This document shows, piece by piece, positions 1 through 41,562 of a stretch of DNA of 41,562 nucleotides. The stretch spans positions 1 through 41,562 of IMG/VR virus record IMGVR_UViG_3300025141_000232; one strand, written 5' to 3'. The notes beneath the pieces were generated by a model. It had not been told where the DNA came from and ran no database searches. It saw only the letters and a list, made by a program, of their open reading frames with translations. Each line of letters opens with the position of its first letter. The stretch's first letter is position 1. The position numbers and the translations under genes are program-made. Origin of the DNA: a virus.

Positions 1-148
1 CATATTTCTTATTGTATTTATAATCTATACGTAACATACTTCGGAAAGCATCTTTGCAGATAACAACCGTATTTTCATTTATGTTTTCTTTAGACCATGT
101 AGATTTGCCACAACCGGGGATACCAATTAAGATATACATTTTATTCAT
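1..148 (-). CDS. P-loop polynucleotide kinase-like protein (3' end outside window)
   Basis: The first 49 codons are in the window and the gene runs off the left edge. The protein opens MNKMYILIGIPGCGKSTWSK. GIPGCGKST is a Walker A motif placed right at the N-terminus and followed by W, as in the kinase domain of T4 polynucleotide kinase and related AAA-type P-loop kinases. A phosphate-transfer role in nucleic-acid end repair or nucleotide metabolism is inferred; the phosphatase half, if present, lies outside. The ATG is preceded by a sigma70-like -10 box only 7 nt upstream and by no clear Shine-Dalgarno sequence. It is the last visible gene of a minus-strand run with two HNH genes upstream. 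Confidence 0.7.
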   Translation of the reverse strand, partial: MNKMYILIGIPGCGKSTWSKENINENTVVICKDAFRSMLRIDYKYNKKY

Positions 149-155
149 GTGCTCT

Positions 156-183
156 ATTATACAAAAAATTTATAATTAGTCAA
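156..183 (-). promoter_or_regulatory. sigma70-like promoter for the P-loop kinase gene
   Basis: Reading the minus strand, TTGACT is followed after 16 nt by TATAAT, and the ATG begins 7 nt after the -10 box. A start site 6-8 nt below the box would fall at or next to the ATG, so the transcript could be nearly leaderless. The match is to the bacterial housekeeping sigma consensus, as for phage early promoters. Inferred from sequence only. Confidence 0.5.
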
Positions 184-186
184 GAA

Positions 187-1044
187 TTATGTTATAGCCT
201 CGTGTAATTCAGCTAAGAGATTTTTATATAATACTTCAGAGACCGATTGCCCGTCAATAGGTTCTTTTTTAATACCTTCTTCTGCTTCTCTTCTAATATC
301 ATCAAGAGGGGCATGGTGCTTGGCACAAACCCAATCTACGTCTAAAGGATTGTCATAATTTTTATGATGCCCCTGTATCATATCATTGTTTTCTGGTTCT
401 ATACCACAAACTGAACATTTTGTAGGTTTGATTATAATACCGAGTTTTCTAGCTATTCTTACACATTTTGCTGCGTATATTTTTTCGGGATTATTTTTTT
501 CATATTCAATTTTATATTCTTTACAACATTCTTTACACCAATAAGAATCACCATTAAAATCAAAAGCTTCTTTTTCTACTTTACACTTAGAACATATCTT
601 TGTTTCTAGTTTTAACCCAAGTCTATTTTTTTGTAATTGTTTCATCTTACGTTTGATTTCTGTAAGCTCTTCTTGTTTTATTTTTAAACCAAAATTTAGC
701 TCATCTATTTTAATCAATATCTTAGCAAATTCATATCCATAAAACTCTACACCCTTCTTCTCCTCCCTAGATAAAAATTCTTCAATACTCAACTGCCTAC
801 AATCGTATGCCATTCTATCCCAAGGGTCATCACTAACCCCGTTTTTTATTATTTCTAACATGTTATTTATTTGATGTTTTTCATCAGTTATCTTTTTTTT
901 ATAATAACTTATTTCTTTATTACAATTTGCTAGTCTAGGCAACAACGATAACATATGATAGCGAAAAAAATCGTCCCTTGAGCCAACAACTTCTTTTTCC
1001 ATTAATTTAATTTCTTTTTCCATTAATTTATTTTCTATTATCAT
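187..1044 (-). CDS. HNH endonuclease with N-terminal coiled coil and zinc finger
   Basis: About 285 residues. The N-terminal half is charged and helical with heptad-like Glu/Lys/Leu, probably a coiled coil. It is followed by a CxxC...CxxC zinc finger (CSKCKVEK, then WCKECC) and a C-terminal HNH/treble-clef module: KCSVCG, GHHKNYDNPLDVDWVC, AKHH. This arrangement is common in phage HNH nucleases, often freestanding mobile endonucleases. The open frame has possible ATGs at 1065, 1050 and 1044. I chose 1044 because a TATATAAT box ends 6 nt upstream and no ATG has a good ribosome site. The first codons contain a 21-bp tandem duplication (two LMEKE units). It lies directly after another HNH gene. 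Confidence 0.7.
   Translation of the reverse strand: MIIENKLMEKEIKLMEKEVVGSRDDFFRYHMLSLLPRLANCNKEISYYKKKITDEKHQINNMLEIIKNGVSDDPWDRMAYDCRQLSIEEFLSREEKKGVEFYGYEFAKILIKIDELNFGLKIKQEELTEIKRKMKQLQKNRLGLKLETKICSKCKVEKEAFDFNGDSYWCKECCKEYKIEYEKNNPEKIYAAKCVRIARKLGIIIKPTKCSVCGIEPENNDMIQGHHKNYDNPLDVDWVCAKHHAPLDDIRREAEEGIKKEPIDGQSVSEVLYKNLLAELHEAIT
991..1030 (-). repeat. 21-bp period tandem duplication within the HNH gene start
   Basis: The 19-nt string ttctttttccattaattta occurs at 991-1009 and again at 1012-1030. It adds seven codons (a second LMEKE unit) to the N-terminus and looks like recent slippage. Confidence 0.7.
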
Positions 1045-1071
1045 TGTCATATTATATAAAAACATACAAAT

Positions 1072-2247
1072 TTAATCAATCTTTTTATTCAACCACTCTT
1101 CAAATTCTTTCTTGTCATATTTTGAATATTTAGAATTATTCTCATGTTGAGATAAAGGTTGTAAATTTTCTAAACAGTTAATTAATTTAATATCTTTTAT
1201 TTCGTAATCCAAAAATGCTTGTATAGGGAAGATATGGTCAAGATGCCAATTGCCATCTTTAACTTCATCCCAATTAGGATGAGACTTAACATGCTCTTGT
1301 AATTCTTTAGAATTATATCCTAATAATTTATAAGTTCTACCAGTCTTTTCTTTTCTTGTTTTTTTTAAGGCACGATGAAGTAAGCTCATGCAAAGTGCTC
1401 TAAATTTTTTGTCAATTTTAAGTTGTTCTCTATCGGTTCTCCATCTAAAATGATTTGGACCAGTACGTTTTTTCACAGCACATTTATGACATCTGTTACC
1501 ACGTTTAAAATGGTTTAGATTAATTTTCCCAATATTTCCACAAGAACATTTAAATTGCATTGGGGTGCCACAATTAATATATTCAGTTTCTAATAATTCA
1601 CACTCTTCGTTTTCGAATATAGATTTAACCTCATCAAATGTGAATTTTTTTACCCTTCCTCTATCATGGCAATAACCACATCGCTTCCCTTTTTTGAAAT
1701 TATTCCAACTACATTCTGCTTTTCTACCACATTTGCAGATATACTTTAATTTTAACTTAGAAACAGTAGTTATTTCACTATCCCACTCAGAAGTAGTTAA
1801 TTCACAAGATTGTTGTTGGAAATAATTTTTAACTTCTTCATATGATTTATACCCATGATTTCCGCTACCTTTATTTTTGTCTATTCCACACTGTCGGCAG
1901 TGTTGTTTTTGATGTTTAAGAGCACTTAAAGAAATTTCAGATGCCCTTCCACATTTACATTTATATTTCATGGGTATTTTTCCGTTTTCATATTCATTTT
2001 CTAATAATTCACACCCATGTTCTTTGAATATTTTTTTAACTTCTTTAATGGTGTATTTGTGTACTCTTTTACCCGAACAATACCCACATCGTTTACCTTT
2101 TGTAAAATTATTCCAATTCATTTTAGATATACGTCCACAAGAACATCTATAAGCCATTGGTATTATCGCTCCTTGATATTCACCTAGCAATTCACATCCA
2201 TGTTCTTTAAAATACTTTTTTACCTCTTCTGTTGTTCTTTTTAACAT
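1072..2247 (-). CDS. HNH endonuclease with four zinc-ribbon repeats
   Basis: 391 residues. Four repeats of roughly 60-70 residues make up the first two thirds. Each has an [E/D]VK..F...[G/E]CELL helix, a CxC(G) pair (CSCG, CKCG, CKCG, CSCG) and a CxxC pair (CGYC, CRQC, CGYC, CHKC), so each probably binds one zinc and contacts DNA. The C-terminal 90 residues hold a nuclease module, KLLGY...WHLDHIFPIQAFLD...NCLENLQPLSQHEN, an HNH type with the LDH catalytic core. The start is set by AAGGAGA at 2257-2263, 9 nt before the ATG at 2247; the frame continues 14 codons further up without a better site. It is a paralog of the gene at 24759-25952 with the same layout. Likely a freestanding homing-type endonuclease. 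Confidence 0.75.
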   Translation of the reverse strand: MLKRTTEEVKKYFKEHGCELLGEYQGAIIPMAYRCSCGRISKMNWNNFTKGKRCGYCSGKRVHKYTIKEVKKIFKEHGCELLENEYENGKIPMKYKCKCGRASEISLSALKHQKQHCRQCGIDKNKGSGNHGYKSYEEVKNYFQQQSCELTTSEWDSEITTVSKLKLKYICKCGRKAECSWNNFKKGKRCGYCHDRGRVKKFTFDEVKSIFENEECELLETEYINCGTPMQFKCSCGNIGKINLNHFKRGNRCHKCAVKKRTGPNHFRWRTDREQLKIDKKFRALCMSLLHRALKKTRKEKTGRTYKLLGYNSKELQEHVKSHPNWDEVKDGNWHLDHIFPIQAFLDYEIKDIKLINCLENLQPLSQHENNSKYSKYDKKEFEEWLNKKID

Positions 2248-2318
2248 AATAAAAAATCTCCTTACCATATAATAGTAAGAAGATTTCATTTTAATCTAAA
2301 GAAATAAATAAAAAGTCA

Positions 2319-3203
2319 TCAATCCATGGTCAAAGCGGGCAAATCCCCAAAGCGATAAATTAAATCATTTTTCCACTCGGCTCTTTCTTCTTTTGCTTCA
2401 GCAAGAAGGTTTTGTCCATCGAGTTGCATCCCGCCCCCCGGCCCCGGAGGTGCGGGATATTTGCTTCTAATTCTTCCGACGATTTCTTTGGCGTAGCTAA
2501 GAGCACCCTCTTGCATAGCCTGAGTTACTTCTTCCCAATCTTTATTTCTTTGCAAATAATGAACTAATATTTTCGATGACCTAGATGGTGTAGGATAGAC
2601 TTTAATATGTTTAAGACCTCCAATGAATTCCCATCCGCCGAGATTTGAGCTAACTCTTGAATACATTTGTTCATATTGTTTATATAAAACCCATTCGCCC
2701 ATTCTTCCCCAAATAGGTTGGATAGGGTCAATCAAGCCACCCTGAATAGATGCGTAAGCACCACCGGGGTAGAAATATTCAACTGGGATAGCTCCATCTA
2801 AGTCAGATGCTTGGAAGGCGAATGTTCCTTGTTCTTTATAGAACACATTTCTTACTATTCCCACATTAGGAGGTAATTCATATACACTTTTACCCGGAAC
2901 AGAATTCATTGCGTAATAATTGAAATACTCTCTTGGTGCATAATCTTCTAGAATTTTCAAAGATTGGTCAACACAGAAGTCTATATTTTGTTCATCTAAT
3001 TCTAGTTTTATTGCGGGTGCTCCCAACATATTCAAAATATAATCTCTTATTTGCATTCGGACTTTTTCTCTGTTTGGTCTTGGTCCTAATTCATTTTTAT
3101 TCAGAGGGTCTACAGGTCCAAGGTCTGAACATGATGAGGGACACTGAACAGATGTCATGGTGTTGTTAGACGGTCTTCCGATTGCTAAAGTATTATTGGC
3201 CAT
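2319..3203 (-). CDS. gp13-like neck / head-to-tail connector protein
   Basis: 294 residues. After a short Ser/Pro/Asn-rich N-terminus comes the segment RDYILNMLGAPAIKLELDEQ with a following Cys-Val-Asp helix, then YELPPNVGIVRNVFY. This resembles the LGAPVI...ID...A pattern of T4-type gp13 neck proteins of cyanophages. The C-terminus is a helical region rich in Glu and Arg with a Pro/Gly-rich loop (YPAPPGPGGG). In T4, gp13 with gp14 closes the filled head and joins it to the tail. The gene is transcribed away from the other virion genes and shares a 35-bp divergent intergenic region with the methyltransferase gene. The family assignment is by pattern memory and is moderate. Confidence 0.5.
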   Translation of the reverse strand: MANNTLAIGRPSNNTMTSVQCPSSCSDLGPVDPLNKNELGPRPNREKVRMQIRDYILNMLGAPAIKLELDEQNIDFCVDQSLKILEDYAPREYFNYYAMNSVPGKSVYELPPNVGIVRNVFYKEQGTFAFQASDLDGAIPVEYFYPGGAYASIQGGLIDPIQPIWGRMGEWVLYKQYEQMYSRVSSNLGGWEFIGGLKHIKVYPTPSRSSKILVHYLQRNKDWEEVTQAMQEGALSYAKEIVGRIRSKYPAPPGPGGGMQLDGQNLLAEAKEERAEWKNDLIYRFGDLPALTMD

Positions 3204-3238
3204 TATACATTTATATACTCGCTGGACTATATTATTTT
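3204..3238. promoter_or_regulatory. divergent leaderless late-type promoters
   Basis: The 35-bp gap between the gp13-like gene and the methyltransferase gene carries a TATA-type box for each side. On the plus strand CTATATTAT ends 3 nt before the ATG at 3239. On the minus strand GTATATAAATG ends 4 nt before the ATG at 3203. Neither gene has a Shine-Dalgarno sequence here. The boxes resemble the T4 late -10 element TATAAATA. Confidence 0.55.
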
Positions 3239-4216
3239 ATGGTTAAACAAGAAGTAATCCTTGGTGATTGTATGCAAATCATGTCTGAAATGGACCCGAA
3301 GAGCATAGATGTTGTAGTTTGTAGCCCTCCTTACAATTTGGGAAAAGACTACAAAACATATGAAGATAAGCTGCCTCGTCAAGAATATCTAGAATGGACA
3401 AGTAAATGGATGCAACTTGTAAAACAAGTCTTAAAGGATGATGGGTCTTTTTTCCTAAACATAGGGTTCACTAATAAAGACCCATGGTTAGGCATGGATG
3501 TAGCAACGGTAGCGAGAGAAATATTTATATTACAGAATAATATATCTTGGATTAAGTCTTTGTTTATAGACGGCAAGACGTTCGGGCATTTCAAACCCGT
3601 ACAGGGTGGAAGGTTCATTAATAATACATTTGAACACATTTTTCATTTTACAAAGGATGGTAATGTTAAAGTAAATAGATTAGGTATTGGTGTCCCTTAT
3701 AATGATAAGCTTAATGCCGAACGATGGAATAACGAAGGTGGTATAAGATGTCGTGGTAATTGTTGGTTTATTCCATATGAGACAATAATTAGAGAGGCGG
3801 AAACTGGTGTGTCTGAGGCAGAGGTAGAAAAAAGTTGGCTAACTGTTTCAGAGGCGGCAGAAAAAGCTAAAGTAAACAAAGCCATTATCACAATGGCGGC
3901 AAATGCTGGAAGGTTGATAAACAACGGGAAGAAAAGAAGAGAAAGACGGATTGACCCCGTAGATTTGGCGAGGTGGATGGAAGAGAGGTTTGCGCCAAAA
4001 AACGCTGACCATCCGGCAATATTTCCTTGGAAACTTCCAGAGATGTGCATCAAGTTACATGGTTTGAAGGAGGATATGGTTATATTGGACCCGTTCTTGG
4101 GTTGGGGAAACACTTTGATTGCATCTAAAAAGTTAGGTGTTAATGGGATTGGAATTGATGTTGACAAAGAATATGTAAAAGAAGCTAAAAGTCAAATAAA
4201 CAGCATACATATATGA
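3239..4216 (+). CDS. beta-class DNA methyltransferase with inserted helix-turn-helix
   Basis: 325 residues, starting at MVKQEVILGDCMQIM. The catalytic motif IV is CSPPYN (about residues 28-33) and the AdoMet-binding motif I, DPFLGWGNTL...GIGIDVDKEYV, is C-terminal. This order defines the beta class; SPPY favours an N4-cytosine or N6-adenine amino methyltransferase. Between them, where the target-recognition domain sits, is an excisionase-like helix-turn-helix: SWLTVSEAAEKAKVNKAII followed by RRIDPVDLARWMEERF. Such an insert is unusual and may add sequence recognition or regulation. No restriction endonuclease lies next to it, so it probably modifies phage DNA against host restriction. No ribosome site precedes the ATG; a CTATATTAT box does. 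Confidence 0.8.
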   Translation: MVKQEVILGDCMQIMSEMDPKSIDVVVCSPPYNLGKDYKTYEDKLPRQEYLEWTSKWMQLVKQVLKDDGSFFLNIGFTNKDPWLGMDVATVAREIFILQNNISWIKSLFIDGKTFGHFKPVQGGRFINNTFEHIFHFTKDGNVKVNRLGIGVPYNDKLNAERWNNEGGIRCRGNCWFIPYETIIREAETGVSEAEVEKSWLTVSEAAEKAKVNKAIITMAANAGRLINNGKKRRERRIDPVDLARWMEERFAPKNADHPAIFPWKLPEMCIKLHGLKEDMVILDPFLGWGNTLIASKKLGVNGIGIDVDKEYVKEAKSQINSIHI

Positions 4217-4241
4217 GACGGTTTAAATTGAGGTAAAAAAA

Positions 4242-6749
4242 ATGATAAAAAATTCATTTCGTTCTTTTGTAGAAGGAAGGTTATCTGGTAATTCTGTGAG
4301 GCAGGCCGCTGCGAGTAGGGTAGTTCCTATTGGTGGTTTCACGCCCGGACAAAAACGGGGGCCATCTATCTTTGGTGAAGCCACAAAAACAAATGTGCGT
4401 ACTCCTAAAATGCCTATTTTGTTTGACGAGAGTGATATTAGGTTTCTTTTACAGTTTCCTCCGGGCAAGTGGCCAAACGCTCTTGCATGGAGATATGGTG
4501 AGGGTTTAAGATATGCTTCTTTAGAAAGAAAAAAATCAGGGGCGGCACCAGAAACGGGAACAATAACTTTAGCCGCTAAGGGTCGTGGTAAACCTATGAC
4601 CTTCCAGAATGTACAATTACATATGGGGCCATTGTTAGATAAACTAATAACACCAATACATGAGGGAGGAGATTACGGATTCGACTTAGACCATTGGAAA
4701 GAAATTACAATGGAAGCAAAAACTCCCAAAGGAGAAAAGCGTCTTGTAACCCCCAACTATTTAGGATTACTCAAAAGCACTGCTGCTGGAGCCGTCCATG
4801 ATTGGAAAGGAGCAATCCCGACAGGATTATTGGGAGACCCAGCGAAAGACTCAGTATTGGGAACGGCATCTGCTGGGCCGGGGAAACCCGCCACTGGAGT
4901 AGGTTTTCTATATGATGGAACAATTGCAAATTATAGTGCTGCGGGTGGAATTGTTAAGCCATTATATTCTCAAGCACAACTTTCTGGGATGATAGATGCA
5001 AAAGTAGGAGCAACCTCCGATGGAGCCGCTGTGGTGGATTATACTTATCAAATGGGTGATAAAACGGCCTCTTCACAAGAAAAAGTAAGCACACTTCTAC
5101 CCGGAAAAATGTTTTCCCAAGGACGTTTGAATAATTTTGCAACTAGTAGATTAATGCTACAGGCACTTATAACAAAAGCATTTGAAACTAATCCAGAATT
5201 AATGTCAGAACCTTCATTAAAACCAGAACAAATTGCAGAAAGTTTACCTAAAGGAAAGATTTTAGAATTTGGTAAGAAAAGAATAGAAGTTCCTTACGAT
5301 TCATTTATGGATTTATATGGTCAATCTAATGAAGAACTACAAGAAACAAAAGACGCTGAAATAAGTTTATCAGATTATCGAGCAGAGGAAAGAGCTACGG
5401 GAACAGGTCCGGGTGTTGTTTCTAAAGGTAAATACAAACCAAGCCAAATGACAAAAGGAAAAGAGCCTATTAGCGATGCTGATTTAAAAAGAATAGGATA
5501 TACCAGAGCTAAATATACCGCTCTTATAGATAAATATTTCATAGCCATAAGTCCTCAAAACACAAATGTAATGGGATTAGATGGGTCAGAAATACAAAGT
5601 ATAATCTTGCAAGGAATAGACCATGGCATTAAAACTGCCGAGGGTCAATATAATCCTTTACATGTAGATAGACTTAGAGAAAGCAAATCTATTATGTATA
5701 TGAATGTTAGAGGATTAATTAAAAAACAAAACGGAAAAGGCCCATTTGTGAGTTTTGCAGAAGCTCTTAAAGAAGGAGATTCTGAACATATAGAGATGAG
5801 TTACCAAGACGCAAAAAGGGTGGTTATGGGCAGAACATCTAATTATGTGGCAGAAGTTGCCCAATTAGATTTGGGATATGGTACAAGAAGAAAACCAAAA
5901 AGGGGAGAAAGTTTAGATGCTCCTATGAAAAGTGGCAAAAGTAAATACGGGACGTTCGATATTGATGCTGCCGATGCACTTAGAGGAGGAGGAAAATATG
6001 AAGACGACGATGAACGAAAAATTGTTACTGGAATAAAAGATGGTAAAATAACTTTTGCTTATCAATCTGGCGAGATGTGGGCAAAAGCAGACAGAATTCA
6101 AAAAGATAAAAAGAAGGATATAGAAGGTGGTAATATTTCACAAATTGCTAAAGAATCTCAGGTGAGAACTGAGCTAGAAGTTTACTTTATGTCTCAATAT
6201 GTTCTTGAAAAAGATTTAGAAGAAAGTGAGTACGACATGGCGGCTATCAAAAACTATGCTCGTACTATGTCAAATAGAATTCTGGCTAAAAAGGGTTTAA
6301 CTCTAATTCGAGGAACACCAGATATTGGAGGTGCCGACGAGAAACGGTGGTTAGCACAAATCGTAAAAAATCAAAAAACTATTGATTCTGTAAAACAGGG
6401 TCATTATAAACCAATGTTTGCACCAGATTTTGGAGAAGAAACACAACAAACACAAGCTGGACAGCAACAACGTCAGGCCGCACCTTCTCCTGAAGAAGCG
6501 ACCCCTGAAATAAGTCATGATGTAGATTTTAATTTGCCAACTGCTGATATGTTTAGACATCCAGATGATGTAAAAGATTATATAAATGCCCCTGCGTTTA
6601 CTCAAGGAGTTTCTTCTCAAGGGTTTATTGAAAAATTAAGAACTAATCCGCAAGAAATGGCAAAAGCCAAACAGCTTAATGCTGTATTACAATCTCAAGC
6701 TTTGGCGGCGGCGATTGCTAAAGCTGGTGAGCAGGCGGGAGCAGCATAG
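4242..6749 (+). CDS. large unknown probable virion protein with capsid-targeting-like N-terminus
   Basis: 835 residues, not recognised. It opens MIKNSFRSFVEGRL, which fits the [S/T]Fxx[F/W][L/V/I]xE pattern shared by five other proteins here and resembling the T4 internal-protein targeting sequence. The body is mixed, with Gly/Ala/Ser-rich stretches around residues 180-260. A long charged middle part includes an Asp/Glu cluster (KYEDDDERKIV), and the C-terminal 120 residues are Gln/Pro/Ala-rich. No Walker, portal or terminase motif was found. GAGGT lies 8 nt before the ATG. It heads a plus-strand run with the next two small genes. A head-associated role is inferred from the N-terminus and from its place before the neck and tail genes. 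Confidence 0.5.
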   Translation: MIKNSFRSFVEGRLSGNSVRQAAASRVVPIGGFTPGQKRGPSIFGEATKTNVRTPKMPILFDESDIRFLLQFPPGKWPNALAWRYGEGLRYASLERKKSGAAPETGTITLAAKGRGKPMTFQNVQLHMGPLLDKLITPIHEGGDYGFDLDHWKEITMEAKTPKGEKRLVTPNYLGLLKSTAAGAVHDWKGAIPTGLLGDPAKDSVLGTASAGPGKPATGVGFLYDGTIANYSAAGGIVKPLYSQAQLSGMIDAKVGATSDGAAVVDYTYQMGDKTASSQEKVSTLLPGKMFSQGRLNNFATSRLMLQALITKAFETNPELMSEPSLKPEQIAESLPKGKILEFGKKRIEVPYDSFMDLYGQSNEELQETKDAEISLSDYRAEERATGTGPGVVSKGKYKPSQMTKGKEPISDADLKRIGYTRAKYTALIDKYFIAISPQNTNVMGLDGSEIQSIILQGIDHGIKTAEGQYNPLHVDRLRESKSIMYMNVRGLIKKQNGKGPFVSFAEALKEGDSEHIEMSYQDAKRVVMGRTSNYVAEVAQLDLGYGTRRKPKRGESLDAPMKSGKSKYGTFDIDAADALRGGGKYEDDDERKIVTGIKDGKITFAYQSGEMWAKADRIQKDKKKDIEGGNISQIAKESQVRTELEVYFMSQYVLEKDLEESEYDMAAIKNYARTMSNRILAKKGLTLIRGTPDIGGADEKRWLAQIVKNQKTIDSVKQGHYKPMFAPDFGEETQQTQAGQQQRQAAPSPEEATPEISHDVDFNLPTADMFRHPDDVKDYINAPAFTQGVSSQGFIEKLRTNPQEMAKAKQLNAVLQSQALAAAIAKAGEQAGAA

Positions 6750-6757
6750 GTCTAAAA

Positions 6758-6904
6758 ATGATAAGTTTCAAACAATGGCTGAATGAAATGGCGGGGACAG
6801 GTGCCATCTATGATGGCACCCATTCCCCTGATTTTAATTGGTGGGGCAGTCCTGAGATATACCATAAAAAGAAGAAAAAGAAACGTAAAAAGAAGAAAAA
6901 ATGA
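6758..6904 (+). CDS. 48-residue Lys-rich small protein with capsid-targeting-like N-terminus
   Basis: The frame starts MISFKQWLNEMAGTG and ends in a basic tail, HKKKKKKRKKKKK. The N-terminus matches the shared [S/T]Fxx[W/F]LxE motif and could be cut after the Glu by a prohead protease; the polylysine tail would suit DNA binding inside a head. It starts 8 nt after the large gene ends, with no strong ribosome site. Its stop overlaps the next start as ATGA (6901-6904), which suggests translational coupling. Function is inferred from composition only. Confidence 0.6.
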   Translation: MISFKQWLNEMAGTGAIYDGTHSPDFNWWGSPEIYHKKKKKKRKKKKK

Positions 6905-7185
6905 ATTCTTTAGGAAGAAATCCATATCCTGAAGCTCTGGTAAAATTTGTCATGCAATTGTTGCCAAAAGATATAGTTCAAAAGCATTGGACAATATTAG
7001 AAAGAGTTTCGGATTCTGTTCGTCACGAGAATGATTATCGACGGGTTGCTATGATGTTAATAGAAATATACCAAGCCGGATTTATTCTTTCGACAAATCA
7101 ACATAAAGCTTTATTAAAAACAAAAGGGATAGATGTGTCAATAATATCCCCTGTTGAAACCCCTAAAATTTTTAAAACAGATTAA
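6901..7185 (+). CDS. small unknown protein
   Basis: 94 residues, not recognised. It looks helical and soluble, with Trp, Arg and Leu spaced along MQLLPKDIVQKHW and YRRVAMMLIEIYQAGFIL. The ATG overlaps the stop of the preceding 48-residue gene as ATGA, so the two are probably co-translated. The 3' end overlaps the convergent next gene by 4 nt. Its place in the virion region is the only hint of a role. Confidence 0.55.
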   Translation: MNSLGRNPYPEALVKFVMQLLPKDIVQKHWTILERVSDSVRHENDYRRVAMMLIEIYQAGFILSTNQHKALLKTKGIDVSIISPVETPKIFKTD

Positions 7186-7823
7186 GTAAAATCTGGTTGA
7201 TAATCTGAAACAACTGCCTGAACAACAAATCCACCAGATTTTTCTCTCATATCATTTACTTTCCACCAACGATAATCACCAAATTTTACCCCATCCCTAT
7301 ATTTGCTAGGGTAGAGTATGGAGTTTTTTGTTAATTCTATATTAGTCCAAAAGAGAATCATAAAATCTTCTCTCTGTATTATGATTCCTTCAAAAGTAAA
7401 TTTTTCTCCATACTGATTTTTTTTATATGATTCATCATATAAATCATCTTTATGTTCTTTGATGATAACTGGCTGGCAGTGAATCACAACAACATTCTTA
7501 AGATATAAAGGTTTTTCTTCTTTTACTTCGGGTTCTTTTACTTCAGGGTCTATTACTTCAGGTTTTTGAAGTGGAAATGATTTAGGGTCTATTACTTCAG
7601 GTTCTACTTCAGGTTCTACTTCAGGGTCTATTGCTTCAGGGTCTATTACTTCAGGTTTTTGAAGTTGGAATGATGGCAAAAAATCTCCCAACTCTGTTAG
7701 GGTTTTATCCCAATCAAAGTTGTGTATTATAAACTCATCTTTTTCCGCCCAAAATTCTTGGTCTGAAACAAGAGGATTAGGGGAATTAAGACGATATACT
7801 GTCCCATCTTTCTTTTTAATCAC
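7182..7823 (-). CDS. unknown protein with Pro-Glu-Val-Ile-Asp repeats
   Basis: 213 residues from a GTG start, with AAAAGGAT 5-6 nt upstream on the minus strand. The N-terminal 55 residues (VYRLNSPNPLVSDQEFW...) and the C-terminal 95 residues (beta-rich, with the Trp/Tyr cluster DYRWWKVND) look folded. They are joined by a low-complexity linker of PEVIDPE, EVEP and EVKE units built from a short repeated DNA string at about 7510-7660. The linker is acidic and probably extended. I do not recognise the family. It is convergent with the gene before it and divergent from the structural gene at 7913. Confidence 0.55.
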   Translation of the reverse strand: MIKKKDGTVYRLNSPNPLVSDQEFWAEKDEFIIHNFDWDKTLTELGDFLPSFQLQKPEVIDPEAIDPEVEPEVEPEVIDPKSFPLQKPEVIDPEVKEPEVKEEKPLYLKNVVVIHCQPVIIKEHKDDLYDESYKKNQYGEKFTFEGIIIQREDFMILFWTNIELTKNSILYPSKYRDGVKFGDYRWWKVNDMREKSGGFVVQAVVSDYQPDFT

Positions 7824-7887
7824 ATTATATCCTTTTTAGCTATAAGACTTATATATATTCTAGCTAGATTAAAGTAGTTACTAGTAG

Positions 7888-7895
7888 TATATAAA
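7888..7895 (+). promoter_or_regulatory. late-type promoter box before the 7913 structural gene
   Basis: TATATAAA lies 17 nt before the ATG, followed by AAAGGAT, a usable ribosome site. Here the box leaves room for a short leader, unlike the leaderless cases. The 89-bp divergent region also holds a short palindrome, TATAAGACTTATA, near 7843. Confidence 0.4.
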
Positions 7896-7912
7896 ACGAA
7901 AGGATAAAAAAG

Positions 7913-8335
7913 ATGTCTTTAATTGCACCAGTTGAAGGAGAGGCGAATCTGTTAGGATATATGTTGGGAGAAACAGCTATTCCTGCTGGTGGTTTCTATT
8001 ATCGTTTATATACCGCTCCCATAAGTAGTCCCACAGAAACTATCGTAAGAACAGACCTGACAGAAGTTACAGATTATTTGTATGCTCCCATTCAGCTTAC
8101 TCCTGCTAACTGGGTTATTACCGAAGCTTCGGACATAACAACTGCCGAATATAATATGGATTTGTCATTCTATTTTGGTGGAGCTTCTTCAGTTTACGGA
8201 TATTACGTAACAAATAATATTTTGGACAACGCAAGTACCACGATATTATGGATTGAAAGATTCAACGCAGCACCGTTCTCAATACCTTCAGGTGGAGGAA
8301 CAATAACTATTACGCCAAGAATTACTTTAGAATAG
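7913..8335 (+). CDS. conserved phage structural protein of unknown role
   Basis: 140 residues, beta-rich. The start MSLIAPVEGEANLLGYML, the middle FYYRLYTAPISSPTETI, and the end VYGYYVTNN, ILWIERF, ITITPRITLE match a family I know only as small structural proteins in many tailed phages (a LLxYML...YGYYV...WxERF...ITPxLxL pattern). The exact position in the particle is not known to me. It is followed 9 nt later by the gp14-like gene and is probably part of one late operon with it. Confidence 0.55.
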   Translation: MSLIAPVEGEANLLGYMLGETAIPAGGFYYRLYTAPISSPTETIVRTDLTEVTDYLYAPIQLTPANWVITEASDITTAEYNMDLSFYFGGASSVYGYYVTNNILDNASTTILWIERFNAAPFSIPSGGGTITITPRITLE

Positions 8336-8344
8336 GGGATAAAA

Positions 8345-8878
8345 ATGTTACTTAATTCCTGTGGGACTCCATATCAAGCTGCTGGGAGCATTCAACAATT
8401 TGACCCTGAAAACCCAGAATTAAATTTATTTAATCTTTGGGACCAAGAAATAATACAGATGGGTGGTTCCCCCATTTTCTATTATGAAGTTTTTATTCAG
8501 GAAGGTACAGTAGACCCAATTTATTGGGAAGACCGTGGTAAGATTTTCTCTAATAATCCAATTCAGCTTTATTGTACTTATGAGCCAATTTCTTCTACGA
8601 ATGACCAAGGGGCGTTTGGTATAGATTCGCCAGATGAAATGCTATTTGAATTAAATTACAAAGCTGTCTTAGACGCTGTAGGACATGCTCCTAAAATAGG
8701 TTCTCGTCTTTATACTCCACATCTACGAGAAAATTGGGTTATCATTCAAAGAAATTTAGGAGAATTTAAATTGTGGGGTGCGATGAGATTAACAATCATA
8801 GCACAAAAGTTCCAAGAGAGTGTTACAACAGGAGAAGGAAATGTAACACAGAAGGCACCAGACTTTAAAATTGTTTAG
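8345..8878 (+). CDS. gp14-like neck protein
   Basis: 177 residues. The segment WDQEIIQMGGSPIFYYEVF, then DPIYWEDRGKIFSN, GAFGIDSPDE and later NWVIIQRN follows the pattern of T4-type gp14 neck proteins (acidic helix, G-x-x-x-x-Y, D-x-x-Y-x-E, F-G-hydrophobic, D-E). In T4, gp14 completes the head vertex after packaging. It is shorter than T4 gp14 (256 residues). AGGGGAT precedes the ATG. The order gp14-like, gp15-like, sheath, tube matches T4 gene order, which supports the call. The last 4 nt overlap the convergent DUF5661-like gene. Confidence 0.5.
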   Translation: MLLNSCGTPYQAAGSIQQFDPENPELNLFNLWDQEIIQMGGSPIFYYEVFIQEGTVDPIYWEDRGKIFSNNPIQLYCTYEPISSTNDQGAFGIDSPDEMLFELNYKAVLDAVGHAPKIGSRLYTPHLRENWVIIQRNLGEFKLWGAMRLTIIAQKFQESVTTGEGNVTQKAPDFKIV

Positions 8879-9144
8879 TGCTTACCTTCTATTTTTTTTA
8901 ACTTGGTATAATATTTGGGGTGTTCCCTTAAATGAGCAATTGCAATTTTTAATACTTTTATAGGGTCTCCACCAGTTACATCTGTATCTTTGCCCATTTT
9001 ACCACTATGTTCTTTTTCAACTTTCACGCCCATGATTAATTCTTCAATGGAAAGTTTGGAAATATCTACATTTCCGTCTTTGGCTAATCGTTGTAATTTC
9101 TTTTTTTGCTGATTTACTTCTAGCCAAATATTATATTCAAGCAT
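8875..9144 (-). CDS. DUF5661-like small protein
   Basis: 89 residues starting MLEYNIWLEVNQQ. The core MGVKVEKEHSG...DPIKVLKIAIAHLREHPKYYTKL matches the DUF5661 pattern (GxxVExEH...D...A..IAxxHLxExPxYYxxL), a family of unknown function found in phages and viruses. The start at 9144 is chosen because AGGAGA lies 8 nt upstream (9153-9158); an upstream in-frame ATG at 9171 lacks this. A TATATAAA box sits just before the ribosome site. It is inserted head-on between two plus-strand virion genes. Confidence 0.65.
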   Translation of the reverse strand: MLEYNIWLEVNQQKKKLQRLAKDGNVDISKLSIEELIMGVKVEKEHSGKMGKDTDVTGGDPIKVLKIAIAHLREHPKYYTKLKKIEGKH

Positions 9145-9195
9145 AATAATTATCTCCTGCTTTATATACATAATATTTTTTCATTCTACTAAAAC

Positions 9196-9203
9196 TATAT
9201 AAT
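9196..9203 (+). promoter_or_regulatory. leaderless late-type promoter box
   Basis: CTATATAAT ends 4 nt before the ATG of the gp15-like gene and there is no Shine-Dalgarno sequence. The same box with the same spacing occurs at 24194-24201. Confidence 0.55.
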
Positions 9204-9207
9204 TTGT

Positions 9208-10194
9208 ATGGCAAAAAATCGACTCGTAAATTTGGGATCGCAAAACAAAAAATCATTAGCTGATGCATGTGCTCAAGATAAGAGTCTCCCCGGCTCTATA
9301 ATGGATAACCCACCTGATGTTTTTTGTGATGATAATGGCACAAGAGATGATGGTTGGCTTACAGATATAAGCAATAAAAAAGTTGGTATTGGAGAGCAGC
9401 GTTTATGCGACCCAATGCAAACAGGTCAAATAGTTAATGATGTAGAAAAGCCAAATAGAAACGTAGTTTATAGATATTCAAAAGCCATAAGAGGTTGCGA
9501 TGAAGCAGTTATGGATTTATTTCGAAATATTGTTGTTTTAGACGAGGATGGTAAAGCTCATCCAGTACCAATTATTTGGGCGACACAAGAAAAAGCAGTA
9601 GCCGCTGTTTTACAACAAAACGTAAGAAAAGACAATAGTTTGGTAGTGGACAGAATTAGACTTCCTATGCTGGCTATTTATTCTAATTCTTTTGATTTTA
9701 ATCAAGACAGATATATTTACCATCGTGCTACAGATTATTTACGAAGTCTAAGAACCGATGATAAGCCGGGATTTACTGTAAATGAAAAATATGAAAGAGA
9801 CACCGTGTTTGGAATTTCAAGGGGTATACCTGTCGATGTAGGGTACACATTATACGGATGGACGCTTTATGTAGAAGATATGAACCAACTTTTAGAACAA
9901 ATCCTAACAAAATTTTCTCCTATGGCATACATACGAGTTAGAGGAGTTGCATGGGAAACAGGCGTGAAAATAGATTCGATAGCAAACAACGCTGAGATAG
10001 AACCGGGCGACGAAAATATTAGAGTAATTAAGTTTGAAGTTAATATGACAGCAGAGACGTATATACCACAGCCGATAAGAAGAAACAAGGCTGTTTTAAA
10101 AACAAAGATAGATATTTATGACAACTTAAATGTTGAAGAAATATCAGAATCTATAGACAGGCTAGAAGTGGCCGTAGATGATTGGACACCATGA
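9208..10194 (+). CDS. gp15-like tail sheath stabiliser / tail completion protein
   Basis: 328 residues. The central part shows the T4 gp15 layout: a helix ending in VMDLFRNIVV, the strand VPIIWATQEKAV (compare VPITYASKE in T4), then LPMLAIYSNSFDFN, a central VDVGYTLYGWTLYVEDMNQ and the late strand IKFEVNMTAETYIPQP. In T4, gp15 forms the ring that caps the tail tube and sheath and binds the neck. The position between the gp14-like and sheath genes agrees. Its stop overlaps the next start as ATGA. There is no ribosome site before the ATG, only a CTATATAAT box. Confidence 0.7.
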   Translation: MAKNRLVNLGSQNKKSLADACAQDKSLPGSIMDNPPDVFCDDNGTRDDGWLTDISNKKVGIGEQRLCDPMQTGQIVNDVEKPNRNVVYRYSKAIRGCDEAVMDLFRNIVVLDEDGKAHPVPIIWATQEKAVAAVLQQNVRKDNSLVVDRIRLPMLAIYSNSFDFNQDRYIYHRATDYLRSLRTDDKPGFTVNEKYERDTVFGISRGIPVDVGYTLYGWTLYVEDMNQLLEQILTKFSPMAYIRVRGVAWETGVKIDSIANNAEIEPGDENIRVIKFEVNMTAETYIPQPIRRNKAVLKTKIDIYDNLNVEEISESIDRLEVAVDDWTP

Positions 10195-10394
10195 TAGAAA
10201 TTACAAACAAGTTGAGAAGCCCCATACAACTGGTTGTGCGTTCAAAGAAAGCACCAAAGGCGTTTACAACTTTGAATATTCCGGGTGTTGGTAAGGGGCA
10301 TAATGTCCGTGTGATTACAGATGAAAGTCATACGGAATATATTGATAGAGTTGAGGGTTTGGGCCTTATTTCGACGAAAAAAATACAAGAATAG
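10191..10394 (+). CDS. small conserved virion-cluster protein
   Basis: 67 residues, starting MIEITNKLRSPIQLVVRS. It is basic and probably a small beta domain, with IPGVGKGHNVRVI and a C-terminal YIDRVEGLGLISTKKIQE. I recall similar proteins upstream of sheath genes in other large phages but know no function. The ATG at 10191 overlaps the gp15-like stop as ATGA; an ATG three codons earlier is in frame but less likely. It is co-transcribed with the sheath gene 19 nt below. Confidence 0.65.
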   Translation: MIEITNKLRSPIQLVVRSKKAPKAFTTLNIPGVGKGHNVRVITDESHTEYIDRVEGLGLISTKKIQE

Positions 10395-10413
10395 CTTATA
10401 GGGAGAAAAACAT

Positions 10414-12801
10414 ATGGCAATTTTAAGAGGATTTCCGCCATCGAACACAATTAGTCCTTCTGTTCGAATAACTGAGAAAGATTTAAGTTTTATCGCATCA
10501 GAAGATTCGTTCCATCGTGCTGGTTTGGTAGGTTTCGCAAGTAAGGGACCAATCAATATTCCAACAACGGTGCGAACATCAAGAGAGCTACATACCGTAT
10601 TCGGTTGGCCACATCCAGAAGTAGGCGACCCCTATCTGATTTATGCGGCAGAGCAATATCTTCTTATTGCTAACGAACTATGGGTGGTAAGAGTAGCACA
10701 GACTGATTTAGTTAACGATGAAGCGGCACAAATAGCAGAAGTAGCAGTTCCGATTTCTGGTACTTCGGTAATTATACAGTCTGAAGACCTTGGACCTTAT
10801 ACCTTCACTGCACCGGGATTCTTTAGATGGAGAGTTAATGGTGTGTTGTCATCTAAGACATTAGTGGTAGCCGAGGACGCAACAGTAGCGGTTCCGGTTA
10901 GTTTGACTGTCACTGAGATAGTAGAAGACCTAAACGACCAGCTTGATGACCCCGATACCGATGACCTTGGAATGAACTTTGATGGAATCATTTTTGTGGA
11001 AGCAACTACTGGAGAATTGCAGATTCATAGCACCTATGCATATGGCCCAGATGCTTCAATTGAAATGGTATCGGTTTTAAGTTCGATTTATGGTGGAGCA
11101 GCAGCCGCCACAGGCTTGGGAACAGGAATGACTCAGGCTATCACCACTGGAACAGCAGCAAGGTATCCAGTAGATTCCGGTACATTGCCCGGAAATTATG
11201 ATTTCACGGGCTTAACAAATATGTCGCTCCAAGTTGTGGTGGATGGAACAGACAACGTATTGATTGATAATACGATACAAATAATTGACCTCGAAAACTT
11301 AGAAGGTCTAAGTAATACAATTACTGAAGTTGTTACTGAAATTAATGATTATATCGACAATAATCTTCCGGGTGGATTTGAAGCAGTAAATCTTGTTGGA
11401 ACTGATAACTTATCGTTCCGCACTGAGCACTTTGGACGTGATGCACAAATATTAGTTAAAACAGTAGCATCGTATTCCGTATTTGGATTTACAGGAGTTA
11501 CCGAAAGCGGAGTAAGCCCAGAAGCTACAACAGGTGTCGCAAATGACCATGCTGGAATCATCACTGGTGCAGCAGCCACGGGAACTTGCTTTACCTTAAT
11601 GGCAGATAGTGCTGGAATCGAAGGTAATAATACTCAGGTAGTAATTACCAATGACGAGAACGATAACACTTTCGTTATGGAAGTATATTCTTCAGGTGTA
11701 CAGGTTGAATCGTGGGGTAATCTTACGAAGAATCAAGCAAGTAGATACTATGTAGAAACATTCTTGGCCTTGGTTTCAGATTTCATCCGTGTGGACGATA
11801 ATACAGCCTTAATAGCATCGCCAGCCGATAGTGCTGTTGGAAGTGCTTATGCCTTAACTGGCGGTGCAGACGGAATTCCAGCAGACCCAGATGAACAAGA
11901 TGATTTGATTATCGGAAATGAAATTGGGTTCACGGGGATGTTCGCATTGTCGGAGCCAGAGCAAATTGACATAGACCTGATTGCTGTTCCGGGTCATTCG
12001 TCTACGGCAGTTATAATAGCCATGTTGTTTATTTGCCAGAGTTTAAGAATGGATTGTTTGGCTATTGTTGACCCGCCATTCGGTCTTACTGTAAATGAAA
12101 TAATTCAATGGCAAAATGGTACTCACCCACTGAACTCAACAAGATTTGATTCAGATTTCGGTGCCTTGTACTGGCCTTGGGTTAAAATCTCTGACACCTT
12201 CAACGGTGTCAACGTTTGGGTTCCACCATCTGGTTCTGTTATGGCCGTGTATGCTAGAAGTGATAACTTTGCTGCTCCTTGGTTTGCGCCTGCGGGAACC
12301 ACAAGGGGTATTGTGCCCGGAATTATAGATGTATTCAGCCGTCCAACATTGGAAGAGAGAGATTCGATGTACGGAAATCGCAATGCGATTAACCCAATCG
12401 TTCAATTCTCGGACTCAGAGGGCTTCTTAGTTTGGGGTCAGAAAACACTCCAACGAGCACCTACGGCATTGGATAGAGTGAATGTCAGAAGATTGATGTT
12501 TGTAGTCGAAAAAAGAATTCGCAACGCATCACGCAATCTGTTGTTTGACCCGCATGATGACGAATTCCGTCAGAGGTTCGTAAGAATAGCAGATACGATT
12601 CTTAGAGAAATCCAAATAGGACGAGGAATTAATGCATATATAATTAAAGCAGACGAAGAGTTGAACACGCCTGATGTAATCGACAGAAATGAATTCCGTG
12701 CAAGAATTGGTATTCAGCCATTAAGAGCAGTTGAATTTATATATATAGAATTCAGCATACATAGAACAGGAAGCTTTGATGAAGGTATTGATAACTTCTA
12801 A
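10414..12801 (+). CDS. gp18: tail sheath protein (gp18-like)
   Basis: 795 residues. The N-terminus (FPPSNTISPSVRITEKDLSF, then GLVGFASKGPINIPTTV) and the C-terminal domain carry typical contractile sheath motifs. These include NPIVQFSDSEGFLVWGQKTL, DRVNVRRLMFVVEKRI, LFDPHDDEFRQ and the end EFIYIEFSIHRTG. The C-terminal domain makes the strand-swapped mesh that contracts. The middle (about residues 110-480) is a long Thr/Ala/Gly-rich beta insertion, so the protein is larger than T4 gp18 (659 residues) and probably decorates the outside of the tail. GGGAG precedes the ATG. It is followed directly by two tail-tube genes. Confidence 0.92.
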   Translation: MAILRGFPPSNTISPSVRITEKDLSFIASEDSFHRAGLVGFASKGPINIPTTVRTSRELHTVFGWPHPEVGDPYLIYAAEQYLLIANELWVVRVAQTDLVNDEAAQIAEVAVPISGTSVIIQSEDLGPYTFTAPGFFRWRVNGVLSSKTLVVAEDATVAVPVSLTVTEIVEDLNDQLDDPDTDDLGMNFDGIIFVEATTGELQIHSTYAYGPDASIEMVSVLSSIYGGAAAATGLGTGMTQAITTGTAARYPVDSGTLPGNYDFTGLTNMSLQVVVDGTDNVLIDNTIQIIDLENLEGLSNTITEVVTEINDYIDNNLPGGFEAVNLVGTDNLSFRTEHFGRDAQILVKTVASYSVFGFTGVTESGVSPEATTGVANDHAGIITGAAATGTCFTLMADSAGIEGNNTQVVITNDENDNTFVMEVYSSGVQVESWGNLTKNQASRYYVETFLALVSDFIRVDDNTALIASPADSAVGSAYALTGGADGIPADPDEQDDLIIGNEIGFTGMFALSEPEQIDIDLIAVPGHSSTAVIIAMLFICQSLRMDCLAIVDPPFGLTVNEIIQWQNGTHPLNSTRFDSDFGALYWPWVKISDTFNGVNVWVPPSGSVMAVYARSDNFAAPWFAPAGTTRGIVPGIIDVFSRPTLEERDSMYGNRNAINPIVQFSDSEGFLVWGQKTLQRAPTALDRVNVRRLMFVVEKRIRNASRNLLFDPHDDEFRQRFVRIADTILREIQIGRGINAYIIKADEELNTPDVIDRNEFRARIGIQPLRAVEFIYIEFSIHRTGSFDEGIDNF

Positions 12802-12820
12802 AGAATTAGAGGAGTAAGAA

Positions 12821-13393
12821 GTGGCAGTAGATAGCATGGGTCTAGGTAATCTTGGCAGTCAAGACTTGATATTCAAACGCAAGTTTAGGTGGACGTTTGA
12901 GATTCAAGAAATATGCACGGAGAATATACCACAGCACTACGTAAAGGTTGCAGCTAGACCTAGTTTGACAGTTGAAGAAACAGAAATTAATTTCCTTAAC
13001 GCAAAAGGGTGGATTCCCGGCAAGGCAGCGTGGGAAACCATTACAGTAACTTACTATGATGTGGCAAAGGGTGAGGGGTCTGATAATTTATGGAATTGGC
13101 TTGCTGCAATATATAACTTTGGAATGGACCCAATTGAAAAAGCCCATCAGGGTTCAACTAGAAAAAATTATGCTGGCAAGGGTGTTTTGACGTTATATGA
13201 TGGTTGCGGAGTGGGACTCGAAGAATGGACTATGAAAGATTTATGGCCTCAAGCCATTAATTTTGGCGGATTAGATTACTCTAGTTCGGAAGAGTGTAAT
13301 ATAGAATTAACTTTAAGATATTCTGAAGTTCAATATATACCTCAATGCGGGGGCAAATTTGACCCATGCGTTTGCGAAGGATGTTTAAAATAG
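12821..13393 (+). CDS. gp19: tail tube protein, paralog 1 (gp19-like)
   Basis: 190 residues from a GTG start with GAGGAG 8 nt upstream. Key segments are LIFKRKFRWTFEI, LTVEETEINFLNAKGWIPGK, WETITVTYYDVA, VLTLYDGCG, LWPQAINFGGLDYSS and IELTLRYSEV, the beta-sandwich plus loop layout of contractile-phage tube proteins. Hexamers of this fold stack to form the inner tube. It follows the sheath gene by 19 nt, as in T4. The C-terminus has a Cys-rich tail (CGGKFDPCVCEGCLK) that may bind metal or form disulfides. It is very similar to the next gene, so the two come from a recent duplication. Confidence 0.85.
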   Translation: MAVDSMGLGNLGSQDLIFKRKFRWTFEIQEICTENIPQHYVKVAARPSLTVEETEINFLNAKGWIPGKAAWETITVTYYDVAKGEGSDNLWNWLAAIYNFGMDPIEKAHQGSTRKNYAGKGVLTLYDGCGVGLEEWTMKDLWPQAINFGGLDYSSSEECNIELTLRYSEVQYIPQCGGKFDPCVCEGCLK

Positions 13394-13412
13394 ATTAATA
13401 GGAGAAAAAATT

Positions 13413-14045
13413 ATGGCAGATAAACCAGGACAACCAATGGGATTGGGCAAATTAGGGGATAGAAATCTTATTTTCAAAAGAAAGTTTCGTTGGACATTCA
13501 GGGTAGAAGAAGTATGTCTGGCGAAGGGAAATGACATTGTTCCTGATAGTTTTGTAAAACTAGCAGCTAGGCCCAATTTAACTATTGAAGAAACAGAAAT
13601 AAATAGACTCAATGCAAAAGGGTGGATTCCCGGTAAAGCATCTTGGGAAACTATTACAGTGACATACTACGATGTAGCAGATGGAGCTAATCTGCCATTA
13701 TGGAAATGGTTAGCTTCTGTATATGACTTTACAGACCCATTTCATTTGCATATGGGGTCAAGCAGACAGGACTATGCTTCCAAGGGTGTTTTGAAATTAT
13801 ATGATGGTTGTGGGACTACCATCGAACAATGGGTACTCGAAGATTTGTGGCCACAAGCAATTAACTTTGGTGAATTAGATTATTCTAGCTCAGAAGAATC
13901 TAATATTGAGTTGACTCTTAGATATTCCACAGTTACATACAAGAGTTTCTGCCCAGACAAAGATATTAGTGGTTGCTGCACACCATGCAATTCAGCCGCA
14001 CAGTCTACGGGTAGTGGAACGCAACGAATATCCGCAAACATATAA
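13413..14045 (+). CDS. tail tube protein, paralog 2 (gp19-like)
   Basis: 210 residues, with TAGGAG before the ATG. It shares nearly all motifs with paralog 1: GLGKLGDRNLIFKRKFRW, EETEIN, AKGWIPGKASWETITVTYYD, LKLYDGCG, WPQAINFGELDYSSSEES, IELTLRYSTV. The C-terminus also ends in a Cys-containing tail (FCPDKDISGCCTPCNS) but is longer and Ser/Thr-rich. Either copy could be the main tube subunit; the other may form a specialised ring at the tube ends. A strong terminator follows at 14114-14142. Confidence 0.82.
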   Translation: MADKPGQPMGLGKLGDRNLIFKRKFRWTFRVEEVCLAKGNDIVPDSFVKLAARPNLTIEETEINRLNAKGWIPGKASWETITVTYYDVADGANLPLWKWLASVYDFTDPFHLHMGSSRQDYASKGVLKLYDGCGTTIEQWVLEDLWPQAINFGELDYSSSEESNIELTLRYSTVTYKSFCPDKDISGCCTPCNSAAQSTGSGTQRISANI

Positions 14046-14061
14046 TGGAAGAGACCCAGCG

Positions 14062-14110
14062 GGTGAGTTGTTGCTTTAAGAACGGTCTAATCCTTTTGTT
14101 ATAACTCACC
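14062..14110 (+). other. long-loop inverted repeat between tail tube genes
   Basis: GGTGAGTT at 14062-14069 is perfectly complementary to AACTCACC at 14103-14110, with a 33-nt loop, directly before the terminator. It may fold as a 3' untranslated structure that protects the tube mRNA or may be a small RNA. It is too short for a tRNA, although the stem looks acceptor-like. Confidence 0.4.
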
Positions 14111-14113
14111 AAG

Positions 14114-14142
14114 AAAGTCCCCCAATCTTGGGGGACTTTTTT
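14114..14142 (+). terminator. intrinsic terminator after tail tube paralog 2
   Basis: AAAGTCCCCC pairs with GGGGGACTTT across a short AATCTT loop and runs into six T. It should end much of the sheath/tube transcript before the third tube paralog. Confidence 0.88.
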
Positions 14143-14165
14143 GGTGAAATTTTAAGGAGTGAATT

Positions 14166-14678
14166 ATGGCTAGACAGATGGGATTCGATTTCGGTCTCGA
14201 AAATAACGACACTTGTTTCAAAAGAAAATTTCGTTGGCTTTTAACAATAGAAGGTATATCAGCCGACCAAAATAGTATAAATTCCTTGCCCCCTCTAAAA
14301 AGTGCAAGACCAAGTATTTCTTTCAAAGAAATGGAAGTAAAACATTTAGTTGAAAATATTTATTATCCAGCAAGACCTGATTGGAAGACTCTCACATTAG
14401 TTCTATATGACATAAAAAGAGATGAACATCCTGTGTTTGAATGGATTCAAACTATTTATGATGTATCTGGAAATGGGAATTGGTTCCCATCTGGCGAAAA
14501 TGAATTTAAAAAAGAGGCTAGATTGGAACTATATGATGGATGTGGCAATGTCATAGAAACTTGGAGATACGAAAACGCATGGCCACAAACTGTTGATTTT
14601 GGAGAAATGGACATGGGGGATTCCTCCTATATGACAGCCGATATCACTTTAAGGTACGATAGAGCCTTCATAGATTAA
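14166..14678 (+). CDS. tail tube-fold protein, paralog 3
   Basis: 170 residues, with AAGGAG 9 nt before the ATG. It keeps the tube-fold landmarks in diverged form: CFKRKFRWLLTIEGIS, ARPSISFKEMEVKHL, WKTLTLVLYDI, ARLELYDGCGN, WPQTVDFGEMDMGD, ADITLRYDRAF. It lacks the Cys-rich tail of paralogs 1 and 2. Separation by a terminator suggests a different expression level, fitting a minor ring such as a tube initiator or terminator rather than the main tube. That role is inferred. Confidence 0.75.
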   Translation: MARQMGFDFGLENNDTCFKRKFRWLLTIEGISADQNSINSLPPLKSARPSISFKEMEVKHLVENIYYPARPDWKTLTLVLYDIKRDEHPVFEWIQTIYDVSGNGNWFPSGENEFKKEARLELYDGCGNVIETWRYENAWPQTVDFGEMDMGDSSYMTADITLRYDRAFID

Positions 14679-14682
14679 TTAT

Positions 14683-14910
14683 CTATTCATCAAACTCTTT
14701 GTGAAGTATTTCTCTACATGCAGCAAGTGCGTCTTCTAGTTGTTTTGTTTTACATCCCAAAGCTCTACACGCTGCACTTTTATTGAGACGGCCTTTTTTA
14801 GTATAAACTTTACTATTGCATAATAAAGTTTCAACTAACTTATAATGACCGGCATTTTTTAACTTATCAACTAACTCTCGCTGTTCTATAGATTCAATCA
14901 ATATATTCAT
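14683..14910 (-). CDS. small helix-turn-helix-like protein beside the late sigma gene
   Basis: 75 residues starting MNILIESIEQRELVDKLKNA. The C-terminal half, RLNKSAACRALGCKTKQLED, has the spacing of a helix-turn-helix (helix, tight Gly turn, second helix), followed by ALAACREILHKEF. It is transcribed after the gp55-like sigma gene with a 51-nt gap. A role as a transcription cofactor is possible from this position but no family was recognised. The start at 14910 is preferred over an upstream ATG at 14946 because the extra residues are hydrophobic junk and a TATATAAT box lies just above 14910. Confidence 0.55.
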   Translation of the reverse strand: MNILIESIEQRELVDKLKNAGHYKLVETLLCNSKVYTKKGRLNKSAACRALGCKTKQLEDALAACREILHKEFDE

Positions 14911-14961
14911 AAGATAAATTATATATAAACAAATTAACAAGTACAAGGAAAAAATAAAAAT

Positions 14962-15483
14962 TTATTCAATAAACTTTGCTTTTTTCATGGGTTTATTGTC
15001 AGATTGGAAATTCATAAAATTTTGATACCTTTTCTTTAATTCATTATAATTTCTAGCCGACCTATAAAGTTGTCTATAATGATTCAATATACAAGTAGTC
15101 ATATAATTAAAAGCTTTTCCTTTAGAAGGGTCAAATCTGTCAATTTTTTCGAAACAAATTAAAACACCTTCTTGGATAGCGTCATCTGGGTCGATAAAGT
15201 TAAATTTTGCATATCTGGCTATGTTCTCAGATAAAGTATAAAATGCGGTCGCTAATGCATCTTGAGATTCTTCAAAAGAAAGAATAGAAGTTCTCAAGAC
15301 ACGATTTTTTGCTTTTAGTGTTTTGGAATCTTCAGGTTTATTTGCGTTTCTTTTAGATTTACGTTTATACGCATCATCTAAGTCTTCCACAATAAGCTCA
15401 TATTTGTGTTTTGTTTTTTTAGAAGTTTGAAAAGTGTTTATTATATTTTCAAAGGTTCTGTTATTAAGATATTCTGTAGCCAT
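14962..15483 (-). CDS. gp55: gp55-like late transcription sigma factor
   Basis: 173 residues. Residues about 85-150 form a sigma region 2-like segment: LSENIARYAKFNFIDPDDAI, QEGVLICFEKIDRFDPSKGK, AFNYMTTCILNHYRQLYRSA. This matches T4 gp55 and cyanophage late sigma factors (D-A/G-I-x-x-x-L/C...F-D-P-x-K-x...F-x-Y-x-T-x-I). T4 gp55 (185 residues) directs RNA polymerase to late promoters with the -10 box TATAAATA. The basic N-terminal 80 residues are less typical. AGGATT precedes the ATG. The recurring CTATATAAT boxes in this window are its likely targets, by inference. Confidence 0.85.
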   Translation of the reverse strand: MATEYLNNRTFENIINTFQTSKKTKHKYELIVEDLDDAYKRKSKRNANKPEDSKTLKAKNRVLRTSILSFEESQDALATAFYTLSENIARYAKFNFIDPDDAIQEGVLICFEKIDRFDPSKGKAFNYMTTCILNHYRQLYRSARNYNELKKRYQNFMNFQSDNKPMKKAKFIE

Positions 15484-15561
15484 GTAATCCTATTTATGCA
15501 TTAATTTATATTATATCGTTCTTTCTTTTCATAGGATTTTCTATTCTTTCTTTCTCTGCTC

Positions 15562-15569
15562 TATAATAA
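15562..15569 (+). promoter_or_regulatory. leaderless late-type promoter box
   Basis: CTATAATAA ends 3 nt before the GTG start of the 58-residue gene at 15573, with no ribosome site between. Confidence 0.45.
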
Positions 15570-15572
15570 CAT

Positions 15573-15749
15573 GTGGAAAAGATTATAGAACATCTTCTTA
15601 ATGTATTAGAGCACGATATCGCAGAAAAAGCTTATATCAATTTAAAAAAATATTATGAAGAATGTAATAAGACGGAAGAGGCAGAAATTATAGGACACAT
15701 TATTTACAGAAGATTTTATGAAGATAACAACAATAATTCTGACATGTGA
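15573..15749 (+). CDS. 58-residue helical protein overlapping the glycosyltransferase gene
   Basis: The frame begins GTG GAA AAG (MEKIIEHLLNVLEHDIAEKA) and ends in an Asn-rich tail. It is acidic and helical with a TPR-like look (AYINLKKYYEECNKTEEAE). Its last 32 nt overlap the glycosyltransferase start in another frame, so the two may be coupled. Support is the open frame, the sensible composition and a CTATAATAA box just before the GTG. Not recognised. Confidence 0.45.
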   Translation: MEKIIEHLLNVLEHDIAEKAYINLKKYYEECNKTEEAEIIGHIIYRRFYEDNNNNSDM

Positions 15750-16644
15750 TAATGAACTGACTATAGAAAAGACTTTACAATCTATATCTGGAGATATACT
15801 TATTGGGGATATAGGGTCAAAGGATTTGACATTATCTATATGTAAAAAATATAATACATCAATAATTGAAATACCATTTGAAAATGATTATAGTAAAGCC
15901 AAAAATAAACTAATATCATATGTGAAATCAGATTGGATTTTACATATGGAGCCATGGGAAGTATTGGTTCAGGCAAGTTTTGAAGAAGCTGATATATCAA
16001 AATCTTATCATTTACAAATAATATCAAATAAAATTATTTCAAAAAGCATAAGATTTTGGCACAAAAATAAATCATTATCTTTTGTCAATCCAGTATTTGA
16101 AATAATTGATGATAATTCTCATTATCTTCCATCTGTTATTTATGCCGCTCCAGTAATGGCAAAACAGCAAACAGATATTATAAACAAATGGAAGAAGGAG
16201 AAGCCAACAGACTCCGCCCCTTATTACTATGAGGCATGTGTATTATTGCAAGAAGAAAAATACGATGAATTTTTATCAGTAGCACAGAAATATTTATTTT
16301 TAGAAAATATGGGCTTACCTGTTGTTATGATAAAATATTATTTAGCCGCTGTCCAACTTTACATTAAGAAAGATGTATCAAGTTCTCTTAGAAACATCTT
16401 ACCGTGTATAGCCACAAAGCCAAATATGGCAGAATTTTGGTGTTTATTAGGTGACATCTATTACCATAAAAAAATATACAAAAAGGCTCAAACTTTTTAT
16501 AAAAATGCAATTTACGCTGGTGAGAGAAGGTTGAAAGAAGACATGTGGCCTCTAGAAATAGATAAATATCGTAATCATCCCAACAAGATGATAAAAAGTT
16601 GCCAAAAAATATTAGATGAATCTAATTACATAGCCGCCATATAA
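15718..16644 (+). CDS. family 2-like glycosyltransferase with C-terminal TPR region
   Basis: 308 residues. The N-terminus MKITTIILTCDNELTIEKTL, then GDIGSKDLTLSICKKY and AKNKLISYVKSDWILHMEPWE, follow the GT-A pattern of family 2 enzymes. These show a nucleotide-binding first strand, a DxGSxD motif and a degenerate DxD region where LHMEPWE stands for the usual LDADE. The C-terminal half is helical with TPR-like pairs (FWCLLGDIYYHKKIYKKAQT). Such enzymes move a sugar from a nucleotide sugar to an acceptor. In a phage this could modify DNA, virion proteins or host surface sugars. The weak DxD leaves activity uncertain. The 3' end overlaps the convergent receiver-like gene by 19 nt. Confidence 0.7.
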   Translation: MKITTIILTCDNELTIEKTLQSISGDILIGDIGSKDLTLSICKKYNTSIIEIPFENDYSKAKNKLISYVKSDWILHMEPWEVLVQASFEEADISKSYHLQIISNKIISKSIRFWHKNKSLSFVNPVFEIIDDNSHYLPSVIYAAPVMAKQQTDIINKWKKEKPTDSAPYYYEACVLLQEEKYDEFLSVAQKYLFLENMGLPVVMIKYYLAAVQLYIKKDVSSSLRNILPCIATKPNMAEFWCLLGDIYYHKKIYKKAQTFYKNAIYAGERRLKEDMWPLEIDKYRNHPNKMIKSCQKILDESNYIAAI

Positions 16645-17087
16645 TTTCCACAACATTTAGCTGCTTCGCTAATGTTTTTCAGAAATTTAATTTGTCCTTC
16701 TACAGATTGTGGAACTTTATAAAAGTCTGTAACATCTTCAATTGCTGAAGCAAGAATTTTGGGTAAAGTATTGTTTTTAGGTATATAATTAGTGCTTCCA
16801 TTCTTAACGGTAAACACTACAAATTTATTCCTGTATTCAGAAACAATTATAATAGGAGTAGAAATTTTTTGTATTCGTAATTCATTTACTAAAGAAAAAC
16901 TTTCATAATCGGGAAGACCATAGCTTATTACAATACAAGAAAAAATTTCTTTCTTAGCTCGTTCTATTATTTCTTCCCCCGTTTCTACTTCTACAATATC
17001 AGCATTCAAGCCTGAAATGCTTCTGTTAATAGCATTACGTCTTTCTTCTTCTTCGTGCCCCAATAATATGAGCATTCTTTCTTTCAC
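16626..17087 (-). CDS. degenerate response-regulator receiver domain protein
   Basis: 153 residues from a GTG start with GGAGG 7 nt upstream. The order of strands and helices matches a CheY-like receiver: RMLILLGHEEEERRNAI, then CIVISYGLPDYESF, then TPIIIVSEYRNKFVV and GSTNYIPKN. The residue aligned with the phosphate-accepting Asp is Ser (VISYGLPD against the usual LLDxxLPD), while the later Ser and the Lys of YIPKN are kept. It is thus a pseudo-receiver that should not take phosphate by the usual route. No output domain follows. It is the last gene of a five-gene minus-strand operon and overlaps the glycosyltransferase gene head-on. Confidence 0.65.
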   Translation of the reverse strand: MKERMLILLGHEEEERRNAINRSISGLNADIVEVETGEEIIERAKKEIFSCIVISYGLPDYESFSLVNELRIQKISTPIIIVSEYRNKFVVFTVKNGSTNYIPKNNTLPKILASAIEDVTDFYKVPQSVEGQIKFLKNISEAAKCCGNYMAAM

Positions 17088-17136
17088 GTATCCCCCTCCA
17101 ATCCAATAATTTGTACATCGGTATATATATGACTTG

Positions 17137-17514
17137 CTACCACAATATATTAATTTCATTAACAATAACAGTCACCTCATCTTCATATCTACTAACTGCT
17201 AATTGTTTTCTTCCGGGGGCCAATTGTTTTAATCTACTTTCAAGTTCGAATATCTTGCAGTTTATAACGCTCCAATTGTTTTCAGCGAGTTGTTTTATTT
17301 CTTCTTCCTCATCTGAAACTTCAGAACCCGGATAATATTTTTTAAGATATTTAGAATATTTTTTTATTAATTTTCTATAAAATGGGACATTACATGCACA
17401 CCCCGGATTATGAAGATATCCTGCAACATCTTCTTGAAGTTCTATTGGTAACGAATCTCTGAATCTATAATCTTTAAGAGCCGCTTTCACGTCCATTAAA
17501 CCTATCTTTTTCAT
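17137..17514 (-). CDS. conserved phage protein with NPGCxCNxPFY motif
   Basis: 125 residues, MKKIGLMDVKAALKDYRFRD at the start, then a SLPIELQED helix and the motif NPGCACNVPFYRKL. I recall this RDxLPxEL...NPGCxCNxPxY pattern from hypothetical proteins of large phages; function unknown. The C-terminus is helical with a possible coiled coil. It overlaps the zinc-ribbon gene above by 41 nt and lies 49 nt before the receiver-like gene. Confidence 0.65.
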   Translation of the reverse strand: MKKIGLMDVKAALKDYRFRDSLPIELQEDVAGYLHNPGCACNVPFYRKLIKKYSKYLKKYYPGSEVSDEEEEIKQLAENNWSVINCKIFELESRLKQLAPGRKQLAVSRYEDEVTVIVNEINILW

Positions 17515-17767
17515 TCAGTTTCTCCGTTCGAAGTTTTCTGGGAATTATCACTCGCCCACACTGAGGACATTTAAATCTTCTTGTTTGTTTTTTGCTCTTA
17601 TGAATAATTGTTTTTTTAGTAACAGGGTCAAGGGTCGGTGGGCTACTCGGAACAGGAGATGTTTTAATTTCGGTCATCTCTTTAATATCAGACCCATCTG
17701 AAACTTTCTTCCAGTTACAAATTTCACAATACAATATGTAAAACGGTTTTTCTTTATTATTTTTCAT
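17474..17767 (-). CDS. zinc-ribbon protein
   Basis: 97 residues, starting MKNNKEKPFYILYCEICNW. Two CxxC knuckles, CEIC near the N-terminus and CPQCGRVI near the C-terminus, would make one zinc ribbon split by a Pro/Ser/Thr-rich linker. Basic residues follow both, so nucleic acid or RNA polymerase contact is possible. The ATG at 17767 lies inside the end of the upstream gene (11-nt overlap), fitting coupling; a TTG three codons upstream is also in frame. It overlaps the next gene by 41 nt. Confidence 0.55.
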   Translation of the reverse strand: MKNNKEKPFYILYCEICNWKKVSDGSDIKEMTEIKTSPVPSSPPTLDPVTKKTIIHKSKKQTRRFKCPQCGRVIIPRKLRTEKLNEKDRFNGRESGS

Positions 17768-18053
17768 CGAATTCAATAATCGTTCTAGCTTCTAAATAAT
17801 TCATAAATAATTCTGAGAATCCACAGATAAAACTACCTGCGAACCCACACATCAAAATATAAAGTGGTGCATTACTTAGTAATACAAATCCACATAATAA
17901 TCCTGCGAAGAATCCAGTGCATTTAGAACATATAGATATGGAATAAAATGGAGTTGCCAATAGGTAATTTCTCCAATTATCCAGAAATGTTTGATTTACG
18001 ATAATATCTGTAAGTCCTGATACTGCGAACACAAAAAGTATTAATTCTATCAT
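17757..18053 (-). CDS. DUF1360-like small membrane protein
   Basis: 98 residues starting MIELILFVFAVSGLTDIIV. About three membrane segments are visible (residues 1-20, 45-65, 65-85). A conserved SICSKCTGFFAGLLCG segment between them resembles the CxxCxGFW(V/A)G motif of DUF1360 proteins, a family of unknown function found in Bacillus and phages. The start at 18053 lies 3 nt after the stop of the gene above; an ATG at 18074 would overlap it. It probably sits in the host inner membrane. Confidence 0.6.
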   Translation of the reverse strand: MIELILFVFAVSGLTDIIVNQTFLDNWRNYLLATPFYSISICSKCTGFFAGLLCGFVLLSNAPLYILMCGFAGSFICGFSELFMNYLEARTIIEFDEK

Positions 18054-18058
18054 TTTTT

Positions 18059-18430
18059 CTATTTCCAAAAACATATATAAAGTTGGCCACCTTTTCGATA
18101 CATGGAAGGGTATCCTTTTGGTTCCATTTTGTTAAGTTCTAATTCCGCATCGTCAATGTTGCAACTTAGCAATCTTATATTCCGATGGTCTATTGATTTA
18201 TCAATAGTAACTTTGTCGTCTAAGTGATGTTCAATCACTTTAATTTGTTCAGATTCCAAATGATTCAAAATGTATAATAAAGATTTATTTTTAAGAGACC
18301 TAGCCCCTGTCATGGTGGCTAACTTCCATTGGTCAAAGTATCCCTTAAATTCAGGAAGCTTTTGTCTAAGGTCTGAATCTAAAAAAACTAAATCTTCTAT
18401 ATTATTGAAATTTAGTTCTATCACACTCAT
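18059..18430 (-). CDS. unknown protein, first gene of the minus-strand five-gene operon
   Basis: 123 residues, not recognised. It starts MSVIELNFNNIEDLVFLDSD and ends YPSMYRKGGQLYICFWK, an alpha/beta small soluble protein. It is divergent from the tail-tube paralog at 18454 with only 23 bp between. It opens a tightly packed operon (genes overlapping or a few nt apart) that ends with the pseudo-receiver. Confidence 0.55.
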   Translation of the reverse strand: MSVIELNFNNIEDLVFLDSDLRQKLPEFKGYFDQWKLATMTGARSLKNKSLLYILNHLESEQIKVIEHHLDDKVTIDKSIDHRNIRLLSCNIDDAELELNKMEPKGYPSMYRKGGQLYICFWK

Positions 18431-18453
18431 ATAAGAATAACGAAGAAGTAAAA

Positions 18454-18927
18454 ATGGAAGAAATTAAAACAAAAGAAAAATGGACTTTAGAAGTTCTTGG
18501 GGTAAGCCCAGAAACCGAAGTAACTATGTTAAAGATGCCTTCTATGTACCACGACGTAGTACGATGGGATTTGAATAACGAACCTAATTTTTTTGCAGGG
18601 AGAGCTAATTGGGAACCCTTTAAAATAGGTGTAGAGGGATTGTGGGGACGTAATATTGAAAATAGCCTTTTAAATTGGGGTTATGAAAAAATATTAAATT
18701 TCGACAATTCAAGAGATTATTCAAAAACAGGCATATTAAAATGTTCAAACGGTTTAAGTTTTAAGATAGAAAAAATGTGGCCACAAGCGATTGATTATGG
18801 CCAATTAGATTATTCTTCCAGTGATATTCCTATTGTTGAATTTACATTTAGTTATTCTAAGGCCACAGTACAAGAAGAGCAAAAGCCACAACGAAGAAAA
18901 TTATCCCTTAATTGGGAGAACAAATAA
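18454..18927 (+). CDS. tail tube-fold protein, paralog 4
   Basis: 157 residues. It lacks the FKRKFRW opening of the main tube proteins but keeps the later half: FFAGRANWEPFKIGVEGLW, then GILKCSNGLSFKIEKMWPQA, DYGQLDYSSSD and VEFTFSYSKATV, which align with LYDGCG...LWPQAINFG.LDYSS...LTLRYS. The C-terminal RRKLSLNWENK is almost repeated in the next gene. The next ATG follows its stop directly. A minor tube or baseplate-proximal ring role is inferred. Confidence 0.65.
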   Translation: MEEIKTKEKWTLEVLGVSPETEVTMLKMPSMYHDVVRWDLNNEPNFFAGRANWEPFKIGVEGLWGRNIENSLLNWGYEKILNFDNSRDYSKTGILKCSNGLSFKIEKMWPQAIDYGQLDYSSSDIPIVEFTFSYSKATVQEEQKPQRRKLSLNWENK

Positions 18928-19464
18928 ATGGAAGAAATTAAAAAAGACACTTTAGAAATAATCGGTGTAACCACGGAAATTGAAGTAAATGTATTAAAAC
19001 TACCTAGCATTGAATTTGATGAAGAAGAAATTTATTGTAAAGGTCAAAAGCTCTATAAACCAATTCCGGGGTCTACTCGTTGGGTGCCCTTTACGGTGCA
19101 GTATGATGTTTATTGCGATGATGATAACCACAATTCGTTTGGTCTTCTTAAATGGTTTTCAACATTACTTGACCCATCATCAGAAGGTGGATTTCGTTCT
19201 AAAGTAGTAGATAATGAAACTAAAACGTGCATATTAAGATTATCAAATGGTCAAGTTTGGAAAATAGAAAAAATACATCCACAGTCGATGAGTTGGGGCG
19301 GCTTACCTTATTATCCTCCTGTTGAGATGGAATTTACATTTGCTTATTCTAAATCCACAGTTGATTTTTCTAATTCCACAAATGATTATTGTAATTGTTG
19401 CAATTCGTGCAAACCCAAACCACTAAAAAATAGAAAATTATTCCTTAATTGGGAAAATAAATAG
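18894..19464 (+). repeat. direct repeat at the 3' ends of tube paralogs 4 and 5
   Basis: The ends of the two genes (18894-18927 and 19431-19464) are near identical at DNA level, encoding RRKLSLNWENK and NRKLFLNWENK, and both genes start with ATGGAAGAAATTAAA. This marks a duplication unit of about 0.5 kb. Confidence 0.6.
18928..19464 (+). CDS. tail tube-fold protein, paralog 5
   Basis: 178 residues, starting MEEIKKDTLEIIGVTTEIEV like its neighbour. Shared landmarks are STRWVPFTVQYDVYC, CILRLSNGQVWKIEKIHPQS, SWGGLPYYPPVEMEFTFAYS and the end NRKLFLNWENK. It has an inserted Cys-rich stretch, CNCCNSCKPK, near the C-terminus that recalls the Cys tails of paralogs 1 and 2. The start codon abuts the stop of paralog 4, a clear tandem duplication. 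Confidence 0.65.
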   Translation: MEEIKKDTLEIIGVTTEIEVNVLKLPSIEFDEEEIYCKGQKLYKPIPGSTRWVPFTVQYDVYCDDDNHNSFGLLKWFSTLLDPSSEGGFRSKVVDNETKTCILRLSNGQVWKIEKIHPQSMSWGGLPYYPPVEMEFTFAYSKSTVDFSNSTNDYCNCCNSCKPKPLKNRKLFLNWENK

Positions 19465-19474
19465 GAGAGAAAAA

Positions 19475-20683
19475 ATGCCAGATGAAGTATACCAACCGAA
19501 GAGAGTGCCTATTAATCCAGATATCGTAGATACTCCAGAAACTCAGAGCGAAACACCGGACTTGCCACAACCAGACGTGGAGCAGCCAAATATGCGACCT
19601 CTCCAACCAGACATGGAGCAGCCAAATATGCGACCTCTCCAATCAGATGTGGAACAACCAACTATGCGTCCTGCACAGGAGGGTGCAGAGCCGACTATGC
19701 GACCATTGCAACCAGAAGGTGGAATGGAGATTTCAGGAAATATTCCCCCTCAATTTACTGCCGCTTTGTCAAAAGAAAGAAAAGCAAAAAGAGAAACTAC
19801 AAGTGAGACAAAAATTGTGTCTCCAGCGGCGTTGCGAGAAGTTCAACCAAGTATTCCACCGGGAACAATTAGAACTCTTGAGCAATTGATTCAGGGAATT
19901 CAGACTAAATCTACTCTTTTTGAAGAAATTACTCTCCCATCAAAGGGAAGATTTTATGATGGTGAAGATGGTCCACAAGATGGTATAATCCATATTCGTC
20001 CGATGACAGGTGAAGAGGAACAGATTTTAGCTACCCCTAGATTTGTTAAAAAGGGTCAAGCAATTAACATGATATTTGATAGGTGTATGCAAGAAAACTT
20101 TAATTCAGAAAGATTTATTACGCCAGATAGAACATATATGTTAATTTTCTTACGTGGTATTTCTTATACACCATCATATGATGTAGAAGTCAAATGTCCC
20201 CATTGTGACCGAAAGTTTGCAACAGTCATAGATTTGAATGATTTATACGTAGAGTCATGCCCGGAAACATTCTCATCTACAAATTTAAAAGATTCTCTTC
20301 CAACAACTGGTTATAATTTTAGTTATCGTCTTTCAACTGGGTCCGATGAGCAAAATGTCCAATCGCATAGAGATAGAAAGCTTAGAGGAGGATTTGAAAC
20401 TAGTGGACAAGCCGATGACACTCTTTTGTATCGTACAGCAATTATGATAGAAGAGATAGAGGGGCTTAATAATAAAGAAGAATTACAAGCCTTATTAAAG
20501 AAGTTGCCCATTAGTGATGTTGCTTATTTAAGAACGACAGTTAACGAGCCTCCGTTTGGTGTAGATACCAAGGTTGAGATTCCTTGTCCGGGTTGTTTGG
20601 AAGATTTTGAAATAGAACTCCCCCTTGAATCAAATTTTTTCTTCCCAAGGGGCCGGAAGAAGACCCCGAATCCGCAAGCATAG
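19475..20683 (+). CDS. gp26: gp26-like baseplate hub assembly protein with N-terminal repeats
   Basis: 402 residues. Residues about 150-395 match the T4 gp26 baseplate family (Pfam T4_baseplate): ITLPSKGRFYDGEDG, IHIRPMTGEEEQILATP, YMLIFLRGISYTPSYDVEVK, two zinc-knuckle CxxC pairs (CPHC, CPGC) and SDVAYLRTTVNEPPFG. In T4 the protein helps assemble the central hub. The first 75 residues are Pro/Gln-rich with 12-residue repeats (EQPNMRPLQPDM). GGAG precedes the ATG. Just before the stop the mRNA reads AAATTTTTTC, a slippery sequence, and the -1 frame is open from there into the next small frame. A minor longer product is therefore likely. Confidence 0.78.
   Translation: MPDEVYQPKRVPINPDIVDTPETQSETPDLPQPDVEQPNMRPLQPDMEQPNMRPLQSDVEQPTMRPAQEGAEPTMRPLQPEGGMEISGNIPPQFTAALSKERKAKRETTSETKIVSPAALREVQPSIPPGTIRTLEQLIQGIQTKSTLFEEITLPSKGRFYDGEDGPQDGIIHIRPMTGEEEQILATPRFVKKGQAINMIFDRCMQENFNSERFITPDRTYMLIFLRGISYTPSYDVEVKCPHCDRKFATVIDLNDLYVESCPETFSSTNLKDSLPTTGYNFSYRLSTGSDEQNVQSHRDRKLRGGFETSGQADDTLLYRTAIMIEEIEGLNNKEELQALLKKLPISDVAYLRTTVNEPPFGVDTKVEIPCPGCLEDFEIELPLESNFFFPRGRKKTPNPQA
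19576..19711 (+). repeat. 36-bp coding tandem repeats in the gp26-like gene
   Basis: About four units of 36 nt (12 residues, consensus EQPNMRPLQPDM) decay toward the right end. The first two are almost identical in DNA (gagcagccaaatatgcgacc shared). Confidence 0.75.
20629..20667 (+). promoter_or_regulatory. probable programmed -1 ribosomal frameshift site
   Basis: In the zero frame the mRNA reads AAT TTT TTC TTC. This gives two canonical X-XXY-YYZ heptamers, A-AAT-TTT (20632-20638) and T-TTT-TTC (20635-20641). The -1 frame has its last stop at 20626-20628 and is then open to 20868. Downstream, GGGG at 20649-20652 can pair with CCCC at 20664-20667, and CTTCC at 20641-20645 with GGAAG at 20655-20659, together making a small possible pseudoknot. 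Confidence 0.6.
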
Positions 20684-20697
20684 AATTATGGAAAAAT

Positions 20698-20868
20698 ATG
20701 ATGGAAGAAATATTTTTCTTTCAATATCATTTACATATGAGCAGGGCAGAAGCTTTCAATATGCCTGTGCATGAGAGGAAATGGTTGATTGATAGATTTA
20801 TCGAACAAAAACAAAAAGAAAATTCGGCCATGGAAGATGCAAGAAGAAAAGCAAAAAGAAAACATTAG
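20698..20868 (+). CDS. tail assembly chaperone-like extension, probably made by -1 frameshift
   Basis: 56 residues if started at the ATG, MMEEIFFFQYHLHMSRAEAF, then NMPVHERKWLIDRFIEQKQK and a basic C-terminus. It resembles small phage proteins after hub or tail-assembly genes (an F-x-x-x-Y-H...LPxxxRxWxIxRF pattern). The frame is open upstream to 20629 and would add LPKGPEEDPESASIELWKN, joining the end of the gp26-like protein by a -1 shift at AAATTTTTTC. No convincing ribosome site precedes the ATG, which favours the fusion. By analogy with lambda gpG-GT and P2 gpE-E' the two products would chaperone the tape measure protein; that role is inferred. Confidence 0.65.
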   Translation: MMEEIFFFQYHLHMSRAEAFNMPVHERKWLIDRFIEQKQKENSAMEDARRKAKRKH

Positions 20869-20917
20869 AGATAAATACTAATGGTTCGTCCTTACGGGCA
20901 TAAAAAAAGGTAATTAA

Positions 20918-21010
20918 GTGGCTATAAATTCAAGCACACTATACAGTAGAAAACGTTATGGTTGGAATGATGAAGAATGTTTAAAAGGAAAGAAAAATAA
21001 TGGCCACTAA
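20918..21010 (+). CDS. possible 30-residue protein
   Basis: From a GTG, the frame reads MAINSSTLYSRKRYGWNDEE followed by CLKGKKNNGH. AAAGGTAATTAA lies just before it, a weak ribosome site, and the stop overlaps the next start by 11 nt. It has a sensible basic composition but no recognised family. A 10-codon frame (20881-20913) lies just upstream and is probably not a gene. Confidence 0.35.
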   Translation: MAINSSTLYSRKRYGWNDEECLKGKKNNGH

Positions 21011-21737
21011 AGAACGATATCAGAACCCCACTATAGGAGATAGTGTAAGATTAAAACTGTTTTCATTCAACTCAAATAACAGAACAAATTTTAATGCTGT
21101 AGATAAAGTAGAGATATATTTCTTAGACCCCGAAGAAGTAACTGAAGAGAATCCAGAAGGTAGAAGATTAGTAGAAACTCTGACGGGGGCTTCTATTGTT
21201 AATGTTGAAACAGGTCTATATCAAGTTACACTAACTCTGAGTGATACAAAATACACGATAGGAGATTATGTGGATGTGTGGTATGCCTACATAGAAGCAA
21301 ATGATGACCTTTCTATTGTGGAAAATACATGGATGATTTATCCTGCTTTGTTTTATACCAGTCCACGTCCAATTGTATATGATTTTTCATTTGCATTTAG
21401 GCCCAATAAGATAAGATTAGGCTCCAAACAATATATCATCATAGACATAACTCCTAATGTGACAAACGCCTCAGACTTAGCAAGATATTATGAAAATATA
21501 GCTATTGTTTCTCCTTTGAAAATATCTATAGAACAAGTATGTGGTGATTGTCTTCCAGCAGAAGAAGACCTAAGAATAATTGCCGATGAAGTAGATGTAG
21601 AATTACGAGAAAAAGGAAGAGGATATTATTTCTTAGATACTGAAGAATTAACGACTGGCCTATATGACATATGGTTTACTATGGAATTTGGTGGAAATAC
21701 GTATGTTTCTAGTAAACAACAGCTTCAACTTTATTAA
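21000..21737 (+). CDS. beta-rich probable virion structural protein
   Basis: 245 residues, starting MATKERYQNPTIGDSVRLKL. Two or three repeated beta-sandwich-like segments are visible: VDKVEIYFLD, GLYQVTLTLSDTKYTIGDYV, then RPIVYDFSFAFRPNKIRLGS, and the end TTGLYDIWFTMEFGGNTYVS. The repeated GLY-x-[V/I]-x-[L/F]-T strands recall Ig-like domains of phage particles. AGGAAAG precedes the ATG. It sits right after the hub assembly genes, so tail or baseplate is the likely place. Family not recognised. Confidence 0.55.
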   Translation: MATKERYQNPTIGDSVRLKLFSFNSNNRTNFNAVDKVEIYFLDPEEVTEENPEGRRLVETLTGASIVNVETGLYQVTLTLSDTKYTIGDYVDVWYAYIEANDDLSIVENTWMIYPALFYTSPRPIVYDFSFAFRPNKIRLGSKQYIIIDITPNVTNASDLARYYENIAIVSPLKISIEQVCGDCLPAEEDLRIIADEVDVELREKGRGYYFLDTEELTTGLYDIWFTMEFGGNTYVSSKQQLQLY

Positions 21738-21747
21738 AAGGTCAAAA

Positions 21748-22410
21748 ATGTCTGATTGTTTTATTATATCATTATATCCTGATTGTATATCCCAAAGTAT
21801 GATAGATTATCAAAAAAAAGTTTTTGATAATCTTGATATACCCATTACTCAAATTAAAGTAGATGGTCGTCTTGCGGCTGAAACTCATGCTCATGCTATG
21901 GGAGAAATTGTAAAGTCGTATAAATACGACTACTACATTTTTTTTGATATTGATGCCATTCCTCTAAAAAAGGAATTAGTTAATTATATTTTACATTCAA
22001 TTCGTGATGATGAAACACTTTTTGGTGTTGCCCAACAAAGCAACCATATAATAAAACCAAATGGAACTTATGACCACATTTATGCCGGTCCTTCTTGTAT
22101 GGGTTTTTCTAGTAAATTATATTCTAAACTTGGAAGTCCTTCTTTTGCTCCTAACCACCGTGGTGACACAGCCGAAGAATTGACATGGGAAACAGAATCA
22201 AAAGAATTGAAGTTAAAATTACTTTATCCAACACATAGCGTTGGAAAACCCATTTGGGATTTGGGTCATTTGCCTCCGTATGGTTTTGGTACTACATATG
22301 ATGATATGGTATTTCATTGTTTTGGGGCTACGGGGAATAATGGAGTGACTAAAGGTTACAATATATTAGAAATGTTTGTTGAAAAGTGTAAAGAGGTTTT
22401 GGGAGAATAG
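21748..22410 (+). CDS. GT-A fold glycosyltransferase-like protein
   Basis: 220 residues, starting MSDCFIISLYPDCISQSMID with AAAAGG 8 nt before the ATG. It has the marks of a GT-A enzyme: KYDYYIFFDIDAIPLKKELV with a DxD motif (DID) for the metal and nucleotide sugar, IYAGPSCMGFSSKLY for acceptor side, and a late HSVGKPIWDLGH and HCFGATG. It is unrelated in detail to the enzymes at 15718 and 38673. Target unknown: virion protein glycans or surface sugars are possible. The ends of this gene and the Gln-rich gene are 2 nt apart, convergent. Confidence 0.65.
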   Translation: MSDCFIISLYPDCISQSMIDYQKKVFDNLDIPITQIKVDGRLAAETHAHAMGEIVKSYKYDYYIFFDIDAIPLKKELVNYILHSIRDDETLFGVAQQSNHIIKPNGTYDHIYAGPSCMGFSSKLYSKLGSPSFAPNHRGDTAEELTWETESKELKLKLLYPTHSVGKPIWDLGHLPPYGFGTTYDDMVFHCFGATGNNGVTKGYNILEMFVEKCKEVLGE

Positions 22411-22411
22411 T

Positions 22412-22804
22412 TTATGTTTGTGGTTGGGCTGTGCTAGTCGGTGTTGTGGGAAGTTGTTGTTGTCCTTGTGCAGTAGGTTGGGGCTGCTGGACAGTTTGAA
22501 CTCTCTGCATCATTTTTTCTAATTCCCCGCTAAAGCTCATTATTGACCCATCAAATTCATTTCCCAATCCTGCGGTTTGCAATTCTCTTCTTAATGTTTG
22601 TAACCCTTGATTTACGTTCTGTGCCGCCATAAGAACTTGTTGAACAGCTTGTTGCTGTTGTTGAGCGTTTTGTTGACTCTGTGCTGTCTGAACAGCATGT
22701 GATTGTGTTTGTGCCACTGGTTGTGGTTGCACCTCTAGGCCACGGGGTTCTGGTTGTGTTGGCACGCCGTCTTGTTCTACGATATATTGAATAAATGTTC
22801 TCAT
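22412..22804 (-). CDS. Gln-rich probable internal head protein
   Basis: 130 residues. The N-terminus MRTFIQYIVEQDGVP fits the shared capsid-targeting-like motif and has a Glu that a gp21-type protease could cut after. The rest is Gln/Pro/Thr/Ala-rich with a helical middle (MAAQNVNQGLQTLRRELQTA). Low complexity prevents family assignment. A TAAATAAT box ends 4 nt before the ATG and there is no ribosome site. It is divergent from another protein with the same type of N-terminus at 22853. Confidence 0.55.
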   Translation of the reverse strand: MRTFIQYIVEQDGVPTQPEPRGLEVQPQPVAQTQSHAVQTAQSQQNAQQQQQAVQQVLMAAQNVNQGLQTLRRELQTAGLGNEFDGSIMSFSGELEKMMQRVQTVQQPQPTAQGQQQLPTTPTSTAQPQT

Positions 22805-22841
22805 TGCTATTATTTATGAACGAAAGAAGCAATTTGTTTAC

Positions 22842-22849
22842 TAAATAAT
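22842..22849 (+). promoter_or_regulatory. leaderless late-type promoter boxes, divergent region
   Basis: On the plus strand CTAAATAAT ends 3 nt before the ATG at 22853. On the minus strand ATAAATAAT ends 4 nt before the ATG at 22804. Neither gene has a Shine-Dalgarno sequence. Confidence 0.5.
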
Positions 22850-22852
22850 TAT

Positions 22853-24136
22853 ATGGAATTTAAAGACTGGATAAATTTTTACGAAGGTGTTGTGGGATAT
22901 GTTGCCGCTGCATGTATTATAGAAGGGCGAAGAGTACCTGAAGCTCTTAGAAGTAAGGACTTTTCCTCAACTTTATTTGATGAACCTAAACAAATTTTAG
23001 GAGCAGATGCGTGTCCAATAAACCCTCTTAGCGGTTATGATACACATATTAAATCTATACAAAAGTTCGCATTTTCGGGTCCAGACCAATTTGCTCAAAC
23101 AATGCTTTTTTCACCATTGTCGGCAAATGTTCCATTCTCAAAGCACTGGGATAATTTCCAAGTACTTATGATGATATTAAAACATTATTTTCCTAATAAA
23201 GTAGACACACAAAAATTAAGATATATAGTTGATGCATTTAACACCAAGTATCATGCTATGGCTCATACTATATCAGGTTTTAAATATGATACAATTGCTT
23301 ACATATGGAATGATAGAGAAAAACTATTCAATGAACTTCCGAAATTATCTGAAGAGGGAGATGACGAAAAGTTGATAAGAAGATTATCCAAAATCCCCGG
23401 TGTTCGGCCTGTTAAAGCTGGGTTTATTGCTCAATTATTGTTTGGGAAAGCAGGGTGTATAGACACCCATAATATAGATATTTATACTAAAGTATTTCCA
23501 GATATGGCCGACGAGTTTAACGTAAACAAATGGGACGGCGAAGATGGACCTAAAAATTATACAGCCTTATTGAAAAAGTTAGAAAAAGAAAAGAAAATAG
23601 GTAGCAAACAATTATGGAATATTTGGGTAGATTTTGTAGAACATTTCTATCGCCTTGTATCAACACACGGTAAAGGAATTTATGCAGATATGGGTTCTGC
23701 GTTAGACCCAAGTGAACCAGTTTATCAAGCAATAATAGAAAAAGACATAGAAATTCCAAAAAAAGCTATTGGACAACCCAAAGGGGCACCAGACAGTTTC
23801 ATGGTTCCGCTTATTTCGGGTAGATACGGAATGGGAGCTAGTGCAACTCACTTGCAAGATGACCCAGATGAAATGCTTAGACAATTCCAAAGATTACAAC
23901 AAGGTAAAGAGGGTAGTTCGGCTTCTAGAGCAATCCCATTTGATGCATCTCAATTTGTTGATAAATCTATGCCAACAAAACCATCTTCCCTGTACTATTT
24001 TGAGCCAGCTCTTAGTGACGAAGGGGAAGTAGACCCAGATAGAGTAATAAGCATCATAAATAAAAAGATAGATAGAGGTGGAAGAAAAGCTCATGCTGCT
24101 CAATGGGCAAAGCGACAAGGAAATCTTTTTAAATAA
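22853..24136 (+). CDS. HhH-GPD-like protein with capsid-targeting-like N-terminus
   Basis: 427 residues. The start MEFKDWINFYEG fits the shared F-x-x-[W/F]-[I/L] motif. Residues about 175-215, RRLSKIPGVRPVKAGFIAQL followed by LFGKAGCIDTHNIDIY, look like the helix-hairpin-helix and following Asp region of HhH-GPD DNA glycosylases (IPGVG..A......G..G.VDTHV.R). In that family the Asp is catalytic and the hairpin binds the DNA backbone. The C-terminus is extended, with RAIPFDASQFVDKSMP and a basic end. A DNA repair or DNA-binding protein carried inside the head is one reading; a structural protein with a borrowed fold is the other. Confidence 0.55.
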   Translation: MEFKDWINFYEGVVGYVAAACIIEGRRVPEALRSKDFSSTLFDEPKQILGADACPINPLSGYDTHIKSIQKFAFSGPDQFAQTMLFSPLSANVPFSKHWDNFQVLMMILKHYFPNKVDTQKLRYIVDAFNTKYHAMAHTISGFKYDTIAYIWNDREKLFNELPKLSEEGDDEKLIRRLSKIPGVRPVKAGFIAQLLFGKAGCIDTHNIDIYTKVFPDMADEFNVNKWDGEDGPKNYTALLKKLEKEKKIGSKQLWNIWVDFVEHFYRLVSTHGKGIYADMGSALDPSEPVYQAIIEKDIEIPKKAIGQPKGAPDSFMVPLISGRYGMGASATHLQDDPDEMLRQFQRLQQGKEGSSASRAIPFDASQFVDKSMPTKPSSLYYFEPALSDEGEVDPDRVISIINKKIDRGGRKAHAAQWAKRQGNLFK

Positions 24137-24193
24137 CTATATTAAATCATGTATCCAAGGTAAAAATTATATCCAGAATTAAACTCTATAGAC

Positions 24194-24201
24194 TATATAA
24201 T
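24194..24201 (+). promoter_or_regulatory. leaderless late-type promoter box
   Basis: CTATATAAT ends 4 nt before the ATG at 24206, the same box and spacing as at 9196-9203, with no ribosome site. Confidence 0.55.
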
Positions 24202-24205
24202 TAAT

Positions 24206-24766
24206 ATGAACGAAGATTTTATTATAGATAATTTATTAAAACCAAAAAAAAAGAAAAAGGTAAATTCTAACAAAAAAGGAAAAAGGAAAGAGCTTCAAGT
24301 TGTGGCTGCATTAAACAAACGTTTTGAAGAAATGTTATCAAAATTTCCTAGTTGGGGACAATTTTCTAGAACTGTTGCGTCTGGGGCAAGATGGGGCCAA
24401 AATGTTGTTTTACCACAACATGCAAAAGATACTTTTACCGGAGATTTAGTATGTCCATCGGGTGGTTTTAAATATGTAATTGAATCTAAAGGAGGCTATA
24501 ACGAAATAGATTTATGTTCTGTATTTAATGGAAAGTGCTCTCAATTAGATGGTTTTTTGTCTCAAGTACAAAAAGATGCAGAACGATGTGGAAGAAAACC
24601 ATTGTTATTATGGAAAAAAGACAGAAAACCAATGTTGTCTGTTGTAAAATATGAAGATGTAAAAAATTATGAATTTAAAATATACATGAAATATAACGAT
24701 TGGATAATTTTAGAATTTGATGATTTTTTTAAACTACCTGATAATTTCTTTTTTAAAAATGCCTAA
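24206..24766 (+). CDS. PD-(D/E)XK nuclease, resolvase-like
   Basis: 186 residues. After a Lys-rich start (KPKKKKKVNSNKKGKRKE) comes a helix, ALNKRFEEMLSKFPSWGQF, then RTVASGARWG. The catalytic core is FTGDLVCPSGGFKYVIESKG, where Asp, Glu and Lys (D-x17-ExK) form the PD-(D/E)XK site. This resembles phage and archaeal Holliday junction resolvase-like nucleases. It could process recombination or packaging intermediates with gp46/gp47. The mRNA is probably leaderless. The next HNH gene starts inside its last codons (8-nt overlap), consistent with insertion of a mobile endonuclease. Confidence 0.68.
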   Translation: MNEDFIIDNLLKPKKKKKVNSNKKGKRKELQVVAALNKRFEEMLSKFPSWGQFSRTVASGARWGQNVVLPQHAKDTFTGDLVCPSGGFKYVIESKGGYNEIDLCSVFNGKCSQLDGFLSQVQKDAERCGRKPLLLWKKDRKPMLSVVKYEDVKNYEFKIYMKYNDWIILEFDDFFKLPDNFFFKNA

Positions 24767-25952
24767 AAAATTAAAATATAATGATGTGAAAGAATATTTT
24801 GAAGAACAAGGATGTTTTCTTTTAGAAGATTCTTACATCAACGCCCACTACAAAATGAAATATAAATGTATTTGTGGAAATGATTCTGAAATTTCATGGA
24901 TGAAATTTAGAATCGGAAGAAGGTGCAAATCTTGTGCTGGCGTTAGAATATCTGAAAAAAAGAAATTTACTTTAGAACATGTTAAAAATATATTTAAACA
25001 ATCTAATTGTGAATTATTAGAAAAAAAATATAAAAATTCAAAACAATTATTGTTGTATAAATGTTCATGCGGAAATAAACATAAAATAAATCTTAATAAT
25101 TTTTCATCAGGGAAAAGATGTCCACATTGCGGATTAAAAAAAATAAAAGAAAAGCAAAAATTAAATTATAATTATGTTAAAAAATTTTTTGAATCTAAGG
25201 ATTGTGTTTTGCTTGAAAGTGAGTATATTAATTCACATTATAAAATGAGATATGTTTGTAGTTGTAAAAATAAAGCTGTTATTAATTGGAATTCATTTAG
25301 AAATGGTTCAAGATGTCGTGAATGTGGTAATAAAAAAATAAGTGAATCTAATAAAAAATATAATACAAAAATAGTTCAAAAAATATTCAAAAAAGACGGG
25401 TGTGAATTGCTTGGAGAGTTTAAGTCCACACATGTTCCTATGAAATATAAATGTTCTTGTAAAAGAATATCTCATGTGAGACTAAGCGATTTTCTAAAAG
25501 GAAATAGATGCAAATGTGGTTACAAAAAAAACTCTGGTTTAAATCACCCAAATTGGATTGTGGACCGTAAATTGAAAAAAGAAAATGATATGTTTAGGAA
25601 AAAATTATACAGTACGCTTAGTAGAACATTATGTGCCGTTGGGGATAAAAAAAATGAGAGTAGTAGAAAATTATTAGGATATACACCAAACGAATTAAGA
25701 TTACATATAATAAATCATTTGAATTGGGAAAATGTTCATAAAAGAAAATGGCATTTAGACCACATATTTCCTATAAAGGCGTTTTTAGACCACAATATAA
25801 AAGATATAAAAATAATAAACGCTCTTGACAATCTACAGCCACTAGAGCAAAAGGAAAATTTACGCAAATCAGACATTTATGACATTGATAAATTTAACAT
25901 TTGGATTAGTCAATTTGAAGTCCCTGTGATTCCAACCAATAAACATCATTAG
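24759..25952 (+). CDS. HNH endonuclease with zinc-ribbon repeats (paralog of 1072-2247)
   Basis: 397 residues from MPKKLKYNDVKEYFEEQGCF. Four repeats of about 65-70 residues carry CxC(G/K) and CxxC pairs (CICG/CKSC, CSCG/CPHC, CSCK/CREC, CSCK then CKCG). The C-terminal module has RKLLGYTPNELRLHI, KWHLDHIFPIKAFLDHNIKD and NALDNLQPLEQKEN, matching the paralog closely. The gene is more AT-rich than its neighbours. The start overlaps the preceding nuclease stop; an upstream ATG at 24717 is in frame but would overlap by 50 nt and lacks homology. Likely a freestanding homing-type endonuclease. Confidence 0.75.
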   Translation: MPKKLKYNDVKEYFEEQGCFLLEDSYINAHYKMKYKCICGNDSEISWMKFRIGRRCKSCAGVRISEKKKFTLEHVKNIFKQSNCELLEKKYKNSKQLLLYKCSCGNKHKINLNNFSSGKRCPHCGLKKIKEKQKLNYNYVKKFFESKDCVLLESEYINSHYKMRYVCSCKNKAVINWNSFRNGSRCRECGNKKISESNKKYNTKIVQKIFKKDGCELLGEFKSTHVPMKYKCSCKRISHVRLSDFLKGNRCKCGYKKNSGLNHPNWIVDRKLKKENDMFRKKLYSTLSRTLCAVGDKKNESSRKLLGYTPNELRLHIINHLNWENVHKRKWHLDHIFPIKAFLDHNIKDIKIINALDNLQPLEQKENLRKSDIYDIDKFNIWISQFEVPVIPTNKHH

Positions 25953-26094
25953 TTGTTCTCATATCAGCATCTAATAACATATCAGCTAGTGCGTCACCAT
26001 CTGATGCCGATATACTGTCTAAGGAGAATTCAATTAAATTAAGAATTGTACGTATATCGCCAATGCTCGAATTAATTGCTTGCTCTATTATCAA
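25906..26094 (-). CDS. small protein repeating the amidotransferase C-terminal module (copy 3)
   Basis: 62 residues from a TTG start that directly follows the stop of the gene above; AGAGG lies 8 nt upstream. The sequence SIGDIRTILNLIEFSLDSIS followed by SDGDALADMLLDAD aligns with the ends of the next two genes upstream (IR..L..IE, DG..LAD.L). It is the most diverged copy and its 3' end overlaps the convergent HNH gene by 47 nt, so it may be decaying. Confidence 0.5.
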   Translation of the reverse strand: MIIEQAINSSIGDIRTILNLIEFSLDSISASDGDALADMLLDADMRTTNDVYWLESQGLQID

Positions 26095-26322
26095 CTATTT
26101 AGCCTCTAGTAAAGTCAAAGACCCTTCCATGTCCAAATTAGTTTGTTTCAAGGTATCGGCCAAATAGTTGCCATCCTCTGCCGTCATTTCAGCACCATTC
26201 ATGATTGCTTCTATTTTTTCAAGACTCTCACGAATAGTTGTAATATTTGTGCCAATTTTTTTATTTAGTTCTTTAGCCATACTAATTTCATCTCTCTCAA
26301 ATTCGATTAAATCCTGTCGCAT
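26095..26322 (-). CDS. small protein repeating the amidotransferase C-terminal module (copy 2)
   Basis: 75 residues. The core TTIRESLEKIEAIMNGAEMT, AEDGNYLADTLKQ, LDMEGSLTLLEAK is plainly homologous to the last 45 residues of the amidotransferase (TTIRGNLDKIETI, EDGVMLADSLEQ, LDMEGSLKLLGE). GGTGAG lies before the ATG, and the gap to the upstream stop is 8 nt. It probably folds as a small helical bundle that could pair with the enzyme's own C-terminus. Function unknown. Confidence 0.65.
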   Translation of the reverse strand: MRQDLIEFERDEISMAKELNKKIGTNITTIRESLEKIEAIMNGAEMTAEDGNYLADTLKQTNLDMEGSLTLLEAK

Positions 26323-26330
26323 CTTTGAAA

Positions 26331-27716
26331 TTACTCACCCAACAATTTCAAAGACCCTTCCATGTCCAGACCACATTGTTCTAAGGAATCAGCTAACATA
26401 ACACCATCTTCTGTAGAAAATTCATCCTTCTTTGTAATCGTCTCTATTTTATCAAGATTTCCACGAATAGTAGTCATACTTTTCTTAATTGTTTCTAATA
26501 GTGCTTCAGAGGCCATGCCGCCATCACTATCATCATCGTCTATGTCAATGTCGGTCCCAGCATTCAATTCTTCTAAATCCCATTCGGCGTCGTCCGCTTT
26601 TTTTTTGGCTGATGCTGGTGTCCTGTTATTTTGGTTTTGCCAACCACCGTTTTTATACAAATCCCCTTGGCGATTTCTGTTGCCAGCACCATATGTGTTA
26701 TATTGATTACCAACGGTATAAGATTTTTTACCAATAACATCGTCGTCATCATCTAATTTTGTGATGACTTCAGCAACGGGTTTATTTTGAGGAATTTTGA
26801 TTTCGTCGCCATCATGTTCGAATGACGTATAGCCAGTAGCTTTAACATCGAACTTGCGAAGAGTCTTATTCTCCAAAATTGGATGAGCAGGATTTGTATT
26901 AAGAACCCATATTTCTTCTGTGGGCAACTCAATAAGCTTCGTTTTTGTTTTTACAATAGAAGAAGCTTCTGGACAGGACAGAATAGCTCGATGCCATATT
27001 TCTGGAGTAGAACAGAAAAACACTAATCCTAGAGTTTTTCTTAGGTCCATCAACCAAAGAGGACGATGCCTATTTCTGAAGAGCCACAGACGACGATGAC
27101 CTTTTTCTAATCTTTCGCCAATAGCGACTGCCATTTGTCCTTTGACTACCTGAGACCAGATGTTTCGAAGTCCCATGAGGCGATTAACAATGTTTGCATC
27201 CAGCTTCAATCCGCTAAGGTCATCATCTAATTCTTCGCCTGCCTCAAATATACGAAGTAAAATTTCAGAGTCACAAGCAGAATTCACTTCGTACTTCTTC
27301 TTCAGAGCTTTATATTCAGCATCGGGAATTCTTCCATTATGAGCTAAACCAATTGTGCGGTCTGTGCTTGCAAATGGATGATTGTTTTTGTTTACGTGGG
27401 CCGTTCCAACGCCAGTAGACGAAGCTCTTGCATGTATGATGAGAAGGTCAGGGTTGGCAGCACAAACGCTCTTCCATGTATCAGTATCAATGAAGTCAGA
27501 TGCTTTTCCGGGTTCCTTATGGTAAATAATCTTACCGTTATCCCTTTGACTTCCCCAGATACCAGAAGCGTCAGTTCCACGAACTTCCAACTGGTCAAAA
27601 ACAGAGTTCATTATTTGGAATGAGACTTCTGGATTTTTACTTCTTCCGATATATCCTGCTATGCCGCAAATAATACACCAGCCTTTTTTATTGGGTTTGC
27701 GAAAATAGATTTTCAA
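26331..27716 (-). CDS. class II glutamine amidotransferase
   Basis: About 461 residues. The Ntn-type glutaminase core is clear: CGIAGYIGRSKNPE, then EVRGTDASGIWG, HARASSTGVG, NNHPF and IGLAHNG. These serve glutamine hydrolysis to ammonia in GlmS, PurF and AsnB. No synthase domain follows; the C-terminal 150 residues are low-complexity (Asn/Arg-rich, then Asp-rich) and end in a helical module. The catalytic Cys is not next to an initiator: the frame from the nearest usual start (TTG at 27716) places it at residue 17. Either a 16-residue propeptide is removed or an ATT codon just before the Cys is used. Substrate unknown. Confidence 0.75.
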   Translation of the reverse strand: MKIYFRKPNKKGWCIICGIAGYIGRSKNPEVSFQIMNSVFDQLEVRGTDASGIWGSQRDNGKIIYHKEPGKASDFIDTDTWKSVCAANPDLLIIHARASSTGVGTAHVNKNNHPFASTDRTIGLAHNGRIPDAEYKALKKKYEVNSACDSEILLRIFEAGEELDDDLSGLKLDANIVNRLMGLRNIWSQVVKGQMAVAIGERLEKGHRRLWLFRNRHRPLWLMDLRKTLGLVFFCSTPEIWHRAILSCPEASSIVKTKTKLIELPTEEIWVLNTNPAHPILENKTLRKFDVKATGYTSFEHDGDEIKIPQNKPVAEVITKLDDDDDVIGKKSYTVGNQYNTYGAGNRNRQGDLYKNGGWQNQNNRTPASAKKKADDAEWDLEELNAGTDIDIDDDDSDGGMASEALLETIKKSMTTIRGNLDKIETITKKDEFSTEDGVMLADSLEQCGLDMEGSLKLLGE

Positions 27717-27752
27717 CGAGAGTTAGTATATCAAAATTCCACAGCAAATCAA

Positions 27753-28304
27753 CTAAAATTGAGGAAATTGTTGAGGCTGCTGTGGTGCCTGTGGCTGATT
27801 TGGGTCCATCTGGGGCTGTTGTGGGGGCATTTGTGGCCCTTCTGGAGGTTGAGGTTGTTGTTCTGGCTGTTCTGGCTGTTCTGGCTGTTCTGGCGGGGAT
27901 TCGCTCTCAGAAGGAGGTAAAGTCTCATTTTCAGGAGGGGCTTTCTCTGGTGAGGCAAGTGTGTTTACAGGTGTGCCTACACTATCTGCTAATTTCTGTA
28001 GCTCTTCTACAGAAGCGGTCATGATATCACTTAAATCATCTTTTTCTTCAATGGCATTCATAATAGCAACCCCTACTTTCTGAAGAGGGGCGAGATATTG
28101 AGTATCCTTCTTCGGCCAGTGCGTGTGAAGAATAGTACGTATTTGGTTTACTATTTTTTTAGAAGCAGTAACTACTTGTCGCTTGCCCATTCCTTCACTG
28201 TTATCCAGTAAATTTTGCATAGCATTAGTTAAGTCGCCAATCTTCTCGTTTAGAAAAGATGCGTCTTCATTTAATAAGTAGTCTCTGAATCTCATGTTGC
28301 TCAT
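27753..28304 (-). CDS. probable internal head protein with Pro/Gln-rich tail
   Basis: 183 residues. It starts MSNMRFRDYLLNEDASF, a match to the shared capsid-targeting-like motif (second Met at 28295 gives MRFRDYLLNE). Residues 15-105 are helical (IGDLTNAMQNLLDNSEGMGK, ASKKIVNQIRTILHTHWPKK). The last 75 residues are Pro/Gln/Glu-rich, including tandem PEQ units from a 9-bp repeat near 27860-27900. A sigma70-like promoter lies 86 nt upstream. The family was not recognised. Confidence 0.55.
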   Translation of the reverse strand: MSNMRFRDYLLNEDASFLNEKIGDLTNAMQNLLDNSEGMGKRQVVTASKKIVNQIRTILHTHWPKKDTQYLAPLQKVGVAIMNAIEEKDDLSDIMTASVEELQKLADSVGTPVNTLASPEKAPPENETLPPSESESPPEQPEQPEQPEQQPQPPEGPQMPPQQPQMDPNQPQAPQQPQQFPQF

Positions 28305-28389
28305 GTTAGTATCTATTCTAGAAAAAGTTGTTTTTGCTACGACTTTTTATTCGTTGTATATTAATGTGTTTTATATCAAACATCAAAGT

Positions 28390-28418
28390 ATTATAAAGCA
28401 AATCAATGAAAAAATCAA
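28390..28418 (-). promoter_or_regulatory. sigma70-like promoter before the internal-protein gene
   Basis: On the minus strand TTGATT and TATAAT are separated by exactly 17 nt. The start site would lie about 78 nt before the ATG at 28304. The -35 part sits just after the end of the broken HNH remnant. Confidence 0.5.
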
Positions 28419-28421
28419 CTG

Positions 28422-28590
28422 TTATTCTTCATACCACCATTTAACTGATTTTAATACCTTTTTAAATTGAGATTCGTTAAATGATACACCACACCACATT
28501 GCCTTTCACATATCCCTTTTCAGGAGTTTTTCTGTCAACTGATGGTGCGTCCCATGCCTGAAAACCTTGGTGTTTAAATTGGCTTTTCAT
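28422..28590 (-). pseudogene. frameshifted HNH-type endonuclease remnant
   Basis: From 28590 the frame reads MKSQFKHQGFQAWDAPSVDR, KTPEKGYVKGNVVW and then stops at 28477. Removing one T in the repetitive GTGGTGTGGTGT stretch joins it to a second open frame, VSFNESQFKKVLKSVKWWYE, ending at 28422. The combined text fits the end of phage HNH/zinc-finger endonucleases with the SxDRxxxxKGYxxGNVxW signature. The catalytic N-terminal part is missing, so it is a decayed fragment. Confidence 0.6.
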
Positions 28591-28623
28591 ATCTATGCTG
28601 CCAATTACCAAAACCTCCCATAC

Positions 28624-28971
28624 CTAGCTGCCAGTACTGCCAAAACCACCTAAACCTCGGTCGGTTTCTGAAAGTTCTTCAACTTCTTCTATATCACCAT
28701 AAATAGTTTTTTCAATTTTAAGCTGGCCTATTCTGTCGCTTTTTTTGTACAACTTAGGGGCCAATTCTTGAAACAACGGGATGCTATGTAATTGCCCATC
28801 TACCAGAGTCTCTGGCCGTATATGTTTAAATCTAAATCTTATTGACCCACGATAATCACAATTATGTAGGCATAAATTATTAGCAAAAAAATTATGATTT
28901 TTTTGCGTGGTGATATGATATATGTTTTGCCTATTATGTTTATTTATTTTTTTTATTTTTACGAATTTCAT
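28624..28971 (-). CDS. dut: split-intein C half fused to dUTPase C-terminal part
   Basis: 115 residues. Residues 1-37, starting MKFVKIKKINKHNRQNIYHI and ending HNFFANNLCLHN, are an intein C-terminal fragment with the final His-Asn; length and sequence resemble the short C parts of gp41-1 and NrdJ-1 split inteins. Cys38 is the +1 extein residue. Residues 38-115 are the second half of a trimeric dUTPase: CDYRGSIRFRF (end of motif 3), DRIGQLKIEK (motif 4) and ETDRGLGGFGSTGS (motif 5). dUTPase hydrolyses dUTP to dUMP and keeps uracil out of DNA. Joining with the N half at 29148 in trans would give a normal protein of 162 residues. Its ATG overlaps the end of the endonuclease remnant. Confidence 0.85.
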   Translation of the reverse strand: MKFVKIKKINKHNRQNIYHITTQKNHNFFANNLCLHNCDYRGSIRFRFKHIRPETLVDGQLHSIPLFQELAPKLYKKSDRIGQLKIEKTIYGDIEEVEELSETDRGLGGFGSTGS

Positions 28972-29155
28972 TAATTAATTCCTGAAAGAGAATATCTCTA
29001 TTTTTTTTATAATCTAATTCCCAAACCACTATGACATTATACCCAATTTTCTTAATATTTTCAATTCTTTGTTTATCGTGATTCCAGATATCTTTAGCAG
29101 TTTTTTTTATTTGTGAATAGATATAGTGATATAGTATAATATTTTGATTAAAATT
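28940..29155 (-). pseudogene. Vsr-like homing endonuclease remnant between the dUTPase halves
   Basis: A 71-codon open frame with no ATG, GTG or TTG near its start reads ...KKTAKDIWNHDKQRIENIKK followed by IGYNVIVVWELDYKKNRDIL. This is the C-terminal part of the Vsr-like (EDxHD) endonucleases that sit between the halves of fractured genes (a W-x-x-D-x-x-R...GYxVxVxWExD pattern). The N-terminal catalytic part is gone. The frame differs from both flanking intein frames and overlaps both genes by a few nt. Confidence 0.7.
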
Positions 29156-29687
29156 TTAATATTTCTTCACCTTCTTTTATATCTTTTAACATTTTCCACC
29201 CATCTTTAGTGTATAATAACTTATTAGCAGGTATTTTTATATTATCATTTTCTTCTGTTTCTATTTCATATAATTGGACATCTTCTTTAATCCACATGTC
29301 CGTTATGCTGTCTTCTTCTACTTGCCATTCTTCTTCGTTAAAAGATAATATATTTGTTTTATCTATAGAAGAAAAGATATCTTCGATTAACTTATCTCCA
29401 TCTGGTGTTTTTATAAAAGTTCCTTCAGGCACACAATCTATTAGTCCTTCGCCATTGCAAAGAACTAAATCATATTTACTTACACTAGACCGAGCAGATA
29501 TTTTAAGATGATACCCAATTGGTAATTCAACGGCAATACCAGTATCATATTCTATATATCTTCCATCTTCAGACCAGACTCCATCATCTATAGCTACAAC
29601 ATCATAACCTGAATCAGTTGGCTTTCCTTGGGTGGGTATCTGTGCATCTGGGTGTGTTCTTTTTACTTTCATGCTAATTCTATTCAT
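29148..29687 (-). CDS. dut: dUTPase N-terminal part fused to split-intein N half
   Basis: 179 residues. Residues 1-84 hold dUTPase motif 1 (DSGYDVVAIDDG), GIAVELPIGYHLKISARSSV (motif 2) and LCNGEGLID, the first half of motif 3 with the catalytic Asp. At residue 85 an intein begins: CVPEGTFIKTPDGDKLIEDI (block A with Cys1) and then IKIPANKLLYTKDGWKML at the place of block B. The usual TxxH there is IPAN, so the block B His is replaced by Asn. The intein part is 95 residues, close to known split-intein N halves. The insertion interrupts the active site between ID and DYRG. Upstream there is only an AGAAAAGAA purine run. Confidence 0.87.
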   Translation of the reverse strand: MNRISMKVKRTHPDAQIPTQGKPTDSGYDVVAIDDGVWSEDGRYIEYDTGIAVELPIGYHLKISARSSVSKYDLVLCNGEGLIDCVPEGTFIKTPDGDKLIEDIFSSIDKTNILSFNEEEWQVEEDSITDMWIKEDVQLYEIETEENDNIKIPANKLLYTKDGWKMLKDIKEGEEILKF

Positions 29688-29698
29688 TTCTTTTCTTT

Positions 29699-30319
29699 CT
29701 ATGCTTCGTATAAGATTTCATACGTAACTAATTCTTTGGGGGGAACATACAGGTTAAATTTCCCATACTTTTCATTCCAATTCTTTTTCCACCAGATGTC
29801 ACATTTTCCATCAGAGAAGACTTTTTCGTTTCGTTTATTTTTTATCCACTTTTTAGTGGTTAATTCATTAAATATTTCTGGTTTATCCCAGTTGTCTTTA
29901 GTCCTATTCCATTTTGCTATGAGTTTGGTACAGATTCTACAGAGTTCTTTACTCTCACATCTAGAAACAGATATTAATTTGTTATTCTTTGTGACTCCAA
30001 CATAGTAATATTCGGACATATGGTTAAACAATGCTTTTATGTCTCTTCCTTTTTTTGTGTTTTCATGGCCCCATCCATAAAAAGGTTGTGCTATTACCAC
30101 TGGGTAGTCTGGCCAGTTATATCTAATTTTAAACTGGATAGGGACATTCTTTTTCTTAGGAAAGTCTACCCACAAATCTATCCCTGTTTTATCTTCTTCT
30201 AAGGTAACAGGTCTTACATCTTTAAAGTGTTTAATATTAGTAAGAATTTCAATACATTCGTTCGTATTCTTATCAGACACATTCTTTCTATTTACAAATG
30301 ACGTTTCGTTTACTGACAT
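29699..30319 (-). CDS. unknown protein, possible PD-(D/E)XK-like nuclease
   Basis: 206 residues, with AAAGGAAATT before the ATG. The segment TGIDLWVDFPKKKNVPIQFK has an Asp followed by Q-x-K on the next strand, as in degenerate PD-(D/E)XK folds. The rest contains aromatic-rich stretches (AQPFYGWGHENTKKGRD, CDIWWKKNWNEKYGKFN). It lies between nrdJ and dut, so a nucleotide or DNA metabolism role is plausible, but no family was recognised. The nuclease call is weak. Confidence 0.5.
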   Translation of the reverse strand: MSVNETSFVNRKNVSDKNTNECIEILTNIKHFKDVRPVTLEEDKTGIDLWVDFPKKKNVPIQFKIRYNWPDYPVVIAQPFYGWGHENTKKGRDIKALFNHMSEYYYVGVTKNNKLISVSRCESKELCRICTKLIAKWNRTKDNWDKPEIFNELTTKKWIKNKRNEKVFSDGKCDIWWKKNWNEKYGKFNLYVPPKELVTYEILYEA

Positions 30320-30331
30320 AATTTCCTTTCT

Positions 30332-32971
30332 TTATCCGCATTTGCTCCAACCACACGAGCAGCCAATGCAGCCTTCATTTCTCATTAAATCATTTCCACC
30401 ACAATCCGGGCATTTTCCGTTTACTTTCGTTCCGTTCTTAATATACTTCTTCAAAGCACGAGAAATTGCCTTTGAAAGACAACACAAATCGCCTTCTGAT
30501 TTTTCTAACTGTTCTACGACATAAAGGATATCCGCTCCATGACGAAGAGATGTGGAGATGAGACGAGTAAAGATATCTTCTTCTTGCGTGGCATCTTTTG
30601 TTACATCATCAATCGTGAAACCATCTTCTTCAAATCGTAACGAATAAACGCCGCTTTTTATTTTCGAAATAGTCCCAACTACATTTTTCTTAGGAACAAA
30701 TCCATTTTCCATTACAAACACTTCATATGGGTCTCCCCCCAACAATCCAACCATGACTAGATAATCAAAAGTTCTCACCTTATCCAGCTTCTTAGTGACT
30801 TTAATGTGATGAATATCGCACTGAAGTACATGAGGTCTTATAGGTGCTTTTGTTTTAGAAATTTGTCCTCTATCAGCGGCATGAGGGCTAATTCCAAAAT
30901 ATTCTTCAAGCTGTGAGTGTTCTTTCTTAGTAAAGTTTTGGTCATGAATATTCAAGCCTTCTGATATCAGTTTAGTTGCAAGAGATTTAAAGGGGATATA
31001 AGAAATAATCCCGTACATCTTCTTATCTGGAAAGGCAGCGATACTTTTAACTTCTTTTTTATGAGCGGCAAGAATAAAATTATAAACATCACGCCATTTG
31101 GCATTTTCTGGCAACATATATGTCACAGAAATGGAAGAATCTATATGTTTCATTACTCGACCCATCAAATCTAGCTTGTCCATTGGTTTGACATGAGTAG
31201 AGCGATGGAAATTGATTCCTAATTTTTCCAAATTATTATCTATGAATTCGGCTACGGGTTTTCCACGTTTGCCATCCCATGTGTCTTTAATGGTATCGCT
31301 TGCGATGGGAATTTCTAAACCATGTTCTTTAAAAGCTTCTCGGACAACAGCAGGAACGCAGAAATAGTAATCATAATGACCAGCAATACGTGTTCTTTTC
31401 CAGAAGTAAATACCAAAAGCAGGCTCAATTCCATAAGATAAAACTAAATTTTTGAACATAAGAGACAACGTGCCTGTTGGTGCAATACTAGAGCAATTGC
31501 AATTTCGCATGGTTTTAAACTCTAAACCAAGCTTCATCATTCTTTTCACAAATGGAGAAGCTTCAAATTTTTCTCGATTGAATAATTCGAAGCTCCCTTT
31601 TTCTTTGCCTAATTCTATTGAAGATTTATAAAGATGATAATTATATCTCTTTGTGAATTCCGCAATAGCCTTATTGCCTTCAGGTGTTCCGTATTCAAGA
31701 CCTTGTTTGAACAACCACCCTGCAATGTTGGTGTATCCAGCACCAACACGTCTTAATTTTTCTATAGACATTTTTTGGAATGGTGTGGCGTAAGTTCCAG
31801 ATACAATTTCCATAGTGTTAACATTATCAAGAAATCTAACTAGAGATTCTCCTACTGTTTGAAGTTGTAGCTCATATTCTTTTGGATTAATGGAAAATGT
31901 TCCCACATTAGCCGATGATAACACACAAAGTGCATCTCTTGAAAGATACTGTTCTGAACAGGCATTTGTAGAAATGATTCTGCTGTCATATTCGTCCTTG
32001 GGGTCATAAACATAGTCTGAATTAGAATATTTTCTAGCTATGTCTATATTTTGTATTCCCGGCTCGGCACACTTGGACATATGTTTCGCTATAAGTTCAA
32101 GGAGATATCTGGCCTGAACTGTCTTGATAATCTTTTCTTCTTTTCGATTCTTACGAGCGAGATGATAATACTTTTTCTTTTTTTTATCATATAAAGAATC
32201 TTTATCTGTGCTGTGGACATCCAAATAAATTTTTTGTCCCTTTCTCACTTCTGGAATCGTAAATGTGAGTTGCCACTCTTTATCTTTATCTACCGCTTTG
32301 TAAAATGCCTCTGTGCAATGTACAGATATATTTGCATTTTGCATCTCTGTATTGCCATCCTTCATCTTAATAAACTCTTCAACATCAGGATGGTCACAAG
32401 AAAGAGAAAAGAGCATGGCTGGGACACGACCAAATTGACCAACATAATAACCAATTGAATCTATGAATTTCATCCAATGGGTAGCACCAGAACTGGTACT
32501 TGCAGAATTTTTAACACTTGTTCCTACAGGGCGTAGTCGAGAAAAATCAACACCTATTCCCTGACGAAATGCTGCGGCTTTAGCAACGGTATAAGCTGTA
32601 TTCTTTACAATACTTTCTAAATTATCCCATTCTTCGTCATCTCTTCCGCTACCCAAAGAGATGGTGGTGCAATTGCATAAAGAAACATTTTTCCCCGATG
32701 CTGCACCTTGCATGATGCTTCCTGCTGGGTGCCACCAATCTTTATAAATTTCATCAAACCAGCGATTAGACCAGTATTTTTTAAGTTCTGTTGTTTCTTC
32801 GGCAGAGGCAACAAAATCACATACTCTCTTTATTGCTTGAACGTAGGTTTCTCCTTCAAATAAGATATATTTGCTATTGAATGCATCTATGGCAAATTGA
32901 TTATCTTTGAAATATTCTTCGGTGGTTTGGTCTTTGACAGACTCATAAGTTACAACATTCTTCTCTTCCAT
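30332..32971 (-). CDS. nrdJ: adenosylcobalamin-dependent ribonucleotide reductase (class II)
   Basis: 879 residues. It has class II reductase landmarks in order: MQGAASGKNVSLCNCTT, FRQGIGVDFSRLRPVGTSVK, MQNANISVHCTEAFYKA, ISTNACSEQYLSRD (the active-site Cys-x-Glu), NCNCSSIAPTGTLSLM (the phosphate-binding loop). A C-terminal zinc-ribbon ends it, CPDCGG...GCIGCSCGWSKCG, whose Cys pairs probably re-reduce the active site. Class II enzymes make deoxynucleotides using coenzyme B12 and need no small subunit or oxygen, and no nrdB is seen here. It would supply DNA precursors together with dUTPase. No cobalamin riboswitch was visible upstream. No intein interrupts it, unlike its dut neighbour. Confidence 0.9.
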   Translation of the reverse strand: MEEKNVVTYESVKDQTTEEYFKDNQFAIDAFNSKYILFEGETYVQAIKRVCDFVASAEETTELKKYWSNRWFDEIYKDWWHPAGSIMQGAASGKNVSLCNCTTISLGSGRDDEEWDNLESIVKNTAYTVAKAAAFRQGIGVDFSRLRPVGTSVKNSASTSSGATHWMKFIDSIGYYVGQFGRVPAMLFSLSCDHPDVEEFIKMKDGNTEMQNANISVHCTEAFYKAVDKDKEWQLTFTIPEVRKGQKIYLDVHSTDKDSLYDKKKKKYYHLARKNRKEEKIIKTVQARYLLELIAKHMSKCAEPGIQNIDIARKYSNSDYVYDPKDEYDSRIISTNACSEQYLSRDALCVLSSANVGTFSINPKEYELQLQTVGESLVRFLDNVNTMEIVSGTYATPFQKMSIEKLRRVGAGYTNIAGWLFKQGLEYGTPEGNKAIAEFTKRYNYHLYKSSIELGKEKGSFELFNREKFEASPFVKRMMKLGLEFKTMRNCNCSSIAPTGTLSLMFKNLVLSYGIEPAFGIYFWKRTRIAGHYDYYFCVPAVVREAFKEHGLEIPIASDTIKDTWDGKRGKPVAEFIDNNLEKLGINFHRSTHVKPMDKLDLMGRVMKHIDSSISVTYMLPENAKWRDVYNFILAAHKKEVKSIAAFPDKKMYGIISYIPFKSLATKLISEGLNIHDQNFTKKEHSQLEEYFGISPHAADRGQISKTKAPIRPHVLQCDIHHIKVTKKLDKVRTFDYLVMVGLLGGDPYEVFVMENGFVPKKNVVGTISKIKSGVYSLRFEEDGFTIDDVTKDATQEEDIFTRLISTSLRHGADILYVVEQLEKSEGDLCCLSKAISRALKKYIKNGTKVNGKCPDCGGNDLMRNEGCIGCSCGWSKCG

Positions 32972-33044
32972 CAGGTCTTCTTTCTTTTCTACGCTCAGGT
33001 TAATGAACTGCCGTGCAAACTTTCAAATCATTTTATCTAACGAT

Positions 33045-33050
33045 ATTATA
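33045..33050 (-). promoter_or_regulatory. possible promoter -10 box before nrdJ
   Basis: On the minus strand TATAAT lies 73 nt above the nrdJ ATG in the 116-bp gap after gp46. A weak -35 (TTTATT) is 17 nt further up. The leader also holds ATTTGAAAGT, which is complementary to the last bases of the gp46 gene. Tentative. Confidence 0.3.
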
Positions 33051-33087
33051 TCAAAAAAATTTATATAAATAAACTATTAATTTTTAA

Positions 33088-35067
33088 TTATTTGAAAGTT
33101 GTAAATTCGTTTTTTCTTTCCAAATTAATAGAATCACAATCGCCTAATGATTCTAATAAATCACGGTCATGAGTAGTGACAAACACCTTTTTATTCTTAG
33201 ATAACTGCATAATCATGTTGTATACATTCTCTACACCTAACGGGTCTATGTTAGTTGTAACTTCATCTAAAAACAAAATAGAAGACGATGCCCCAGAATC
33301 TATTGTCATTATGTGAGCAAATGCTTGGGATACAGCAAGATTAAGTCGTCTTCGTTCGCCGCCCGACAGGTTATGATAATCAAACGATTCGCTTTCAGTA
33401 GGAACTCTACTAATTGTTTCATCAAATTCATTATTGAATTCTAATTTTATTTTTCCGTCAATGAGGAATTGAAGCCAATAAGAAATTCGGGAATTTAATG
33501 CTGGAATTATTCCATCAATAATAAACTTTCGTATTCCGTTGTCCCCGAAAGCTTTAACCCAAAATTCATAATAAGGTAAATTTTGTTCAGATTTCTCTAA
33601 TTCAGTCTTCTTATCTTTACATTCAATTTCCTTCTCCTCTTTTTCTTTAACAGATAATAAGCTTATCTCTGTATATGGGGAGGTTTCTTCCTTTTTAGCC
33701 AGTGCTTGTTTTTTGAGACTTTCGATATCGTTATTAAGAATCTTATCATCAGAATCGGCATCGGGTTTGTTAATCTTAGACAACCGAGACATATTAAAAG
33801 TGACGCTCGTAATTCTCTTAGAATTGTTTAAAGATTTATTTGAGGCTAATTCAACAGCTTCGTATAACTTTTTTATTTTTGAATTTATCGGGACAAGAAG
33901 AGCTAATTTTTCTTCGGCTATCAATTTTTGAGCTTCTAATTTTGCTTCTTCATCATTAATATTGTTTTTAGATTCTATTATGACATGTTCATAGTTTTCT
34001 TTTTTAACAATTCCAAGGCACGTTGGGCATTTTTTGCCTTCTTTATTTTCATAATCAGATATTGTTTTTTTATTCTTACTAATTGTAGCTGAGAGGTTTG
34101 TTATATTGGCTTGTGCTGTCTTTAAGACAGAATCCAATTCAGCTTTCTTAACAACCTCTTCATCTAGTTGTTTGTTAATCTTTTCTTTTATTTTGTTTAT
34201 TTGTTCAATCTCAGATTGGAGTTGAGACATTTTTTCTTTTAATTCTTTTAGTTCTTCCTGTGCTTCATTGTACTTAATAAGAGCCGCTCCAGAATTACTA
34301 TTCCTGAGAGATATAGTTTTAGTTTTAATAATATTGACTAATTCAGAAAGCTCTTCTTCTTTGTTGTTTTTCCACTCTTCTTCTTGTTGTTTTATTTTAT
34401 TGATTCTAATTTCACATGAATTTAATTGGGCAAGAATATTAGAATATTGTTCAGAAATTAGATTTATTTTTTCTTTGTATTTGTTTTTTATCTTTTTAGC
34501 TTTTTCTGAATATTCTCGGTAAGAACCTAGAGATAACAAATTATCAATAATTTGTCTTTTTGTTGGAGTATCACACTCAAGAAAACATCCGCTGTTGTTG
34601 TCTCTGAATATTACAGTGTTGACAAACGTTTCATATGAAAGGCCAATAATATCTTGAATCGCCTTCTGTGTCTCTGTCATACTCCCACGAGTCTTTTCGT
34701 TATTTTCATCCCATATATGGTCTTCGCTTTCCCATAATTTAAGCTTGTTGGGTTTTCTGCTCCGAACTATTCGGTAGTTGTTCCATATAATTTCTACTTC
34801 TAGATTCTTACATACTTTAAGATTGATTATCTTATCATTTGTAAGTTTTTTAATAGTTTTACCATACAAAGCATAAACAAGTATTTCAGGAATACTTGAT
34901 TTTCCAACTCCATTTGAAGATGCATTTCCCTCATCATCTAAAATATCTTTATTTTTGCCACGAACAAGAATTATGTTACCGTATGATGTTAAATCAATCT
35001 CGATTCCCTCTGGGCCAAAACACAGGAAATTCTTTGCACGAACATATCGAAAATCTAAGTTCTTCAT
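33088..35067 (-). CDS. gp46: recombination endonuclease ATPase subunit (gp46 / SbcC / Rad50-like)
   Basis: 659 residues. Walker A is NGVGKSS at about residues 52-58. A long coiled coil follows, broken by a zinc-hook CPTCLG that joins two molecules. The C-terminal lobe has the ABC signature LSGGERRRLNLAVSQAF and Walker B ILFLDEVTTNID, ending with TTHDRDLL. In T4, gp46 with gp47 resects DNA ends to start recombination-dependent replication. The length is close to T4 gp46 (560) with a longer coil. Its start overlaps the gp47 stop (1 nt shared at 35067), so the two are translated together. Confidence 0.93.
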   Translation of the reverse strand: MKNLDFRYVRAKNFLCFGPEGIEIDLTSYGNIILVRGKNKDILDDEGNASSNGVGKSSIPEILVYALYGKTIKKLTNDKIINLKVCKNLEVEIIWNNYRIVRSRKPNKLKLWESEDHIWDENNEKTRGSMTETQKAIQDIIGLSYETFVNTVIFRDNNSGCFLECDTPTKRQIIDNLLSLGSYREYSEKAKKIKNKYKEKINLISEQYSNILAQLNSCEIRINKIKQQEEEWKNNKEEELSELVNIIKTKTISLRNSNSGAALIKYNEAQEELKELKEKMSQLQSEIEQINKIKEKINKQLDEEVVKKAELDSVLKTAQANITNLSATISKNKKTISDYENKEGKKCPTCLGIVKKENYEHVIIESKNNINDEEAKLEAQKLIAEEKLALLVPINSKIKKLYEAVELASNKSLNNSKRITSVTFNMSRLSKINKPDADSDDKILNNDIESLKKQALAKKEETSPYTEISLLSVKEKEEKEIECKDKKTELEKSEQNLPYYEFWVKAFGDNGIRKFIIDGIIPALNSRISYWLQFLIDGKIKLEFNNEFDETISRVPTESESFDYHNLSGGERRRLNLAVSQAFAHIMTIDSGASSSILFLDEVTTNIDPLGVENVYNMIMQLSKNKKVFVTTHDRDLLESLGDCDSINLERKNEFTTFK

Positions 35068-36131
35068 TAAAGTTCCTTATTTTTTATATTACGTCCTATT
35101 GTTAGCAATTTCTCTTTATTAAGACCATCAAGAGAATCTGCCTCATTTTTAATTTCAATATACTTTTCTAACATCTCTGATTCTTTGAAGAGAATAGCCT
35201 TAGCATTATCCACAAGGTCTTCCTCTTCTTCCTTTTCAACCTGTTTGAATTCAAGAGTCCCCACCTTGTTATTGTTTAATATTTCATTTCTTAATTCTAC
35301 GATATCGGAAGACGCTAAATCTTCCATGATAATTTGAATAAAATTATCATTTAAGTCGTATTTGTCTATATCTTTCTGAGGTACGATAAAGTGTTGGGGA
35401 CTAAAATTATTTCTTACATATTCTTTTTCTTGTGTTTCTAAGTCGTATACAAGTATCTCTTTATGAGTAAAAGCTTCTCCAAAACTCAATTGAAGTGGTG
35501 AGCCAATATATTCAATATTTGGCTTGATGATTTGTTTGGCATGATAATGCCCAAGAAATACTTGATCCCAATCTTTGAAAATCTCCGGGGACATTTTGCT
35601 CATGTATCCATCGTGTTCTACAGATACATTAGAATGAACGCCGCCCATAACATTAAGTAATGCTCCATCTATAGCACAATGACCACATAATATTTTATGC
35701 TTAGAATCATTATGGATATCAACAATGTCCTCTGCGGGGTCAGATGTGTATGGGAGAAAACTAATTGGATATTCGCCCACTTGTAAAGTACAAGGACGGT
35801 TGATAACAGTGGCATTAGGGAGACTTCGAAGAGGATATACGCTACTTACATCCCATTTGTTTAGATGCCATATATCATGATTTCCCAATAAAAAATAAAC
35901 ATTTACTGACCCATCCATATACTTTTCAAATATTTCGAAAGATTTTTGATAAGTGTATACGTCTATTTTTTGTTTTTCATGAAATAAATCCCCGAGAAGC
36001 AAAATATGTTTAATTTGCTTTTCTTTTGCCGTTTCAAATATCCAAGATAAAACATCTAAACAATTTTGAAGACGACTATAACTCTTTTTATGGGGATACA
36101 GATGTAAATCAGAAGATAACAATACTTTCAT
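35067..36131 (-). CDS. gp47: recombination endonuclease nuclease subunit (gp47 / SbcD / Mre11-like)
   Basis: 354 residues. Metallophosphoesterase motifs appear in order: SSDLHLYPHKKS (D8, H10), LLGDLFHEKQK (D48), LLGNHDIWHL (N84-H85), LCGHCAIDGALLN and FLGHYHAKQ. These bind two metal ions and cut DNA ends in complex with gp46. The C-terminal 110 residues are helical and acidic, the usual partner-binding part. The ribosome site AGAGG lies at the foot of an 11-bp hairpin (36139-36163), which may limit translation. Confidence 0.93.
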   Translation of the reverse strand: MKVLLSSDLHLYPHKKSYSRLQNCLDVLSWIFETAKEKQIKHILLLGDLFHEKQKIDVYTYQKSFEIFEKYMDGSVNVYFLLGNHDIWHLNKWDVSSVYPLRSLPNATVINRPCTLQVGEYPISFLPYTSDPAEDIVDIHNDSKHKILCGHCAIDGALLNVMGGVHSNVSVEHDGYMSKMSPEIFKDWDQVFLGHYHAKQIIKPNIEYIGSPLQLSFGEAFTHKEILVYDLETQEKEYVRNNFSPQHFIVPQKDIDKYDLNDNFIQIIMEDLASSDIVELRNEILNNNKVGTLEFKQVEKEEEEDLVDNAKAILFKESEMLEKYIEIKNEADSLDGLNKEKLLTIGRNIKNKEL

Positions 36132-36138
36132 AACAACC

Positions 36139-36163
36139 TCTATTGAGCCGATGGCTCAATAGA
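36139..36163 (-). promoter_or_regulatory. hairpin overlapping the gp47 ribosome-binding site
   Basis: On the minus strand TCTATTGAGCC pairs perfectly with GGCTCAATAGA across a 3-nt loop, and the AGA of the stem is part of the AGAGG ribosome site 6-7 nt before the gp47 ATG. No T run follows, so a translational switch is likelier than a terminator. Confidence 0.6.
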
Positions 36164-36170
36164 ACCACGG

Positions 36171-36650
36171 CTACATCATTGGTGGTGGGGCCGCAGGAGG
36201 GGGGGCCATTCCCGGTTGTTGTGGGGGTGGTTGTTGAGGTTGTTGAGGTGGGGGTGGTGGTTGTTGTTGTGGGGGTGGTTGTTGTTGTTGCGTAGAATCT
36301 ACCATATCTGGCTTATCTTCGCCAGCATTTTCTTCAGGATTTACAGGTTTTCCTGAAAGTATTTTTTCTATTACGTCCCAAACACTAGAAGCTTTGAATT
36401 CTGTTGCGGGTTCTGGTTGTCCCGGTTGAGGCTGACCGCCCATTGGGTCCATACCACCACCCATCGGGTCCATACCACCACCCATCGGGGGAGCACCGCC
36501 GCCACCCATTGGAGGAGCACCACCACCCATTGGAGGAGCACCACCCATTGGAGGAGCACCACCCATCGGGTCCATACCACCACCCATTGGAGGTCCACCG
36601 GGAGGTGCTTGCGGGTCTTCTTCTAAAATAAAATCTTCGAAAGTTCTCAT
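36171..36650 (-). CDS. Gly/Met/Pro-rich probable internal head protein
   Basis: 159 residues. It starts MRTFEDFILEEDPQAPP, the clearest match here to the T4-type capsid-targeting sequence. Residues 18-75 are repeats of GGAPPMGG and GGMDPMGG; a short globular segment (FKASSVWDVIEKILSGKPVN) follows; the end is Gln/Pro-rich. The repeats make long chance frames on both strands, but only this one has a sensible start. A TATATATT box ends 3 nt before the ATG and there is no ribosome site. Role inferred from the N-terminus. Confidence 0.6.
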   Translation of the reverse strand: MRTFEDFILEEDPQAPPGGPPMGGGMDPMGGAPPMGGAPPMGGGAPPMGGGGAPPMGGGMDPMGGGMDPMGGQPQPGQPEPATEFKASSVWDVIEKILSGKPVNPEENAGEDKPDMVDSTQQQQPPPQQQPPPPPQQPQQPPPQQPGMAPPPAAPPPMM

Positions 36651-36653
36651 TAC

Positions 36654-36661
36654 AATATATA
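36654..36661 (-). promoter_or_regulatory. leaderless late-type promoter box
   Basis: On the minus strand CACTATATATATT ends 3 nt before the ATG at 36650, closely like the boxes at 9196 and 24194. Confidence 0.45.
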
Positions 36662-36720
36662 TAGTGATTACAACTCACAAAGAAAAACAACTTTTTTCTT
36701 GTTTTTATTATTAAAAGCTC

Positions 36721-36792
36721 TATATTACTTATAGTTGGTAGATACGCTACCGAAGATTGCAGCAACAGGCTGCGTAGAAGAAGGAGCTTAAG
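36721..36792 (+). promoter_or_regulatory. promoter box and structured 5' leader of the vWA operon
   Basis: CTATATTAC at 36720-36728 resembles the late boxes but leaves a leader of about 58 nt. The leader can form GGTAG/CTACC (36737-36741 with 36747-36751) and GCAGC/GCTGC (36759-36763 with 36769-36773). TACGC in the first loop can instead pair with GCGTA at 36772-36776, so the folds compete. AAGGAG precedes the ATG. Confidence 0.4.
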
Positions 36793-37701
36793 ATGTACGA
36801 AGAAAAGATTAGTAACGCTATTGCGCTCATCGTAGAGCATAACGAAGCAATTGGACAAGACGAAAAAGGCAACGCAAATCCGGGGTATATTGACCCCAAT
36901 GAATTCACAATGTGCTTAAAAGCATCAGGTGGAACTTCCGAAGAAAGACTCAAAGGGTTCTCTTATGAGGATATTTTGACCTGTCTCCCAAAAGTTAAAA
37001 CTCCATCTGGTCTAGAGGCATATCCTCGTGTTGTGGCTAAAGAAATTGCAAAAATATTTCGAGGAAATGATAACGTCGAAAATCGCCCCATTAGCCGTAG
37101 AAGAACAGAACGTATGACTTTAAAGGAATTGGTTGAAAATTTCGACCCAGAAGAAGATACGTCCCCAATTGCTAAAAGACTTAAAGAAGTTTCTAAAGGA
37201 CATGCTTTCATCGTATTTGAAAACGGACGTACTGTGGATGTAGAAACTACGATGAAATTACTGTTGGAAATCAAACAAGGTCATAAGGGAAGGTCAAATA
37301 TAAAGGTAAATGGCCAAATAAAAAGAGTCAATAAAATAGGACAATTGCCTGATAATTATGCCATGGAAAACCCATTATATCCTCGTCGTCCTCTACGACC
37401 TGATGGTACTTGCGACCAAACTGGCCGCTCATGGGAAGGAATCCCTTTAGAGATTATGCAACTTGTTAGACTCGCACTTACAACGGGAGAACTAAAAGTA
37501 AATCTAGAGACGGCTCATAACATATTAGATATAGTTATGGGCGAAGGTGCCGAAGAAAAAATCAGAAATAGATATCAAGACGCATCTATTCTGTTTGATG
37601 AGAAGCCAGATGAAAGACCCAAATTAAAAATTTCATTGAATAGCTCTAAAGGAAACCCTTTTAAAGATGGACATCCTGTAAAATGGAATTCGTATCGTTA
37701 A
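36793..37701 (+). CDS. unknown protein, partner of the vWA gene
   Basis: 302 residues, MYEEKISNAIALIVEHNEAI at the start, with AAGGAG 7 nt upstream. It is soluble alpha/beta. Notable stretches are a basic RPISRRRTERMTLKELVENF, the strand pair GHAFIVFENGRTVDVETTMK and a late EGIPLEIMQLVRLALTTGEL. No motif was recognised. It is followed by the vWA gene after 22 nt, and both end at the terminator at 38600, so the two probably act together. Confidence 0.55.
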   Translation: MYEEKISNAIALIVEHNEAIGQDEKGNANPGYIDPNEFTMCLKASGGTSEERLKGFSYEDILTCLPKVKTPSGLEAYPRVVAKEIAKIFRGNDNVENRPISRRRTERMTLKELVENFDPEEDTSPIAKRLKEVSKGHAFIVFENGRTVDVETTMKLLLEIKQGHKGRSNIKVNGQIKRVNKIGQLPDNYAMENPLYPRRPLRPDGTCDQTGRSWEGIPLEIMQLVRLALTTGELKVNLETAHNILDIVMGEGAEEKIRNRYQDASILFDEKPDERPKLKISLNSSKGNPFKDGHPVKWNSYR

Positions 37702-37723
37702 AAACTAAATTAAAGGACAAAAA

Positions 37724-38584
37724 ATGTCAAAAGAAAACAAGAAATTACATGTAGCAATCGTATTGGATAAGTCTGGTTCAATGTGGCAAACAAAACAAGC
37801 CGCTATTGAAGGATATAATGAACAGGTCCAACAACTAAAAATAAATCAAGAAAATGGTCTGGAAACAGAGGTTTGTTTAATAACCTTTAACGGACAAGTC
37901 TTTGAACATCTTTGGTGTGTTCCTGCTGCCGAGTTGACAGAAATAGGTGATGATGATTATACCCCAAATGGAGCAACCGCTCTACGAGATGCTATGGGAT
38001 ATACAATCAAAAAACTTATGGATACGACAGATTGGGAAGATGAAAATAATATCTATCTAGTTATTGCCATTTCCGATGGCGACTCCATGAGCGATAAACA
38101 TTATGGTGCGGCTGAGTTAAAAGAAATCATCGGAGGCTGTCAGGCTACAGACCGATGGACGTTTACCCATATGGGATGTAGTGAAGATTATTTAAAAGAA
38201 ATGGCAAAAGAAACTGGGATTCCAGTAGCCAATTGTGCAGCATGGGATAATGCATCCATTGATTCTACAAGAGGTGGAATGCGACGTGCAGCAGGAAGAA
38301 CACAACAATACTGTGCAAGTGTTGCTTCTGGTGCATCAGTTAAATCAGCTAATTTTATGTCAGATTTTGATGGCGAAGTTGCTGATTTTACTGCCCCTAT
38401 AGAAGATGATGTTGCAAAGCCAGATTCAGAGATAGTTGATTTAGCAAATGCTGTAAAATCTGCGAAACCACTTCCCAAGATGAAGATGGCCCAAGCACGA
38501 ACCGCAATAAAAACAAACACACCGTGTATTAGTGCTTTTTCTAACACTAAAGCTGTTGAATGGCCGAAGGAAGATTCAATTTAA
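37724..38584 (+). CDS. von Willebrand factor A domain protein
   Basis: 286 residues. The N-terminal 190 residues form a vWA domain: VAIVLDKSGSMW is the MIDAS DxSxS site, with the later Thr/Asp positions in TPNGATALRDAMGYTIKKL and LVIAISDGDSMSDKHYGAAE. This fold binds a metal ion and a protein partner. The C-terminal 90 residues are Ala/Ser-rich and probably disordered. It lies in an operon with the 302-residue protein and ends at a strong terminator. A host-takeover or assembly role is possible; nothing in the sequence decides it. Confidence 0.8.
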   Translation: MSKENKKLHVAIVLDKSGSMWQTKQAAIEGYNEQVQQLKINQENGLETEVCLITFNGQVFEHLWCVPAAELTEIGDDDYTPNGATALRDAMGYTIKKLMDTTDWEDENNIYLVIAISDGDSMSDKHYGAAELKEIIGGCQATDRWTFTHMGCSEDYLKEMAKETGIPVANCAAWDNASIDSTRGGMRRAAGRTQQYCASVASGASVKSANFMSDFDGEVADFTAPIEDDVAKPDSEIVDLANAVKSAKPLPKMKMAQARTAIKTNTPCISAFSNTKAVEWPKEDSI

Positions 38585-38599
38585 GTTAATGATTATCTC

Positions 38600-38636
38600 A
38601 AGCTGCGGTTCCTGAGAGGAACCGCAGCTTTTTTTT
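38600..38636 (+). terminator. strong intrinsic terminator after the vWA gene
   Basis: AAGCTGCGGTTCC pairs over 13 bp with GGAACCGCAGCTT around a 5-nt TGAGA loop, followed by a run of eight T. Confidence 0.93.
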
Positions 38637-38672
38637 GCGTTAAATAACTATGATTATTATAGGTAGGTTACT

Positions 38673-39329
38673 ATGATTGTTATAGCCACATATGATGACA
38701 TAAAAATTTTAAAACGTTTATTGGATAGTCTAAAAATAACAAATAATTTAGATGAAGAAGTCCTTGTCATAGGAACCGATATTTCTAAAAAAAACATGGT
38801 AGAATTTTTAGAACATATTTCTAAAAATAAACCCTATGAATTTCCAATAAAAGTTGATTTTACGCCATATAAAGGCTACGACTCTGGAGCTTATATTTTT
38901 GCCTATAAGAACTATTTGGCTGATTATTATCTATTTATGCAAGACAGTTTATCTATCAAAAGCCCAAAATGGCTAGATTTTTTTAAATCTCACAGAGATG
39001 AAAATTCTTTAAACGCATGGGCGACTTTTCCTATGCGATTTATGAGCTATCATCAGTATTCTTTGATTGTAAAAAAAATAATAAAACCAATAAAAAGACC
39101 GCCATATGGTATTTTTGGTCCAATATTTCAGATTTCTAAAAATGGTTTGAATAAAATAGATAAAAAACATGACTTATCTAGATTTATTCCACAAAATAAA
39201 TTAATGCAAGAGGGGATGGAAAGGGGATGGGCTTATTTAGCTTATAATTCTGGTTTGCAAATTACTTCTTTAGAGGAAATACAGAATGATAAAGTATGTT
39301 TCAATAAATATTTTTATAGAAGGAAGTGA
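38673..39329 (+). CDS. glycosyltransferase-like protein
   Basis: 218 residues, MIVIATYDDIKILKRLLDSL at the start, like the first strand and helix of family 2 enzymes. DFTPYKGYDSGAYIFAYKNY and LADYYLFMQDSLSIKSPKWL occupy the region where the donor site and a DxD-like motif (here QDS) would be. The C-terminal half has a Lys-rich acceptor-side part. AGGTAGG lies just before the ATG. It is directly followed by the phosphatase-nucleotidyltransferase gene, which fits a sugar pathway. Enzyme activity is uncertain because the DxD is not typical. Confidence 0.55.
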   Translation: MIVIATYDDIKILKRLLDSLKITNNLDEEVLVIGTDISKKNMVEFLEHISKNKPYEFPIKVDFTPYKGYDSGAYIFAYKNYLADYYLFMQDSLSIKSPKWLDFFKSHRDENSLNAWATFPMRFMSYHQYSLIVKKIIKPIKRPPYGIFGPIFQISKNGLNKIDKKHDLSRFIPQNKLMQEGMERGWAYLAYNSGLQITSLEEIQNDKVCFNKYFYRRK

Positions 39330-39330
39330 T

Positions 39331-40695
39331 ATGATAAAATTAGTAATATTTGACCTTGATGGCGTTTTAGTAGATTCTCGTGAATTACATTATGAAGCAT
39401 TAAATAAAGCACTTGAATCAATTGGTATGGGGACCATAAGTAGAGAGGAACATCTTTCTACTTATGATGGTCTATCAACAACAAAAAAACTTCAAATGTT
39501 ATCTGCGAATAAAGGTTTGGCTGAAACTTTGCATAATAATGTTTGGGAATTAAAACAAGAAATGACCATTAAAATTATAGATGATTTTTTGCCAGATGAA
39601 AGAATTAAAAAGATATTAAAACGATTAAAATCAGATGGGTATATTATTGCCTGTGCCACTAATTCTATTAGGGAAACTGCTAAATTACAATTAATTAGAA
39701 AAGGGTTTTTTGAGTATATTGATTTTATGTACTCAAACCAAGATGTAAAAAATTCTAAACCAAATACAGAAATGTACATGAAATGTATGATTAGGGCTGA
39801 AGTTAACCCTATTGAAACTGTTATTATTGAAGATTCACATATAGGCAGAGAGGCGGTGTTAAATAGTGGAGCATATCTTTGTGCCGTTGAAAATTGTACA
39901 GATGTTTCATATGAAAAAATACAAACAGCTATCACCAAAGCCAATAAAAAATATAAAATTAAACCAAAATGGCAAGGTGACAATATGAATGTGCTAATAC
40001 CTATGGCTGGGGCTGGGTCTAGATTTGAAAAAGCTGGGTACACTTTTCCCAAGCCACTTATAGATGTTAATGGAAAGCCGATGATACAGACGGTGGTTGA
40101 CAACCTAAATATTGATGCTAGGCATATTTTTATTGTTCGTAAAGAACATTATGAAAAATACAATTTAAAACATTTATTAAATCTAATAAGTAATAACTGT
40201 GAAATTATACAAGTCGATGGAATAACTGAAGGGGCCGCTTGCACGACTTTACTAGCTAAACAATATGTTGATAATGATGAATCTTTAATTTTAGCTAATT
40301 CAGACCAATTTGTTGAGTGGGAGTCAAATGAATTTATGTACTCCATGATTGCTGATGACATAGATGGCGGAATATTGTCATTTACGTCCACTCACCCAAA
40401 ATGGTCATTTGCTAAATTAGATGAAAATGGATTCGTTTCAGAAGTAGCGGAAAAAAAACCAATTTCAGATATTGCAACTGTTGGAATATATTATTGGAAC
40501 AAAGGTTCTGACTATGTTAAATATGCTGAACAAATGATTGATAAAAACATCAGAGTTAATAATGAATTCTATATATGTCCTGTTTTCAATGAGGCTATTG
40601 CTGATGGATTAAAAATTAAAACATTCCCAATAAAAAAAATGTGGGGTTTGGGCACCCCAGAGGATTTAAGCAGATTTTTAGGACATCACTGTTAA
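39331..40695 (+). CDS. HAD phosphatase fused to sugar nucleotidyltransferase
   Basis: 454 residues with AGGAAG before the ATG. Residues 1-210 are a HAD-superfamily phosphatase: FDLDGVLVDSRELHYEAL (motif I DxDGV), CATNS (motif II), NSKPNTEMYMK (Lys) and IIEDSHIGREAV (acidic motif). Residues 219-454 are a nucleotide sugar synthase: MNVLIPMAGAGSRFEKAGYT, FPKPLIDVNGKPMIQ, LILANSDQFVEW, IATVGIYYWNKG and MWGLGTPEDL. The second domain begins at an ATG (39985) with AAGGTGA 5 nt upstream, so it may also be made alone. Together they would dephosphorylate a sugar phosphate and activate a sugar for the transferase above. Confidence 0.85.
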   Translation: MIKLVIFDLDGVLVDSRELHYEALNKALESIGMGTISREEHLSTYDGLSTTKKLQMLSANKGLAETLHNNVWELKQEMTIKIIDDFLPDERIKKILKRLKSDGYIIACATNSIRETAKLQLIRKGFFEYIDFMYSNQDVKNSKPNTEMYMKCMIRAEVNPIETVIIEDSHIGREAVLNSGAYLCAVENCTDVSYEKIQTAITKANKKYKIKPKWQGDNMNVLIPMAGAGSRFEKAGYTFPKPLIDVNGKPMIQTVVDNLNIDARHIFIVRKEHYEKYNLKHLLNLISNNCEIIQVDGITEGAACTTLLAKQYVDNDESLILANSDQFVEWESNEFMYSMIADDIDGGILSFTSTHPKWSFAKLDENGFVSEVAEKKPISDIATVGIYYWNKGSDYVKYAEQMIDKNIRVNNEFYICPVFNEAIADGLKIKTFPIKKMWGLGTPEDLSRFLGHHC

Positions 40696-40738
40696 TTAGG
40701 GATAGTTGAAAAAAATTCCTAAAAATCCAAAAAAGTTG

Positions 40739-40767
40739 TTTACAAACCAAAACAGATACCCTATTAT
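40739..40767 (+). promoter_or_regulatory. sigma70-like promoter before the leader peptide
   Basis: TTTACA and TATTAT are separated by 17 nt. The start site would be near 40774, giving a transcript of about 160 nt to the terminator at 40901-40935. Confidence 0.65.
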
Positions 40768-40789
40768 ATGGTGAAGCAGGAAAAAGAAC

Positions 40790-40873
40790 ATGAACAAGAA
40801 CACGTTTTATTTTAGTCTAAGCTTATTATCCTCATTGCTCCTGAGCAATGATAAAGGAACCGCTGTGGACTAA
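40790..40873 (+). CDS. 27-residue Ser/Leu-rich leader peptide
   Basis: The frame MNKNTFYFSLSLLSSLLLSN ends DKGTAVD and is preceded by AGGAAAAA 9 nt before the ATG. Ten consecutive codons are Ser or Leu, and between them they use five different Leu codons and three Ser codons. A 7-bp hairpin (CATTGCT/AGCAATG, 40833-40850) lies inside the frame and an intrinsic terminator follows 28 nt after its stop. The layout recalls attenuators of amino-acid operons, with tRNA-Ser next downstream. It could equally be a small membrane peptide. Confidence 0.5.
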   Translation: MNKNTFYFSLSLLSSLLLSNDKGTAVD

Positions 40874-40900
40874 AGGTATAAAACACCAAGAGACGGGCAA

Positions 40901-40935
40901 AAGCCCCGAACCACACAACGGTTCGGGGCTTTTTT
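40901..40935 (+). terminator. intrinsic terminator before the tRNA genes
   Basis: AAGCCCCGAACC pairs over 12 bp with GGTTCGGGGCTT around a 7-nt loop, followed by six T. A GGGC at 40895-40898 can compete for GCCC at 40903-40906, a possible weak antiterminator. Confidence 0.92.
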
Positions 40936-40947
40936 GTTGTATATTTT

Positions 40948-41030
40948 GGAGAGTAAAGAGTTAAGGCGACTTCTCGGTTTGCTAAACCGAAGGTACTGAA
41001 AAGTATGTGTTTCGAGTACACTGCTCTCCG
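40948..41030 (+). tRNA. tRNA-Ser(GCU)
   Basis: Acceptor GGAGAGT pairs with GCTCTCC, and the discriminator is G, as expected for Ser. The anticodon arm is TCGGT-TTGCTAA-ACCGA with anticodon GCT. A long variable arm, GTACT-GAAA-AGTAT, is typical of class II tRNA-Ser. The T arm has the loop TTCGAGT on a GTGT/ACAC stem. The D stem is 3 bp (AAG/CTT). The base after the acceptor is A, not the usual U8. CCA is not encoded. Confidence 0.87.
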
Positions 41031-41048
41031 GTTTTGGTTAGTTTGTTT

Positions 41049-41110
41049 GGTGTTATTTTTTATAAAAATAATTACACCTACCGAACGCCAATGCAACGCT
41101 AGGTTGCATT
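41049..41110 (+). other. two hairpins between the tRNA genes
   Basis: An AT-rich hairpin with GGTGT/ACACC ends spans 41049-41078, and AATGCAAC/GTTGCATT (41090-41097 with 41103-41110) forms an 8-bp hairpin. They may be processing or termination structures for the tRNA transcript; no long T run follows. Confidence 0.4.
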
Positions 41111-41143
41111 AAGTTTAAATAAATAAAAAGTGAATATTGCCAC

Positions 41144-41214
41144 GGTGATTGGGTGTGACGGTAGCACGGTTGGTTGAAACCCAGCAAGGACAAGTTCAAT
41201 TCTTGTAATCACCA
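41144..41214 (+). tRNA. tRNA-Phe(GAA)
   Basis: Acceptor GGTGATT pairs perfectly with AATCACC and the discriminator is A. The anticodon arm is GTTGG-TTGAAAC-CCAGC with anticodon GAA. The T arm is ACAAG-TTCAATT-CTTGT. The D stem is 3 bp (GTG/CAC) and the loop contains GG. Oddities are G at position 8 and C at position 38. CCA is not encoded. Confidence 0.85.
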
Positions 41215-41233
41215 TTTAAAAATCAAACAGTAC

Positions 41234-41241
41234 TATATAAC
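41234..41241 (+). promoter_or_regulatory. late-type promoter box before the last gene
   Basis: CTATATAAC lies 53 nt before the ATG at 41295. A 14-codon frame from the GTG at 41251 lies between them and ends 3 nt before the ATG. Confidence 0.4.
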
Positions 41242-41294
41242 AATATTGATGTGAAGAGAGTAGTAATAATTCTCACTCATGATGGAGGAAAGTA

Positions 41295-41562
41295 ATGAAA
41301 AGACAACTAATACCAGAAGGTTATTATAATAGCAATACAAAGGACTGTGATGTATTTTGTGTAAAGGGCACAATACAAGATCAACAGAAATTCTATTTTA
41401 GACAAGACAGCGCTCCGGGTTGTGTCAATTCAGCAGGTGCTGATGTTAAATGGAGCATTACAAACAAACAAACATTCGATCATTGCATTTCAGTTACCGA
41501 TACAGTCACTGTTGAAGCAGGTGCCGGAGGAGGATATCAGTATAGTGATAAGAACGGTAAAG
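41295..41562 (+). CDS. unknown protein (3' end outside window)
   Basis: 89 codons are visible, MKRQLIPEGYYNSNTKDCDV at the start, with an excellent GGAGGAAAG ribosome site. The text is beta-like, with four Cys (DCDVFCVKG, APGCVNS, FDHCISV) and a Gly-rich end (VEAGAGGGYQYSD). No family was recognised; a surface or fibre-type virion protein is only a guess. The gene continues past the window. Confidence 0.6.
   Translation, partial: MKRQLIPEGYYNSNTKDCDVFCVKGTIQDQQKFYFRQDSAPGCVNSAGADVKWSITNKQTFDHCISVTDTVTVEAGAGGGYQYSDKNGK

Follow-up and report, generated by a model that had tools for sequence, protein, structure and literature searches.

Variation among beta-class DNA methyltransferases is believed to lie chiefly in the recognition region. 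The enzymes grouped in family PF01555, such as M.BceJIV, CcrM, M.MboIIA, M.RsrI and M.PvuII, have the same catalytic fold as the enzyme described here, with motif IV placed before motif I and a short recognition region before motif X. In CcrM, the loop designated Loop-6E (residues 172-194) carries Thr191 and Lys193, which touch the target adenine, and Arg179 and Lys187, which touch backbone phosphates beside the site (PMC6787082). Helix-turn-helix (HTH) domains have also been described in methyltransferases. According to an AlphaFold2 model, the catalytic halves of M.EcoGII are separated by one (residues 160-237), and M.PflMI has a similar overall predicted structure (PMC11551740). In M.SsoII a methyltransferase is joined to a regulatory DNA-binding domain that was modelled on the phage 434 repressor (PMC3978073).

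The window studied here, that is, the whole 41,562-nucleotide stretch of viral DNA in IMG/VR record IMGVR_UViG_3300025141_000232, encodes a beta-class methyltransferase into which an HTH domain of a different type appears to have been inserted. The features of the locus and of its surroundings are listed in Table 1.

Table 1. Methyltransferase locus of the window, with further features of the same record
Feature	Position	Strand	Residues	Remarks
Endonuclease VII/HNH-like protein	187-1065	minus		PHROG 2340, 6.2e-14
HNH-type endonuclease	1072-2289	minus		Repeated CxC-type modules (PHROG 559/681)
Head-tail adaptor gene	2319-3203	minus		Divergent from methyltransferase gene
Gap between divergent start codons	3204-3238			35 bases, head-tail adaptor vs methyltransferase
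Beta-class amino-DNA-methyltransferase CDS	3239-4216	plus	1-325	325 aa; motif order IV ... I; PF01555, E 2.3e-42
Catalytic motif IV, SPPY	3323-3334	plus	29-32	
Family recognition-region segment, RGNCWFIPYET	3752-3784	plus	172-182	Retained
Lineage-specific insert	3788-4009	plus	184-257	From alignments; matches AlphaFold2 low-confidence segment 182-256 almost exactly
N-terminal linker of insert	3788-3832	plus	184-198	Net charge -3
MerR/excisionase-type HTH with wing (HTH_17)	3833-3991	plus	199-251	Net charge +5; from profile matches
Basic wing, GKKRRERR	3926-3949	plus	230-237	Identical in L003
Motif-X-like HPAIFP	4010-4027	plus	258-263	Counterpart of CcrM HPTQKP
Motif I, DPFLGWG	4088-4108	plus	284-290	
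HNH-type endonuclease	24717-25952	plus		Repeated CxC-type modules (PHROG 559/681)
Ribonucleotide reductase large subunit and SbcC/SbcD-like nuclease genes	30332-36131	minus		Record also has a tail gene block

The assignment to the beta class rests on the position of motif IV before the AdoMet motif I, on a PF01555 score of 145.9 bits, far over the cut-off of 26.7, and on the modelled fold of the core, which matched M.BceJIV (Z 28.4, rmsd 2.5, 242 aligned residues) and CcrM (Z 26.6, rmsd 2.0, 220 aligned). The ATG at 3239 was favoured over a TTG at 3182 as start codon because the relative encoded by contig L003 begins at the equivalent ATG. Across 36 sequences S29, P30 and Y32 of motif IV are invariant and P31 is kept in at least 90%; motif I is directly followed by N, as it also is in relatives L119, L173 and L190. 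The catalytic motifs are intact, as an earlier note on this DNA had held. Alignments showed that the family has a constant layout, with the recognition segment RGNxWFIPYET followed by a loop, by HPAxFP and then by motif I.

In the window protein 78 residues separate the W-x-I-P motif from HPA, against a mode of 12 in the family, and profile searches point to a complete HTH within the additional residues. When the 60 residues of the region were searched in isolation, positions 1-50 of the 51 of HTH_17 were matched at E 1.7e-5 with 25.4 bits, the curated cut-off being 27 bits; in the L003 relative the corresponding residues scored 26.1 bits (E 1e-5) against that cut-off. Independent profile libraries were in agreement, the segment being matched also by the PHROG 66 excisionase/transcriptional regulator family (E 3.5e-5) and, below cut-off, by the TIGR01764 excisionase model (0.0023). 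Nine shuffled versions of the window segment gave no HTH family match, although one of them produced two unrelated weak matches. HTH_17 domains usually stand alone or at the N-terminus of proteins. The likeness to this MerR/excisionase family is that of a whole-domain match (E 1e-5 to 1.7e-5), but here the domain sits inside an enzyme and scores just below the Pfam cut-off. These results bear out the earlier proposal of an HTH between motifs IV and I. Its exact placement had to be corrected, since the note had put the domain inside the target-recognition region and the predicted HTH lies behind the family segment, between RGNCWFIPYET and the motif-X-like HPAIFP, and not within that segment.

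The segment could have been the ordinary recognition domain of this subfamily, and homologs were compared with this in mind. The set was drawn from viral, genome and phage collections at E <=1e-50, with weaker matches left out and identical sequences merged. Among the resulting 152 distinct homologs the W-x-I-P-to-HPA spacing was 12 residues in 121, between 0 and 26 in 149, and 78 in three, so that the segment is absent from 149 of the 152 and that explanation was ruled out, the opposite of the outcome that the earlier note had named as refuting its view. The three 78-residue proteins all belong to this phage lineage, namely the window protein (identical in L001) and those of L002 and L003. 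In a tree of 107 sequences built from shared columns the three group together with support of 1.0, the insert-less L039 is their sister with support of 0.81, and both fall within a clade of 77 that is otherwise insert-less. The nesting of the insert-bearing clade among insert-less enzymes indicates that the HTH domain is a gain of this lineage. The earlier suggestion of a newly acquired recognition domain is thus supported as to the gain of a domain only; retention of the native recognition segment makes the insert an addition and not a replacement.

Other carriers of the insert were looked for in the viral collection with strict DNA patterns built on the two flanking motifs, a design that misses variants. 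With the motifs 72-82 residues apart, these patterns returned the three known contigs only; at 62-72 residues there was no match, and at 82-92 a single chance match in a non-methylase frame. The insert alone as query again returned the three known contigs, with nothing convincing among phage records (best E 2) and no match among solved structures at E <=5. As for a donor, none was found: across the window, the relative of 225 kb and the record of 18 kb, nothing but the insert matched HTH_17 at E <=0.1.

A recently acquired segment of this kind might be neutral or even harmful, for instance the remains of a mobile DNA-binding module, in an enzyme that is decaying. In the window the insert has a G+C content of 46%, whereas the parts before and after it have 35.5% and 36%, and HNH endonucleases, which are typical of mobile elements, are encoded nearby. 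However, the L003 copy of the insert has only 39.6% G+C, the frame is open, and the insert and its synteny persist between the window and L003 at 90% protein identity. In the comparison of these two sequences dN/dS is about 0.06 for the insert (dN 0.050, dS 0.835), about 0.07 for the part of the enzyme before it (dN 0.057, dS 0.794) and about 0.04 for the part after it (dN 0.041, dS 0.954). By this measure purifying selection acts on the insert as it does on the enzyme, and both are being preserved, which leaves decay a very improbable explanation.

With 36 sequences AlphaFold2 modelled the catalytic core well (pLDDT mostly above 90), but residues 182-256 stayed below 50, so that the model gives neither the fold nor the orientation of the insert. 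A poor single-sequence prediction (mean pLDDT 39.5) has helices at 203-209, 214-228 and 240-251, which follow one another as expected. The place of the insert can nevertheless be approached through CcrM, in which HPTQKP ends Loop-6E. This motif was paired with HPAIFP by motif, the printed alignment being off there by a few residues, and its CcrM numbering uses the offset that places Thr191 and Lys193 within it. As HPAIFP is the counterpart of the motif that ends Loop-6E, the insert would hang from a DNA-facing loop adjoining the active site; by homology, then, it is placed in the equivalent of Loop-6E, near the active site.

The reading that is favoured, at about an even chance, is that the insert works as an accessory DNA-contact module, through which an orphan phage methylase would bind more tightly or cover a longer footprint. 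According to this proposal, a beta-class amino-methyltransferase, presumably active on N6 of adenine or N4 of cytosine, of a large tailed phage would have acquired a complete MerR/excisionase-type winged HTH in the loop that leads from the recognition region to motif X. Choice of the base for methylation would still fall to the native recognition segment, while the basic wing would touch flanking DNA at a second place, in part electrostatically, and this contact may raise affinity or processivity or else extend the recognised site. The HTH domain and its wing segment have net charges of +5 and +6, respectively, but the putative recognition helix, NKAIITMAANAG, has few polar side chains and would fit non-specific contact better than the reading of bases. 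It is this combination of charge with a polar-poor helix that favours an accessory grip over a change of specificity.

A change of specificity is nonetheless a possible, if doubtful, alternative. In that case the HTH would read bases beside the core site, altering or lengthening the target, and only a subset of the ancestral sites would be methylated. The location of the insert, behind the native recognition segment and in a loop equivalent to Loop-6E, would agree with this, and so would part of the site statistics. RsaI cuts GTAC, and this sequence was taken as candidate ancestral site because a relative adjoins a gene annotated as R.RsaI endonuclease. Strong depletion of GTAC is seen in stretches of two contigs that lack the insert, that of L021 (G005; 18 seen vs 196 expected) and that of L040 (G006; 4 vs 172), and only mild depletion in the insert-bearing lineage (57 seen vs 72 expected; 173 vs 247). 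The depletion does not track the insert cleanly, however, since two other insert-less relatives show it to a mild or moderate degree (95 seen vs 146 expected; 38 vs 76). Moreover, an RsaI-like nuclease acts as confounder: it is encoded in three of the six records that lack the insert but in none of the three that carry it (the 41.6 kb window, 225 kb and 18 kb, possibly fragments), and of the two strongly depleted contigs G005 has the gene, while in G006 it was not found. Loss of a partner nuclease in the lineage would agree with the GTAC and nuclease pattern, which does not in itself identify the target of the enzyme.

Strong avoidance of the restriction type was also observed in the insert lineage for two other sequences. 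GATC is almost absent (4 seen vs 115 expected in the window; 0 vs 316 in the 111 kb sampled from the L003 contig, stretches L210-L214 and L003) and CGCG is missing (0 vs 18 in the window; 0 vs 68 in the L003 contig stretches). In four insert-less relatives GATC occurs at 0.3-0.97 of expectation. Its near-absence in the insert lineage makes GATC implausible as the main target of the enzyme. Despite the lack of GATC in the 111 kb sampled, the 225 kb relative that carries L003 encodes a second methyltransferase, of the D12 (Dam-like) type (G001:C1:107061-107759).

The gene occupies the same place in the window, L003 and, judged from ORF coordinates and lengths alone, L002: it is divergent from the head-tail adaptor gene and adjoins the gene of an 835-residue protein. 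An HNH endonuclease gene, the first of the two in Table 1, adjoins the locus in the window; no ORF of similar length is seen there in L003, which suggests a mobile gene.

This arrangement, with just 35 bases between the divergent start codons, invites the idea that through its HTH the enzyme also controls transcription, perhaps from its own divergent promoter, as M.SsoII would; HTH-bearing regulatory methyltransferases such as M.SsoII do exist (PMC3978073). Yet the M.SsoII domain is a flexibly tethered N-terminal extension, whereas here the domain is pinned in the catalytic fold beside motif X. In addition, no adjacent restriction gene of the RsaI-like type, which was the type looked for, is present to be controlled, and by eye the intergenic gap is conserved no better than its surroundings. 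A regulatory role is considered unlikely.

The position of the gene among head-tail and tail genes is also relevant to a further alternative, in which the domain would serve protein contact, either in dimerisation or in docking to the packaging or replication machinery of the phage. A weak match of the HTH segment to PHROG 57, a small terminase family (0.0031), points in that direction, and structurally characterised beta-class enzymes form dimers (PMC6787082). The basic wing seems better suited to DNA than to protein, and this role is rated slightly lower still than a regulatory one. Accessory DNA contact is hence preferred over altered specificity, transcriptional control, protein contact and decay, in that order.

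A more speculative extension, which is improbable, views the protein as a two-part writer, with the inserted winged HTH aiming the methylase at particular places of the phage genome, such as an operator or a packaging-type site, where methylation would be a local signal and not blanket protection. If true, it would mean that a new specificity was bolted onto a beta-class methyltransferase through Loop-6E while leaving the native recognition segment untouched. Winged-helix domains are known to sense adenine methylation in restriction enzymes (PMC11037411); a methylation-reading role of the insert was considered beside that case and set aside. More generally, the clean and recent acquisition of an entire predicted DNA-binding domain at a single loop, conserved since and open to comparison with relatives of about 50% identity that lack it, offers a natural experiment on how the specificity or processivity of methylases evolves, and the insert site marks a tolerated insertion point for engineered fusions.

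Among the known systems, the aligned PF01555 homologs outside this lineage, 149 of the 152, have no more than 26 residues where the insert sits. The cyanophage Syn19 methyltransferase, with 48% identity over 76% of the query, has the same recognition segment, but it is without the insert and is adjoined by a gene annotated as R.RsaI endonuclease, a pairing of which no RsaI-like counterpart was seen in the three insert-bearing, possibly fragmentary, records. CcrM has an extra DNA-binding domain of its own that is C-terminal (PMC6787082), whereas the one found here is an internal insert. M.SsoII belongs to the C5-cytosine class and carries its domain N-terminally on a flexible linker, in contrast with the amino-methyltransferase of the window, in which motif IV already starts at residue 29 and the HTH is internal.

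No report of an HTH inserted in a beta-class methyltransferase was found in the open-access literature searched, in which M.EcoGII came nearest, and the portions available of PMC2890505, PMC12376442 and PMC7824862 contain no closer case. M.EcoGII and M.PflMI are of the beta class, like the window enzyme. The four-helix HTH bundle of M.EcoGII is set apart as being the recognition domain itself, while the window enzyme still has RGNxWFIPYET and carries a MerR/excisionase-type domain in addition, behind that segment. An HTH recognition domain in a beta-class enzyme (M.EcoGII, by prediction) and an HTH fusion (M.SsoII) were already known. What is new here is the MerR/excisionase type of the domain, its location following a native recognition segment that is still intact, and its clean, recent gain.
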